Assembly (NCBI GenBank): GCA_027490955.1
Contig: JAIXXB010000021.1
Span: forward strand, 60,859 to 124,858
Reading direction: 5' to 3'
DNA: 64,000 bases
Origin: Rhodobacter sp.
Lineage (GTDB): Bacteria; Pseudomonadota; Alphaproteobacteria; Rhodobacterales; Rhodobacteraceae
Part shown: positions 1 through 64,000 of the stretch, in pieces
Layout of the letters: each line of letters opens with the position of its first letter
Position numbering within the stretch: the stretch's first letter is position 1
Made by a program: the position numbers and the translations under genes
Notes under the pieces: generated by a model
What the model was told of the DNA's origin: nothing
The model's input: only the letters and a program-made list of their open reading frames with translations
The model's database searches: none

Positions 1-108
1 GCGCGCGTCGATCACGGCCACCTTTGCGCCGCCCTGCGCCAAGGCCAATGCCAAAGCAGGCCCATTCAGCCCGCCGCCCACGATAAGGATGTCATACTGT
101 GCATTCAT
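1..108 (-). CDS. FAD-dependent monooxygenase, UbiH/UbiF-like, N-terminal fragment (continues off window)
   Basis: Reverse-strand translation from 108 reads MNAQYDILIVGGGLNGPALALALAQGGAKVAVIDAR, a Rossmann GxGxxG FAD-binding start. Confidence 0.8.
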   Translation of the reverse strand, partial: MNAQYDILIVGGGLNGPALALALAQGGAKVAVIDAR

Positions 109-183
109 GCGCCCAATATGGCGCATCGTGCGGGATTGTCCATGCGCCCCCTTGCCGCTAGGCTGGCGCAAAAGGGGGCCATT

Positions 184-1509
184 ATGCGCAGAAATTGGGG
201 CAATCTTTCCGCGGTGGATTTGGGCGCAGAAATTGCGCGCGGCAAGATCAACCCCGTGGAATTGGCCGAGTATTTTTTGGATGCCATCGCTAGCCATCCT
301 TTGGGCGGGCAAATCTATGTCCGCACCACCGAGGGACGCGCGCGGGGCGAGGCGATGGCCGCCGCCGCCCGTGCCAAATCGGGCCATCGGCGGGGCGCTT
401 TGGATGGTGTGCCGCTGTCGTGGAAAGATAACTTTGACACATGGGATGCTGCCACCGAAGCAGGCTCTGCCCTGTTGCGGCACCGCCAGCCCAAAGCTGA
501 TGCGGATGTGCTGCGCCAAGCCACGCTTGCAGGTGCAGTGTGCCTTGGCAAAACCCATATGTCGGAACTGGCCTTTTCTGGATTGGGGTTGAACCCAATC
601 ACAGCCACACCGCCCTGCATCAATGATGCGCAGGCGGTGGCGGGTGGCTCGTCTTCAGGGGCGGCAACATCGGTTGCAAATGGGCTGGCCCCCGTGGCAA
701 TTGGCACTGATACGGGCGGCTCGGTGCGGGTGCCCGCGGCATGGAACGATTTGGTGGGGTTTAAGGCCGATCATGGTAGCCTGCCGATGGGCGGGGTGGT
801 GCCGCTCTGCGCAAGGTTTGACAGTATCGGCCCTTTGGCCCGCACTGTGGCCGATTGTGCGCTGGTTTGGGGGGCGCTGGCAGGCGCAGCGGTGCCCGAT
901 CTGGCGGGGGCAAGCATGGCAGGCGCGCGCCTTGCGGTGCTAGAGGATGTGGCCTTTGATGATATTCGCGCGGCCCCTGCAAAGGGGTTTGACGATGCGC
1001 TTGGCCGCCTTGCCCGCGCGGGCGCACAGGTGACGCGCCTGCGCTTTGCCCCCATGGCCCAAGCGATGGATTTGGCAGGGCTGCTGTTCACGCCCGAGGC
1101 CTATGCCCAGTGGCGCAGCACCATCGAAGCCGCGCCAGAGAAAATGTTCCCGCCCATTTTGGCCCGCTTTCGCGCAGGCGGTGACATTGGCGCGGCAGAT
1201 TATATCGCCGCTTGGGCCGCGTTAGAGCGTATTCGCGCCCAGTGGCGCGGCGCTGTCGCAGGCTTTGATGCGGTGCTCTTGCCCACATCGCCGATAGTGC
1301 CACCCAATGCGCAGCGCCTTTTGGATGATCCCGCCTTTTTCGCGGCCGAAAACTTGCTGGCCTTGCGCAACACGCGTATCGGCAATTTGATGGGCGGGGC
1401 GGCCATTACCCTGCCCACGGCGCAGCCTTCGGTTGGAATATCGCTGATGGCGCAGGATGGCGGGTATCTTTTGCGCATCGCCCAAGCGGCCGAGCGGGCA
1501 TTACAGTAA
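184..1509 (+). CDS. Amidase (amidase signature family)
   Basis: ORF contains amidase signature GGSSSGAATSVANGLAPVAIGTDTGGSVRVPA; start chosen at internal ATG 184. Confidence 0.9.
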   Translation: MRRNWGNLSAVDLGAEIARGKINPVELAEYFLDAIASHPLGGQIYVRTTEGRARGEAMAAAARAKSGHRRGALDGVPLSWKDNFDTWDAATEAGSALLRHRQPKADADVLRQATLAGAVCLGKTHMSELAFSGLGLNPITATPPCINDAQAVAGGSSSGAATSVANGLAPVAIGTDTGGSVRVPAAWNDLVGFKADHGSLPMGGVVPLCARFDSIGPLARTVADCALVWGALAGAAVPDLAGASMAGARLAVLEDVAFDDIRAAPAKGFDDALGRLARAGAQVTRLRFAPMAQAMDLAGLLFTPEAYAQWRSTIEAAPEKMFPPILARFRAGGDIGAADYIAAWAALERIRAQWRGAVAGFDAVLLPTSPIVPPNAQRLLDDPAFFAAENLLALRNTRIGNLMGGAAITLPTAQPSVGISLMAQDGGYLLRIAQAAERALQ

Positions 1510-1628
1510 CGGCCCGCCACTTTTCGCGCCATTTTCGCCCAGCCTTGCGCAGTTTTTCTAGACCCGCCGCGATTTTATGGCTATCTTGCCCACAAAACAG
1601 GGCGGCATGACCCTGAGTTGAGGCAGAT

Positions 1629-2813
1629 ATGGCATTACCTGAGCGGTTCTTGAACCTGCCAGACTACGCATTTCCGCGGTTGCGGAAGTTATTGGATCAT
1701 CACCCTGCGGGCGGTGATCCCATTGCTATGACCATTGGCGAGCCGCGCCACCCTATGCCTGATTTTGTAGCCCCTCTTTTGGCCGCGCATGTGCATGAAT
1801 TTGGCCTTTATCCACCCAATGACGGCACGCCATCCCTGCTGGCGGCTATTTCAGGCTGGTTGCAGCGCCGCTATGGCACGCAAATCGCGGATACGCGCCT
1901 GATGGTGCTGAACGGCACGCGCGAAGGGCTATTTAACGCCTGCATCGCGCTATGCCCTGAATCCAAACGCGGCAAGCAGCCTGTCGTGCTGATGCCGAAC
2001 CCGTTTTATCAGGTTTATGCCGTGGCCGCGCTGACTGTGGGTGCAGAGCCGGTCTATGTGCCTGCCACTGCTGCTACGGGCTTTTTGCCCGATTATGCCG
2101 CCCTGCCTGCCGAGATTCTGGATCGTGTGGGTGTGGCCTATATCTGCTCGCCTGCAAATCCCCAAGGCGCGGTTGCCAGCCGTGCCTATTGGGCGCAGCT
2201 TTTGGCGCTGGCGGAAAAGCATGATTTCACCGTGCTGGCCGATGAATGTTATTCTGACATTTGGCGCACAGCCCCGCCTGTGGGCGCCCTGCAAGTTGCT
2301 GGGGAAATGGGCAGCGATCCTGAACGTGTGTTCAGCTTTCATTCCCTGTCCAAACGATCGAACCTTCCCGGCCTGAGGTCTGGCTTTGTTGCAGGCGGCG
2401 AATTGGGCATGGCGCGGATCCGCCAGCTGCGTGCCTTTGCAGGTGCGCCTTTGCCTTTGCCCATTCAGCGGGTATCTGAAGCCGCGTGGAATGACGAGGC
2501 GCATGTCGCCGCATCGCGCGCGCTGTATCATGCCAAATTTGCCTTGGCCGATCAGATTTTCAAAGGCATCCAAGGGTTTTCCTGCCCTGAAGGTGGCTTC
2601 TTTCTGTGGCTGCCTGTGCAAGATGGCGAAGAAGCCGCGCTAAAGCTTTGGCAAAAAACGGGGGTTCGGGTGCTGCCTGGCGCGTATCTGTCGCGCGCCG
2701 TGGGCGGGCATAATCCCGGCGCTGGATACATCCGCGTGGCGCTTGTCGCCAGCTATGATGAAACACAGGCAGGGCTGACGGCCCTGCGCGATTGCATTTA
2801 TGGTGTGGAGTAA
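1629..2813 (+). CDS. PLP-dependent aminotransferase, class I/II (DapC-like)
   Basis: Fold-type I features: [32 protein letters not shown]. Confidence 0.88.
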
Positions 2814-2817
2814 ACCG

Positions 2818-5688
2818 ATGGCCTCTTATCAAACGCGCGATCCTTTGCTGGATGATAGCACCACCGAAATGCTGGAAAAGCGCGGGCGCGAATTGGTGGG
2901 CATTGGCCTTTTGATCTTGGCGCTGTTGGCTGGGATGATGCTGGCCAGTTATACCCCATCCGATCCGGGTTGGATGGTGGCCAATGACGCGCCGATTGCA
3001 AATTATCTGGGCGGGTTTGGGGCGGCGCTGGCCTCGACCTTGGTGGTGATTTTCGGTTTGGGCATTTGGGCGGCCCCTGTGCTGTTTGCGGCATGGGGCC
3101 TGCGCTGCATCACCCATATCGGTGCAGATCGGATTTTGCCGCGCATTTTCTTTTCGGTTTTCGCCATTCTGTCCGCCTGCCTTTACGCCACAACCTTGCA
3201 GCCCAGCGAAGCATGGATTGCCGACCATGGTTTTGGTCTGGGCGGGCTTTTGGGCGATACGCTGCTTGGCACATTGCTGGGGCTTTTGCCCACCTCTGCG
3301 GCGGTCGGGATCAAGCTGCTGTCATTGGTGACGGTGCTGATGATGTTGGCGCTGATGGGGTTTGTGATGGGGTTTGACCGCGCCGAACTTGTCGCATTGC
3401 GCGGCTTTTTCTTGGGCGGGCTGGTGGGCAGCTATTCGGCCGCTTTGGGCAAGGGGATGCAGGGCGCATCTCTTGCCCGCCAAAGCCTGCGCGCGCCCGC
3501 GCCCCTTGCGCAAAGCCGCCCTGCCTATGGGCAAAGCCCTGCGCAGGGCGACGGCGCATTTGACCAAGGCGGCCAAACTTACTATGCGCCGCCGCTTATG
3601 CGCAGCGATCCGCCGCCCACGGCCCCGCAAGGCATGTTCAGCCGCCTTGCTGCGGCGCCCAAGCTGCGCCCCGATCCAACCCCCGAATTGGTCGAGCGCG
3701 CCTTGCCCGACAGCACGGATGTGCCTGCGCCCAACGATGATCGCTTGCGCGCGCGCATCAGCGATGTGGTGCGCAATATTTCCGCCAATCCGCCGCCGCC
3801 ACGCCCTGCCGCTGCGCCTGCTTTGCGCAGCGAGCCGCCCGTGGCGCGCAGCCTGACTGCGGGTATCAAAACCGCGCCGCGCGCCCCGCTGATTGTCGAT
3901 ACCAGCCCCCGCCCCGCGCCCAGCCCAGCCCTGCCGCCCCAGCCTGCACTGGCGCAAGATACGGGTGATTTGGGCTATGGTGATTGGGTGCCAGAACACC
4001 ATTACGAGGCCGATGATTTTGCCGCAACGCCCTATGTGCAAGAGCCTCCGCGCCCGCCCGCCCTGACCCTTGGCGCAGACCTGCGCCGCGCCAAGGTGGA
4101 CGCGCCCGCGAAAAAACCATTGGCACCATCGCGCCAAGCGATGGCCGAAAGCCAGCCACGCCTGCGCTTTGACGATACTGCGCCGCAATACGAACTGCCG
4201 CCACTGTCGCTGCTGACCAGCCCCGACACCGTGCAGCGCTATACGCTTTCGCACGAGGCGCTGGAAGAAAACGCGCGCATGCTGGAATCGGTGCTGGATG
4301 ATTATGGCGTCAAGGGCGAGATTGTCTCGGTGCGCCCCGGCCCCGTGGTGACGATGTATGAATTGGAACCCGCGCCGGGCCTAAAGGCCAGCCGCGTGAT
4401 TGGTCTTGCCGATGATATTGCCCGCAGCATGTCGGCCCTGTCGGCACGCGTCTCCACTGTGCCGGGCCGCACAGTGATTGGCATTGAACTGCCCAATGCA
4501 ACCCGCGAAAAGGTTGTGCTGCGCGAGATCATCGCCACGCGCGATTTTGGCGATTCGGCCATGCGCTTGCCGCTGGCACTGGGCAAAGATATCGGCGGTG
4601 ATCCTGTGGTCGCCAACCTTGCCAAAATGCCCCATTTGCTGATTGCGGGCACCACGGGGTCTGGCAAATCGGTGGCGATCAACACGATGATCTTGTCGCT
4701 GCTGTATAAGTTGCCGCCCGAAGAATGTCGCATGATCATGATTGACCCAAAGATGCTGGAATTGTCGGTCTATGACGGCATCCCGCATTTGCTGTCCCCC
4801 GTGGTGACCGATCCGAAAAAGGCCGTTGTGGCGCTGAAATGGGTCGTCTCTGAAATGGAGGAACGCTATCGCAAAATGTCCAAAATGGGCGTGCGCAACA
4901 TCGAAGGCTATAATGGCCGCGTGCGCGAGGCGCTGGCAAAAAGCGAGATGTTCCGCCGCACCATTCAAACAGGTTTTGATGAAAACACGGGCGAGCCTGT
5001 GTTTGAAACCGAAGAATTCCAGCCCATCGTGCTGCCTTACATCGTGGTCGTGGTCGATGAGATGGCCGATCTGATGATGGTGGCAGGCAAAGAAATTGAA
5101 GCCTGCATTCAACGCCTTGCCCAAATGGCGCGGGCATCGGGCATTCATCTGATTATGGCCACGCAGCGCCCATCTGTCGATGTGATTACGGGCACGATCA
5201 AGGCCAACTTCCCCACGCGGATTTCCTTCCAAGTCACCAGCAAAATCGACAGCCGCACGATTTTGGGCGAACAGGGGGCAGAGCAACTCTTGGGCATGGG
5301 CGATATGCTGTTTATGGCAGGCGGCGGGCGTATTTCCCGTATCCATGGCCCCTTTGTTTCGGACGAAGAGGTCGAGGAAATCGTCAACCATCTGAAATCC
5401 TATGGGCCGCCAACCTATGTGTCGGGCGTGGTGGAATCGCGCGATGAAGAGGGCGGCGATGTGGAGGGGGTTCTGGGGCTAGGCGGCGAGAGTTCGGACG
5501 ATGCGCTGTACGATCAGGCGGTAGCGATTGTGGCGAAAGACCGCAAATGCTCGACCTCGTATATCCAGAGGAAATTGGGGATTGGGTATAATAAAGCCGC
5601 GCGGCTTGTGGAGCAGATGGAGGAGAATCTGGTTGTGACCACGGCGAACCATGTGGGCAAGCGGGAGATTTTGTTGCCAGAAGCTTAG
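2818..5688 (+). CDS. ftsK: DNA translocase FtsK
   Basis: N-terminal TM segments, Pro/Ala-rich linker, Walker [14 protein letters not shown]-terminal gamma winged helix [25 protein letters not shown]. Confidence 0.96.
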
Positions 5689-5984
5689 AGTTTCACCCAG
5701 CTAAAACGGCGCCGCAGCACGTCTGCGGCGCCCTTTTGCACAATCGGCCCATGCGCCATGACCAACCTTTGAACAGGCCAAGCTTGCAATCGCGCCACTT
5801 GCGCGGCCAAAGCGCGGCGATTGCGAAACCTCATGCGAAACTTGCGCGGCACTGTGGGCGAAATCAGAACCAAATCGCCCTTGCGCAACTTGATGATGGT
5901 CAACCGTGTCGGATAATGAAATCCCGCCGCAGCACTAACTTGCGGGCCATCCATTACCCAAATATCAGAGCCAATTTGTTGCAA
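5685..5984 (-). pseudogene. Internally truncated DUF4336 (metallo-beta-lactamase-like) protein
   Basis: N-terminal half (SDIWVMDGPQVS..GFHYPTRLTIIKL) joined directly to C-terminal half (VPRKFRMRFRNRRA..VMAHGPIV) of the family; about 99 aa only. Confidence 0.6.
5709..5733. terminator. Perfect 10-bp stem GGCGCCGCAG-cacgt-CTGCGGCGCC followed by CTTTT, downstream of ftsK
   Basis: Inverted repeat read directly. Confidence 0.6.
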
Positions 5985-6094
5985 GATGGCAAGACCACCA
6001 CTTTGTTTGCCAGACTATGCCGCAAATCGGCAGCTCTTTGCAATGTGATCCATTTGGGGATGCAACCCACCCCCACATCCCCTATACTAAACCT

Positions 6095-6703
6095 ATGACC
6101 ATTCGCACCGCCCTTTTGGCCCCGCTTGCCCTGATTGCCACAGCTTTGCCTGCCTTGGCCGAGAAGATACCTCTTGCAGAGTTATCGGCCTATCTGAACG
6201 CCATGACCACAGCCGAAGCGACCTTTACCCAGATCAATTCGGATGACACGATTTCAACGGGCAAAATCTTTCTTCAGCGTCCAGGCCGCATGCGGTTTGA
6301 ATATGATCCCCCCGATACCAGCCTTGTTTTGACCTCGGGTGGGATGGTTGCGATATTTGATGACAAATCCAACCAACCGCCCGAACAATACCCTTTGGCG
6401 CGCACGCCGCTAAGCCTGATTTTGGAAACGGATATTGATCTGACCCGCCCAGGCATGGTTTTGGATCATTCCGAAGTGCAGGCCGCCACGCAGGTGATTG
6501 CGACCGATCCGGAAAAGCCAGAATTCGGCAGCATTACCCTGCTGTTCACCCCCGCGCCTGTTACCCTGCGCCAATGGGTGGTGACGGATGATTTGGGCAA
6601 AAACACCACGGTGATTTTGGGCGATTTGACGCTGGGGGCAGAATATCCTGCCTCGCAATTTGCGATCGAGTCTGAACTGCGCAAGCGTGAACAGGCGCAG
6701 TAA
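6095..6703 (+). CDS. lolA: Outer-membrane lipoprotein carrier protein LolA
   Basis: Signal peptide plus LolA-like fold sequence (SAYLNAMTTAEATFTQINSDDTISTGKIFLQRPGRMRFEYDPP). Confidence 0.88.
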   Translation: MTIRTALLAPLALIATALPALAEKIPLAELSAYLNAMTTAEATFTQINSDDTISTGKIFLQRPGRMRFEYDPPDTSLVLTSGGMVAIFDDKSNQPPEQYPLARTPLSLILETDIDLTRPGMVLDHSEVQAATQVIATDPEKPEFGSITLLFTPAPVTLRQWVVTDDLGKNTTVILGDLTLGAEYPASQFAIESELRKREQAQ

Positions 6704-6715
6704 CCCCGCACACCT

Positions 6716-7294
6716 CTAGCGGCAGGTCTGCAATTGCTGGTGATACATCAGCGCGCGGCCCTGCAATTCGCCTGCAATTTCCATCAACCAATTCTTGCCA
6801 CGATAACTGCCCTTGGCAAAGCCTGTGCGCCCTTCGTGATAGGCAAGATATTGCAATTGCACATCATTTTTGGGGATACCCAGCTTTTCATAGCTTTCAT
6901 GCATATACCAACCCATGAAATCGGTCGCATCCGAAATGCGGTCGCGGCGCGCGCCAAAGCGGCGCTGATCGCGGCGGTATTCGTCCCACGTGCCGTCCAA
7001 CGCTTGGGCATAGCCATAGGCCGAGGATTGCCGCCCCATTGGGATAATCCCAAGCGCATAGCGGTGCGGGGTTTTTGCATTGCCGATAAACTTTGATTCT
7101 TGGTAGATCGCAGCCATTTGCACGGCCACAGGCACGCCCCACCGCCGTTCTGTTGCGACCATAGCTTTCAGATAGCTGGGGCGCTGTTGAATGATCGAAC
7201 AGGCGTTATCCAAGTTACGTGGCGCCGAATAATTACTACCCCCGCAGGATGCAAGGGCTGTCAAAACTATCATGGCGCGAAGAAGTCTGCTCAT
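6716..7294 (-). CDS. Transglycosylase SLT-like lipoprotein
   Basis: Lipobox-like LASCGGS, then VQMAAIYQESKF..SSAYGYAQALDGTW, lytic transglycosylase motifs. Confidence 0.8.
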   Translation of the reverse strand: MSRLLRAMIVLTALASCGGSNYSAPRNLDNACSIIQQRPSYLKAMVATERRWGVPVAVQMAAIYQESKFIGNAKTPHRYALGIIPMGRQSSAYGYAQALDGTWDEYRRDQRRFGARRDRISDATDFMGWYMHESYEKLGIPKNDVQLQYLAYHEGRTGFAKGSYRGKNWLMEIAGELQGRALMYHQQLQTCR

Positions 7295-7483
7295 ATGCCC
7301 CTCGCTTTTTATTTTGTGACAGCTTACCCCAAACGGCGCAAAATGCAAATCAACCTTGTGCGAAAGTGGCACAAAATGGCCAAATCGCAGAGAATTTGCA
7401 CACAGATTGTTTCCAAAATGGCTGCGCGCGGCGATAGACAGGCCCAATTGGTCAGGTTACTAATCGGTTAAGGGGAGACCGCT

Positions 7484-7810
7484 ATGCTAAAGTCTGCGGC
7501 AAAATATCATATCGGACAGGTCGTGCGGCACCGCAAGCATGACTTTCGCGGTGTTGTGTTTGATGTTGACGCGCTGTTTTCCAACACCGAAGAATGGTAT
7601 CGGCAAATCCCCGAAGATAGCCGCCCCTCGCGTGACCAGCCCTTTTACCATTTGCTGGCTGAAAACGGCAAAACCCACTATGTCGCCTATGTGTCCGAAC
7701 AAAACCTTGTGCCCGATGAGGAACACGGCCCCGTAGATCACCCCGATCTGTGCGATCTTTTCGGCGATTTTGAAAATGGCCGTTATCCGTTACAATTCCA
7801 TTTAAATTAG
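7484..7810 (+). CDS. hspQ: Heat shock protein HspQ (hemimethylated DNA-binding YccV family)
   Basis: KYHIGQVVRHRKHDFRGVVFDVD...WY..IPEDSRPSRDQPFYHLLAE..YVAYVSEQNL. Confidence 0.92.
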   Translation: MLKSAAKYHIGQVVRHRKHDFRGVVFDVDALFSNTEEWYRQIPEDSRPSRDQPFYHLLAENGKTHYVAYVSEQNLVPDEEHGPVDHPDLCDLFGDFENGRYPLQFHLN

Positions 7811-7892
7811 CCACCGAATGCTGGCGGCGGTTACCGCCTAATAACCTTTTTGCGCGACACTGGCACCATGTCCAAGATCTTGGGGGTTTGGT

Positions 7893-8228
7893 ATGAAAGT
7901 TGTTGCACAGCAGGTGGGCGATGCCTTGGTGATCCGCGTTGATCAAGACCGAATCGATGCGGCCAGCGCCATTCAGTTCAAAGATCAAATGCGCCAGTTG
8001 ACACAGGTTGGCATGCCGCGCGTGGTGCTGGATTTGGCACAGGTGGCCTTTATCGACAGTTCGGGCTTGGGCGCGATCGTCGCTGCGATGAAGGGGCTTG
8101 GCCCTGCGCAAAAGCTGGAACTATCGGGGCTAACCGACACTGTGAAAAAGGTTTTTCGGCTGACGCGGATGGATACAGTCTTCACCATTCACCATGATTT
8201 CCCCGTCAATCTGGCCGAGGCGGGCTAG
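7893..8228 (+). CDS. STAS-domain anti-anti-sigma factor
   Basis: VVLDLAQVAFIDSSGLGAIVAAMK motif. Confidence 0.9.
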   Translation: MKVVAQQVGDALVIRVDQDRIDAASAIQFKDQMRQLTQVGMPRVVLDLAQVAFIDSSGLGAIVAAMKGLGPAQKLELSGLTDTVKKVFRLTRMDTVFTIHHDFPVNLAEAG

Positions 8229-8231
8229 CCA

Positions 8232-8684
8232 ATGACGGCACATCAAAGTTTTCGCAAACAAGCCAGCCATGTGATTGCGCATGCCGATCCATTGGCTGTG
8301 CGCCACGGTCTGGCCAGCCTTTTTGCGCAAGAACCCTTGGCGTGCCTGTCCGAAGATATGCGCGGCACGGCGGAAATCGTGATGGCCGAGGTGCTCAATA
8401 ACATCGTCGAACATGCCTATGCCGCGCAATCGGGCGCGATCGAAGTGTGCATTGATTTGGGCGAACATGGGCTGGAATGCACCATCACCGACAGTGGTGC
8501 GCCAATGCCTGGTGATGATCTGCCAAAAGGCATCCCTCATGCGCTGGATCAAATAGACGATCTGCCTGAAGGTGGTTTTGGCTGGTTTTTGATCCGCAGT
8601 TTGGCACAAGATTTGCAATATTCGCGCTTTCGAGACCAGAACTTTCTGCGCTTTCGCCTGCCTGCACCCGTGCTTGTGGCTTGA
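8232..8684 (+). CDS. HATPase_c_2 anti-sigma factor / serine kinase (RsbW-like)
   Basis: EVLNNIVEHAY, DSGAPMPGDDLPKG, GGFGWFLIRSL ATP-binding boxes. Confidence 0.85.
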   Translation: MTAHQSFRKQASHVIAHADPLAVRHGLASLFAQEPLACLSEDMRGTAEIVMAEVLNNIVEHAYAAQSGAIEVCIDLGEHGLECTITDSGAPMPGDDLPKGIPHALDQIDDLPEGGFGWFLIRSLAQDLQYSRFRDQNFLRFRLPAPVLVA

Positions 8685-8732
8685 CCTGCTGGCCCGCAAG
8701 GGCGACACCAGATCATCGCAATCAGGTGATCT

Positions 8733-9182
8733 ATGCAAGAGCTTGTCCAAAATATCCGCGCCCTAACCCATGGCGAAACCGATACGATCGCGCTGATGGC
8801 AACTGTCGCTTGCGAAGTGCACCGCGCGCATCCTTTTGCCGACTGGACGGGCTTTTACCGCGTGGTCGCGCCGAACCTGTTGAAAATCGGCCCCTATCAG
8901 GGCGGGCATGGCTGCCTGACCATTCCATTTTCGCGCGGGGTTTGCGGTGCTTGCGCGCGCACGGGGCAGGTGCAAAACGTGCCCGATGTCGAGGCGTTCG
9001 ATGGCCATATCGCCTGTTCCTCCAGCACCAAATCCGAACTTGTTTTGCCAGTGTTCAACGCCCAAGGTCAGCTTTTGGGCGTGTTCGACATTGACAGCGA
9101 TACCCCCGCGGCCTTTACCGCAGCAGATGAGGCGTGGCTTGTGCCGCTTTTGGCCGAAGTTTTCGCACAGGCCAAACCTTAG
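8733..9182 (+). CDS. GAF-domain free-methionine (R)-S-oxide reductase (fRMsr)
   Basis: GVCGACARTGQVQNVPDVEAFDGHIACSSSTKSELVLPVF with the conserved Cys positions. Confidence 0.87.
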   Translation: MQELVQNIRALTHGETDTIALMATVACEVHRAHPFADWTGFYRVVAPNLLKIGPYQGGHGCLTIPFSRGVCGACARTGQVQNVPDVEAFDGHIACSSSTKSELVLPVFNAQGQLLGVFDIDSDTPAAFTAADEAWLVPLLAEVFAQAKP

Positions 9183-9186
9183 CCAA

Positions 9187-9618
9187 TCACCGCGCCAGCG
9201 GCAGGCTGGGCACAAAAGCATAGCCGCTGGGCGATAGGATAACCGCCTCGCGCAGACCATGGCCTGATTTATCTTGCGGCGCAGCCAGCACGATTGCATC
9301 GGCAAATCCGCCCGCCTGCGCGCAGGCCGTATCGGGATCCACCCCATGCAGGCGAATTTCTATCCCCGCCCCGCGCGGGCTTGCTTCGGGCAATAGACCA
9401 TACAGCGCATGGGCGGCAAATGTGCGATCTGCATGCAATTGCATCACAGTTTTGCCATGCAAAACAATGGCGTAATCATCGCTAGCGCGATAGATGGCGC
9501 ATCCCAACACCCCCGCCAGAAAAGCCGCCTCGCCGCGCACATCGCGTGCCAGCAGGTTCAACGTGATGCCTTGCAAAGCCGCGCCGAATTGGGCCGCTGG
9601 CACTGTGTCATAATCCAT
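9187..9618 (-). CDS. VOC/glyoxalase-like protein
   Basis: Short ORF with VOC-like pattern (LNLLARDVRGEAAFLAGVLGCAIYRASDDYAIVLHG). Confidence 0.6.
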   Translation of the reverse strand: MDYDTVPAAQFGAALQGITLNLLARDVRGEAAFLAGVLGCAIYRASDDYAIVLHGKTVMQLHADRTFAAHALYGLLPEASPRGAGIEIRLHGVDPDTACAQAGGFADAIVLAAPQDKSGHGLREAVILSPSGYAFVPSLPLAR

Positions 9619-9692
9619 GTGGCACGCCTTGAACTTGGGAAGATAAACATTGATTGTGCGCGAAAGTATCGGCGAAAGTTTTGGGGGCGTAA

Positions 9693-10589
9693 ATGGCACA
9701 AATCACTTTATTGGATGGCGGCATGGGGCAGGAATTGGTGGCGCGTTCGGGTGACGAGCCGACGCCCCTGTGGGCCACCCGCGTGATGATCGACCATCCA
9801 GGCATGGTGCGCGACATTCATTTGGATTATTTCAATGCGGGCGCATCTATCGCCACCACCAATACCTATGCCATTCACCACGACCGCCTAGAACGCGTTG
9901 ATCTGGATGGCATGTTTCACGCCCTGCATTTGCGTGCCTTGGCCGAGGCGCATGAGGCGCGCGGCACAGTGGGGCGCGGGCGCATTGCAGGCTCGCTTGG
10001 CCCGTTGGTGGCCTCGTACCGCCCCGAAGTGACCCAACCCGTCACCATCGCGGCCCCCAAATATGCCGAAATCGCCCGCATCCTTGGCCCGCATGTCGAT
10101 ATGATCTTGTGCGAAACCATGGCTTCGGTCGAAATGGCCCATGGTGCGGCTTTGGGTGCGCAGGCGGCGGGCAAACCTGTTTGGCTTTCGGTCAGCGTTG
10201 ATGACCATGACGGATCGCGCCTGCGTTCGGGCGAATTGGTGACGGATTTGGCCAGCGTGATACAGGCATTGCCGATTGCCGCGGTTTTGGCCAACTGCTC
10301 GGTTCCCGAAGCCATGGGCGATGCGCTGGCAGGGCTAAAAACGCTTGGCCTGCCCTTTGGGGCCTATGCCAATGGCTTTACACATATTTCAGGTAACTTT
10401 TTGAAAGATGCCCCCACAGTAAAGGAATTGACCCACCGCCACGACCTAACCCCCGAAAAATACACAGATTTTGCCATGGCTTGGGTGGGAATGGGCGCAA
10501 CGATTGTAGGGGGCTGCTGCGAGGTTGGCCCCGCCCATATCGCCCATTTGGCCGCCAGCCTGCGCGCCGCTGGCCATTCCATCGCCTGA
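9693..10589 (+). CDS. Homocysteine S-methyltransferase family protein
   Basis: LLDGGMGQEL start, C-terminal GGCCEVGPAHI zinc motif. Confidence 0.92.
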   Translation: MAQITLLDGGMGQELVARSGDEPTPLWATRVMIDHPGMVRDIHLDYFNAGASIATTNTYAIHHDRLERVDLDGMFHALHLRALAEAHEARGTVGRGRIAGSLGPLVASYRPEVTQPVTIAAPKYAEIARILGPHVDMILCETMASVEMAHGAALGAQAAGKPVWLSVSVDDHDGSRLRSGELVTDLASVIQALPIAAVLANCSVPEAMGDALAGLKTLGLPFGAYANGFTHISGNFLKDAPTVKELTHRHDLTPEKYTDFAMAWVGMGATIVGGCCEVGPAHIAHLAASLRAAGHSIA

Positions 10590-11242
10590 TGCTGCCGCAA
10601 TTTGTCTACAACCCGCCCGATGTGCCATTGGACATCGTCTATGAAGATGCGGCGATTATTGTGGCGAATAAACCTGCGGGCCTATTGTCTGTTCCGGGCA
10701 AGAATGTGGGGCGCGAAGACTGTCTTATCGCCCGCCTGCAAGCCGCCCGTTGGGACGCGCTTTTGGTGCATCGGCTGGATTGCGATACATCTGGGCTGAT
10801 TATCTTTGCCCGCACCAAACAGGCGCAAGGGTTTTTGGGGGCCGAGTTTGAAAAGCGCCGCGCCGAGAAAACCTATATCGCGCGTGTTTGGGGCGTGCCT
10901 GCCACGCGCGAAGGGGTGATTGATCTGCCCATCGGCCCAGATTGGAACGACCGCCCGCGCCAGATGATTGACCAGAATAATGGCCGCCCATCGCAAACCG
11001 TATGGCGCATGATCGAGGATGACGGGCAGACCGCGCGTGTTGAACTGCGGCCCAGAACAGGCCGCAGCCATCAGTTGCGCGTGCATATGCAGGCGCTGGG
11101 CCATCCGATTTTGGGCGATCCGATTTACGCATCTGGCGCGGCGCTGTCCTTTCCCCGCCTGATGCTGCATGCGCAAGTTTTGGCCTTGCATCACCCGTTT
11201 TCCAAGGATTGGGTAAGCTTTACCGCACCCGCGCCGTTTTAA
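10589..11242 (+). CDS. RluA-family pseudouridine synthase
   Basis: VHRLDCDTSGLIIFA catalytic motif, GRSHQLRVHMQALGHPILGD. Confidence 0.93.
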   Translation: MLPQFVYNPPDVPLDIVYEDAAIIVANKPAGLLSVPGKNVGREDCLIARLQAARWDALLVHRLDCDTSGLIIFARTKQAQGFLGAEFEKRRAEKTYIARVWGVPATREGVIDLPIGPDWNDRPRQMIDQNNGRPSQTVWRMIEDDGQTARVELRPRTGRSHQLRVHMQALGHPILGDPIYASGAALSFPRLMLHAQVLALHHPFSKDWVSFTAPAPF

Positions 11243-11303
11243 CGTCAAAAACCTGTTAACCCCTGCATTATAGGGTTGAGGAAACATCGCTAAGGGGCTG
11301 TCC

Positions 11304-12929
11304 ATGTCTGTTCTGCGCACGTTCTTCTCGCTTCGCTATGCGGCCTTTTCGGGGGCGCTTGGGGTGCTGATCTGCACCTCGGTTCTGGCGCTGATCTTGC
11401 CGCAGTTTGGTGGGGTTATTTGGCCGATTTGGGGCGTGGCGCTGATGTTGTCACTGCTTGGCATTTATGATGTGGCGCAAAAACGCCATGCGATTTTGCG
11501 CAATTATCCTGTGGCGGCCAACCTGCGCTTTTTGTTGGAATCGATCCGCCCTGAAATGCGACAGTATTTCTTTGAAGGGGAAAAAGACGGCGCGCCCTTT
11601 CCGCGTGATAAGCGGGCAATCGTCTATCAGCGTGCGAAAAAGGAATTGGACAAACGCCCTTTTGGCACGATGTATGATGTCTATGCGCCGCAGTTTGAAT
11701 GGCTGCATCACTCTATCGCGCCCAAACCAGCCGCCCCTGTTTCCGATTTGCGGGTGACAATCGGGCAGGGCGCACGTGCCTATTCGGCATCGCTTTTGAA
11801 CATATCCGCCATGAGTTATGGGGCCTTGTCTGCCAATGCCATTCGATCCTTGAACAAAGGTGCGCGGGCGGGCGGGTTTTTCCATGACACGGGCGAAGGC
11901 GGGGTTTCGCCCCATCACCGCGAATTTGGCGGCGATTTGGTCTGGGAACTGGGGTCTGGCTATTTCGGCGCGCGCGCCGCAGATGGCGGCTTTGACGCTG
12001 CCCGTTTTGCCGATGTGGCGGCGGATGAGCAGATAAAGATGGTTGAATTGAAACTGTCGCAAGGGGCCAAACCTGGCCATGGCGGCGTGTTGCCTGCGGC
12101 CAAGGTCAGTGCGGAAATTGCCGCCATTCGCGGCGTGCCGATGGGGGTGGATTGCGTCTCGCCCGCGCAACATTCGGTTTTTTCTACCCCGATTGAATTG
12201 CTGCATTTCATCGCCAAAATGCGCGATCTGTCAGGCGGCAAACCTGCAGGGTTTAAGCTGTGCATCGGCCATCGGTGGGAGTTTATGGCGATTTGCAAAG
12301 CGATGCTGGATACGGGCATCACCCCTGATTTCATTGTGATTGACGGAAAAGAAGGGGGCACTGGCGCGGCCCCGTTAGAGTTTATGGACCATGTCGGAAC
12401 ACCGCTGCGCGATGGGCTGAACTTTGCCCATAATGCCCTGCGCGGCGTGGGCCTGCGTGAGAAGCTGCGCCTTGGCGCATCGGGCAAGATCACCTCGGCC
12501 TTTGATATGGCGCGGGTGATGGCACTGGGGGCAGATTGGTGCAATTCGGCGCGCGGATTTATGTTTGCGGTGGGCTGTATTCAGGCGCAATCGTGCCACA
12601 CGGGAACCTGCCCTACGGGGGTGGCCACGCAAGACCCTGCGCGCGGCCGCGCCATCGATGTGCCGAGCAAAGCTGATCGCGTGGCCTCTTATCATCGCTA
12701 TACCTTGATTGCCCTGTCTGAATTGGTGGCGGCTGCGGGCCTGCCGCACCCGCGCGATCTGCGCGGGGCGCATTTTTTGCAGCGCTCGGCTGCCGATCAG
12801 GTGGTGGGGCTGGATCAGATATACCCACAATTGCGCAGCGGCGAATTGCTGTCAGATCACGATCCATCATCGGTTTTCGGCGTAGCCTTTGCTGCAGCCT
12901 CGGCGCATAGCTTTGCGCGGCAGGGCTAA
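11304..12929 (+). CDS. FMN-binding glutamate synthase family protein
   Basis: GEGGVSPHHR, IDGKEGGTGAAPLEFMDHVG, NSARGFMFAVGCIQAQSCHTGTCPTGVATQDP. Confidence 0.93.
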   Translation: MSVLRTFFSLRYAAFSGALGVLICTSVLALILPQFGGVIWPIWGVALMLSLLGIYDVAQKRHAILRNYPVAANLRFLLESIRPEMRQYFFEGEKDGAPFPRDKRAIVYQRAKKELDKRPFGTMYDVYAPQFEWLHHSIAPKPAAPVSDLRVTIGQGARAYSASLLNISAMSYGALSANAIRSLNKGARAGGFFHDTGEGGVSPHHREFGGDLVWELGSGYFGARAADGGFDAARFADVAADEQIKMVELKLSQGAKPGHGGVLPAAKVSAEIAAIRGVPMGVDCVSPAQHSVFSTPIELLHFIAKMRDLSGGKPAGFKLCIGHRWEFMAICKAMLDTGITPDFIVIDGKEGGTGAAPLEFMDHVGTPLRDGLNFAHNALRGVGLREKLRLGASGKITSAFDMARVMALGADWCNSARGFMFAVGCIQAQSCHTGTCPTGVATQDPARGRAIDVPSKADRVASYHRYTLIALSELVAAAGLPHPRDLRGAHFLQRSAADQVVGLDQIYPQLRSGELLSDHDPSSVFGVAFAAASAHSFARQG

Positions 12930-13747
12930 CCCTGCCCTTGTCCACTGCGCGCGCGCAGCCGCTCTTCCAGCCTGCGCAAGGCAAGGCTTAGGGAAATCGT
13001 GATGGTCAAATACAAAAGCGCCACCACATTATAGGTTTCGAAATAGCGAAAATTGCCCGCGGCCAGCACTTTGCCCAATTGGGTGATGTCCGATACGCCC
13101 AGCACTGAAACCAGCGACGAATCCTTGACCATCGCCACAAAATCATTGCCCAAAGGCGGCAAGATGGTGCGGAAGGCTTGGGGAAAAATGATGTGGCGAA
13201 AGCGTTGCCAGCCGTTCAGGCCCAATGCCTGCGCAGCCTCGATCTGGCCCTTGTCCACCGACAACAGGCCCGCGCGAAAGATCTCGGCCAAAAAGGCAGA
13301 ATAGGCGATGGTTAGGGCAATGATTGCCCGCGCAATCAAGGGAAAGTCGCGGGTTTTCCATGGATCAAGGCCAAACCAACTGCCCACCCAATTCACCGCC
13401 ACCACCAGCGCGGGGGCGGCCGCAAATGCGATATACAGCAGCAGCACCATAATCGGAATGCCGCGCACCACCTCGATGTAGAAGCGCGCCGATTGGCGCA
13501 GGATCACCCAGCGCGACAAGCCCGCAACCGCCAGCCCCAGACCCATGGCGCAGGCAGAGCTATAGGCGATCACCGCAACAAAGGCCGTCACCGCGATGCC
13601 CTGCACCAGCGTGCCCATGACATCGGCATAGATTTGGTTGGCCCAAACTTCGTAAAACAGCCACAGGATCAGACCGACCAACAAGATCAGCCAATATGGC
13701 CGCTCACCCCCTGCCATCTGTGGATTATGCGGATTGGGGGCGGTCAT
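12926..13747 (-). CDS. Amino-acid ABC transporter permease (HisM/ArtQ type)
   Basis: EVVRGIPIMVLLLYIAFA, EIFRAGLLSVDKGQIEAAQALGLNGWQRFRHIIFPQAFR. Confidence 0.92.
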   Translation of the reverse strand: MTAPNPHNPQMAGGERPYWLILLVGLILWLFYEVWANQIYADVMGTLVQGIAVTAFVAVIAYSSACAMGLGLAVAGLSRWVILRQSARFYIEVVRGIPIMVLLLYIAFAAAPALVVAVNWVGSWFGLDPWKTRDFPLIARAIIALTIAYSAFLAEIFRAGLLSVDKGQIEAAQALGLNGWQRFRHIIFPQAFRTILPPLGNDFVAMVKDSSLVSVLGVSDITQLGKVLAAGNFRYFETYNVVALLYLTITISLSLALRRLEERLRARSGQGQG

Positions 13748-13768
13748 ATCGCCGCCCCCCAAACGCGA

Positions 13769-14563
13769 TTACTGGCCCATCTTATAGTCAAGGAACCACT
13801 TTTTGTTCAGCGCATCAATCGTGCCATCTGCCTTCAGCGAGGCAATGGCGGCATTCATCGGGGCCACCAAATCGCTGCCCTTGGGGAAGATAAAGCCGAA
13901 ATCTTCCGTGCCCAGTTTTTCGCCGATGATCTTCAACGCGCCGCCCGACGCTTCGACATAGCCCGCGCCAGCGGTGCCATCTGTCAGCAGCAAGTCCACA
14001 TCTCCTGCCTTCAGCGCCTCGACAGTTGCGCCAAAGGTTTCGAACAGCTTGATGCGTGGGTTCGCCTCGTTGCCATCAAGCACGTTGTAAACGCCCACGT
14101 AAAATGGCGTGGTGCCAGGCTGGGCGGCCATCAGTAAATCTGGATTGGCGGCAAAGCTGGCCGCATCGGTAAAGCGCGCCTCATCACCGCGCACCATCAT
14201 CACCATTTCCGAGGTCATATAGCTGTCAGAGAAATCGACCTGTTCTTTGCGGTCATCACGAATGGTGATGCCCGTCATGCCCAAATCGAACTGCCCTTCG
14301 GAAACGGCAGGGATCATGGCATCCCAAGAGATGTTTTCGTATTTGATTGTGGCATTCAAACGCTTGGCGATTTCGGCCATCGCGTCATATTCCCAGCCAA
14401 TCGCAGCGCCGCTGGCATCCAAAAACTGCAAGGGCGGATAGGCGTTTTCAGTCACAACCACAATCTCGCGGCCCGCCAAATCTGGCAGGTCTTGTGCCAA
14501 GGCTGCGGTGGTTGCCAGCATCAGCGCGGCAACTGTGGCAATGCGGGGGGCAAATGATGTCAT
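13769..14563 (-). CDS. Amino-acid ABC transporter substrate-binding protein
   Basis: Signal peptide; PBPb motifs [39 protein letters not shown]. Confidence 0.9.
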
Positions 14564-14632
14564 AGCTCTCTCCTGATGGTTTTTTGCACTTATCGGGCCA
14601 AAAGCGCCCTTTCGCAAGGGGGCAACGGGTGG

Positions 14633-15373
14633 TTAGGGTTTGACGCTGGCGGTGACGTAATTGACCGACAGATCGCGCGCCGACAGCGACCAGCGCCACA
14701 AAATGGGGTTAAACACCATGCCCTTGCGGTCGACTGCGCGCAGGCCCGCGCCGTGGATCAGGGCATATAGCTCGTCTGGCGTGATGAATTTGGCCCAATC
14801 ATGCGTGCCCTTGGGCAGCCAGCGCATCACCCATTCTGCGCCGATAATCGCCATGGCATAGCTTTTGGGATTGCGGTTGATGGTCGAGCAAATCATCAGC
14901 CCGCCGGGTTTTAGCAGCGCATGACAGGCCGCCAGATAGGCCGCAGGCCCCTCGACATGTTCGATGACTTCCATATTCAGCACCACATCAAACTGCTCGC
15001 CCGCGCTGGCCAAATCTTCGGCGGTAGTGTGGCGATAATCGATGGTCAATCCCGATTGCTGCGCGTGAATCTGCGCCACGGGAATGTTGCGCGGCGCGGC
15101 ATCGGCCCCAACCACATCGGCCCCCAGCCGCGCCATAGGTTCAGACAGCAGTCCGCCGCCGCAGCCGATGTCCAAAATGCGCAGCCCTGCAAAAGGCAAG
15201 GGCGCGGTCAAATCGCGGTCATATTGGGCGGCGATCTGCTGCGTGATATAGGACAGACGGCAAGGGTTCATCTGATGCAATGGCTTGAACTTGCCATTCG
15301 CATCCCACCATTCTGCGGCCATCGCCTCGAACTTGGCGACTTCGGCCGCATCGATTGTGCTGATTTTTGTCAT
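14633..15373 (-). CDS. ubiG: Ubiquinone biosynthesis O-methyltransferase UbiG
   Basis: [43 protein letters not shown]. Confidence 0.95.
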
Positions 15374-15426
15374 AACGCCTCCTTGCACTTGCGCCCATAG
15401 CATCGCAATCTGGTATCTTATATAGG

Positions 15427-16404
15427 ATGATTATGGATCACAGATCAGGGCAAAAGCGCGCAGTTGAATATCTTTATCCGCCGATCGACCCCTTCGATCA
15501 GCGCGTGATGGATATGGGCGAAGGCCAAAGCGTTTATGTCGAACAATGTGGTCGCCCCGATGGCGTGCCCGTGCTGGTGCTGCATGGCGGGCCAGGAGGT
15601 GGGTGCAGCCCTGCCATGCGCCGCTATTTTGACCCGAATGTGTACCGCGTGGTGCTGTTTGATCAGCGCGGATGTGGTCGCTCGCGCCCGCATGCCTCGG
15701 TCGAACATAACACCACGTGGCATTTGGTCAGCGATATCGAAGCCATCCGCCAAGCGCTGGGGATCGAGCGGTTTATCCTGTTTGGCGGATCATGGGGGGC
15801 CACGCTGGCGCTGGTCTATGCCATTTCCCACCCGATGCGTGTGCGCCACTTGGTGCTGCGCGGCGTGTTTTTGTCGATGAAATCGGAACTGGATTGGTTT
15901 TATGGCGGCGGGGCAGGGGCGTTTTTCCCTGAACTTTGGGCCAAGTTTTGCGATTTGATTCCGCATGGTGAACAAGACGATATGATTGCCGCCTATCACC
16001 GCCGCCTGTTCAGCGGCGATCTGGCATTGGAAACGCGGGCGGCGCGCCTGTGGGCCAATTGGGAAAATGCGCTGGCATCGGTGCATAGCGCGGAAAATCT
16101 GGGCGACAGCCCTGCCGAATATGCCCGCGCCTTTTCGCGGCTGGAATCGCATTATTTCATCAATGGCGGCTTTTTGGCCCATGATGGGTGGATTTTAGAT
16201 AACAAAAGCCGCATCAGCGCCATTCCTGCCGACATCATTCAGGGCCGTTTTGATATGATCTGCCCGCCTTTGTCGGCCTATCGTTTGGCCAGAGGTTGGG
16301 CGGCGGCGAATTTGCGCATGATTGGGCTTGCAGGCCATGCCCTCTCCGAGGCGGGCATATCCGAGGCGCTGGTCGGCGTTATGGACAGTTTGCGCGCGCG
16401 CTAA
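15427..16404 (+). CDS. pip: Proline iminopeptidase
   Basis: [45 protein letters not shown]. Confidence 0.95.
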
Positions 16405-17429
16405 AGGCGGAAGTCGGGTGGGATGGTGTCGCGCCCGTCCAACACCAGATCGGCCATGACTTGCGCGATTTTTGGGGCCATTCCAAAACCAATCTTAAAG
16501 CCGCCGTTGGCCACAAAATGTCCCGCGCGGCCAGGCCAAGCGCCCAGAATCGGCGCGCGGGTGATGGCGCGGGGGCGGACACCCGCCCAGCGGTCAATCA
16601 CCTGTGCAGCTGCCAGTGCAGGCACAATGGCGCGTGCGCGGCTGATCAGCGCGTCTAGCCGATCATCAGTTGCCCCTGCATCATCCCATTGGTTTTCAGA
16701 GGTTGACCCAATCGCCACAGTGCCATCGCTATGGGGCACGATATGCAGATTATCCGCGTATATTTGTGGCAGCTCGCGCGCGTCATAGTCCAATAAGGCG
16801 GCTTGCCCCTTTACCCCGCCGCCCATCGGCCTGCCCAAATCACGGCCCAAATCTGCAAGGCCCGCAAGTCCCGTGGCCCAGATCACATAGCCCTCATCTG
16901 CCGCATCGCCCAGAACAACCCGCCCGCCCAGCGCCGCAATTGCCGCCGCGAGCGCAGCGCCCGCGCGGCGCGGATGCAGGCGTGCCGACAGGCTGTCATA
17001 GACCAAATATCCCGAAGGGCTGGCAGGTTCCCACGCAGCGCCCGTGGCTGGGTGCAGCGCCCATTCGGCATGATCGCCCCAGTTTTGCGCCGCCCCCGCC
17101 GCGCGCGCGCGGGCCAGTTCCAGCCCCGCGCCGTCCTCAATCGGTTGCCATCGCCCCTTGCGCGCATAGCCCGCATCCAGCCCGCCCGTTTGCGCCACCC
17201 CATCCCAAAACGCCTGTGCCATCAGCAGGCTGTCCAGTTGAAACGCCTTTTTTGCGTTCCAACTGTCGGGCACATGCGGGGTCAGCGCGCCCACCAGCCC
17301 GCCCGATGATCCCGCCCCAATGGCTGTGGTTTCGATCACCTGCACCTTTGCGCCGCGCTGGGCTGCCTGATAGGCGATGGACAGGCCAAAAATCCCCGCG
17401 CCGCGCACTGTTACGTCATATCTTGCCAT
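16401..17429 (-). CDS. FAD-dependent oxidoreductase (DAO family; possibly MnmC oxidase-like)
   Basis: VRGAGIFGLSIAYQAAQRGAKVQVIE; GVRPRAITRAPILG; adjacent to mnmD. Confidence 0.85.
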   Translation of the reverse strand: MARYDVTVRGAGIFGLSIAYQAAQRGAKVQVIETTAIGAGSSGGLVGALTPHVPDSWNAKKAFQLDSLLMAQAFWDGVAQTGGLDAGYARKGRWQPIEDGAGLELARARAAGAAQNWGDHAEWALHPATGAAWEPASPSGYLVYDSLSARLHPRRAGAALAAAIAALGGRVVLGDAADEGYVIWATGLAGLADLGRDLGRPMGGGVKGQAALLDYDARELPQIYADNLHIVPHSDGTVAIGSTSENQWDDAGATDDRLDALISRARAIVPALAAAQVIDRWAGVRPRAITRAPILGAWPGRAGHFVANGGFKIGFGMAPKIAQVMADLVLDGRDTIPPDFRL

Positions 17430-17473
17430 TCACCGCGCCGCCCTTCATGGTCTGGCCTAAAGGATTAGCTTGA

Positions 17474-18145
17474 ATGCGCAGTAACGACCAGACCGCCAGC
17501 ATAGAATGGCGCGAGGGCGGGGTTCCCGTCTCGACCCGTTTTGACGATCCTTACTTTTCCATCGCGGACGGGCTTGCCGAAACGGGCCATGTGTTTTTGG
17601 CGGGAAATGATCTGCCTGCGCGGTTTCGGGCGGGGTTTTCCATTGCGGAACTGGGCTTTGGCACGGGGCTAAACCTGCTGGCCACTGCGATGATTTGCCC
17701 CAGTGATTGCCCGATCAGCTATACCAGTTTTGAAGCCTACCCGATGCAGGCCGATGACATCGCGCGCGCGCTGGAGCTTTTCCCCCAAACCGCCGCTGTC
17801 GCCGCGCCGTTTTTGAGGGCTTGGCGCGCGGGGGCCCGCGCCTTTACCCTTGGGCCGATTGCGGTGGAACTTATTGTCGGCGATGCACAAGACACCCTGC
17901 CAAATTGGGCAGGCCGCGCCGATGCGTGGTATTTGGATGGGTTTTCCCCTGCCAAAAACCCGCAGCTTTGGTCAGCCGAATTGATGCGCGAGGTCGCCCG
18001 TCATACCGCCGCGGGTGGAACCTTTGCCACTTATGCGGCTGCAGGTCATGTGCGCCGCGCACTGGCCGAAGCAGGGTTTGACGTGGCGCGCGTGGCAGGA
18101 TACGGGCGCAAAAGGCATATGAGCAAAGGGGTGCTGCGGCCATGA
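17474..18145 (+). CDS. mnmD: tRNA 5-methylaminomethyl-2-thiouridine methyltransferase MnmD
   Basis: IAELGFGTGLNLLAT, AWYLDGFSPAKNPQLWSAELM, FATYAAAGHVRRAL. Confidence 0.92.
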   Translation: MRSNDQTASIEWREGGVPVSTRFDDPYFSIADGLAETGHVFLAGNDLPARFRAGFSIAELGFGTGLNLLATAMICPSDCPISYTSFEAYPMQADDIARALELFPQTAAVAAPFLRAWRAGARAFTLGPIAVELIVGDAQDTLPNWAGRADAWYLDGFSPAKNPQLWSAELMREVARHTAAGGTFATYAAAGHVRRALAEAGFDVARVAGYGRKRHMSKGVLRP

Positions 18146-19017
18146 CCGACAATCGAAAAGGCATATGGCTGATGATCGCCGCCGTGGCCGCCTTTGCCGC
18201 GCAAGACGGGTTTTCGCGTTATTTAGCAGGCACTTACAACACGCTGATGATTGTGATGATCCGCTATTGGGTCTTTGCTGCCTTTGTGATGTTTCTGGCC
18301 CTGCGCCGCCCCGAAGGCATGCGCGTGGCCATCGCGTCGACCCGCCTTTGGGCGCATTTTGTGCGGTCGGTGTTTTTGGTAAGCGAGATTATTTTGATCG
18401 TTTGGGGCTATACCAAAATTGGCCTGATCGAAAGCCACGCCGTATTTGCCATTTGCCCGCTGTTGGTGGTGGCCCTGTCTGGCCCCGTTCTGGGCGAAAA
18501 ACTCAGCTGGCAGCGCTGGGCGGCTGTTGGCACGGGCGTTGTGGGGGTGCTGATTATTCTGCGCCCCTCGTCTGGGGTATTCTCGCCTTGGGCGCTGCTG
18601 CCGCTGGGCGCGGCGGTGCTGTTTGCGACCTATTCGGTGCTGACGCGCTTGACCACGCGGGGCGAGCCGAACTTTCCTTCGTTCTTTTGGCCGGGTGTGC
18701 TGGGCGCGGGCATCATGACTGTGGTCGGCCTTGGCCATTGGCAGCCTGTGTTGCCCTTTGATTGGGTGCTGATCGCCGCCTATTCGGCGCTGTCGGTCTT
18801 TTCGCATTGGCTGCTGCTGAAATGCTACGAAGTGGCCGAGGCGTCATCTGTGCAGCCCTTTGCCTATTTGCAAATTGTGTTCGTTTCGATCATCGGCCTG
18901 ACGATTTACAACGAGGTGTTGCAGACCCATGTTGTGCTGGGTGCGGTGATTATCGTGGCGGCAGGCATCTATGCCCTGTGGCACGAACGTGGCAAGCCAA
19001 AGGCCGTCCTTCTATGA
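18142..19017 (+). CDS. EamA/DMT-family transporter (copy 1)
   Basis: Ten predicted TM segments, tandem EamA pattern (FAAQDGFSRYLAG..). Confidence 0.9.
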   Translation: MTDNRKGIWLMIAAVAAFAAQDGFSRYLAGTYNTLMIVMIRYWVFAAFVMFLALRRPEGMRVAIASTRLWAHFVRSVFLVSEIILIVWGYTKIGLIESHAVFAICPLLVVALSGPVLGEKLSWQRWAAVGTGVVGVLIILRPSSGVFSPWALLPLGAAVLFATYSVLTRLTTRGEPNFPSFFWPGVLGAGIMTVVGLGHWQPVLPFDWVLIAAYSALSVFSHWLLLKCYEVAEASSVQPFAYLQIVFVSIIGLTIYNEVLQTHVVLGAVIIVAAGIYALWHERGKPKAVLL

Positions 19018-19910
19018 AAACCACACAAAACCAACGCCTTGGCATTTACCTGATGATTGCCACGACCATCGTCTTTGCAATGCAAGATGGGGTATCGCGC
19101 CATCTTGGGGCCAATAACAACGTCTTTATGGTGGTGATGATCCGCTTTTGGTTCTTTGCCCTGTTCGTTATGGCCATCGCGGCGCGCAGCGAGGGCGGCC
19201 TGCGTGCGGCGGTGCGCACCAGGCGGCCGCTGACGCAAATCTTTCGCGGGGTTTTGCTGGTGGCCGAGGTTTGTGTGATGGTTGTGGCCTTTGTCAAACT
19301 GGGCCTGATTGAAAGCCACGCCGTGTTTATCGCCTACCCGCTGATCGTGGCCGCCCTGTCTGGCCCGATCTTGGGCGAGGCGGTGGGCTGGCGGCGTTGG
19401 TTGGCCATTGCCGTAGGCTTTGCAGGCGTGCTGATTATCTTGCAGCCGGGGCTTTCGGTATTCTCACCTTGGGCGCTGTTGCCGTTGATTTCGGCCTTTA
19501 TGTTTGCGCTCTATAGCCTGTTGACGCGGTTCGTCTCGCGCGAGGACAGCGCGCAGGTTAGTTTTTTCTGGACGGGCGTGGCGGGCGCTGTGGCCATCAC
19601 CCCCTTGGGCCTGATGCATTGGCAGCCCATGTCTGCGGCCGATTGGGGCTGGATGGCCATGCTGTGCCTGACCGCAGCGCTGGGCCATTGGCTGCTGATC
19701 CGCGCCTATGCCGTGGCCGAGGCATCGGCCCTGCAACCCTTTGCCTATTTGCAACTGGTCTGGGTGTCTGTTCTGGGACTGCTCTTGCTAAACGAAACCC
19801 TGCGCCTGAACGTGGCCATTGGCGCGGTGATCGTGGCGGCGGCGGGCTTGTTTGCCCTGTGGCGCGAAAGGGTGCGCGCCAAATCCCGCCCCTTATCCAC
19901 AAAAGACTAG
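19014..19910 (+). CDS. EamA/DMT-family transporter (copy 2, paralogous)
   Basis: Strong similarity to preceding ORF; ATGA start/stop overlap. Confidence 0.9.
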   Translation: MKTTQNQRLGIYLMIATTIVFAMQDGVSRHLGANNNVFMVVMIRFWFFALFVMAIAARSEGGLRAAVRTRRPLTQIFRGVLLVAEVCVMVVAFVKLGLIESHAVFIAYPLIVAALSGPILGEAVGWRRWLAIAVGFAGVLIILQPGLSVFSPWALLPLISAFMFALYSLLTRFVSREDSAQVSFFWTGVAGAVAITPLGLMHWQPMSAADWGWMAMLCLTAALGHWLLIRAYAVAEASALQPFAYLQLVWVSVLGLLLLNETLRLNVAIGAVIVAAAGLFALWRERVRAKSRPLSTKD

Positions 19911-20047
19911 CCAAATTTCCCCTTTACAGTCTTTCGTCCATCCTACACTATATCTAGTAAGGGCAATGGGCGCGCCCGCAGTGGGTGGCGTTTCATAGCA
20001 GGTGTTGGGGCAATTTGCTAACCAACCGCCTTATGATGGGGTTAGAT

Positions 20048-20551
20048 ATGTCGCTTATCGATCAGATCTATGACGTCGATGATCTGCATCCCATTGATCT
20101 TGTAGAACATTTGGCATCCAGCAATGCGTGGGAATTTGACCGCGTGACCGATGATCAAATTGCCATGGCCGTCGAAGGGCAATGGCGCACCTATTCGGTA
20201 ACCTTGGCATGGTCGGATCAGGATGAAACCCTGCGGCTGATCTGCACCTTTGAAATGGAACCGCCCGCCGAACGGATGGGCGAAATTTATGATGTGATCA
20301 ACCGCTGCAACGATCTGGTGTGGACGGGGGCCTTTACCTATTGGGCCGAGCAAAAGCTGATGGTTTGGCGCTATGGGCTGTGCCTTGCGGGGGGGCAATT
20401 GGCGGGCGCGCAGCAGATTGACGCGCTGATCACCAGCGCTATCGTCGCCGCCGAGCGTTTTTATCCCGCCTTTCAATTGGTCGCTTGGGCCGATAAAACC
20501 CCCGCCTCTGCCATGCGTGTGGCTATGGCCGAGGCTTATGGCCACGCTTAA
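20048..20551 (+). CDS. YbjN domain-containing protein
   Basis: HLASSNAWEFDRVTDDQIAMAVEGQWRTYSVTLAW..FEMEPP..YDVINRCNDLVWTGAF. Confidence 0.82.
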   Translation: MSLIDQIYDVDDLHPIDLVEHLASSNAWEFDRVTDDQIAMAVEGQWRTYSVTLAWSDQDETLRLICTFEMEPPAERMGEIYDVINRCNDLVWTGAFTYWAEQKLMVWRYGLCLAGGQLAGAQQIDALITSAIVAAERFYPAFQLVAWADKTPASAMRVAMAEAYGHA

Positions 20552-20657
20552 GCGCGGCAATCCCCCCTCATCTGTTGAAACCCTGCGCACAAGGCTTTAG
20601 CCTGATGCAAAATGGGGGCCGCGCAGGTCGATAGCCTGCCGCAAAACAGGACATAAC

Positions 20658-21470
20658 ATGGCTTTGGATCGCGTATCACAAAACGGCTTGGTGCTGCTGG
20701 GCTGCGGCAAAATGGGTTCGGCCCTGCTGGCAGGGTGGCTGGCGGCGGGCATTCCTGCGCCTTCGGTTTGGGTGCTAGAGCCGAACCCATCTGATTGGCT
20801 GCGCGGGCTGGGCGTGCATTTGAACCAAGGTCTGCCGCCCCGCCCTGCCGTGGCGCTGCTGGCGGTCAAGCCGCAAATGATGGGCGCGGCGCTGCCCGCC
20901 CTGCAGGCGCTGGGCAATGGGGATACTTTGTTTATCTCTATCGCCGCAGGCACGGCCATTGCCACATTCGAGGCTGCACTTGGCGCGCGCACCCCGATTG
21001 TGCGCGCCATGCCCAATACGCCCGCCATGGTGGGGCGCGGCATTACGGGCCTGTGCAGCAATACTGCCGCCAGCGCTGCCGATATGGCTTTGGCCACAGC
21101 GCTGATGCAGGCCGTGGGACAGGTTGTCACCTTGGAGGGCGAGCATCAGATGGACGCTGTGACGGCCGTCTCAGGCTCTGGCCCCGCCTATGTGTTCTAT
21201 CTGATCGAGGCGCTGGCGCAGGCGGCTGTGGCGCAGGGGCTACCAGCCGATGTTGCCATGCAACTGGCGCGCGCCACTGTCTGTGGGGCGGGCGAGCTTG
21301 CGCATCAGTCCCCCGACCCTGCCGCCCAATTGCGCATCAATGTCACCTCGCCTGGCGGAACAACAGCGGCGGCGCTGGCGCATTTGATGGATGAAGGTGT
21401 GGGCCTTGCCCCGCTGATGGCCCGCGCTGTTGCCGCCGCCGCCGCGCGCGGCAAGGAGTTGGCAAAATGA
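20658..21470 (+). CDS. proC: Pyrroline-5-carboxylate reductase
   Basis: GCGKMGSALLAGWL, MPNTPAMVG, AVSGSGPAYVFYLIEAL. Confidence 0.95.
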   Translation: MALDRVSQNGLVLLGCGKMGSALLAGWLAAGIPAPSVWVLEPNPSDWLRGLGVHLNQGLPPRPAVALLAVKPQMMGAALPALQALGNGDTLFISIAAGTAIATFEAALGARTPIVRAMPNTPAMVGRGITGLCSNTAASAADMALATALMQAVGQVVTLEGEHQMDAVTAVSGSGPAYVFYLIEALAQAAVAQGLPADVAMQLARATVCGAGELAHQSPDPAAQLRINVTSPGGTTAAALAHLMDEGVGLAPLMARAVAAAAARGKELAK

Positions 21471-21799
21471 TTTCCTATGATGACTTTGCCGCGGTTGATA
21501 TCCGCGTTGGCCGCATCACCCGCGCCGAGCCCTTCCCCGAGGCGCGCAAACCCGCCATCAAATTGTGGGTCGATTTTGGCGGCGAAATTGGCGAGAAACG
21601 ATCTAGCGCGCAGATCACCGCCCATTATACCCCCGAAGCTTTGCTGGGCAGACAGGTGCTGGCGGTGGTCAATTTTCCGCCCCGCCAAATTGGCAAGGTG
21701 ATGTCCGAAGTGCTGGTGCTGGGTGTGCCAGATGCTGCGGGTGAAGTGGTGTTGATCGCCCCAGATCAGCCCGTCCCGTTGGGAGGGAAACTGTTTTGA
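21467..21799 (+). CDS. CsaA-type tRNA-binding protein
   Basis: DIRVGRITRAEPFPEARKPAIKLWVDFG..KRSSAQITAHY. Confidence 0.9.
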   Translation: MISYDDFAAVDIRVGRITRAEPFPEARKPAIKLWVDFGGEIGEKRSSAQITAHYTPEALLGRQVLAVVNFPPRQIGKVMSEVLVLGVPDAAGEVVLIAPDQPVPLGGKLF

Positions 21800-22746
21800 A
21801 ACCCCGCCTTCTGATCACCCGCCCGTTGCCACAATCGGTATTGGATGCAGCAGATTTGCATTTTGACACCGTCAAACGCGGCGCAACCGCGCCCTTATCG
21901 CCGCCCGAATTGCGCGCCGCACTGGCCGATTTCGATGCGGTGCTGCCAACATTGGGCGATGCGTTCTCGGCCGCGGTCTTTGCCGATGTGCCCAGCCCGC
22001 GCGCGCGCATTTTAGCCAATTTTGGGGTGGGCTATAACCATATCGATGCCGCCGCCGCCCGTGCCAAAGGTATCCTTGTCACCAATACGCCAGGTGCTGT
22101 CACCGATGCCACGGCTGACATCGCCCTAACCCTCATGCTGATGACAGCGCGCCGCGCGGGCGAGGGCGAGCGGATTTTGCGGCGCGGTGACTGGCATGGC
22201 TGGTCGCCCACGCAGATGCTGGGCCTGCCTGTCACGGGGCAATCGGTGGGCATTATTGGCATGGGGCGCATCGGGCAAGCCATCGCGCGGCGCTGCCATT
22301 TCGGCTTTGGTATGGATGTGCGCTATTTCAATCGCAGCGCCAAAAACTTGGACTTTGCGGCCCACGCCGTTGATCTGCCCACGGCCATGCAGGCCGATTT
22401 TGTTGTGATTGCCGTGTCAGGTGGGGCGCATTCGCATCATCTGATTGGTGCAGATGCCTTGGCCCATATGCGCCGCACGGGGATTTTCATCAACATCTCG
22501 CGCGGCGATGTGGTGGACGAGGCGGCATTGGCCGATGCGCTGGCGCGCGGCCAGATCGCGGGCGCTGGGCTGGATGTGTATGAGAATGAACCACAGATCA
22601 CCCCCGCCTTGCTGGCGATGGAAAATGTGACGTTGCTGCCGCATTTGGGCACGGCTGTGCTGGCTGTGCGGCAGGCGATGGGCATGATGGCGCTGGAAAA
22701 TCTGACGGCGTTTTTCGCCGCCCGCACCCCGCCCAATCTTGTCTGA
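21796..22746 (+). CDS. D-2-hydroxyacid dehydrogenase
   Basis: ILANFGVGYNHIDAAAA, GIIGMGRIGQAIARR, FINISRGDVVDEAAL, HLGTA. Confidence 0.93.
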   Translation: MKPRLLITRPLPQSVLDAADLHFDTVKRGATAPLSPPELRAALADFDAVLPTLGDAFSAAVFADVPSPRARILANFGVGYNHIDAAAARAKGILVTNTPGAVTDATADIALTLMLMTARRAGEGERILRRGDWHGWSPTQMLGLPVTGQSVGIIGMGRIGQAIARRCHFGFGMDVRYFNRSAKNLDFAAHAVDLPTAMQADFVVIAVSGGAHSHHLIGADALAHMRRTGIFINISRGDVVDEAALADALARGQIAGAGLDVYENEPQITPALLAMENVTLLPHLGTAVLAVRQAMGMMALENLTAFFAARTPPNLV

Positions 22747-22763
22747 GTGACGTGGCCTTTGCC

Positions 22764-23417
22764 ATGATCGTATCGCTTGGGCGCAGGTATGTGTTTGTTC
22801 ATATCCCCAAAACAGGGGGCACAGCGCTGACGCTGGCGCTGGAGGCGCGGGCGATGCGTGATGATATTTTGGTGGGCGATACGCCAAAGGCGCGCGCGCG
22901 CCGTTCCCGCCTCAAGGGCAACTCTGCAACGGCGCATTTGCGCAAACATTCGCCGCTGTCTGATTTGGCCCATGTTTTGTCCCCTGATCAGTTGAACAGT
23001 TTTTTCATCTTTACGCTGGTGCGTAACCCTTGGGATCGGCTGGTCAGTTATTACCATTGGCTGCGTGGGCAAAGCTTTGATCACCCTGCCGTGCATTTGG
23101 CAAAAGCGTCTGATTTCAGCAGTTTTTTGAACCATCCCATGACGATGGCCGCGCAATCGGCTTGGCCTGCCCGCGCCTATTTGACCGACAGCGCAGGCCG
23201 CACCCGCGCAAGTGCCTATATTCGCATCGAACATCTGCAGGCCGACATAGCCCCGCTAGAGGCGCATTTGGGATTTGCCCTGTATCCCTTGCCCCACCAT
23301 AATGCATCGGCGCGCATGCGCGACTGGCGCGGTTATTATACCGATGCAGATGCCGCCCTAATCGCCCGCCTATGCGCCGATGATATCGCGGCATTTTCCT
23401 ATCATTTTGATCCATAA
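22764..23417 (+). CDS. Sulfotransferase family 2 domain protein
   Basis: FVHIPKTGGTALTLAL PAPS motif; FTLVRNPWDRLVSYYHW. Confidence 0.85.
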   Translation: MIVSLGRRYVFVHIPKTGGTALTLALEARAMRDDILVGDTPKARARRSRLKGNSATAHLRKHSPLSDLAHVLSPDQLNSFFIFTLVRNPWDRLVSYYHWLRGQSFDHPAVHLAKASDFSSFLNHPMTMAAQSAWPARAYLTDSAGRTRASAYIRIEHLQADIAPLEAHLGFALYPLPHHNASARMRDWRGYYTDADAALIARLCADDIAAFSYHFDP

Positions 23418-23483
23418 AATTAGACCAAAACGCCCAGATTCCGCCCTATCTGCGTCGTTTAAGGTGCGTTTACACGCGTTAAG

Positions 23484-24134
23484 GTGGTGCGGTGGTTTTG
23501 GTGGGGTGTGGTCATGCTTGGCGATATGCGCGCGCAAGACAGTTGGGCAGAAATGGAAACAGGGGGCGGTCTTGCAGGTGGCCTGATGCTTGCCACGCCC
23601 TTTGGCATGCGCGCGGCGCAGGGTTTGCAGGCGGGTGATCGGCTGCGCTGCACGGCGGGCGGGCCTGTTTCGGTTGTTGCGGTTGCGCCCGCGCCCGCGC
23701 AGGGGTGGATGCGCATTCCGCCCTTGGCCTTGGGCAACCGTTTGGCCGTGGTGGTGGGGCAGGGGCAGGGCCTGCTGATTGAATCCAGTTTTGCCCAGAG
23801 GATGGTTGGCAGCGCAGCCGTGGTTGTGCCCGCCTTGGCGCTGCGCCACTGGCGCGGTATTGCCCAATGCCCAGCGCCTGCGTCCGCCTTGCGCCTGACA
23901 CTGGCGCGACCTGCCCTGATTATGGCCAGCACGGGGCTGCTTTTGGCGGCCAATGGCCCTGCCAATGATGGCGGTGCCAAGGCGGCAAAAGGTGCCAAGA
24001 TGTGCGCGCAGGGCGCATTGCCGCCTGTGCCCTGCCTGTCTTATGCCTCGGCCCAGCAATTGATTGCCTGCATGATCGCCTATGAGGCAGGTGCCAGCCT
24101 GCGCGGTCTGCGCCCCTATGCCGCCGTTTTCTGA
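23484..24134 (+). CDS. Hint (hedgehog/intein) domain protein
   Basis: GGGLAGGLMLATPFGMRAAQGLQAGDRLRC..; pattern of stand-alone Hint_2 proteins. Confidence 0.65.
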   Translation: MVRWFWWGVVMLGDMRAQDSWAEMETGGGLAGGLMLATPFGMRAAQGLQAGDRLRCTAGGPVSVVAVAPAPAQGWMRIPPLALGNRLAVVVGQGQGLLIESSFAQRMVGSAAVVVPALALRHWRGIAQCPAPASALRLTLARPALIMASTGLLLAANGPANDGGAKAAKGAKMCAQGALPPVPCLSYASAQQLIACMIAYEAGASLRGLRPYAAVF

Positions 24135-26317
24135 AGGGCGTATCGGTCATAAAATCCCTGACCGCTGGCCGCGATGTCGCACAGCAATGCGGGGGCGGCA
24201 AAGCGGGGGCCATGGGCGGCGGCCAAGCTATTGCACATCGCCACTGCCTGATCTGCGCCGATGATGTCAAGCCAACTGAACGGGCCACCCGACCAAGGGG
24301 CAAAGCCCCAGCCCAAAACTGCGCCCACATCGCCTTGGCGGATATCACCCAGCACACCGTCTTGCAGCGCACGCACTGCCTCTAGCACTTGGGCCAGCAG
24401 AAGGCGGTGCTGAACCTCTTGCAGCTTGGGTTGGGATGGGGCAAGCGGATAGGCCGCGGCCAGCCCGTCCCACAGGCCCAACCGCGCGCCATTTTCGTCA
24501 TAGGCATAAAAGCCCGCCTTAGATTTCTTGCCCAAGCGGCCCTGATCGGCCATGGCAAACAGCACTTTGTCCACCGCCGCGTCGGGATATGCCTGCCCCA
24601 TCGCGGCGCGGGTGGCCTTGGCAATCTTTACCCCCAGATCGATCGAGGTTTCATCGACCAGTTGCAGCGGCCCCACTGGCATGCCCAGCAGTTTGGCTGC
24701 GTTTTCCACCAGCGCGGGGGCGATGCCTTCGGCAATCATGCGGATGCCCTCGTTGATATAGGGAATGATGCAGCGGTTGGCGTAAAAGAACCGCGCGTCA
24801 TTGACCACAATCGGCGTTTTGCGAAGCTGCCGCACAAAATCCAGCGCTTTGGCCACGGCGCGGTTGCCTGTTTCTTTGCCGCGAATGATCTCGACAAGCA
24901 TCATTTTATCGACAGGGCTAAAGAAATGGATGCCGATGAATTGGCCTGCGCGCGTCGATGCGCGCGCCAATTCGGTGATGGGCAGGGTGGATGTGTTGGT
25001 GGCCAGAATGCAACCTGCGCCCACCACGGCTTCGACCTTGGCTGTTACGTCTGCCTTGATTTTCGGGTCTTCGAACACCGCTTCAATCACCAAATCGCAG
25101 GGCTTTAGCGCCGCAAATTCGGTGGTGGCAAGAATACGGCCCAAAACTTCAGCCTTTTGGTCTGCCGTGACTTTGCCGCGCTTCATTCCCTTGTCCAAAA
25201 GCCCTTCCGCCTGCGCCTTCCCGCGATCTGCGGCGGCTTGATCGGCATCCAGCAGCACCACGCAAATGCCTGCATTGGCCGCGACATAGGCAATGCCCGC
25301 CCCCATCATACCTGCGCCAATCACGCCCAGCGTCTTGACCGATTGGTCAGGCGCATCGGGGCGGTTTGCGCCCTTTTCCAACGCCTCTTTGCCAATGAAC
25401 AGGGTGCGGATCATTGCGCTGGAGGATGGGTTCAGCAAGATCGAGGTGAAATGCCGCGCTTCGATTTTCAGCGCCACATCAAAGGGCACCAGCGCCCCTT
25501 CATAGGCCGCCGACAACAGCGCGCGCGCCGCAGGAAAGGCGCCTTGGGTGCGCCCGTTGACCATGGCATTTGCCCCGACATAGGTCATATAGCCCGCAGG
25601 GTGATAGGGCGCGCCACCAGGCATTTTGTAATCTTTGCGATCCCAAGGTTTGACAAGATCGGCATCGGTGGCCGACAGCACCCAGTCTTTGGCGCGGCGC
25701 AGCAAATCTTCGGGGGCGACCACCTCGTCAATCAGCCCAGCGGCTTTGGCCGATTTGGGATCTGACAGCTTGCCTTCCAGCAAAAACGGCGCGGCCATCA
25801 TCGCGCCCATTTTGCGCACAAGGCGGGTCGTGCCGCCCGCACCGGGGAAAATGCCAACCATGATTTCAGGCAGGCCGATTTTGGCGCGCGGGTTATCGGC
25901 GGCAATAATGCGGTGGCAGGCCAGCGGAAGTTCAAACCCAATTCCCAGCGCCGTTCCTGTCAGCGCAGCGACAATCGGCTTGCCCCCCTTGAGCGTTTTG
26001 GGATCCATTCCCGCGCGTTCGATTTTGCGCAAAATGCTGTGCGTGGCCATGACCTGATCGAAAATGCTTTGCGCCCCGCCACGGCGCAGATCGGCCAGCA
26101 CGTTCAAGTCCATGCCGCCCGCAAAATCTTTTTTGCCCGATGTCAGGATCACACCCTTGACGGTGTCATCGCGCAGCGCGGAATCTATCATCGCGTCCAG
26201 TTGCAAAAAGCCTTCGGATGACATCACATTCATCGACCGCCCCAGACTATCCCACGTGATCGTGGCCACGCCATCTGCATCGATAGCATAGGTAAAGTCA
26301 GCTTGCGCGCGGCTCAT
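24116..26317 (-). CDS. Multifunctional fatty-acid oxidation protein (enoyl-CoA hydratase / 3-hydroxyacyl-CoA dehydrogenase)
   Basis: Crotonase N-terminus, GVIGAGMMGAGIAYVAANAGI, GIHFFSPVDKMMLVEII. Confidence 0.95.
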   Translation of the reverse strand: MSRAQADFTYAIDADGVATITWDSLGRSMNVMSSEGFLQLDAMIDSALRDDTVKGVILTSGKKDFAGGMDLNVLADLRRGGAQSIFDQVMATHSILRKIERAGMDPKTLKGGKPIVAALTGTALGIGFELPLACHRIIAADNPRAKIGLPEIMVGIFPGAGGTTRLVRKMGAMMAAPFLLEGKLSDPKSAKAAGLIDEVVAPEDLLRRAKDWVLSATDADLVKPWDRKDYKMPGGAPYHPAGYMTYVGANAMVNGRTQGAFPAARALLSAAYEGALVPFDVALKIEARHFTSILLNPSSSAMIRTLFIGKEALEKGANRPDAPDQSVKTLGVIGAGMMGAGIAYVAANAGICVVLLDADQAAADRGKAQAEGLLDKGMKRGKVTADQKAEVLGRILATTEFAALKPCDLVIEAVFEDPKIKADVTAKVEAVVGAGCILATNTSTLPITELARASTRAGQFIGIHFFSPVDKMMLVEIIRGKETGNRAVAKALDFVRQLRKTPIVVNDARFFYANRCIIPYINEGIRMIAEGIAPALVENAAKLLGMPVGPLQLVDETSIDLGVKIAKATRAAMGQAYPDAAVDKVLFAMADQGRLGKKSKAGFYAYDENGARLGLWDGLAAAYPLAPSQPKLQEVQHRLLLAQVLEAVRALQDGVLGDIRQGDVGAVLGWGFAPWSGGPFSWLDIIGADQAVAMCNSLAAAHGPRFAAPALLCDIAASGQGFYDRYALQKTAA

Positions 26318-26781
26318 GGCTGCTCTCCATAGGGGGTGCCGTCTTTGCGGGTGAATGTGGCGCGCCCGCCTTGCATGGTGACCATCAAATCAACATCGCT
26401 GTATGTGGCCACTTCGCGCGCAGCTTTGCTGCCCACCACCAGAAACTGCGCGGGGGCGGAGGTGTGGTTGATGAAATGATGCCCGTTTGGCCTGTTTGCA
26501 GGAAAGGCCGCACAATCGCCAAGGCGCATGATTTCAGGGCCAGCATCGGTGACCATCGTCATCTCGCCCGCGGTCACCATGACAAATTCATCCTCGGCCA
26601 TATGCCAATGGCGCAGCGATGACATAGCCCCTGGCTGCAGAGTGACCAGATTGACGCCAAATTGTGTCAGCCCCCCTGCATCCCCCAAACGTTGGCTGGA
26701 TCGCCCCGCCATCATCTCGCCATAGGGGGGCGGATAGATCGAGCCTGTTTTGACGGGGGTTTTGGAAAGATCGATTTTCAT
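26314..26781 (-). CDS. Cupin-domain protein
   Basis: LQPGAMSSLRHWHMAEDEFVMVTAGEMTM..GHHFINHT cupin motifs. Confidence 0.88.
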   Translation of the reverse strand: MKIDLSKTPVKTGSIYPPPYGEMMAGRSSQRLGDAGGLTQFGVNLVTLQPGAMSSLRHWHMAEDEFVMVTAGEMTMVTDAGPEIMRLGDCAAFPANRPNGHHFINHTSAPAQFLVVGSKAAREVATYSDVDLMVTMQGGRATFTRKDGTPYGEQP

Positions 26782-27995
26782 CACACCCTCTCGATAATTG
26801 TGGCGACGCCCATGCCGCTGGCAATGCATAAGGTGGCAAGGCCCGTGGCTTTGCCTGTGCGTTCTAACTCGTCCAGCAAAGTGCCGATGATGATGCAACC
26901 TGTCGCGCCCAAAGGATGGCCCATGGCAATAGCCCCGCCACAGGCATTCACCCGCGCGGGGTCAACATCGAACGCCTGCTGAAAGCGCAGCACGACCGAG
27001 GCAAAAGCCTCGTTCACTTCGAACAGATCAATGTCGGAAATCTTCATGCCAGATTCGGCCAAGATTTTTTGCGTGGCGGGCACGGGGCCTGTCAGCATGA
27101 TGGTCGGGTCAGTGCCGATTTTCGCCGTGGCGCGGATGATGGCGCGGGGCTTTAGGCCATGGGCCTGCCCAAACTGGGCATTGCCAATCAGCATGGCGGC
27201 AGCCCCATCGACAATGCCCGATGAATTGCCCGCGTGATGCACATGGGAAATGCGTTCCAAATGCGGGTATTTCATCAGCGCGATTTTATCAAAACCCGGC
27301 ATCACCTCGCCCATCTCGACAAAGGCAGGTTTCAGCGCTGCCAGCGCCGCCATATCGGTTTGCGGGCGCATATATTCGTCGTGATCCAGAATGGTCAGCC
27401 CATTTTGATCCCGCACGGGCACAATCGATTTGGCAAAGCGCCCTTCGGCCCATGCAAACTGCGCGCGCCGCTGGCTTTCGACGGCCAATGCATCGACCAT
27501 GTCGCGGGTAAACCCATATTCCGTGGCGATGATATCGGCTGCAATGCCCTGCGGCACAAAATAGCTGCCCATCGCAAGGCGCGGGTCAACGGCAATCGCG
27601 GCCCCATCGCTGCCCATGGGCACGCGGCTCATCATTTCGACCCCGCCCGCGATATAGGCCGCACCTGCGCCGCCCTTGACTTGGTTTGCGGCCAAATTCA
27701 CCGCCTCGATGCCTGACGCGCAAAAGCGGTTGATCGCAAGGCCCGGGATCGATGGATCAAGTCCCGAGGCAAGCACCGCAGATCGCGCCAAACATCCGCC
27801 CTGTTCGCCCACTTGGGTGACATTGCCCCAGATGACATCTTCCACCGCATGCCCCGTAAGCCCGTTGCGCGCGGCCAGCGCATCCAGCATCTGCGCCGAT
27901 AGGGCAACGGCAGTGACTTCGTGCAGCGCCCCATCTGCGCGCCCCTTTCCGCGCGGGCTGCGGATCGCGTCATAGATAAAGGCATCACCACGCAT
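26781..27995 (-). CDS. Acetyl-CoA C-acyltransferase (thiolase)
   Basis: NRFCASGIEAVNLAANQV, GGAIAMGHPLGATG, CIASGMGVA. Confidence 0.95.
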   Translation of the reverse strand: MRGDAFIYDAIRSPRGKGRADGALHEVTAVALSAQMLDALAARNGLTGHAVEDVIWGNVTQVGEQGGCLARSAVLASGLDPSIPGLAINRFCASGIEAVNLAANQVKGGAGAAYIAGGVEMMSRVPMGSDGAAIAVDPRLAMGSYFVPQGIAADIIATEYGFTRDMVDALAVESQRRAQFAWAEGRFAKSIVPVRDQNGLTILDHDEYMRPQTDMAALAALKPAFVEMGEVMPGFDKIALMKYPHLERISHVHHAGNSSGIVDGAAAMLIGNAQFGQAHGLKPRAIIRATAKIGTDPTIMLTGPVPATQKILAESGMKISDIDLFEVNEAFASVVLRFQQAFDVDPARVNACGGAIAMGHPLGATGCIIIGTLLDELERTGKATGLATLCIASGMGVATIIERV

Positions 27996-28005
27996 CACAG
28001 CCTCC

Positions 28006-28638
28006 TTATGTGGCCAAAAAGGCCCGCTGCATCAGATCATAGGGGTGCGCCCAAGCCTTGCTTGCGGAAATGCGGGTCAACCATGTGTCGATATGCGGCC
28101 ATTCGGCGCGGTCAAACCCATAAGGTTCGGGATAGTAAAGATAGCCGCACAGCGACAGATCGGCGATGGTCATATCTGCGCCAGCAACCCAGTCGCGCGC
28201 GGCCAGATGATCGTTCAGCACCGAATAGGCGCCCTTCAACCTGCCTTGCAAAAAGGGGATAACCCCCGCGGGGCGTTTGTCTTCGGGCAGAAAGTTCATC
28301 AAAAACCGCGTGGTGCCAATTTGGGTGGAAAACTTATGATTGTCCCAAAACAGCCAGCGCAGCACTTCGCGCCGCTCTGCCGCCGATTTGCCGCCCAGCT
28401 TGCCCGTTTTGCTGGACAGGTAATCCAAAATCACGCCCGATTGCGTGAGTGTGGTATCACCATCAACCAAAACAGGCACTTCGCCCATTTCATTTATGGC
28501 CTTAAACGCGGGGCTGCGCGCCTCGCCTTTGAAGAAATCAACAAAAATCGGCTCCCATTCCAGCCCTAAATTGGTCAGCGCCAGCGCCACCTTATAGGCG
28601 TTGCCGCTTTCCCCAAAACAATACAGTTTCATCGTCAT
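28006..28638 (-). CDS. Glutathione S-transferase family protein
   Basis: MKLYCFGESGNAYKVALAL.. GEVPVLVDGDTTLTQSGVILDYL. Confidence 0.92.
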   Translation of the reverse strand: MTMKLYCFGESGNAYKVALALTNLGLEWEPIFVDFFKGEARSPAFKAINEMGEVPVLVDGDTTLTQSGVILDYLSSKTGKLGGKSAAERREVLRWLFWDNHKFSTQIGTTRFLMNFLPEDKRPAGVIPFLQGRLKGAYSVLNDHLAARDWVAGADMTIADLSLCGYLYYPEPYGFDRAEWPHIDTWLTRISASKAWAHPYDLMQRAFLAT

Positions 28639-28655
28639 GTGCAGCCCTTTCTGGA

Positions 28656-28868
28656 CTATGTCTGCCGCGCCGCCAGTTCAGAATTGAACAGGCGCAGGCG
28701 CTGAGTCAGGTTATCTTTTTCGATGACCGAGCCGAAGTTTTCGAACAAAAAGGACAGCGCCTCGCCTTCGTTCAACCCTGCTTCGGCCGCGAATTTTTTT
28801 AAGGCGCGATAGCCGTCTTCGGTCATTGCGACTGGAAAATGCCGTGTCATGCGAAAGCGTTTGGGCAT
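28656..28868 (-). CDS. Small conserved protein, ribbon-helix-helix-like
   Basis: 70-aa ORF tightly packed in the operon; RFRMTRHFPVAMTEDGYRALKKFAAEAGLNEGEALSFLFENF resembles strand-helix-helix. Confidence 0.65.
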   Translation of the reverse strand: MPKRFRMTRHFPVAMTEDGYRALKKFAAEAGLNEGEALSFLFENFGSVIEKDNLTQRLRLFNSELAARQT

Positions 28869-28869
28869 G

Positions 28870-30645
28870 TCAGAATGCCCCCGCAGGCAGTGCCATCACA
28901 GGCTCTGCCCCTGTTTGGATGCGCGCCAAATGCAGCGCCGTAGCAGGCAGGCAGCGGGCCATGAAAAACTGCCCCGTGGTAATTTTGCCGTGCAAAAATG
29001 CCGCATCACCGCGCCCTGCGTCTAAGCTGGCATAGGCCGCACGGGCCATGCGCGCCCACATCAGCCCCAGCACGGCATGGCCCAGCAGATGCATAAAGTC
29101 ATTGGCCCCTGCCAGCGCGCTGTTGGGGTTTTTCGCGCCCTGTTCCATGAAATACATCGCCCCTGTCTGCACATCTTTTGATGCAGCCTTTAGCGGGCCA
29201 AGAAACGGAGCCATACGCGCGTCGCCTTCGTTTTCTTTCAGGAACGTCTTCACCATGTCGAACAGGGCCATGATCGGCTTGCCGCCATCGGCTGCCAATT
29301 TGCGCCCGACCAAATCCAGCGCTTGGATGCCATTCGCGCCTTCGTATATCTGGGCAATGCGCCCGTCGCGCACGAATTGGGCCACGCCGTTATCTTCGAT
29401 ATAGCCATGCCCGCCCCAGATTTGTTGGGCCTGCACGGCCATCTCGAACCCTTTGTCGGTTTGAAAGCCCTTGATCACGGGGGTCAGCAGGGAAATCAGC
29501 CCTTCGGCCTGCGCATCCCCGCTGCGCGCTGCGCGGTCAATCAGCATTGCGCCCCAAAAGGTCAGCGCCCGCGCGCCTTCGACGAATGATTTTTGTTCCA
29601 TCAAATTGCGGCGAATATCGGGATGCACGATCAAAGGGTCGGCAGGGCCGCTGGGGTTTTGCGCGCCCATCACATCGCGCCCTTGCAGGCGTTCGCGCGC
29701 ATAGGCAAGGCTTGCCTGATAGGCCGCCTGCGCTATGGCATACCCTTGCAGGCCCACGCCGATCCGCGCCTCGTTCATCATCGTGAACATCGCGCGCATG
29801 CCTTTGTGCAAGTCGCCCAAAAGATACCCTGTCGCCCCATCGTAATTCATCACGCAGGTGGCGTTGGCGTGAATACCCATTTTCCGTTCGATCTTACCCA
29901 CAGACACACCATTGCGCGCGCCCAAACTGCCATCGCTGTTGACCAAAAACTTTGGCACGATGAACAGCGAAATGCCCTTTGTCCCCTCGCCCCCGCCCGG
30001 CGCTTTGGCCAGCACCAGATGGATGATGTTTTCGGCCAAATCATGCTCGCCCGCCGAGATGAATATCTTTGTTCCCGTGATACGATAGCTGCCATCCGCC
30101 TGCGGCAGAGCGCGGGTGCGCATCTGCCCCAAATCTGTGCCGCAATGCGCCTCGGTCAGGTTCATCGTGCCTGTCCATGCGCACGACACCATTTTGGGCA
30201 GATAGGTTGCCTTTTGCGCAGCGGTTCCATGGGCATGAATGGCGCTATATGCGCCATGTGTCAGGCCCTGATACATGTTCAGTGCCATATTGGCGGAAAT
30301 GAACATCTCGCCCACTGCTGTGCCGATCAGATAGGGCAGGCCTTGGCCGCCATAATCGGGATCGCAATCCAGCGACGTCCAGCCGCCTTGTTTCACTGCC
30401 TCGAACGCGGCTTTGAACCCTGCGGGCGTGCGCACCACGCCGTTTTCAAGATGGCATCCTTCGCGGTCACCGCTGGCGTTCAGCGGGGCCAGAACATCGC
30501 GCGCGACTTTGCCCGCCTCTTCCAGCACGGCGGCGGTAAAACTTTCGTCCAAATCGCCATATCCTGCGATATCTTGATTGGCCACGCCCAGCACGTCATG
30601 CAGCACAAACTGCATATCTTGAATGGCGGCGTGATAGAGGGGCAT
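28870..30645 (-). CDS. Acyl-CoA dehydrogenase, C-terminal DUF4445/AcdA type (about 590 aa)
   Basis: [19 protein letters not shown].., [52 protein letters not shown]. Confidence 0.94.
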
Positions 30646-30646
30646 G

Positions 30647-31039
30647 TTACACCTTTCCTGCGCGCAATTTGGCCAGCGTTTCGTCGCCCTGCGCGATTTC
30701 AATTTGCAAATCGGCAATCGCCACAGTCAATTCATCGCGCTGGGCCGTCATTTGCACCAGACGATCGCGGGCAATGTCCAGCGTGCGCGCCAGTTGTGCC
30801 TCGTTGCTGCCCGCATGGTCATACATGGCCAGCAGTTGGCGGATATCTTCCAACGAAAAGCCGAATCGCTTGCCCCGCAAAATCAGGGTCAAACGGGCGC
30901 GGTCGCGGGCCGAATACAGGCGCTGCGTGCCGTTGCGCGCGGGGGCAAGCAGTTCTTTATCTTCGTAAAACCGAAGGGCGCGGGGGGTGACATTGAACTG
31001 TTGGCACATTTGACTGATGGTGAGAGTCGCATCTGACAT
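30647..31039 (-). CDS. MerR-family transcriptional regulator (LiuR-like)
   Basis: [64 protein letters not shown]. Confidence 0.9.
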
Positions 31040-31086
31040 CGTTTATCCCAAGTTTAGTCTGTTCAGCGGGATCATACAGCATAACC

Positions 31087-31110
31087 TTACGTTAACGTTA
31101 AGCTAACGTT
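31087..31110. promoter_or_regulatory. Palindromic putative MerR/LiuR-type operator
   Basis: ACGTTAACGT perfect palindrome (31089-31098) and overlapping AACGTTA-agc-TAACGTT inverted repeat, 50 bp upstream of MerR gene. Confidence 0.5.
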
Positions 31111-31192
31111 GCGTCACATGGCCAATCGGCCATAACTTGCCTATTTTGCCACAGGCCCCTGCCGCCCGCGCGGGGCAGGTTTGGCCCAGCGG

Positions 31193-31744
31193 TCAGGCGT
31201 GGCCTGCCGCACCTGACAGCGCCACGGGATCCACCCCCGAATGGCGCAGCGCCGCTGCCCATTTTGCCCCAGAATCATGGGCAAAGACAATCTCGGGCAG
31301 GCCATCTAGCGTCAGCCACGCGTTATCGGCAATCTCGCCTTCCAATTGGCGCGGGCCCCAGCCTGCATAGCCCAAGGCCAGCAGGGCAGGGCGCGGCCCC
31401 GTCCCATCTGCCAGCGCCTCTAGCACGTCTAAGGTCGCGCTCATCTGAAAGCCGCCTGCAATATCCAAAACCGCCGCTTCGCTGTGATACCCATCGCGGT
31501 GTAGGATAAAGCCGCGCCCAGGTTCGACAGGCCCGCCATAATGCACATCAATCTTGGCAGGGTCTGGCGCAAGGATGCCCAGCTTGTCCAAAAGGGCGGG
31601 AAAGGTGACATCGCTCATCGGGCGGTTGACGATAATGCCCATCGCCCCATCGGTGGAATGGGAACACAGCAGAATCAAACTGCGGGTAAAACGCGGGTCT
31701 TGCATGCCCGGCATGGCGGCCAATAATTTGCCAGTTAAATCCAT
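31193..31744 (-). CDS. YqgE/AlgH family protein
   Basis: LTGKLLAAMPGMQDPRFTRSLILLCSHSTDGAMGIIVNRP..GYAGWGPRQLEGEIADNAWL. Confidence 0.95.
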   Translation of the reverse strand: MDLTGKLLAAMPGMQDPRFTRSLILLCSHSTDGAMGIIVNRPMSDVTFPALLDKLGILAPDPAKIDVHYGGPVEPGRGFILHRDGYHSEAAVLDIAGGFQMSATLDVLEALADGTGPRPALLALGYAGWGPRQLEGEIADNAWLTLDGLPEIVFAHDSGAKWAAALRHSGVDPVALSGAAGHA

Positions 31745-31900
31745 CGCCGACCTTTCTTCAACGTTCTATCTGCATAACATGGCATCTTTGCGCGCAATCT
31801 CAAGCCGCAAGCGCAGGCGTGGTGAAGCGATCACGCCTGACAGGCGCGCGCGCACTGAAAGGTGATTTGCCGCGGCGCGCCTTTGGGGTAAAAGCGCGGT

Positions 31901-32704
31901 ATGAAACGCAGTCTTCTCATCGCCCTTTTCGCCCTCTCTCCTCTGGCAGCGCAGGCCCAAATCGAAGGTCTGGTCAGCGCCGAAATCGTGCAAGGGGGGC
32001 GCGATGCCAATGGCAAACCTTTGGCCGCCATTGTGCTGACCTTGCAAGACGGCTGGAAAACCTATTGGCGCAGCCCCGGTGAGGGTGGCGGCATTCCACC
32101 CGAGATTGACTGGACAGGTTCGCAAAACCTTGCAGGGGCCGAGATGATCTGGCCCGCGCCGATTGTTTGGGGCGATGTGGGCATGACCAATATCGGCTAT
32201 CAAGATAAGATGACCCTGCCGCTGGCACTGTCGCCCATTGACCCTGCGCAGCCTTTGGCCGTGCAGGCCAGCATCAGCTTTGGCATATGCAAAGATATCT
32301 GCATTCCCGCCTATGCCACCTTATCGGCGGATGTGTCTGGCAATTTGCCCGCTGCTGTCGTGATCACGCAGGCCATGGCCGATGTGCCGCAATCGGCCAT
32401 GGCGCTGGGCGCTGGCGATTTGTCTTGCGCGGCGGTGCCGATCAAGGATGGCATCCGCGTGACCGCGCATTTTTCCATGCCGCCACTGGCGGAAAATGCA
32501 GCCGAAACTGTGGTGTTTGAACATCGCGACCGCAGCATTTGGGCATCGGGCGCGCAGGTGGCGCGGCAGGGCAATCATGTCACCGCTGTGGCCGATCTGG
32601 TGCCACCCAATGCAAAGCCCTTTGATCTGGACGGCGGTGATCTGCGGCTGACGATTCTGGCCGCTGGCCGCGCCGCCGAAATGGTCGGCTGCCCGCTAAA
32701 CTAA
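31901..32704 (+). CDS. Protein-disulfide reductase DsbD N-terminal-domain-like protein
   Basis: Signal peptide; GWKTYWRSPGEGGGIPPEIDWTGSQNL; GICKDICIPAYA. Confidence 0.85.
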   Translation: MKRSLLIALFALSPLAAQAQIEGLVSAEIVQGGRDANGKPLAAIVLTLQDGWKTYWRSPGEGGGIPPEIDWTGSQNLAGAEMIWPAPIVWGDVGMTNIGYQDKMTLPLALSPIDPAQPLAVQASISFGICKDICIPAYATLSADVSGNLPAAVVITQAMADVPQSAMALGAGDLSCAAVPIKDGIRVTAHFSMPPLAENAAETVVFEHRDRSIWASGAQVARQGNHVTAVADLVPPNAKPFDLDGGDLRLTILAAGRAAEMVGCPLN

Positions 32705-32770
32705 CCCCCGCCGACCCCCGCCGATCCACGCAGAACCACGCAGAACCAGCTGGCCCAGCAAAACCGCAGC

Positions 32771-33595
32771 CTAGCCGCGCAGCATCGCCTTAAGCGCCAG
32801 CGCATCGGCCCAAGTATCGCGTTTGGCGCTGGGGTTTTGCAGCAAAACGTGCGGGGGCCACATCACCAAGGCACGCAGGCCCGCAATGCTGGCCCAACTG
32901 CCCCGCGCCCGTGTCAGGCTGGTCTCGCCCAGCAGCATTTCCAGCGCGATATGGCCCATAATCACCACTGCTTTGGGCGCGGCAAGTTCGATACGTCGCA
33001 GGGCGAAAGGGCGCATCATGGCCAAGGCCTCGGCCTTTTGCGCATCGCCCCCGCGCAGGGGCCAAGGCAGGGCAGGGGCAAGTTGCAGCGCGCCCGCAGG
33101 GCTGGGCGCATCCAGCGCTAAGCCAATGGCAGAAAAGATTTTTTCAAACAAGACACTGTCATCACCCATCAGGGCGCGGCCTGCCCGTTCACCCTCGGTG
33201 CTGGGCGGATCGCAGATGACAAGAACATCGGCCTGCGCATGGCCTATCGCCGCCACAGCCCCGCGCGCGCCCTTGCGCAGATCGCATAATTCAAAGGCGG
33301 CGGCGGCGCTGTCCAGCGCCTCGCGGCTTTGGCAGGCGGCGGCGGTTTGGCTGGCGGCCAGTATCGCCTCGGCCCCGCCAGATTTTGCCGCAGCAGGCGC
33401 AGTTCTTGGCGCGGCAGGGGCGACAGCGGCCACAGCCACGCTGGCCGCGCGCTGCAGATATTCGGCCTTTTCGGGCAGGTCATAGGCGCTGACAGGGGCC
33501 TCACAAATGGCCTCATCCGCGCCCAAATCCACCTGCCACGCAAGGGCGGCCAATGCGGCGTGATAGTCTGCTTCGATGTCGGCCCTGATTCCCAT
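32771..33595 (-). CDS. Uracil-DNA glycosylase superfamily protein (divergent family 4/5-like)
   Basis: VLVICDPPSTEGERAGRALMGDDSVLFEKIFSAIGL; PHVLLQNPSAKRDTWADALAL. Confidence 0.75.
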   Translation of the reverse strand: MGIRADIEADYHAALAALAWQVDLGADEAICEAPVSAYDLPEKAEYLQRAASVAVAAVAPAAPRTAPAAAKSGGAEAILAASQTAAACQSREALDSAAAAFELCDLRKGARGAVAAIGHAQADVLVICDPPSTEGERAGRALMGDDSVLFEKIFSAIGLALDAPSPAGALQLAPALPWPLRGGDAQKAEALAMMRPFALRRIELAAPKAVVIMGHIALEMLLGETSLTRARGSWASIAGLRALVMWPPHVLLQNPSAKRDTWADALALKAMLRG

Positions 33596-33725
33596 GGGCG
33601 CAGATTAGGCCCTGCGCGCGCGCGCCACAACCGCCCCGATCCCGCCGCGCCCTGACAGCACCAATAACCGCCCTTGCCCCAAACCCAATCCCTTTCTATA
33701 AGCGCAGAAAATGATGGAGCAGACC

Positions 33726-34700
33726 ATGAGCTTTCGCGCCCGCCATCTGCTGGGGATCGAGCATCTAAGCCCCCAAGATATCACAACAATTTTGGATTTG
33801 GCCGACACATATGTTGACCTGAACCGCCGCACAGTCAAGCAATCAGACGCGCTGGCGGGCCTGACGCAGATCAACCTGTTTTTCGAAAACTCGACCCGCA
33901 CGCAGGCCAGTTTCGAGCTGGCGGGCAAGCGTCTTGGCGCGGATGTGATGAATATGGCGGTGGGGGCAAGCAGCGTCAAAAAGGGCGAGACGCTGATTGA
34001 TACGGCGCGGGCGCTGAACGCCATGCATCCCGATTTGCTGGTGGTGCGTCACCCTTCATCGGGGGCAGTCAACCTGCTGGCGGATAAGGTCAATTGCGCC
34101 GTGCTGAACGCGGGCGATGGGCGGCACGAACACCCTACGCAGGCCCTGCTGGACGCGCTGACGATACGGCGCGCCAAGGGGCGGATTCAGCGCCTGACAG
34201 TGGCGATTTGCGGCGATATCGCGCATTCGCGCGTGGCGCGTAGCAATTTGATTTTGCTAAATAAAATGGAAAACCGCATTCGCCTGATTGCCCCGCCCAC
34301 ATTGATGCCCGCAGGGGTGGGTGATTTTGGCTGCGAGCTGTTTGACGACCTGCGCGCAGGGCTGGAAGGCGCCGATGTGGTGATGATGCTGCGCCTTCAA
34401 AAAGAGCGGATGGACGGCGGGTTTATCCCATCGGAACGCGAGTATTACCACCGCTTTGGGCTGGATGCGGAAAAGCTATCCCACGCCAAACCTGATGCCA
34501 TTGTCATGCACCCCGGCCCGATGAATAGGGGGGTCGAGATTGACGGCGATTTGGCCGATGACATCAACCGATCCGTCATTCAAGAACAGGTGGAAATGGG
34601 GGTCGCGGTGCGGATGGCCTGCATGGATCTGCTGGCCCGCAACCTGCGCGCCGAGCGCGGGGCCAAGGCGCTGGCGGCGGCGGGCGGGGTGATGGTGTGA
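33726..34700 (+). CDS. pyrB: Aspartate carbamoyltransferase catalytic subunit
   Basis: [49 protein letters not shown]. Confidence 0.97.
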
Positions 34701-34735
34701 GGGCCGATTTCGCCGCCAAAACCGCGTATGTTTGG

Positions 34736-34771
34736 CGTATGGCATCCGTATGGCATGCGTATGGCATCCGT
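34736..34771. repeat. Three tandem 11-bp repeats CGTATGGCAT(C/G)
   Basis: CGTATGGCATC CGTATGGCATG CGTATGGCATC CGT read directly. Confidence 0.9.
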
Positions 34772-34842
34772 CCCGACACGTACGGAGGCAGGCAGCGGGC
34801 GGCCCCGCCCCGTGCGGCAACAAAATCCAAAGAGGCACATCC

Positions 34843-34962
34843 ATGACCCCCGACCCAAACCGCAAACCCACCAAATCCGAGGCGCGCGCGGGCGGCATGG
34901 TGGCGATGGCCGTTCTGATCTTTCTTGTCTTGTTTACCATTGCCTTTGTCTGGATCGCCTGA
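34843..34962 (+). CDS. Small single-TM membrane protein (39 aa) between pyrB and pyrC
   Basis: MTPDPNRKPTKSEARAGGMVAMAVLIFLVLFTIAFVWIA; one TM helix, upstream AGAGG SD, ends 1 nt before pyrC ATG. Confidence 0.7.
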   Translation: MTPDPNRKPTKSEARAGGMVAMAVLIFLVLFTIAFVWIA

Positions 34963-34963
34963 C

Positions 34964-36229
34964 ATGACCCTGCATTTCACCAACGCGCGGCTGATTAACC
35001 CCGAAGCGGGGACGGATGATCTGGGCAGCCTGACTGTGCAAGGCGACTGCATCACCGCCCTAAACTCCCCCGCGCCCGAAGGGGCCACCATCATCGACTG
35101 CGGGGGGGATTGCCTTGCCCCTGGTATCGTCGATTGGGGCGTGAAAATCGGCGAGCCGGGGGAGAGGCATAAGGAATCCTTCCGATCCGCTGGCCTTGCC
35201 GCGGCGGCGGGCGGGGTGACGACGATGATCGTGCGGCCTGATACCGCGCCCGCAATTGACACGCCCGAAGCGCTGGAGTTCGTGACCCGCCGCGCCGATG
35301 AATCTGTGGTGCGTATTCGCCATATGGCGGCGTTGACCAAGGCGCGCGCGGGGCATGAGATGACGGAAATCGGGTTCCTTTTGGATGCAGGGGCAGTGGC
35401 CTTTACCGATGTGTTCCATGTCAGCAATGACACCAAGGCGCTGTCGCGCGCCCTGACCTATGCCCGCGCCATGGGGGCGCTGGTGGTGGGCCATCCGCAA
35501 GAGGCGGGCCTGTCACAGGGGGCTTCGGCCACATCGGGCAAGTTTGCCTCCCTGCGCGGGATACCTGCGGTGTCCAGCATGGCCGAACGCATGGGGCTTG
35601 ACCGCGATATTGGGTTGGTCGAGATGACGGGGGCAAAGTACCACGCCGACCAAATCACCACCGCCCGCGCCCTGCCTGCGCTGGCGCGGGCCAAGAAGAA
35701 CGGGCTTGATATCACGGCGGGGGTGTCTATCCACCATCTGACGCTGAACGAAATTGACGTGGGCGATTATCGCACGTTCTTTAAATTCACCCCGCCCTTG
35801 CGCAGCGAGGAAGACCGCTTGGCGGTGGTGGCGGCGCTGGCGGACGGGCTGATTGATGTGGTGGGGTCTTTCCACACGCCTGCCGATGAAGAATCCAAAC
35901 GCCTGCCGTTTGAAGATGCCGCCGCTGGGGCGGTGGGGCTGCAAACACTGCTGCCAGCCGCGCTGCGATTGTATCATGCGGGGGCGATTGGCCTGCCTGC
36001 GCTGTGGCGCGCGCTGGCGCTGAACCCTGCCAATAGATTGGGCCTGCCACAAGGCCGCCTGTCCCTTGCTGCCCCTGCCGATTTGGTGCGGTTTGATCCC
36101 AACGCGCCGTATATCCTTGACCGCGCCACGCTGCGCAGCAAATCCAAAAACACCCCCTTTGACGGCTGCCGAATGGAGGGTAAGGTGAAGGCCACCTATG
36201 TCGCGGGCGCGCCCGTATTTGAGGGCTAG
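34964..36229 (+). CDS. pyrC: Dihydroorotase
   Basis: Amidohydrolase-type sequence with GGDCLAPGIVDWGVKIGEPGERHKESFRSAGLAAAAGGVTT; adjacency to pyrB. Confidence 0.92.
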   Translation: MTLHFTNARLINPEAGTDDLGSLTVQGDCITALNSPAPEGATIIDCGGDCLAPGIVDWGVKIGEPGERHKESFRSAGLAAAAGGVTTMIVRPDTAPAIDTPEALEFVTRRADESVVRIRHMAALTKARAGHEMTEIGFLLDAGAVAFTDVFHVSNDTKALSRALTYARAMGALVVGHPQEAGLSQGASATSGKFASLRGIPAVSSMAERMGLDRDIGLVEMTGAKYHADQITTARALPALARAKKNGLDITAGVSIHHLTLNEIDVGDYRTFFKFTPPLRSEEDRLAVVAALADGLIDVVGSFHTPADEESKRLPFEDAAAGAVGLQTLLPAALRLYHAGAIGLPALWRALALNPANRLGLPQGRLSLAAPADLVRFDPNAPYILDRATLRSKSKNTPFDGCRMEGKVKATYVAGAPVFEG

Positions 36230-36232
36230 CAT

Positions 36233-36841
36233 ATGCCAATGATGTCAATGACCGATCCGATGCTGCTGGCAGGGGTTGCGCTGCTGTCCTATCTGTTGGG
36301 CTCTGTTCCCTTTGGGCTGGTTTTGGCCCGCGCTATGGGGCTGGGCGATTTGCGCACAATTGGGTCGGGCAATATCGGGGCGACCAATGTGCTGCGCACG
36401 GGCAGCAAAAAGGCCGCGCTGGCCACCTTGATTCTGGATGGGGCCAAGGGCGCGTTTGCGGTGTGGATCGCAGGGGCTATGCTGGGGCCAAGCGCGGCGC
36501 AACTGGCGGCTTTGGCGGCGTTTTTGGGCCATTTATACCCTGTATGGCTGCGCTTTCAGGGGGGCAAAGGGGTGGCGACCTTTATCGGGGTCACGCTGGC
36601 GCTGGCGTGGCCTGTGGGCCTGTCGATCTGCGCGATTTGGCTGCTGGTCTTTGCCGCGACGCGCATTTCTTCGCTGTCGGCGCTGACCGCGGCGGGCATG
36701 TCTGTGTTTGTCGCCTTTTTGCTGGGCGCGTTCCACCTTAGCCCGCTTTTGCTGGTGTTGACGATTTTGATTTTCATCAAGCACCGCGCGAATATCGCCC
36801 GCCTGCGCGCAGGAACCGAGCCGAAATTCGGCGCGAAGTGA
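36233..36841 (+). CDS. plsY: Glycerol-3-phosphate acyltransferase PlsY
   Basis: YLLGSVPFGLVLARAMGLGDLRTIGSGNIGATNVLRTGSKKAALATLILDGAKG. Confidence 0.96.
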   Translation: MPMMSMTDPMLLAGVALLSYLLGSVPFGLVLARAMGLGDLRTIGSGNIGATNVLRTGSKKAALATLILDGAKGAFAVWIAGAMLGPSAAQLAALAAFLGHLYPVWLRFQGGKGVATFIGVTLALAWPVGLSICAIWLLVFAATRISSLSALTAAGMSVFVAFLLGAFHLSPLLLVLTILIFIKHRANIARLRAGTEPKFGAK

Positions 36842-36937
36842 TCCTTGCCTGTGCAATTTTTGCTTGCATTTTAAACGCCGAAAGGTTGAATGGCCCCGCA
36901 CTGCCAAAAGGCAGGCTAGAAAAAACGAGGGAACCCA

Positions 36938-37342
36938 ATGCAACCTGTCAATGCTTTGAAAGCCGCATTTCAAAACTATGTAAACTTTAAAGGCCGCACA
37001 TCGCGCGGTGGTTTTTGGTGGTATGTTCTGGCCTATATGATTGTCGCAATCCTGCTGAGCTTTGTGGATTCTGCCGTGTTTGGCAGCGGTTCCGCCGAGA
37101 TGAGCGCAGGCGATGGTGTGGCTGTCAGCTACAACTCTGGCCCGCTGGTCTCGCTGTGGATTTTGGCCAATTTGATCCCGGGTATCGCCATTTCCGCGCG
37201 CCGCCTGCATGACACAGATCGGACGGGCTGGCTGCAACTGCTGGGGCTGATCCCGTTGCTGGGCTGGATTTTCCTGATCTATGTCTATGTGCAAAAAGGC
37301 ACCGAGGGCGATAATCGCTTTGGCGCCGATCCGCTGGCCTAG
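36938..37342 (+). CDS. DUF805 membrane protein
   Basis: NFKGRTSRGGFWWYVL..ARRLHDTDRTGWLQLLGLIPLLGWI. Confidence 0.93.
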   Translation: MQPVNALKAAFQNYVNFKGRTSRGGFWWYVLAYMIVAILLSFVDSAVFGSGSAEMSAGDGVAVSYNSGPLVSLWILANLIPGIAISARRLHDTDRTGWLQLLGLIPLLGWIFLIYVYVQKGTEGDNRFGADPLA

Positions 37343-37345
37343 GCT

Positions 37346-37624
37346 ATGGGCCTATCCATTCAGGGGGCCAGCCCTGCGCTGGCCCCTTTTTTGTTGCGCC
37401 TGCCCGAAGGCTATAGCGAAGGGATGTTTCAAGGCCACCGCTATCGGTTGGAAAAGACCACGTTCAACGGCGGGCGCTCGCTCAAGTTTTATGCCCGCGC
37501 GCTGGATGGTACAGATTTTGTCAGTTTGAACCTGTATCTGCTGGCCTCGGGCGAGGCGGTAAAGCCCTGCGAGATGCCCGAAGAAAAGGTGCGCGCGTTT
37601 TTGATGGGCGTGGTACCTTTATAG
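37346..37624 (+). CDS. Conserved hypothetical protein
   Basis: 92-aa ORF with coding-like composition directly after DUF805 gene; 3' end overlaps convergent gshA by 6 bp. Confidence 0.6.
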   Translation: MGLSIQGASPALAPFLLRLPEGYSEGMFQGHRYRLEKTTFNGGRSLKFYARALDGTDFVSLNLYLLASGEAVKPCEMPEEKVRAFLMGVVPL

Positions 37625-38962
37625 GCTGGTGGCGGCGTAAACGCGGGTCAAATCGCCACCCCATTCGCCGCGGTACAGCGCCAAAAGGCGGTCGGCCTGT
37701 GTCGCCTCTTGCGCCAGATTTTGCACCAATGGGGCCAGATAAGCCTCTTCTCCCAAACCGCGGGCGGCAAGCCCTGCATGCGACAGGCCCACGGCAGCGC
37801 GCGCCAGATCGATCAGGCGGATCTCGCCCGCCTCTGCCTGCAGCCCATGCTGGGATGCGGCCACGCGCAGCCCTTCGCGGGTGGCCGCGTCCAGCCCTTT
37901 GACCAAATCCCACGCCGCATCCAGCGCGGTTTGATCATACATCAGCCCCACCCAAAAGGCGGGCAGCGCGTTGATATGGGCGCGGTTGCCGCAATCAGCC
38001 CCGCGCATTTCGATGTATTTCTTCACCCGCGCTTCGGGGAAAACAGTGGTCATGTGATCGGCCCAATCCGATAGGGTTGGCTTTTCACCCGGCAAGGCGG
38101 GCAATTGCCCGCGCAGAAAATCGCGAAAGGATTGGCCCAAGGCGTTGATGTATTTGCCATCGCGGTAAACAAAATACATCGGCACATCCAGCACCCAATC
38201 GACATAGGATTGAAAGCCAAAGCCATCGTCAAAGGCAAAGGGCAGCATCCCTGTGCGCGAATTGTCAAGGCCCCGCCAAATGCGCGAGCGCCACGATTTA
38301 TGCCCATTCAGCCCGCCATCAAAGAAGGGGCTGGAGGCAAACAACGCCGTGGCCACAGGCTGCAAGGCCAGCGCCACGCGCAGTTTTTTCACCATATCCG
38401 CTTCGCTGGAATAATCCAAATTCACCTGCACCGTGCAGGTGCGATACATCATCTGTGTGCCATGCGTGCCCACGCGGCCCATATAATCGGTCATCAAACG
38501 ATAGCGGCCTTTGGGCATGACGGGCATATCTTCGTGCCGCCAGATCGGGGCCGCGCCGATGCCCATAAAGCCGATGCCCAAGGGCTCGGCAATGCTGCGC
38601 ACCTCGTCCAGATGGTTTTGCAACTCGGCTGCCTGATCGCCCACCGACACCAGCGGCGCGCCAGAAAGTTCAAACTGACCGCCGGGTTCCAGCGAAATAT
38701 TCGCGCCCGCGCGGGTCATGCCGATGGTATTTTCCCCCTCGCGCACGGGGGCCCAGCCAAAGCGTTCCAGCCCTGTAAACAAAGCAGAAATCGACCGATC
38801 CCCTGCATAGGGCAAGGGGGCAAGCGTATCTTTCAGATAGCCAAATTTTTCATGTTCCGTGCCAAGCCGCCAGTCGGATTTAGGCTTGCACCCGCTTTGC
38901 ATCATCTGCGCCAGTTGGGCGAAATCTTCGATGGGGCCGCCGCCAGATTGGGGAATAGACAT
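37619..38962 (-). CDS. gshA: Glutamate--cysteine ligase (plant/alphaproteobacterial type)
   Basis: WRLGTEHEKFGY; SLEPGGQFELSGAPL; CTVQVNLDYSSEADMVKKLRVALALQP. Confidence 0.95.
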   Translation of the reverse strand: MSIPQSGGGPIEDFAQLAQMMQSGCKPKSDWRLGTEHEKFGYLKDTLAPLPYAGDRSISALFTGLERFGWAPVREGENTIGMTRAGANISLEPGGQFELSGAPLVSVGDQAAELQNHLDEVRSIAEPLGIGFMGIGAAPIWRHEDMPVMPKGRYRLMTDYMGRVGTHGTQMMYRTCTVQVNLDYSSEADMVKKLRVALALQPVATALFASSPFFDGGLNGHKSWRSRIWRGLDNSRTGMLPFAFDDGFGFQSYVDWVLDVPMYFVYRDGKYINALGQSFRDFLRGQLPALPGEKPTLSDWADHMTTVFPEARVKKYIEMRGADCGNRAHINALPAFWVGLMYDQTALDAAWDLVKGLDAATREGLRVAASQHGLQAEAGEIRLIDLARAAVGLSHAGLAARGLGEEAYLAPLVQNLAQEATQADRLLALYRGEWGGDLTRVYAATSL

Positions 38963-39019
38963 CGTTTCGGCTTTCTCTCTGCGGTTAGGCGCAACAGGTG
39001 TCGCGGCAGGGCGATAAAG

Positions 39020-39574
39020 TCAAGTGCCCTCCCGCAGGGCAGGGTGCAAAGCAGGCCGCCGCCACAGGGTTTGGGTGGCGGTGCCTGTCGCGCTGCTGGC
39101 GGTCAGGGCTGCGACCAGTGCAGCGCTGTCCATCTGGGGCAGGGCTGCGAACACATCAAACAGGGCATCATTGCCCGCCGCATCCACAGGGATCAGCAGC
39201 GCTTGGCCATCTTGCGATTTCAGCCGCCAAAAGCGGTGATGATCCAAATGCACCAGACGCAATTCTACCAGATCGGGCAGGTTGATAAACCCGCCCATCC
39301 CCGCAGGGTTGCCCCCCTGTTCGGCAGGCGCGAAAAAGCGCAACTCGCCTTCGACCACCTCGATCACGCCCGCCGCGCCGATGCTTTGCGCAAAGCGCTG
39401 GCGGCGATAGGCAGACAGGCACATGGGAATGCACAGCGCCATCACGCCAAGCCCCAGTGGCATCAAAACAAACCCGCCCAAATAGGCCCAATAGGCCCCA
39501 AGGGCGGCAAGGGCCAAAACGGCGGCCACCTCCCACCAGCGTTTGATTTGGGCAAGGGATTTTGCGCTGATCAT
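39020..39574 (-). CDS. Membrane-associated hypothetical protein (two TM, PH-like C-terminus)
   Basis: MISAKSLAQIKRWWEVAAVLALAALGAYWAYLGGFVLMPLGLGVM..; tight coupling with rsmE. Confidence 0.65.
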   Translation of the reverse strand: MISAKSLAQIKRWWEVAAVLALAALGAYWAYLGGFVLMPLGLGVMALCIPMCLSAYRRQRFAQSIGAAGVIEVVEGELRFFAPAEQGGNPAGMGGFINLPDLVELRLVHLDHHRFWRLKSQDGQALLIPVDAAGNDALFDVFAALPQMDSAALVAALTASSATGTATQTLWRRPALHPALREGT

Positions 39575-40308
39575 GCCCCAGCGCCCCCCCAATCGCCCAT
39601 TTGCACCTGCCAAAGTGTCAGGGCGGCCACTGCGGCAGTGTCGGCGCGCAAAATGCGCGGGCCAAGGGCAAAGGGGCGCACAAAGGGCAGGGCGCGCAGG
39701 CGCATCTTTTCGGCATCGGAAAAGCCGCCCTCGGGGCCAATCAGCAGGGCAGATGGCGCAGCTGTTGCGCCTGATATGGGCAGGTTTTGCCCTGCCCGCG
39801 CCTCATCGGCCCAAAACAAAAGCCGCCCTTCGGGCCATGTGGCCAAAACCTGATCCAATGGGCGCAGATCATCGACAGGCGGCACAAAGGTTGCGCCGCA
39901 TTGCTCGGCCGCCTCGTTTGCATGGGCGGTCAGCTTTTCGGGGCGGATGCGGTCTGCATGGGTGTGCTGGGTTTGCACGGGGCAAATCCGCGCGGCCCCC
40001 ATCTCGACCGCTTTTTCCACAATGAAATCGGTGCGCGCCTTTTTGATGGGCGCGAAAAGCAGCCACAGATCGGGCGGCATCACCTGCGGGGCGGTTTGCT
40101 GGGCGCAAAGCAGAACCCCGCCGCGTTTGCCTGCCTCGGCCACTTCGGCGCGCCATTCGCCGTGCTGGCCGTTAAACAGCAAAACCTGTGCGCCGCGCGC
40201 AAGGCGCATCACGTTAAACAGGTAATTGGCCTGATCTGCCGTCAGCGCAACGGCTTGCCCCGCACCTAGGGGCCAGTTTACAAACAACCTGATCTTGGCC
40301 TTATTCAT
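39571..40308 (-). CDS. rsmE: 16S rRNA m3U1498 methyltransferase RsmE
   Basis: LLIGPEGGFSDAEKMRLRALPFVRPFALGPRILRADTAAVAAL. Confidence 0.95.
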   Translation of the reverse strand: MNKAKIRLFVNWPLGAGQAVALTADQANYLFNVMRLARGAQVLLFNGQHGEWRAEVAEAGKRGGVLLCAQQTAPQVMPPDLWLLFAPIKKARTDFIVEKAVEMGAARICPVQTQHTHADRIRPEKLTAHANEAAEQCGATFVPPVDDLRPLDQVLATWPEGRLLFWADEARAGQNLPISGATAAPSALLIGPEGGFSDAEKMRLRALPFVRPFALGPRILRADTAAVAALTLWQVQMGDWGGAGA

Positions 40309-40319
40309 GAAAGCACCTT

Positions 40320-41270
40320 ATGCGCCAGCCATCCGAATTTCCAGAGGGACAAGTTTTTGACGCGCCGCGCGGCAATTGGGTGGACAGTTATGCCCCTGCC
40401 CGCGCCCGCCCCTATCTGCGCCTGTCGCGGGCAGATCGGCCCATTGGCACATGGCTGCTGTTTGCGCCCTGCCTGTGGGGCATTGGTCTGGCTGCCTTAG
40501 AGGGCGGCGCGCGCGGGTGGGATATTTGGCTGGTGCTGTCTTGCGGCGCGGGCGCTTTTCTGATGCGCGGGGCCGGATGCACATGGAATGATCTGGCCGA
40601 TATCGAATTTGACGCGGCCGTCGCGCGCACACGTTCGCGCCCTTTGCCATCTGGGCAGGTGTCCAAACGCCAAGCCGCGCTGTGGATGCTGGCGCAGGCG
40701 GGCGCGGCGGCGCTGATCTTGTTCAGCTATAACTGGCTGGCGATTGGGCTGGGCATTGCATCGCTGGCGCTGGTGGCGATTTACCCCTTTGCCAAGCGGT
40801 TTACATGGTGGCCGCAGGTGTTTTTGGGGCTGGCCTTTAACTGGGGCGCGCTTTTGGCCTATGCGGCCCATGCGGGGACGGTTTCGGCCCAAGCGGTGCT
40901 GCTTTATGGTGCGGGAATCGCGTGGACGCTGTATTACGACACGATCTATGCCCATCAAGACCGCGAGGATGATGCGCTGATTGGTGTGAAATCAACTGCG
41001 CGCCTGTTTGGAGACCAGTCGCGGCCATGGCTGTGGGGCTTTGCCGCGCTGGCGGTGGCGCTGGCGGCAGCGGCGGCCTTGCTGGCCGATGCAGGCGCGT
41101 TGCCCAAAACCATCGCGCTGCTGGGGGTGCTGGCCTTTGGCCTGCATATGGTGAGGCAAATGCAGCGGCTGGATTTGGCGAACCCTGCATCCTGCTTGCA
41201 GGTTTTTCGCGCCAACCGCGACACGGGGTTGATCCTTGGGCTGTTTTTCGCCGCTGCCGCAATCCTATGA
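40320..41270 (+). CDS. ubiA: 4-hydroxybenzoate polyprenyltransferase
   Basis: RLSRADRPIGTWLLFAPCLWG; GCTWNDLADIEFDAAVARTRSRPLPSGQ; YDTIYAHQDREDD. Confidence 0.96.
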   Translation: MRQPSEFPEGQVFDAPRGNWVDSYAPARARPYLRLSRADRPIGTWLLFAPCLWGIGLAALEGGARGWDIWLVLSCGAGAFLMRGAGCTWNDLADIEFDAAVARTRSRPLPSGQVSKRQAALWMLAQAGAAALILFSYNWLAIGLGIASLALVAIYPFAKRFTWWPQVFLGLAFNWGALLAYAAHAGTVSAQAVLLYGAGIAWTLYYDTIYAHQDREDDALIGVKSTARLFGDQSRPWLWGFAALAVALAAAAALLADAGALPKTIALLGVLAFGLHMVRQMQRLDLANPASCLQVFRANRDTGLILGLFFAAAAIL

Positions 41271-41344
41271 TTGATCCGCCCGCCCTTGCCCCCTATGACG
41301 GACACCTTAAAGTGCGGTTTTTGACCGCCTATTTGCCAAAGTGA
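41267..41344 (+). CDS. 25-aa microORF translationally coupled to ubiA
   Basis: ATGA overlap with ubiA stop; MIDPPALAPYDGHLKVRFLTAYLPK. Confidence 0.3.
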   Translation: MIDPPALAPYDGHLKVRFLTAYLPK

Positions 41345-41354
41345 TTCCCGTAAG

Positions 41355-43304
41355 ATGAGCAAAAAACCAAAGCTTTACCTGCCTTCTCTGCGCCTTGCTG
41401 CTGTGATGGCCCCGCTGGTGTTTATTGCCGCGGGTGGCGCATTTATGGCTGTGGCCTTTGGGCTGGCCTTGGTGATTGAAAGCGTCTCGGCCAGTGCGGT
41501 GAAATCGCGCATGTTGACCGAAGGTATCACATGGGCCGATGTCGAGGCGGACGGGCTGCAAGTGCGCCTGATTGGCACGGCCCCCAATGAGGCGGCGCGC
41601 TATCGCCTTGCCAATTTGGTGGCAACTGTGGTCGATGCATCGCGCCTGCGCGACGAGATGGAACTGACCCCCGTCAAAGCCATCGAAGCGCCGCGCTTTA
41701 GCCTTGAGATTTTGCGCAACGATGACGGCATTCAAATGATTGGCCTGATGCCGATGGGCGATGACGAGGCGGTGTTGATTGAAAAAGGCAAGGTTCTGGC
41801 CGCAGCCTCGCCCTTTTCGGAAATGATCGAGACGGCCAATTACCCTGCCTCTTCGGGCTGGGAGGCGGCGCTGGGCTTTGGCCTGCGCGCCTTTGAAATG
41901 CTGCCGCGATCAAAGATTTCGATTTCGGCTGACCGTGTGGCGGTGACGGCCATTGCCACATCGGCCAGCGAAAAGCGCGCCTTCGAGGCGGATCTGGCCC
42001 TTGCCAAGCCCAGAAATTTGCGCGCCGATATTCAAATTTCTGCACCGCGCCCTGTGCTGACCCCGTTCACCTTGCGCTTTGTCAAAGATGCGCAGGGCGC
42101 GCGGTTTGATGCCTGCGCTGCCGATAGCGAGGCGGCGCGGGATGTGATTTTGCAGGCGGCTGTTGCGGCGGGCGCGCCTGCAGGGGCCGATTGCACGATT
42201 GGTCTGGGCGTGCCCAGCCCGCGCTGGGGCGCGGCGACGGCGGCAGGGATTGCAGCCGTGGGGCAACTGGCCTCGGGCAATGTGACGTTTAAGGATGCGG
42301 ATGTGACCTTGCAGGCGGGGGCCGATGTATCGCAGCGCGATTTCGACCGCGTTGTGGGCGATTTGGATGCGGCCCTGCCCGAAGTTTTCTCGCTGAATGC
42401 GTCGCTGGAAAAGGCGGTTGATACCGAAGGTAGCGAAGGGCCTGCCGAATTTACCGCCACCTTGTCACAAGCTACGGGGCGCGTGGAATTGCGCGGCCGT
42501 ATGCCCGACGAGATGCAGCGCGATGTGGTGGATAATTTCGCAAAAGCCACCTTTGGCGCAGATAAGGTTTACCAAGCCGCCGTGCTGGATGCGGGTTTGC
42601 CGGGCGGTTGGCCCGTGCGCGTTCTGGCAGGGCTAGAGGCGCTGGGCGAGTTGGAAGGCGGCGATCTGGTGGTGCGCGCCGACACAGTGCAAGTGACAGG
42701 CGTGACAGGAAATACCGAGGCCCGCACCCGCATCAGCCAGATTCTGTCGGGCAAATTGGGGCAGGGCCAGACGTTCAAGGTGGATGTGACCTATGACCGC
42801 AAGCTGGACCCGATTGCCTCTTTGCCGACCCCGCAGGAATGTGCGGCGCGTGTGGATGCCGTGCTAAAGACCAATAAGATTGTGTTCGAACCTGCCTCAA
42901 CCGAAATTGACGGCAATGCGGCCAAGATCATGGGCCTGTTGGCCGCAGCTTTGGACAAATGCACCAATTTGCGCATGGAAATTGGCGGGCATACCGATAA
43001 TGACGGATCAGAAGAAAGCAATCTGTCGCTGTCACAGGCGCGCGCAGATGCCGTGCTGATTGCCTTGCTGGGGCGGCAGGTGGATGTGTCGGGATTTGTT
43101 GCCAAAGGCTATGGCGAAACTGTTCCCATTGCCGATAATGACACCGAAGAGGGCCGCGAGAAAAACCGCCGCATCGAGTTTAAACTGGTCACCGCCGAGG
43201 CTGCCGCGGCACAGGACGCGGCCGAGGCTGCCGCCCTTGCTGCGTCTGAACTTGCGCCCAAGGAGATCACCCTGCGGCCCAAACCGCGCCCCGCGCGGCA
43301 ATGA
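41355..43304 (+). CDS. OmpA-family protein with BON-like N-terminal repeats
   Basis: C-terminal EIGGHTDNDGSEESNLSLSQARADAVL..GYGETVPIADNDTEEGREKNRRIEF. Confidence 0.92.
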   Translation: MSKKPKLYLPSLRLAAVMAPLVFIAAGGAFMAVAFGLALVIESVSASAVKSRMLTEGITWADVEADGLQVRLIGTAPNEAARYRLANLVATVVDASRLRDEMELTPVKAIEAPRFSLEILRNDDGIQMIGLMPMGDDEAVLIEKGKVLAAASPFSEMIETANYPASSGWEAALGFGLRAFEMLPRSKISISADRVAVTAIATSASEKRAFEADLALAKPRNLRADIQISAPRPVLTPFTLRFVKDAQGARFDACAADSEAARDVILQAAVAAGAPAGADCTIGLGVPSPRWGAATAAGIAAVGQLASGNVTFKDADVTLQAGADVSQRDFDRVVGDLDAALPEVFSLNASLEKAVDTEGSEGPAEFTATLSQATGRVELRGRMPDEMQRDVVDNFAKATFGADKVYQAAVLDAGLPGGWPVRVLAGLEALGELEGGDLVVRADTVQVTGVTGNTEARTRISQILSGKLGQGQTFKVDVTYDRKLDPIASLPTPQECAARVDAVLKTNKIVFEPASTEIDGNAAKIMGLLAAALDKCTNLRMEIGGHTDNDGSEESNLSLSQARADAVLIALLGRQVDVSGFVAKGYGETVPIADNDTEEGREKNRRIEFKLVTAEAAAAQDAAEAAALAASELAPKEITLRPKPRPARQ

Positions 43305-43373
43305 CATGACTGCCCACGTTTAAGTGCCTCTATTTTTCTGGTATAAGCCGATAATCCAAGGGAAAGCCCGCGC

Positions 43374-43703
43374 ATGAACCGCACAGAATTCATCATAGTC
43401 ACCGCGATTATCTTGTTGATCGCATTTGCGTTGGGTTGGTTCAGCTATTGGCTGCTGCACCGCTTTGCCCGTGTGTCGGGCGGCGACATGGGCGAGATGG
43501 ACAATCTGGCCCAATCTTTGCACGAGGCCGAAGAAATGCGCGACCAAGCGCTGATTTATTTGGAACAGCGCGAGGCGGAATTGCTCAGCCAGATCAGCCA
43601 GACCGAGGCGGAATTGCGCGCGGCGATGGAAGGGCTGCGCGATGCGCGCCATGAGGCCGAAGAAATGCGCGCCTATATCGAACGCATGCACGCCAATTCC
43701 TAA
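43374..43703 (+). CDS. Hypothetical protein: one TM helix plus coiled coil
   Basis: FIIVTAIILLIAFALGWFSYWLL then Glu/Ala-rich heptads. Confidence 0.7.
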   Translation: MNRTEFIIVTAIILLIAFALGWFSYWLLHRFARVSGGDMGEMDNLAQSLHEAEEMRDQALIYLEQREAELLSQISQTEAELRAAMEGLRDARHEAEEMRAYIERMHANS

Positions 43704-43709
43704 GGCAAA

Positions 43710-43785
43710 GGGGGGCTTTGCCCCCCGCGCTGCTAAAGCGGTGCTTTAGCAGGCTCCCCCCAGGATATTTGGGAAAAGAAGAAGC
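43710..43785. repeat. REP-like double hairpin plus CCCCCCAGGATATTTGGGAAAAGAAGAAG motif
   Basis: GGGGGGC-ttt-GCCCCCC and TGCTAAAGC-ggt-GCTTTAGCA perfect stems followed by the motif. Confidence 0.65.
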
Positions 43786-43795
43786 GCAGGCGGCT

Positions 43796-44644
43796 TTAGG
43801 GGCAGCACAGCGCCATCAGCGCCGATTGCGCATCTTCTAAATCATCGATCACATCGAAATGGTGGCGGCCTTGCGCGGCGGTCCACGGGCAATTCCAGTT
43901 TTCAGACAGGGTGCGGGCCTGCCAGACAAAGGCAGGGCGTTCGCCAGCGCCCACCCAGATATGGGCATTTATATGCGCGCGCAGGGGCAGGCGGGCGGGG
44001 CTTTCGGTGGCGCATTCGGCGGCATCTAGGCGCAAATCTGCATTCATCGATGTGTCCATCAGCGGGCCAAGTTCGGCCACGGGCGCGATGGGGATGCAGG
44101 CGCGGATGCGCGCGCCTGCAGCGCCGCCCATGCCCGCATTGGCCATGCGCGCGGCCAGATGACCGCCTGCGGAATGGCCTGTCACTGTGATCGGGCCTGC
44201 ATCTATCATCTGGGCTGCCGCGTTCAGGGCGGCGGCGATCTGCTGGGTGATGTCGGCAATGCGTGCCTGTGGGGCGAGGGTATAGCTGGGCATGGCGCAG
44301 GCATAGCCGCGCGCCAGCGCGCCTGCGGCCAAATGCGAGAAATCCTTGCGGTCAAAGGCCAGCCAATAGCCGCCGTGGATGAACAGCATCAGCCCGCGCG
44401 GGGTTGCTTGGGGCAGGAACAGATCAAACTGCTCGCGCGCCGAGGCGCCATAGGGCATATCCAGCCGCGCGCGCGCGCCAAGGCTGGCGCGAAAAGCTGC
44501 CGCCTTGGCCTGCCAGCGAGGCGGATAATCTGCCGCGCCTGCAATAAAATCGCCATTGGCATAGGCGCGGTCGGCGGCTGCCGTTGGAGGTGCCGATGTG
44601 GCTGGCGTTGTGGCGGATGTTGGGGCGGCGGTGGGGGGTGGCAT
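43796..44644 (-). CDS. Alpha/beta hydrolase (carboxylesterase / kynurenine formamidase-like)
   Basis: LMLFIHGGYWLAFDRKDFSHLAAG; TVTGHSAGGHLAARM; start chosen at 44644, the much longer ORF upstream is an artefact. Confidence 0.85.
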   Translation of the reverse strand: MPPPTAAPTSATTPATSAPPTAAADRAYANGDFIAGAADYPPRWQAKAAAFRASLGARARLDMPYGASAREQFDLFLPQATPRGLMLFIHGGYWLAFDRKDFSHLAAGALARGYACAMPSYTLAPQARIADITQQIAAALNAAAQMIDAGPITVTGHSAGGHLAARMANAGMGGAAGARIRACIPIAPVAELGPLMDTSMNADLRLDAAECATESPARLPLRAHINAHIWVGAGERPAFVWQARTLSENWNCPWTAAQGRHHFDVIDDLEDAQSALMALCCP

Positions 44645-44761
44645 GGATTTGGCTCCAGTTTCTGCGGCAATATCAGTCCAGTTTATGGGCAACAGATAGA
44701 CTTTTGCCTGCAAAAGGTGCATTGGCAAGGCCATACCATTCCCCGCCCTTAGGAGCGCATC

Positions 44762-46240
44762 ATGCTGGATACTGTCACCGATTTGAAATCCTTGCTGAAA
44801 GACCCATCTTTGCTGCCAAACAAGGCCTATGTTGCAGGCGAATGGGTAGAGGCGGGCGATGGGGCGACATTTGCCGTGACCAATCCTGCGCGCGGCGATG
44901 TGATTGCCCGCGTGCCAGATTTGACCCGCGCCGATGCCAAGCGCGCCATTGAAGTGGCCGATGTGGCGCGGCGCGACTGGGCGGCGCGCACGGGCAAGGA
45001 GCGCGCGCAAATTTTGCGCAAATGGTTTGATCTGTGCATGGCCAATCAAGAGGATTTGGCCACGATCCTGACGGCGGAAATGGGCAAGCCCTTGGCCGAA
45101 GCCAAAGGCGAGATTGCCTATGGATCGTCCTATATCGAATGGTTTGCCGAAGAGGCCAAGCGCGCCTATGGCGAGGTGATTCCAGGTCATATGCGCGACA
45201 AGCGTATTCAGGTGATCAAGCAGCCCATTGGCGTTTGCGCCAGCATCACGCCATGGAATTTCCCCAATGCCATGATTGCGCGCAAAGTGGCCCCTGCCTT
45301 GGCTGCGGGCTGTGCGATGGTTGCGCGCCCTGCGGCCGAAACGCCGCTGTCGGCGATTGCACTGGCGGTTTTGGCCGAACGGGCAGGCGTGCCTGCGGGG
45401 GTGTTTTCGGTCATCACCTCGAAACGCTCGTCCGAGATTGGGAAAGAGTTTTGCGAAAACCGCGCTGTGCGCAAGCTGACCTTTACGGGCAGCACCGAGG
45501 TGGGGCGGATTTTGCTGCGCCAAGCTGCCGATCAGGTGCTGAAATGCAGCATGGAACTTGGCGGCAATGCGCCGTTCATCGTGTTTGATGATGCCGATTT
45601 GGATGCGGCTGTGGAAGGCGCGATGGTGTCAAAATTCCGCAACAATGGGCAGACCTGCGTCTGTGCCAACCGCATCTATGTGCAAGCGGGGGTTTATGAT
45701 GCCTTTGCGGCAAAGCTTGGCGCAGCGGTGGCCAAGTTGAACATCGGCGATGGGCTGACAGCAGGGGTGACCACGGGGCCGCTGATCAATATGGATGCGG
45801 TGGACAAGGTGGAAGAGCATATCGCCGATGTGCTGGCAGGCGGCGGCGCGGTTGTAACGGGCGGCGCGCGCCATGCGCTGGGCGGGACATATTTCCAGCC
45901 CACAGTGGTGACAGGCGTGACCCCCACAATGAAAGTGGCCAATGAGGAAACCTTTGGCCCGCTGGCCCCTTTGTTCAAGTTTGACACCGAAGAAGAGGTG
46001 ATTGCCCGCGCCAATGACACGATCTTTGGTCTGGCGAGCTATTTCTATGCCCGCGATATTGGCCGCATCACCCGCGTTCAAGAACAGTTGGAATATGGGA
46101 TGGTGGGCGTGAATACGGGCCTGATTTCGAATGAAATGGCGCCGTTTGGCGGGATCAAACAATCGGGCCTTGGGCGCGAAGGCAGCCATCACGGCATGGA
46201 TGATTACATGGAAATGAAATACATCTGCCTGTCGATTTAA
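44762..46240 (+). CDS. gabD: NAD(P)-dependent succinate-semialdehyde dehydrogenase family
   Basis: TPWNFPNAMIARKVAPALAAGC; FTGSTEVGRILL; MELGGNAPFIVFDDADLD; NNGQTCVCANRIYVQ. Confidence 0.94.
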   Translation: MLDTVTDLKSLLKDPSLLPNKAYVAGEWVEAGDGATFAVTNPARGDVIARVPDLTRADAKRAIEVADVARRDWAARTGKERAQILRKWFDLCMANQEDLATILTAEMGKPLAEAKGEIAYGSSYIEWFAEEAKRAYGEVIPGHMRDKRIQVIKQPIGVCASITPWNFPNAMIARKVAPALAAGCAMVARPAAETPLSAIALAVLAERAGVPAGVFSVITSKRSSEIGKEFCENRAVRKLTFTGSTEVGRILLRQAADQVLKCSMELGGNAPFIVFDDADLDAAVEGAMVSKFRNNGQTCVCANRIYVQAGVYDAFAAKLGAAVAKLNIGDGLTAGVTTGPLINMDAVDKVEEHIADVLAGGGAVVTGGARHALGGTYFQPTVVTGVTPTMKVANEETFGPLAPLFKFDTEEEVIARANDTIFGLASYFYARDIGRITRVQEQLEYGMVGVNTGLISNEMAPFGGIKQSGLGREGSHHGMDDYMEMKYICLSI

Positions 46241-46252
46241 CCCCGTTCCCCT

Positions 46253-46296
46253 CAGCCGCTTGCGCGATTGATATATCATAGCAAGCGGCTGATTTT
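46253..46296 (+). terminator. Rho-independent-like terminator after gabD
   Basis: CAGCCGCTTGC ... GCAAGCGGCTG 11-bp perfect stem then ATTTT; loop carries TGATATATCA palindrome. Confidence 0.75.
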
Positions 46297-46368
46297 GCAT
46301 AGCGCGGCGCGGCGCGGCACTGTGGCCATATCGCCCAAACGCTTTGGGCCCCATCACAGGAGTTCGCT

Positions 46369-46830
46369 ATGCTGCCAGCATATACACCCGCCACATCTGT
46401 TAAATCGCTTGCCACTGCGGCCCTGCTGTCGCTGTCTTTGGCCTTGCCTGCCCCTGCCTTTGCGCTCGATAGCCATGATCGGGGGATCGTAGCGGGCGCG
46501 ATTGGGGTGCTGCTGTTGCAAGGTCTGATCAAGTCAACCCAGCAACCCGCCGTGCGCCCAGTGCCTATGCCGCACAAGCCTGCGCCAGTGGTCTATGTCT
46601 CGCAAACGCCAGCCGCCTATGCCTTTTCCAGCTATACCTCGTCCGAGCGGCGCGCCATTCAGCGCAGCCTTGCGCGGGGCGGCTATTACTATGGCCCCGT
46701 TGACGGCGCCTTTGGGCCTGGAACCTATAATGCCACACTAAACTATGCGCGGGCGATCAATTCGGCGCGGGCATTGAACAGCCAAGCGGGGGCTTATGGA
46801 ATATATGACCGCCTGCTGTATGGGCAGTAA
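46369..46830 (+). CDS. Secreted peptidoglycan-binding domain protein
   Basis: Signal peptide; SSERRAIQRSLARGGYYYGPVDGAFGPGTYNATLNYAR. Confidence 0.82.
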   Translation: MLPAYTPATSVKSLATAALLSLSLALPAPAFALDSHDRGIVAGAIGVLLLQGLIKSTQQPAVRPVPMPHKPAPVVYVSQTPAAYAFSSYTSSERRAIQRSLARGGYYYGPVDGAFGPGTYNATLNYARAINSARALNSQAGAYGIYDRLLYGQ

Positions 46831-46976
46831 TCATTCAGCAAGGAATCACCCATATAAACGAATATGTTCTGGTGGTTATGAGTATTCGGCCACGGGTTTT
46901 GCGCGCAGTTTTGCCCTGCCCTTGTTTGGCCATCGGGTGGTTTGCCAGAATGATTTGGGTGAATACCCAAACGGAA

Positions 46977-47004
46977 AGCGCGCAGGGTGACCTGCGCGCT
47001 TTTT
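46977..47004 (+). terminator. Strong Rho-independent terminator
   Basis: AGCGCGCAGG-gtga-CCTGCGCGCT followed by TTTT. Confidence 0.85.
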
Positions 47005-47089
47005 GCTGTTTCAGCGGGCCATAGCCGCCTATGTGCCGCATCTGCGGCCCGCCCTACTGGCCGCCTGCAGCCAGCATCACGGCCAATGC

Positions 47090-47572
47090 CTAGGCTTTGC
47101 CGATTTGCGGCGTGGTTGGGGCCAGATCAACCTGCACGTCTTTCGCGCCTGCGCGGCCAATTTCAATGCGGCGGGGGCGCAAAGCCTCGGGCATTTCGCG
47201 GATCAGGTCGATATGCAGCATGCCATGTTCATGGGTTGCCCCCGTCACGCGGACATGATCGGCCAAGGCAAAGCGCCGCTCGAACGCGCGGGTGGCGATG
47301 CCACGATGCAAAAAGCTGCGCTCTTCACCCTCGTCATTGCGCCGAGCCGTGACCAAAAGCGCGCTTTCCTTGACCTCGACATTCAGATCATCGGGCGAAA
47401 AGCCAGCCACGGCCAGTGAAATGCGATAGCTGTCCTCGCCCGTCTTTTCGATGTTATAGGGCGGGTAGGCGGCCGTGCTGGCATCTGCCGACAGCGCGCG
47501 GTCCAAAAGATCGGCGATTCGGTCAAAGCCGACTGTGGCGCGGTAGAGCGGAGTAAAATCATAGGTACGCAT
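47090..47572 (-). CDS. Hsp20/alpha-crystallin family small heat shock protein
   Basis: YPPYNIEKTGEDSYRISLAVAGFSPDDLNVEVKESALLVTARR..FERRFALADHVRVTGATHEHGMLHIDLIREMPEA. Confidence 0.96.
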   Translation of the reverse strand: MRTYDFTPLYRATVGFDRIADLLDRALSADASTAAYPPYNIEKTGEDSYRISLAVAGFSPDDLNVEVKESALLVTARRNDEGEERSFLHRGIATRAFERRFALADHVRVTGATHEHGMLHIDLIREMPEALRPRRIEIGRAGAKDVQVDLAPTTPQIGKA

Positions 47573-47658
47573 GGGTCATCCTTTCAAAGCGATGTGTTGC
47601 GGTTCATGCACCTTCCCAGATGGGCAAGGCAGCGTCCCAAAGCCGACTGGCCTTTGGG
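47573..47658 (-). promoter_or_regulatory. Candidate ROSE-like RNA thermometer in hsp20 5'UTR
   Basis: Three hairpins; last pairs UCGCU (47592-47588) with AGGA SD (47582-47579) with bulged G. Confidence 0.65.
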
Positions 47659-47665
47659 TGGTTTG

Positions 47666-47695
47666 TATTTGGGAAGGCATTTGCCCCGTTTCAAG
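47666..47695 (-). promoter_or_regulatory. Putative RpoH (sigma-32) promoter of hsp20
   Basis: Minus strand CTTGAAA -N15- CCCAAATA. Confidence 0.55.
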
Positions 47696-47758
47696 ACCTG
47701 CGATTGGGGCGTGACATTGCGCGCCCATTGGCTAGCTTAGACAAAAAGGAGACATCCG

Positions 47759-48433
47759 ATGCCGCAACTGCCGCTTTATGATGTGATCGCGCTTGGCGTT
47801 ACCCTAAGCGCATGGCTGGGCATTGGCTGGCTGATCGAACATCCCCCCGCGCGCTGGCCATCTGTCAGCTATATCATGCAGGATTATCGCCATATGTGGA
47901 TGCGCGAGTTTGTCACCCGCAGCCCGCGCGTCTTTGACGGTACGATCATCGACAGCCTGCGGCAGGGCACGGCGTTTTTTGCCAGCGCCTCGATGATTGC
48001 AGTGGGGGGCGGGCTGGCGCTGATTGGCAATCCCGCGCTGCTGATGGGGTTGGCGGCAGATTTGCCGCTGCCCTCTGATCTGGCGCAGATGCGCGCACGC
48101 GGGGTTTTGGTGGTGTTGTTTTTGGTCAATGCGCTGCTGAAATTCGTTTGGGCGAACCGCCTGTTTGGTTATTGCGCCATTGTGATGGCCGCCGTGCCGA
48201 ATGATCCCAATGACCCGCAGGCGTTTTTGCGGGCTAGCCAAGCGGCGGATTTGAACATTACGGCGGCGAAAAGTTTCAATCGCGGGCTGCGGTCGATTTA
48301 CTTTGCGCTGGGCTCATTGGGCTGGATGCTGGGGCCGTGGGGGCTGATTGCGGCCACGCTGGTGACCACGGCGGTGCTGTTTCGCCGCGATTTTGCCAGC
48401 ACGTCACGGCAGGTGATGTTGCGGGGGCGGTAG
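47759..48433 (+). CDS. DUF599 membrane protein
   Basis: DYRHMWMREFVTRSPRVFDGTIIDSLRQGTAFFASASMIAVGGGLALIG. Confidence 0.92.
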   Translation: MPQLPLYDVIALGVTLSAWLGIGWLIEHPPARWPSVSYIMQDYRHMWMREFVTRSPRVFDGTIIDSLRQGTAFFASASMIAVGGGLALIGNPALLMGLAADLPLPSDLAQMRARGVLVVLFLVNALLKFVWANRLFGYCAIVMAAVPNDPNDPQAFLRASQAADLNITAAKSFNRGLRSIYFALGSLGWMLGPWGLIAATLVTTAVLFRRDFASTSRQVMLRGR

Positions 48434-48559
48434 GGGGGGGTGCGTGGCTGCAAGCACCTTACCCCTGCTTCTCGCGTATGACATCAGCAAGTTCGCTGCG
48501 CGGCTCACGCGCCGATTGGGCAGGCCAGTGCGAGAGGATGATGCGCGGTTGCGCGCACC

Positions 48560-50617
48560 CTATGCCTTCCTCCGCCCTTCCCAGAGCCATGCGGCCAGCA
48601 TTAGGCTTGCGGCGATCAACAGCCATGCCCATGGCGGCAGCAAGGGCGCTATGCGGATACCTTGCGTGACATAGGCCCCGCGCGGGGTGATGCCCAGCCA
48701 GCCGCGCCCTGCGGCGGTGCGGCCCTCGCCCACATGGCGCAGGTCGATGGGGCCGTCTTCAATGCGGGCTATGCCGCCTTTGGTTGCGGCGATGGCGGGG
48801 GCCAGCGCGGCAGGGCTTGCCACCACTTGCGCATATTCGCGGGGGATGGAAATGCCCACGGCCACCACGCGCGCCAGATCGCCTTGGGCAAGGCGATACA
48901 GCCCTGCCTCGGGCGCGGTGAATTCCGCGCTATAGCGGCCCTCGGCCTGTTTGGTCATATTCAATTCCACAGCATCGCCATTTGGCGCGGTGATGACCAA
49001 GGGCGGCGGCGGCGTTTCCAGCACCGTGCTGCGCCGCACTGTCAGGGCCAGATCGGTGGCGGTGGTGGTCAGCGCCTCTTCTTCCAGTTCAGGTTCTTTC
49101 AGCATCCAATACGCAAGGCGGCGCAAAAGGTCTAGCTGCGGGCCGCCCCCTTCAAACCCGCGCCCCCACAGCCAGACATGATCGGATGCCAGCACGGCAA
49201 TGCGCCCTTGGCCCACACGATCCAGCACCAGCAAAGGCGCGTCATTTGGGCCAGACATCACCACCTGCCCCGAAATTGGCCGCACTTCGATCATGCGAAA
49301 CCAGCGGCCCCAAGTTTTGGATGATGCAGCCAGCCCCGCCGTGACAGGATGGCGCAGGCCCAGCGGGGTGAGGGCGGGCACAAAACCCTGCTCGATCACC
49401 CGCGATGTCGGCTCGGCGGGCAGAATTTCCGCCAAGGGGCTGCGCCACAGGCTGTCGACCATGCCATATTCTGGCCCCGCCGAGACCAGCACCGTGCCGC
49501 CGCCGCGCACATATTGCACAATGTTATCAAGATATTCCATCGGCAGCAGCCCCTGCACCGAAAAGCGGTCAAAGATAATCAGGTCGAAATCCTTGATCTT
49601 TTCCACGAACAATTCGCGCGTGGGAAAGGCGATGAGGGCCAGTTCCTCGGTGGGGGTTTCATCCTGTTTTTCAGGCGGGCGCAGAATGGTGAAATGCACC
49701 AAATCCACCGATGGGTCGGATTTCAAAAGGTTGCGCCACACACGCTCGCCCGTATGCGGCTGGCCCGAGACCAGCAGCACGCGCAGACGATCGCGCACGC
49801 CGTTGATCTGCACAAGGGCGCTGTTGTTGCGCGCGGTCAACTCGCCTGCCTGCGCGGGCAAGGACAGCTCTAGCACATTCATCCCCGCATGGGGCAGCAC
49901 CAAGGGCAGTTCCAAATCTTCGCCCACGGGCACTGTAAAGGTGGCAGGGGCATCGGTATCGACCGCGATGGTGATATCGGCGGTGCTGGGCGTGCCTGCG
50001 GGCGGGGTGCCTTCATCGTCGATGCGCAGGGTGATGCGCAATTCTTCGCCCAAAATGCCAAAAGCGGGGGCGTCTTTGATGATCAGCCGCCTGTCCCAAT
50101 CGGCAGTGCGGCCCGTTTGCAGCAGATGCAGCGGCGCGGGCATGGCGGGGGCGCGGTCTGCATCGTGGATGATCCCATCCGAGAGGATGACCGCCCCTGC
50201 AATGCGGGACTGCGGCTCGCGCGCAAGCGCGGCCTTAAGCGCGGCCATGGCCAAGCTGCCCTCATCGCCTGCGGCATCGGTAAAGGGCACTTCGCGCAGT
50301 TCGGTATTGCCAAGAGCGGCCACTTCGGCGCGCAAATTGGCCAAGGCGGCGGCGGTCTGCTCGCCGCGCGCGCCCAAGCCTTGGCTGGTGGTTTGATCGA
50401 TCAGCGCCAGCACGATATCGCTTTGGGCCGCGCGGTCTTCCGATTGCAGGGCTGGCCCTGTCAGCGCCGCAGCCAGCGCGGCCAGCGCCAGCGCGCGCAA
50501 GGGCCAGCCTGCCAGCCCGCGCCATAGGGCCAGCGCCAGCGCCGCCAAGGCCAGCGCGCCCAGCGCATAGATCACCTGCCACGGCAAAAGCGGGTCAAAG
50601 ACAATGCTTTGTGTCAT
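48560..50617 (-). CDS. Large membrane protein, glutamine amidotransferase-like (GATase1-like) domain
   Basis: Terminal TM segments; FDRFSVQGLLPMEYLDNIVQYVRGGGTVLVSAGPEYG; GRIAVLASDHVWLWGRGFEGGG. Confidence 0.8.
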   Translation of the reverse strand: MTQSIVFDPLLPWQVIYALGALALAALALALWRGLAGWPLRALALAALAAALTGPALQSEDRAAQSDIVLALIDQTTSQGLGARGEQTAAALANLRAEVAALGNTELREVPFTDAAGDEGSLAMAALKAALAREPQSRIAGAVILSDGIIHDADRAPAMPAPLHLLQTGRTADWDRRLIIKDAPAFGILGEELRITLRIDDEGTPPAGTPSTADITIAVDTDAPATFTVPVGEDLELPLVLPHAGMNVLELSLPAQAGELTARNNSALVQINGVRDRLRVLLVSGQPHTGERVWRNLLKSDPSVDLVHFTILRPPEKQDETPTEELALIAFPTRELFVEKIKDFDLIIFDRFSVQGLLPMEYLDNIVQYVRGGGTVLVSAGPEYGMVDSLWRSPLAEILPAEPTSRVIEQGFVPALTPLGLRHPVTAGLAASSKTWGRWFRMIEVRPISGQVVMSGPNDAPLLVLDRVGQGRIAVLASDHVWLWGRGFEGGGPQLDLLRRLAYWMLKEPELEEEALTTTATDLALTVRRSTVLETPPPPLVITAPNGDAVELNMTKQAEGRYSAEFTAPEAGLYRLAQGDLARVVAVGISIPREYAQVVASPAALAPAIAATKGGIARIEDGPIDLRHVGEGRTAAGRGWLGITPRGAYVTQGIRIAPLLPPWAWLLIAASLMLAAWLWEGRRKA

Positions 50618-53367
50618 TGGCCCAGCCGATCCAGCAATGCAGGCACATGCACCTGATCTGATTTATAATTGCCCGTCAGCACATGCATGATCACATTCAC
50701 CCCAAAGCGAAAGGCATATTCGCGCTGCTCTTCACCCGCAAAGCCGCGCCCTACGGGCAACAGATACATGAAATTCTCGTCCATCGCCCATGCGCCTGCC
50801 CAATCATTGCTGCCAATAATCACTGGCGTGACACCATCGTTCAGGTTGCGAAAAGGCATGCCTTCGGGCGCGTCCGCGGCGGCTTGCGGCGCAGCCTCGA
50901 CCCAGACAGGCGCGCCTTCATACCTGCCGGGAAAGCTAGAGGTCAGGTAAAAGCTGCGCGTCAGAACATGGTCTTGCGGCAGGGGTTCTAGGGGCGGAAT
51001 ATCCAGCCCCGTGGTCAGCAGTTGCAGCATGTCTTGTTCAGGCCCCGAGGTTAAATCACCCGTGCGGGTGTCAAACATAATCATGCCGCCTGTGCGCAAA
51101 AATCGGTTCAGTTTTTCCACGGCGGCAGGCGAGGGCAGCGGTTGGCTGGCGCTGATGGGCCAGTACAGAAACGGGTAGAAATCCAGATCATCGGTTTCGA
51201 TATTCACCGCCACGGGGGGTTCGGGTTCGATACTGGTGCGATAGGCCAGCACATCGCCAAGGCCGCGCAGACCTGCCTGTGCAATCTCATCCAGTTCGGC
51301 ATCGCCCGTGATCACATGGGCCAGCACCACGCCGCGCGTGGCGCGCAGGGCGGCAAAATCGCTGGCGCTGTCTTGGGCCTGCGCGGGCGGGGAAGGTGCC
51401 AAAAGCAGTGCCAGCGCAACCACCCCGACCCCGCGCATCAGCCGCCCGCCCAGCGCGAGTGAGGCGAGGATATCGAGCGCCAGCAAAACCAGCGCCGCCG
51501 CCAGCAGCGGGCCTTTGCCCTGTGCAGGCGGGGCCTGATTTGGGCCGCGCAGTACGACAGATTCTGGCCAATCAAAGGCCGAAAGCGTATCCGCCGCGCC
51601 GATGATGTTCAGCGCGACGGATCGCTGCGCCCCCAGATACAGCCCTGCGGGAACATCAGCGCTGGGTTCGGTTTGCAAGGCGCGCCACAGCGCATCCCCA
51701 TCCACCCCTGCCAGCGCCGTGCCATCGTCCATATCGGCAAAAGCGCCTGTCAGGCGCTGGGGCTGCCACGGCCCGCCGCCCAACACTTCGGCCTGAGTTG
51801 CCCCCGCGCTGCGGCTGGCCACGGCAAGGCGTTCTAACATTTGCACAAACAGGCCCGACAGCGGCAGGGTTGACCATTCGGCATTGGCGGTGACGTGAAA
51901 CAGCACAATCTGCCCTGCGCCCAGTTTCTTGCGCGTGACCAGCGGTGTGCCATCGGTCAGCGCGGCAAGGGTGGCATCAATCAGCGTGGGGTCAGGTTCG
52001 GCCAAAACCTGCGCCGATACAGTGACATCAGGGCCAATCGTCAGCCCTGCAAAGGGGCTGGCGGGGGCAAAGGGGGCCAGCGCCTTTGCCTCGCCCCATG
52101 TCATCGCGCCGCCTGTGGCCCGCCCCCCTGCGCGCAAGCGCACAGGCAGCAGCGGGTCTTGGCCATTGTCAAATTCGGCCCCCGCAAGGCGCGGCCCTGC
52201 AAAGCGCAGCAGCGTGCCGCCCTGTGTGATCCATTCGGTCAGGGCGGCAGATTCGTCTGCGCCGATCTTGGCGACATCGGCCAGAATGATCGTATCTGGC
52301 CCTTGGGCCAGCGCCTGCGCGATGGATCCTGTCAGCAGATCGGACGAGGGGGCCAGCGCCTGCGTCAGGTAATGGGTGGGCGAGAGCAGTTGCAAACCTT
52401 CGGTATCGGCGGCGGCGCTGATGATGGCCACTTTGCGCCGCGTTAGGGTATCATCGGTAAGGCTGACTGCCCCCGCGCTGCGTTGGCCTTCAATTTCCAG
52501 CCGCGTGATGCGGCTGCGCAATTCGGGCGGCAAGGACAGGCGCGCAGTGGCGCGGCCTGAACCTGCGGCAAAACGAGCAGGGGTGCGGGCCAGTTCCGCC
52601 TCGCTGCCATCGGGGGCAGTTCCCATGGCAAGCAGCGTGATCTCTTGCGCCGCCGCACTGGGCTGGCGCAGCGCGGTCAAAAGGATATTGCCCTTGTCAA
52701 AGGTGGCGGGGGCAAGGCCCAGTGGCGCGCGGGCGGGAAGGGCCACGTCGACGCGGCCCTTGACCTGCAAGGCGGCAAGCAAATCGCCGCGCCCTGCGTG
52801 GTTTAGCCCGTCACTGATCCACAGCGTGTCAAACGGCCCGTCACCCAGCAGCGCCGCCCAACCTGCAAAATCGGCGGGCGCGCGCGGGGCGGGCTGGGCT
52901 GCGGCCAAGGCCCCGCGCAGGGCATCGGCGCTTTGCCATTCGGGGGGCTGGGGCGGATCCGTCAGCCGCAACAGCGCGGCGCTGCGGCCCATACGCCCTG
53001 CATCTGCCAAATCTTGCAGCGCAATTGCGCGCAGGGCTGGCCAATCTTGCGCCTCGGCCCAGCCACCATCCATCACAATCAACAGCGGCCGATCCGATGG
53101 CGCGCTATCGCCCAGTGGCGCGCGGGTAGGCCCAGCAAAGCCGACAATCGCCGCCGCAATGGCCAGCGCGCGCAGCAGCAGCAGCCACCACGGCGTGCGA
53201 TCGGCCGTGCGGGTTTTGTCATCCAGCCCCAACAGCAGCACCACGGCAGGAAAGCGGCGGCGGATGGGGGCAGGGGGAATGGCGCGCAAAATCAGCCAAA
53301 GGATGGGCAGGGCCAAAAGGCCCCACAGCAGGGCAGGGGCGGCAAATGTCCAGCCCAGCACGCTCAT
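50614..53367 (-). CDS. DUF4159 protein with BatA-type N-terminal membrane domain
   Basis: FAAPALLWGLLALPILWLILRAIPP N-term (BatA); DDLDFYPFLYWPIS..RFLRTGGMIMFDTRTGD..LTRSFYLTSSFPGRYEG C-term (DUF4159). Confidence 0.85.
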   Translation of the reverse strand: MSVLGWTFAAPALLWGLLALPILWLILRAIPPAPIRRRFPAVVLLLGLDDKTRTADRTPWWLLLLRALAIAAAIVGFAGPTRAPLGDSAPSDRPLLIVMDGGWAEAQDWPALRAIALQDLADAGRMGRSAALLRLTDPPQPPEWQSADALRGALAAAQPAPRAPADFAGWAALLGDGPFDTLWISDGLNHAGRGDLLAALQVKGRVDVALPARAPLGLAPATFDKGNILLTALRQPSAAAQEITLLAMGTAPDGSEAELARTPARFAAGSGRATARLSLPPELRSRITRLEIEGQRSAGAVSLTDDTLTRRKVAIISAAADTEGLQLLSPTHYLTQALAPSSDLLTGSIAQALAQGPDTIILADVAKIGADESAALTEWITQGGTLLRFAGPRLAGAEFDNGQDPLLPVRLRAGGRATGGAMTWGEAKALAPFAPASPFAGLTIGPDVTVSAQVLAEPDPTLIDATLAALTDGTPLVTRKKLGAGQIVLFHVTANAEWSTLPLSGLFVQMLERLAVASRSAGATQAEVLGGGPWQPQRLTGAFADMDDGTALAGVDGDALWRALQTEPSADVPAGLYLGAQRSVALNIIGAADTLSAFDWPESVVLRGPNQAPPAQGKGPLLAAALVLLALDILASLALGGRLMRGVGVVALALLLAPSPPAQAQDSASDFAALRATRGVVLAHVITGDAELDEIAQAGLRGLGDVLAYRTSIEPEPPVAVNIETDDLDFYPFLYWPISASQPLPSPAAVEKLNRFLRTGGMIMFDTRTGDLTSGPEQDMLQLLTTGLDIPPLEPLPQDHVLTRSFYLTSSFPGRYEGAPVWVEAAPQAAADAPEGMPFRNLNDGVTPVIIGSNDWAGAWAMDENFMYLLPVGRGFAGEEQREYAFRFGVNVIMHVLTGNYKSDQVHVPALLDRLGQ

Positions 53368-54251
53368 CGCATGGCTCCCGATATCGTGCCATGCGCCCAA
53401 ATCAGCGGGCCGATGGCGGGCGCATCGGTGTGGTGCAGATGATAGTCCCAGCCAAGGCTGCGCGACAGGTGCAACAACTCATCTTTGCGCTGGGCCAGCC
53501 TTTCGATGTAGCGCGCGCGCAAATCGGCGGCCGATTGGGTTTGATGCGACAGGCTGCCGCCGATGGATTGAAAAATCACGCGTCCCGTAAAGGGAAAATT
53601 TTCTTCGATCGGGTCTAGAATTTGCATCAGCGCGCCGCGCGCGCCGCGATCTGCCGCCTGCATCATCGCGGTTTGCAGCGCAGGCATTGGGCCCAGAAAA
53701 TCAGAAATATACAAAAGCTGCGACGCTGTGCCGCCTGCCATTTCGGCCTGCCCATAATCTTGGGGGTTTTTCTGCGCCATCATTTCGGCGGCAAGGGGGC
53801 CTAAATGGGCGCGGCCCGCCTTTGCGGGCGCGCCGCCGATCAGCCCCACCCGCTCGCCCCCGCGCAGCAGCATCAAGGCCAGCGCCAGCGCCAGCACGGC
53901 GGCGCGGTCTGCCTTTTGCGGCAAGGCCCCATCGCTGGCAAAGTGCATGGATTGCGCGCCATCGGCCCAAATCCCAATGCTGCTGCGCGCCTGCCATTCG
54001 CGTTCGCGCACAAAGGGAACATCGCCGCGCGCCGATCTGCGCCAATCAATCGCGCCTGCGCTGTCGCCGGCCTGCGCGGGGCGGTATTGCCAAAATTCGT
54101 CCCCTGCGCCTGCGCGCCTGCGCCCATGCGCGCCAAAGGCCAAGGCAGCGGCCAATTGGCTGGCCTGTGCCAGCAGGGCGGGCAAAGCATAACCCAGCCC
54201 CTGCGCCTGCAACCGCAAATCGGCGCGCAGATCTGGCGCGGGGCCCGTCAT
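53364..54251 (-). CDS. DUF58 domain protein
   Basis: GRRRAGAGDEFWQYRPAQAGDSAGAIDWRRSARGDVPFVREREW. Confidence 0.93.
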   Translation of the reverse strand: MTGPAPDLRADLRLQAQGLGYALPALLAQASQLAAALAFGAHGRRRAGAGDEFWQYRPAQAGDSAGAIDWRRSARGDVPFVREREWQARSSIGIWADGAQSMHFASDGALPQKADRAAVLALALALMLLRGGERVGLIGGAPAKAGRAHLGPLAAEMMAQKNPQDYGQAEMAGGTASQLLYISDFLGPMPALQTAMMQAADRGARGALMQILDPIEENFPFTGRVIFQSIGGSLSHQTQSAADLRARYIERLAQRKDELLHLSRSLGWDYHLHHTDAPAIGPLIWAHGTISGAMR

Positions 54252-55252
54252 GCAGCGGCCTTATCCCCAAGGGCGCGTTGCACGGCCCCCGCAATCACAG
54301 CTGCCAAACTTTGGCCCTGCGCGCGCGCGCTGTAGGTCAGCGCCATGCGATGGACCAAAACAGGATGGGCAAGGGCGGCCACATCGGCCACCGATGGCAC
54401 AAGCCGCCCTTCCAACAAGGCCCGCGCCCGCACGGCCAGCATAAGCGCCTGCGCCGCACGCGGGCCAGGCCCCCATGCCAGAACGGGGGCCAAATGCGCG
54501 CCCTCTGCCTCGGTCGGGCGGCAGGCGCGCACCAAATCCAAAATCGCGCTGACCACGCCATCGCCCACGGGCATACGGCGGATCAGGGCCTGCGCCGCGA
54601 TCAATTCATCGGCGCTGAACACCGCATGGGCGCGGCCTGTTTCGGCCCCCGTGGTCGCCAGCAAAATCGCGCGCTCTTCGTCGCGCGTGGGGTAGGCCAC
54701 ATCGATTTGCAGCAAGAATCGGTCAAGCTGCGCTTCGGGCAAAGGATAGGTGCCTTCCTGCTCGATCGGGTTTTGCGTGGCCAAAACATGGAACGGGCGG
54801 CCAAGGGCGCGGGACTGGCCTGCCACTGTCACCTCGCGCTCTTGCATCGCTTGCAGCAGGGCTGACTGGGTGCGCGGGCTGGCGCGGTTGATCTCATCCG
54901 CCATCAGCAATTGGCAAAACACGGGCCCTTGAATAAAGCGGAAGGCGCGCGCGCCATCTGCGGCGGTTTCCAGCACCTCGCTGCCAATGATATCGGCGGG
55001 CATCAGATCGGGGGTGAATTGCACGCGTTTGGTATCCAGCCCCAAGACTGTGCCCAGTGTATCGACCAGCATCGTCTTGCCCAAACCTGGTAGGCCCACC
55101 AGCAACCCATGCCCTGCGCACAAAATTGTGATCAGCACTTGGGCGACAACGGCGTCTTGCCCGATAAACCTTTGATTGATAGATCCGCGCGCCGCGCCAA
55201 GTTTTTCACCCAAAGTTTCGATTTGCGCCACCATTTGCGTTGGCTGTGCCAT
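54248..55252 (-). CDS. MoxR-family AAA+ ATPase
   Basis: GHGLLVGLPGLGKTMLVDTL; QFTPDLMPADIIGSEVL; DEINRASPRTQSALLQAMQEREVTV. Confidence 0.96.
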   Translation of the reverse strand: MAQPTQMVAQIETLGEKLGAARGSINQRFIGQDAVVAQVLITILCAGHGLLVGLPGLGKTMLVDTLGTVLGLDTKRVQFTPDLMPADIIGSEVLETAADGARAFRFIQGPVFCQLLMADEINRASPRTQSALLQAMQEREVTVAGQSRALGRPFHVLATQNPIEQEGTYPLPEAQLDRFLLQIDVAYPTRDEERAILLATTGAETGRAHAVFSADELIAAQALIRRMPVGDGVVSAILDLVRACRPTEAEGAHLAPVLAWGPGPRAAQALMLAVRARALLEGRLVPSVADVAALAHPVLVHRMALTYSARAQGQSLAAVIAGAVQRALGDKAAA

Positions 55253-55313
55253 GTTGTCCCTCGTCATGCCGCTGATCTATCCCTATATGATCTAACTAAG
55301 CCGCCCGCCGCAA

Positions 55314-55937
55314 ATGGCAAAACACCGCTTTGGACAAAAGATCGTGATGAAACCGCCCCCATCCTCTGCCCCCAGCCCCATTGGCCCCGCATCGATGGGC
55401 GAGGTGGTGATGGCCGCGCGCCGTGGCCCGCCACCTGTGCATCTGTGGCATCCGCCCTTTTGCGGCGATATCGATATGCGCATCGCCCGCGATGGCACGT
55501 GGCTTTACCAAGGCACGCCGATTGGCCGCCCCGCCTTGGTGCGCCTGTTTAGCCAGATTCTGCGGCGCGAGGGCGAGGATTACTTTTTGGTCACGCCCGT
55601 GGAAAAGGTGGGGATTAAGGTAGATGATGCGCCGTTTCTGGCGGTGGATTTCACCGCCACGGGCAGCGGCGCGGGCCAAGTGCTGCGCTTTGTGACCAAA
55701 ACCGAAGACGAGGTCGATGCCTGCGCCGATAACCCCATACGCGTGACGCGCGATGCATCGGGCCAGCCTGCGCCCTATGTGCATATCCGCGCAGGGCTGG
55801 AGGCGCTGATTGACCGCAAATCATTTTACCGCCTTGTCGATTTGGCGGTGGTTGCGCCCCATATGGGCGAGGATTGGCTGGGGGTTTACTCTGGCGGCGC
55901 GTTCTTTCCAATGATCCTTGCGGCTGAGCTGGTCTGA
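55314..55937 (+). CDS. DUF1285 family protein
   Basis: PPVHLWHPPFCGDIDMRIARDGTWLYQGTPIGRPALVRLFSQILRREGEDYFLVTPVEKVGI. Confidence 0.93.
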   Translation: MAKHRFGQKIVMKPPPSSAPSPIGPASMGEVVMAARRGPPPVHLWHPPFCGDIDMRIARDGTWLYQGTPIGRPALVRLFSQILRREGEDYFLVTPVEKVGIKVDDAPFLAVDFTATGSGAGQVLRFVTKTEDEVDACADNPIRVTRDASGQPAPYVHIRAGLEALIDRKSFYRLVDLAVVAPHMGEDWLGVYSGGAFFPMILAAELV

Positions 55938-56713
55938 TGCCCAAGTTTGCCGCCAATTTGACCATGCTCTTTACCGAAGTGGCCATGCTAGACCGGCCTG
56001 CGCTGGCGCGGCAGGCAGGGTTTGACGGGGCCGAAGTGCTGTTTCCCTATGACCATTCCATCGACGCATGGCGCGGCGCGCTGGGCGATTTTCCCCTGCT
56101 GCTGATCAACACCCCGCCCGGCGATTGGGTGGCAGGCGAGCGCGGCTTTGCCGCTGTGGCGGGGGCTCGCGCGCAATTTCAAGACAGTTTTCTGCGCGCG
56201 GTCGATTATGCCCGCGCCCTGTCGGCCCCGCGCGTGCATGTGATGGCAGGGGTCGCTTCGGGGGCCGAGGCCGAGGCCGTCTATCTGGAAAATCTGGCTT
56301 GGGCTGCGGCCAAGGCGCCTGATCTGACCTTGGTGATCGAGCCGTTGAACCCCGATGACATGCCCGCCTATTTTCTGAATGATTTTGACCATGGCGCGCG
56401 GATGATTGATGATTTGGGCGCAGCTAATGTGCAGTTGCAATATGATCTGTGGCATGCGGCGAAAATCCACGGCAATGCGTGGGGCGTGTGGCAGCGCCAT
56501 GCAGGGGTCATCGGCCATATCCAAGTTGCAGGGTTTCCCGCCCGCGCCGAACCCGGGGGCGGCGGGTTTGACATGACCCAACTGTGCGATGCGGTCGATG
56601 GTGGCGCAGGTGGCGGCTGGATCGCCGCCGAATATCGCCCAGCGCGGGCCACTGTGCATGGGCTGGGCTGGCTGGGCGCACTGAAATCGCGCAGCCAATT
56701 GATCGGGGCGTGA
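55937..56713 (+). CDS. Hydroxypyruvate isomerase family (TIM-barrel) protein
   Basis: [50 protein letters not shown]. Confidence 0.93.
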
Positions 56714-56714
56714 T

Positions 56715-58551
<1,837 letters not shown>

Positions 58552-58604
58552 CATACCCAAAGCACAACCAGATGCCTAAGCCGCACATTGGTGCGGCCAC
58601 CTTT

Positions 58605-58644
58605 CCGCCATGCTTTGGGTAGGCCAAAGCATGGCGGATTTTTA
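58605..58644 (+). terminator. Strong terminator after ccrM
   Basis: CCGCCATGCTTTGG-gtagg-CCAAAGCATGGCGG then ATTTTTAT, 14-bp perfect stem. Confidence 0.85.
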
Positions 58645-58655
58645 TCTTTGCCCGC

Positions 58656-59795
58656 CTATTTCGGGGCAGGATTTTGGGCGGTGTTATAGGGCTGCCAATC
58701 GGTGATATCGGGATAAAATTGTGCGCGCCACGCCCGCACGCGCGGGTTCATCACGCGCCGCCAGATTGGCGGGATCAGCGCGGCCAGCGACATCACGGGG
58801 TAGCCATAGGGCAGGCTGGGCGCGTGATCGGGGCCATAGGTTTGCAACAGCGGAAAGCGGCGGTCGGGTTTGTAATGGTGGTCGGAATGGCGTTGCAGAT
58901 TGATCAGCAGCCAATTCGATGCCTTTTGCGCCGAATTCCACGAATGATGCGGCATGACATGTTCATATTTGCCGCCCCCCAAATGGCGGCGCGTCAGCCC
59001 GTAATGTTCGATGTAATTGATCAGTTCTAACTGCCAAATCGCCACAAGGGCCTGAAAGGCAAACAGCCCCAGACCCAGCGCGCCGCCCATGCCATAGGCC
59101 AGCGCCACAAAGCCCAATTGCAGCGCGCCATAGCGCCAAAACGGGTTGGCCCAATGCCAGACAGGTAGGCCGCGCCGCGCCAGCATCGATGCCTCGACAT
59201 GCCAAGCCGAGGCGAAAGATTGCGGCAAGACCCGCGCGAAAAAGCGGTGGAACCCTTCGTTGTAGCGCGCCGTGACAGCATCGCGCGGGGTGGCGACATG
59301 GCTGTGATGCACGCGCAAATGTTCAGATCGAAAATGGCTATACAGCACCGATGCCATCAGAAAATCGGCCAAAGCGCGCTCGGCGCGGTTTTTCTGGTGC
59401 ATCAATTCATGGGAATAGGTGATGCCAATCGTGCCCGAACACACGCCAAACCCAAAAAATGCGGCAAATTTCTGGGCCAAGGTCAGATGCGCGGCCTGCG
59501 GCACATAGGCCAGCATCCAGATCAGCAGCGCAAACTGGATGGGAAACCACGCAAGGGTGATCGCGCGATACCAGATCAATTCGGCCTCTTGCGTGTTTGG
59601 ATCGGCGTTGCTTTGGTCTTCGCCCATCAGCGCATCCAGCGCGGTGAACATCCACCATGCCAGCGTGGGCGGCAGCAGCAGCGCGGCCCCGCCCAGCAGC
59701 GTGGCCATCACCACGATGACAGGCAGGCCCAGCGACAGCCAAAACGGCAGGGCGCGGGTGAAATGGCGGGCAGGTGAGGCGTTCAAAGGGGCCAT
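58656..59795 (-). CDS. alkB: Alkane 1-monooxygenase (AlkB-type membrane di-iron hydroxylase)
   Basis: His boxes HELMHQ, HLRVHHSH, LQRHSDHH; NYIEHYGLTR. Confidence 0.93.
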   Translation of the reverse strand: MAPLNASPARHFTRALPFWLSLGLPVIVVMATLLGGAALLLPPTLAWWMFTALDALMGEDQSNADPNTQEAELIWYRAITLAWFPIQFALLIWMLAYVPQAAHLTLAQKFAAFFGFGVCSGTIGITYSHELMHQKNRAERALADFLMASVLYSHFRSEHLRVHHSHVATPRDAVTARYNEGFHRFFARVLPQSFASAWHVEASMLARRGLPVWHWANPFWRYGALQLGFVALAYGMGGALGLGLFAFQALVAIWQLELINYIEHYGLTRRHLGGGKYEHVMPHHSWNSAQKASNWLLINLQRHSDHHYKPDRRFPLLQTYGPDHAPSLPYGYPVMSLAALIPPIWRRVMNPRVRAWRAQFYPDITDWQPYNTAQNPAPK

Positions 59796-59841
59796 GGCGC
59801 AATCCTCCTGTGATTGCAGTGTAGCAGGTTTGCGCCCCATC

Positions 59842-60870
59842 TCAACGCGGCAGATGATCGCCCCAAATCGCATAGGCCTTGCGCATCAAGGTAGGCAGGT
59901 CTGCGGGGTTTAGCGGCATAAAAGCCCCGCGCGCGGGGTTGCACAGCGCCTCTGCGGCCAGCACCTGCAGATTCAGGTGAAAATGGGTAAAGGTGTGGCG
60001 CGCCGTGCCCAGCGGCTGATAGGCCAGCGGCGCGGGTGGCCCTGCATCGCTGCCATCCCAGCCCGATGACGGAAAGGCCAGCATCCCGCCCAGCAGCCCC
60101 TTATCTGCCCGCCGTTCCAACAAAAATGCGCCGTCACTGGGGCGGCGGATGATCCAAACTTGCCCCGTGCGGGTGGGCTTTTCCGCCTTGGCCAATTTGC
60201 GCGGCAGATCGGCGGCAATCCCCGCCGCGCGGGCCGCGCAATGGCGTAAAATGGGGCAAATGCCGCAGGCAGGGCTGCGCGGCGTGCAAATGGTTGCGCC
60301 CAAATCCATCACCGCTTGGGCGTAATCGCCTGCGCGGGTTTGCGGCGTTTGGCTGGCGGCCAAATCATAAAGCTGCGCCTTGGCGGGGGGCAGGGGGGTT
60401 TGCACGGCAAAAACCCGCGCCATCACCCGTTCGACATTGCCGTCCATCACCACGGCGGGGTGGTCATAGGCGATGGCGGCAATGGCGGCGGCGGTATAGG
60501 GGCCAATGCCGCGCAGGGCGCGAAGGCCCGCCTCATCACGGGGAAAGCCGCCCATTGCCGCCACTTGCCGCGCGCAGGCCAAAAGATTTCGCGCGCGCGC
60601 GTAATATCCCAGCCCCGCCCATTGGGCCATCACCTCCCCATCCTCGGCAGATGCCAGCGCGTGGACATCGGGCCAGCGCGCGGTAAAGCGGGTGAAATAA
60701 TCGGTCACGGCGGCAACAGTGGTTTGTTGCAGCATCACCTCGGACAGCCAGACGCGATAGGGGTCGGGCCGCACGCCCATAGCGCGGGCTTGCGGTGCGA
60801 TGCGCCACGGCATCACGCGCGCATGGCGATCATACCATGCCAACAGATCGCCGCTGATCGCATCACGCAA
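59842..60870 (-). CDS. mutY: A/G-specific adenine glycosylase MutY
   Basis: MPWR..VWLSEVMLQQTTVAAVTDYFTRF; GIGPYTAAAIAAIAYDHPAVVMDGNVERV; C..C Fe-S loop. Confidence 0.95.
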   Translation of the reverse strand: MRDAISGDLLAWYDRHARVMPWRIAPQARAMGVRPDPYRVWLSEVMLQQTTVAAVTDYFTRFTARWPDVHALASAEDGEVMAQWAGLGYYARARNLLACARQVAAMGGFPRDEAGLRALRGIGPYTAAAIAAIAYDHPAVVMDGNVERVMARVFAVQTPLPPAKAQLYDLAASQTPQTRAGDYAQAVMDLGATICTPRSPACGICPILRHCAARAAGIAADLPRKLAKAEKPTRTGQVWIIRRPSDGAFLLERRADKGLLGGMLAFPSSGWDGSDAGPPAPLAYQPLGTARHTFTHFHLNLQVLAAEALCNPARGAFMPLNPADLPTLMRKAYAIWGDHLPR

Positions 60871-60961
60871 GTTTTATCCCCTTTTGCGCCGCAGGCCCAT
60901 GCCAGTACTGGCCAGCCTGCCAGCTTGGCCCTACAATAGGGCAAACTTTGCAAAGCGCCAT

Positions 60962-61507
60962 ATGACCCGAAAGCCAACCCCAGCCCCTTTGCCCAGCAGC
61001 GCGCGCGCCACGCGCGGCTTTAAACCTGCAGCGGGACTGCTTGCGCCGCAAATCCGCCATGTGGGCGAGCAGCGCGGCTTTGCCATTGCCAAATTGCTGA
61101 CCCATTGGGAAGAGATTGTCGGCCCCGAGATGGCCGCGCAAACCCGCCCTGTGAAGGTGGGCTATGGGCGCGAAGGCATGGGCGGCACGCTGACGCTGCT
61201 GGTGATGGGGGCCGCAGCCCCGCTGGTAGAGATGCAAAAAGAAAAGCTGCGCGCGGCGGTGAATGCGGTGTACGGATACAGTGCGATTGCGCGCATTATC
61301 CTGACGCAAACCGCAAGCATGGGCTTTGCCGAAGGGCAGGCTCTCTTTTCCCATGCCGCCCCATCCGCCCCGCCTGCCGCCCCCCCGCCCGAAATCGTGG
61401 CACAGGCCGCCGCCGAGGCTGCCCCGATCCAAGATCAAGACCTGCGCCGTGCGCTTGCAACTTTGGCGCAAAACGTTCACCTTAAAAACCAAACCAAAAA
61501 AGGGTAA
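60962..61507 (+). CDS. DUF721 / DciA family protein
   Basis: KLLTHWEEIVGPEMAAQTRPVKVGYGREGMGGTLTLLVMGAAAPLVEMQKEKLRAAVNAVYGY. Confidence 0.88.
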   Translation: MTRKPTPAPLPSSARATRGFKPAAGLLAPQIRHVGEQRGFAIAKLLTHWEEIVGPEMAAQTRPVKVGYGREGMGGTLTLLVMGAAAPLVEMQKEKLRAAVNAVYGYSAIARIILTQTASMGFAEGQALFSHAAPSAPPAAPPPEIVAQAAAEAAPIQDQDLRRALATLAQNVHLKNQTKKG

Positions 61508-61511
61508 TCTG

Positions 61512-62144
61512 ATGTTGTTTTCCAAAAACCTTGTCGCCGTGGCTGCCGTGGCCTTTTCGATGATGGCCAGCGCTGCCATCGCGCAGACCACGTCCGATGC
61601 CGCCCCCGCCGAGCCGATTGAGATTGTCGATTTCGGCCTTGGCCCTGCGGATGCAAAGGTGAAGGTCGTTGAATACGCCTCTTTCACCTGCCCGCATTGC
61701 GCCAATTTCCATGCCACCACCTATCCGCAACTGAAGGCCGATTACATCGACACGGGCAAAATTCGCTTTGAATACCGCGAGGTGTATTTTGACCGCTATG
61801 GCCTATGGGCTGCGATGATTGCCCGCTGCGGCGGTGAGATGCGCTATTTCGGCATTGCCGATATGGTGTTCGAGCAGCAAAAAGAATGGGCCGCCAGCGA
61901 GGATCCTGCCGTTGTGGTCGAGAACCTAAAGAAAATTGGCCGCGCCGCAGGGCTGGAAGATGCGGCCATGGATGCCTGTATGCAAGATAAGGCCAAGGCC
62001 GAGGCGATGATCGCCCATTACGAGAAAAACTTCGCCGCCGATGGAATCGAAGGCACGCCGACCTTTATGATCAACGGCACCAAACATTCCAACATGTCCT
62101 ACGAGGATATGAAGGCCATTCTTGATGCCGAATTGGCCAAGTAA
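61512..62144 (+). CDS. DsbA-family thioredoxin-fold thiol oxidoreductase
   Basis: Signal peptide; VVEYASFTCPHCANFHATTYPQLKADYI; EGTPTFMINGTKHSNMSYEDM. Confidence 0.93.
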   Translation: MLFSKNLVAVAAVAFSMMASAAIAQTTSDAAPAEPIEIVDFGLGPADAKVKVVEYASFTCPHCANFHATTYPQLKADYIDTGKIRFEYREVYFDRYGLWAAMIARCGGEMRYFGIADMVFEQQKEWAASEDPAVVVENLKKIGRAAGLEDAAMDACMQDKAKAEAMIAHYEKNFAADGIEGTPTFMINGTKHSNMSYEDMKAILDAELAK

Positions 62145-63269
62145 ATGCACCCGCTGTCTGGCGTAAAGGTGATTGAATTGGCGCGTATTCTGGCTGGCCC
62201 TTGGGCTGGCCAGACTTTGGCCGATTTGGGCGCAGATGTGATCAAGGTGGAAAGCCCCGAAGGCGATGACACCCGCCGCTGGGGCCCGCCCTTTATCGAC
62301 CATGATGGCGAGAAAACCGCCGCCTATTTCTTTGCCACCAATCGCGGCAAGCGCGGGATCACCTGCGATTTTTCCACCCCCGAAGGCGCGGCGCAGGTGA
62401 TCGATCTGATCCGCGATGCCGATGTGCTGATTGAAAATTTCAAACTGGGTGGGCTGGCAAAATATGGGCTGGATTATGCAAGCCTGTCTGCGATTAACCC
62501 GCGTTTGATTTATTGCAGCATCACGGGCTTTGGCCAAACAGGCCCCTATGCGCCGCGCGCGGGCTATGATTTCATCGTCCAAGGCATGTCTGGGCTGATG
62601 AGTGTGACGGGCGAAGCGAATGGCGCGCCGCAAAAGGTTGGGGTTGCCGTCACCGATGTATTCACAGGGGTTTATGCGGCCACCGCGATTCTGGCCGCGA
62701 TCATCCAGCGCGGGCGCACGGGGCGGGGGCAGCATATTGATATGTCGCTGCTGGACGTGGCGACCAGTGTGATGGCCAATCAGGCGATGAACTATTTGGC
62801 CACGGGGAAGGCCCCCGTGCAGATGGGCAATGCGCACCCAAACCTTGCCCCCTATGCCGTGTTTGAATGCAGCGATGGTTGGATTATTCTGGCCACGGGG
62901 AATGATGGGCAATACCGCAAACTGTGCGATATTCTGGGGCTGGCGGAATGGGCCACGCATCCCCGCTTTGCGACCAATGCGCTGCGGATTGAGAACCGCG
63001 CGGAAATGACGGATTTAATTACCGCCGCAACGAAAGGCTGGCGTAAGGCCGACTTGCTCGCCGCCTGCGAGGCGCAGGGCGTTCCCGCAGGGCCGATTAA
63101 CGATCTGGCCGAGGTCTTTGCCGATGCGCAGGTGCAGGCGCGCGGAATGGAAATTGCGCCCGATGGGATAAAGGGCGTGCGCAGCCCGATGACATTCTCT
63201 GATGCCGAACTGGCGCTGGGCAGGACTGCGCCGAGGCTGGGGCAGCATCAGGATGAGGTAATGAAGTAA
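62145..63269 (+). CDS. CaiB/BaiF family CoA transferase
   Basis: LSGVKVIELARILAGPWAGQTLADLGADVIKVESPEGDDTR; FDFSTPEGA; DVFTGVYA. Confidence 0.95.
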   Translation: MHPLSGVKVIELARILAGPWAGQTLADLGADVIKVESPEGDDTRRWGPPFIDHDGEKTAAYFFATNRGKRGITCDFSTPEGAAQVIDLIRDADVLIENFKLGGLAKYGLDYASLSAINPRLIYCSITGFGQTGPYAPRAGYDFIVQGMSGLMSVTGEANGAPQKVGVAVTDVFTGVYAATAILAAIIQRGRTGRGQHIDMSLLDVATSVMANQAMNYLATGKAPVQMGNAHPNLAPYAVFECSDGWIILATGNDGQYRKLCDILGLAEWATHPRFATNALRIENRAEMTDLITAATKGWRKADLLAACEAQGVPAGPINDLAEVFADAQVQARGMEIAPDGIKGVRSPMTFSDAELALGRTAPRLGQHQDEVMK

Positions 63270-63270
63270 G

Positions 63271-63290
63271 GTGCGTGAAATCACGCACCC
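63271..63290. repeat. Perfect palindromic hairpin GGTGCGTGA-aa-TCACGCACC
   Basis: Read directly immediately after the CoA-transferase stop. Confidence 0.75.
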
Positions 63291-63305
63291 TACGCCGCTA
63301 CGCCC

Positions 63306-63573
63306 ATGGCGACCGTGCCGCGTATCTTGATTTTGGACGAGGCAACCGCAACGCTGGATTACTCCTCAGATCGGCAGTTCTATGAGGCGATGAAAACAGT
63401 TGCTTCGAGGCAAACCGTCATTATCATCGCCCACAGGTTGCGGGCCATTCGCGGCGCGCATCGGAGTATTGTGATGGATCAGGGGCGTGTTGTGGAGTAG
63501 GGAACCCATGCGGCGCTGATGGCGGGGCAAAGGGTTTATTGGGGGTTGAATGGGGATGGATGAGGGACGAAAT
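63306..63573 (+). pseudogene. Degenerate C-terminal remnant of an ABC transporter ATPase (type I secretion / ABCB-like)
   Basis: PRILILDEATATLDYSSDRQFYEAMKTVASRQTVIIIAHRLRAIRGAHRSIVMDQGRVVE*GTHAALMAGQRVYWGLN: reading frame continues past an in-frame TAG. Confidence 0.8.
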
Positions 63574-63884
63574 CCAGATATTTGCCCAACTCCAAAAGAG
63601 GAGCTGAGTTTGAATAGCTCGGAATTCAATGTAATGAGGGAGCGATACGTTCGTGCCTTGGCGCTTGTTTCACTTTCTGTCTCTGCACTGCCAATCTATT
63701 TGATTTGTCTTTCAGGTGTATTTTTCCCGGCAAACCCACTTCTTTCTGGTTTCGACAGATTGTTTGCTTCGTTCGCATCAAGTTCGATGGTGGGTCGATA
63801 CATGTTATTGCAGTCGTATGACGGATACTCGCATTACGGCTATGCAATCACTACCGTCGTGTGCTTTGCGGTTTTTTTCCCACT
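63550..63884 (+). pseudogene. Hypothetical multi-TM membrane protein truncated by IS insertion
   Basis: Lower-GC ORF whose annotated C-terminus (63887-63993) is translated from the IS5-type element. Confidence 0.6.
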
Positions 63885-63895
63885 AGGCTCAGGAC

Positions 63896-64000
63896 TCATA
63901 GCCAGAACAATACGATTGCGGCAAGTGCGCAGGCGGACAGGAAGATTTCTGGGCGTCGGTCGAACCGCATGGCGACCCTACGCCAATCCTTGATGCGCCC
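63896..64000 (-). mobile_element. IS5-family transposase, C-terminal end (element continues off window)
   Basis: Reverse strand reads GRIKDWRRVAMRFDRRPEIFLSACALAAIVLFWL*, a typical IS5-family DDE transposase C-terminus; element end near GGCTCAGGACTCATAG next to CTAG. Confidence 0.82.

Follow-up and report, generated by a model that had tools for sequence, protein, structure and literature searches.

More than 40 ROSE elements were reportedly predicted in a 2005 study by Waldminghaus et al. They form a well-established class that occurs in both alpha- and gamma-proteobacteria (PMC4166951, PMC3669281). The 5'UTR of Escherichia coli K-12 ibpA is an experimentally established ROSE thermometer, and measurements on Pseudomonas ibpA showed melting of the Shine-Dalgarno (SD) hairpin but not of hairpin I (PMC3669281). 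Deleting G39 by itself did not remove heat induction in P. putida (PMC3669281). ROSE-like motifs before ibpA and hspD have also been mentioned for a genome of the Roseobacter clade, that of Nautella sp. R11. These motifs concern the same family and gene type as the element described here, but the genome paper mentions them only in passing, and the accessible part of its text contained neither an alignment nor a structure or a test (PMC3230580).

We analysed the leader of an hsp20 gene in a 64,000-nt stretch of DNA from Rhodobacter sp., referred to below as the window; its features are listed in Table 1. With high confidence we regard this leader as a ROSE-type RNA thermometer, of which the structure is supported by covariation and the thermal switching is suggested by homology. 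It resembles the E. coli ibpA ROSE (RF01832, ROSE_2) in the CCUGUCC/GGAAGG hairpin with a bulged G, the UCGCU anti-SD, the AUGCGUA start, the ibpA-type gene and the sigma-32 control. With the rhizobial ROSE (RF00435; Bradyrhizobium ROSE1) it shares the UYGCU/SD hairpin, the bulged G and the position before an sHsp gene, but ROSE1 has four hairpins and the window element three. The short, two-hairpin ROSE of Pseudomonas ibpA follows the same anti-SD logic, whereas the window element has an extra stable hairpin (PMC3669281).

Table 1. Features of the hsp20 leader in the window and of the second hsp20 leader in the same genome
Feature	Position	Strand	Basis
-35 element CTTGAAA, RpoH (sigma-32) type	47689..47695	(-)	zero-mismatch match
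-10 element CCCAAAT	47667..47673	(-)	T47667 fits T-9 and C47695 fits C-37 (RpoHI logo)
Whole putative ROSE element, equal to the predicted 86-nt 5'UTR	47573..47658	(-)	covariance-model matches R1 and R2; Rfam ROSE_2 below cut-off
Hairpin I: 7 pairs, bulged G47651, 2 pairs; stable	47636..47658	(-)	fold and comparative
Hairpin II: GCCUU(G)CCC-aucu-GGGAAGGU, bulged G47625; stable	47610..47630	(-)	fold and comparative
Hairpin III, predicted thermosensing: CAUC(G)CUU-uga-AAGGAUG, 7 pairs	47577..47594	(-)	98.3-98.6% of cells paired
Anti-Shine-Dalgarno UCGCU (UYGCU motif), bulged G47590	47588..47592	(-)	conservation across 79 elements
Shine-Dalgarno AGGA, 6 nt from AUG 47572-47570	47579..47582	(-)	invariant in 79/79 aligned elements
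hsp20/ibpA-like gene, 160 aa	47090..47572	(-)	Pfam HSP20, E 1.5e-18
Second hsp20 leader, ROSE-like: UGUCGCUUU opposite AAAGGACA, with RpoH-type promoter	just upstream of start codon L002:1902 (contig C39)	(-)	

Inspection of the window showed that the sequence and coordinates of the leader were as given in a preliminary description, which had proposed three consecutive hairpins. Hairpin I, placed there at 47658-47636, was present in the minimum-energy fold. The same fold contained hairpin II, for which the proposed positions 47629-47611 were found to be the core of a full stem at 47630-47610. Both hairpins were modelled closed from 15 to 60 °C. The third hairpin was confirmed in its essential part, namely the imperfect pairing of UCGCU (47592-47588) with AGGA (47582-47579) around the bulged G47590 in the 3'-proximal hairpin, with the SD 6 nt from the AUG. 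The outer GCATG (47609-47605)/CATGC (47573-47569) pair, which had been thought to include the start codon, had to be given up: its probability was 0.02–0.03 at 25–42 °C, and GCATG was found upstream in only 5/80 orthologues. An alternative clamp, CGCA/UGCG, was favoured in the fold of the window (0.64–0.84), yet its 5' arm occurred in only 20/80 orthologues, and it was rejected as well.

Folding at 25 and 42 °C, as the preliminary description had recommended, gave all three hairpins, with hairpin III weaker at the higher temperature. Its predicted stability was –3.9 kcal/mol at 25 °C but only –1.45 kcal/mol at 42 °C. The unpaired probability of the SD was 0.07 at 25 °C vs 0.14 at 42 °C, indicating slow opening only; this shallow melting was predicted with nearest-neighbour parameters, which do not include the non-canonical pairs of ROSE. 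The predicted behaviour, with hairpins I and II closed while hairpin III weakens, was like that measured for Pseudomonas ibpA (PMC3669281). Compared with shuffled sequences, the folding energy of the leader was not significant (z of –1.29, 17/200 shuffles as good), and it was dropped as evidence for the element.

Unlike the folding energy, the comparative evidence for a three-hairpin leader is decisive. Eighty orthologous loci were fetched, and 79 elements were aligned. An alignment of 77 leaders made with MAFFT alone (A1), which was not fitted to any model, was retained as a control for the model-based realignment (A3). The same leader plan was visible by eye across the orthologous loci. The UYGCU motif had U, G, C and U at its first, third, fourth and fifth positions in 79/79 elements, and C (77) or U (2) at the second; the bulged G and AGGAU were invariant in 79/79. 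In A1, 88.9% of the pairs were standard, against 80.1% after shuffling (0/500) and 43–61% when the structure was slid, and 177 cells were changed on both sides vs 65 in shuffles. The corresponding values for A3 were 94.6% standard pairs and 240 vs 76 cells. Changes on both sides were observed in 7/9 pairs of stem I (8/9 in A1), 5/6 modelled pairs of stem II and 2/7 pairs of stem III (A3 values). The covariation check on orthologous hsp20 leaders proposed earlier thus revealed compensatory changes in stems I, II and III, far above the controls, in a leader with three hairpins (two to four are expected for ROSE) and stable 5' ones. Within stem III, the outermost pair was mostly C-G, U-G or U-A, and the loop-adjacent pair was C-G, U-G or U-A with zero failures; as several core pairs never vary, the covariation support for this hairpin comes from few variable pairs. 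RNAalifold applied to the MAFFT alignment found hairpins I and III unaided and missed hairpin II, owing to misaligned 3' arms, which was cured by the model-based realignment.

It was also observed that each of the three hairpins had a bulged G in its 5' arm and that this base was conserved (A3 columns 13, 54/57 and 121, corresponding to window positions 47651, 47625 and 47590). That of stem I was invariant in 79/79 elements, although this stem is not expected to melt. The conserved bulged Gs are possibly a site of protein or tertiary contact.

Two covariance models were used, R1, which included the window, and the near-identical R2, built from 78 elements without the window. R1 matched the window at 47564-47663(-) with 52.2 bits. 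When R2, whose source alignment had been fitted with R1 and thus with a model including the window, was run against the 2.96-Mb genome, the window element was the only significant match (E of 9.5e-10, the next being 1.36). R2 also matched the experimentally proven E. coli K-12 ibpA 5'UTR over its full length and in register, with an E of 1.8e-8. A weaker match of R2 was observed to the E. coli K-12 ibpB leader (21.4 bits; L182:1890-1980), which suggests that the leaders of ibpA and ibpB share an origin.

Searches with R1 found the element in 111/121 genomes of the family, each of a different genus and at one place per genome, and in 70/289 genomes of the class (~44 families). All of the 58 places fetched, the weakest included, were directly upstream of hsp20. 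Across the phylum, R2 matched 38/299 genomes, and since 37 of these belonged to the class, its reach is mainly alphaproteobacterial. Two model matches each were seen in G609 (C9 and C14), G247, G121 and G145, genomes which probably contain two ROSE-controlled hsp20 genes of the window type.

A search with the Rfam ROSE models, also suggested in the preliminary description, succeeded only below the gathering threshold, at which Rfam gave no match in the window. Up to an E of 10, the sole match in the window was ROSE_2, which was full length but scored 16.6 bits against a cut-off of 65, a difference from RF01832; its E was 0.93 over all families, or ~2e-4 for the single model after division by 4227. 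In one relative, ROSE_2 and ROSE were the top two of 4227 Rfam families at the same place, full length and below threshold. Among the 121 family genomes, not one had a ROSE_2 match above the cut-off, and the two places matched below it coincided with R1 places; ROSE (RF00435) was above its cut-off in 1/121, at a different hsp20-like gene. No Rfam match over the cut-off fell on an R1 place in the 111 family genomes that have one. For RF00435 in the 289 class genomes, 8 places were found, 1 of them above the cut-off, and 5/8 were R1 places. The missed thresholds are a limit of the curated models RF01832 and RF00435. The one family genome in which a rhizobial-type ROSE exceeded the Rfam cut-off, before a different hsp20-like gene (G102:C1:527325-527416), also has an R1-type element elsewhere, so that two kinds of ROSE occur together.

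Upstream of the leader, CTTGAAA-N15-CCCAAAT (47695-47667) fitted an RpoH promoter with 0 mismatches and was the only match with two or fewer mismatches in the window. Because ~0.7 matches at two mismatches are given by chance, the case for the promoter rests on conservation. In every orthologue whose upstream sequence was long enough, TTGA and a CCCARAT-like box were found at the corresponding place, 14–15 nt, rarely 10–13 nt, apart. The RpoHI promoters of Rhodobacter sphaeroides are characterized by TTG, C at –37 and T at –9 (PMC3441632). All of these were present in the window, together with CTTGAAA, the CCCAT-like box and the standard spacing. Taking T47667 as T-9 and C47695 as C-37 puts +1 at 47658, and the transcript is accordingly predicted to begin with the first base of hairpin I. 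A start inside hairpin III, which had been named beforehand as an argument against a thermometer, was therefore not indicated. Within hairpin III, the consensus scanner also gave a sigma-70 promoter-like match (47587-47558; 10/12). It was rejected, as it had no comparative support and the RpoH promoter conserved in orthologues was upstream of it. The hsp20 genes of R. sphaeroides are presumably RSP_1016 and RSP_1572. Both are in the protein folding group of the RpoHI regulon (PMC3441632).

The HSP20 gene starts at 47572, which places the element within the 5'UTR of an sHsp gene. The closest NCBIfam model to the protein was IbpA, with 143 bits, under the equivalog cut-off of 212. Its residues Y36, R95, R99 and R100 are the equivalents of Y34, R93, R97 and K98 of E. 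coli IbpA. Among the 80 orthologues, the equivalents of Y34 and of R93 were each found in 80/80, and R or K at positions 97 and 98 also in 80/80. The gene and a DUF599 gene (47759-48433, plus strand) are divergently oriented, with an intergenic stretch of 47573-47758. Many relatives have an upstream gene with a conserved ..GAKF(V/L)xP-stop end directly 5' of the promoter, and the hsp20 neighbourhood of the window looks rearranged compared with theirs.

The earlier interpretation as a ROSE element is upheld by the UYGCU/SD pairing with a bulged G, the stable 5' hairpins, the sHsp gene, the RpoH-type promoter and the covariance homology to E. coli ibpA. In the mechanism that we propose, an RpoH-dependent promoter would start the transcript at hairpin I, and hairpins I and II, stable and the first to fold, would act as a scaffold. 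Hairpin III sequesters the SD, with AGGA paired to UCGCU around the bulged G, a structure shown by the covariation. Ribosome binding would be low at growth temperature. Upon heating, the marginally stable hairpin III would open as in its E. coli ibpA homologue, the ribosome would bind and Hsp20 would be made. By this analogy, the SD is very probably sequestered until the cell warms. With RpoH acting on transcription and ROSE on translation, heat would act twice.

Other explanations of the conserved leader were considered. If the conservation arose from DNA-level sites or by chance and not from RNA structure, strong conservation of parts of the primary sequence and a weak folding z-score might be expected, and both were seen; nevertheless, this is already contradicted by the compensatory changes seen in each of the three stems, by loops rich in indels and by the specificity of the model for hsp20 leaders, so that we give it practically no credence. 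The good RpoH promoter and the shallow predicted melting would also agree with a static, temperature-independent lock on the SD, which keeps basal translation low and leaves heat control to RpoH alone. This seems very improbable, because the leader is homologous to proven thermometers, and its imperfect UYGCU/bulged-G pairing is invariant, whereas perfect pairing would be acceptable in a static lock.

The IbpA proteins of E. coli, Cedecea and Vibrio bind their own 5'UTR via R93, the self-repression of E. coli IbpA also needs R97/K98 and Y34, and R93 and Y34 have already been noted in alpha-proteobacterial IbpAs (PMC10474464). The leader could be chiefly a target of such autorepression, in which free Hsp20/IbpA blocks translation until it is titrated by aggregates, and temperature acts indirectly. 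This is favoured by the equivalents of these residues kept in the window protein and the 80 orthologues, and by stems I and II, which are stable and strongly conserved yet need not melt. However, autorepression is known from gamma-proteobacteria, the residues may be conserved for some other function, and the anti-SD pairing alone predicts thermosensing; we therefore consider it rather unlikely as the chief role of the leader. Autorepression and thermosensing may coexist. Tentatively, we suggest that in Rhodobacteraceae and much of Alphaproteobacteria the ROSE leader might be a two-input sensor, in which heat opens hairpin III, and the chaperone arginine binds hairpins I and II with their bulged Gs and represses translation until aggregates titrate the chaperone. 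If true, IbpA autoregulation would no longer be confined to gamma-proteobacteria. As R93 and Y34 of alpha-proteobacterial IbpAs were noted before (PMC10474464), the idea of autoregulation is not new and is only extended here. The conservation of R93 makes chaperone-RNA autoregulation straightforward to test outside gamma-proteobacteria.

A ROSE element before hsp20 of Rhodobacteraceae belongs to a known RNA class and is not a new class. The preliminary description had supposed that ROSE was not well described in this family. However, the mention of ROSE-like motifs in Nautella sp. R11 means that the family was no blank for ROSE (PMC3230580). As far as the literature found shows, the covariation proof, the family-wide extent, the failure of Rfam and a model bridging RF00435 and RF01832 are new. 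A much-sequenced family thus appears to carry ROSE thermometers missed by routine Rfam annotation (111 vs 1 of 121 genomes), and the alignment and model bring together the ROSE families of rhizobia and enterobacteria, which are separate in Rfam.

Also new here is a two-hairpin ROSE-like leader on the one other hsp20 gene of the same genome. This leader contains CTTGCGC/CCCCATAT and has GUCGCU opposite AGGAC, a plan resembling the two-hairpin ROSE of Pseudomonas ibpA. An Rfam scan of it gave no ROSE match and chance matches only. In 27 aligned family members, GUCGCU was invariant, and the SD was AGG[A/G]C in nearly all; the covariation support was weaker than for the window element. Near this second hsp20 gene (contig C39, L002:432-1188), an IS1595-like transposase gene was identified by reading of the open reading frame. 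The ends of the IS1595-like element are the perfect inverted sequences GGGTCTATTCCAGCTGAG/CTCAGCTGGAATAGACCC, with an apparent 8-bp target duplication, TTTCACAA.
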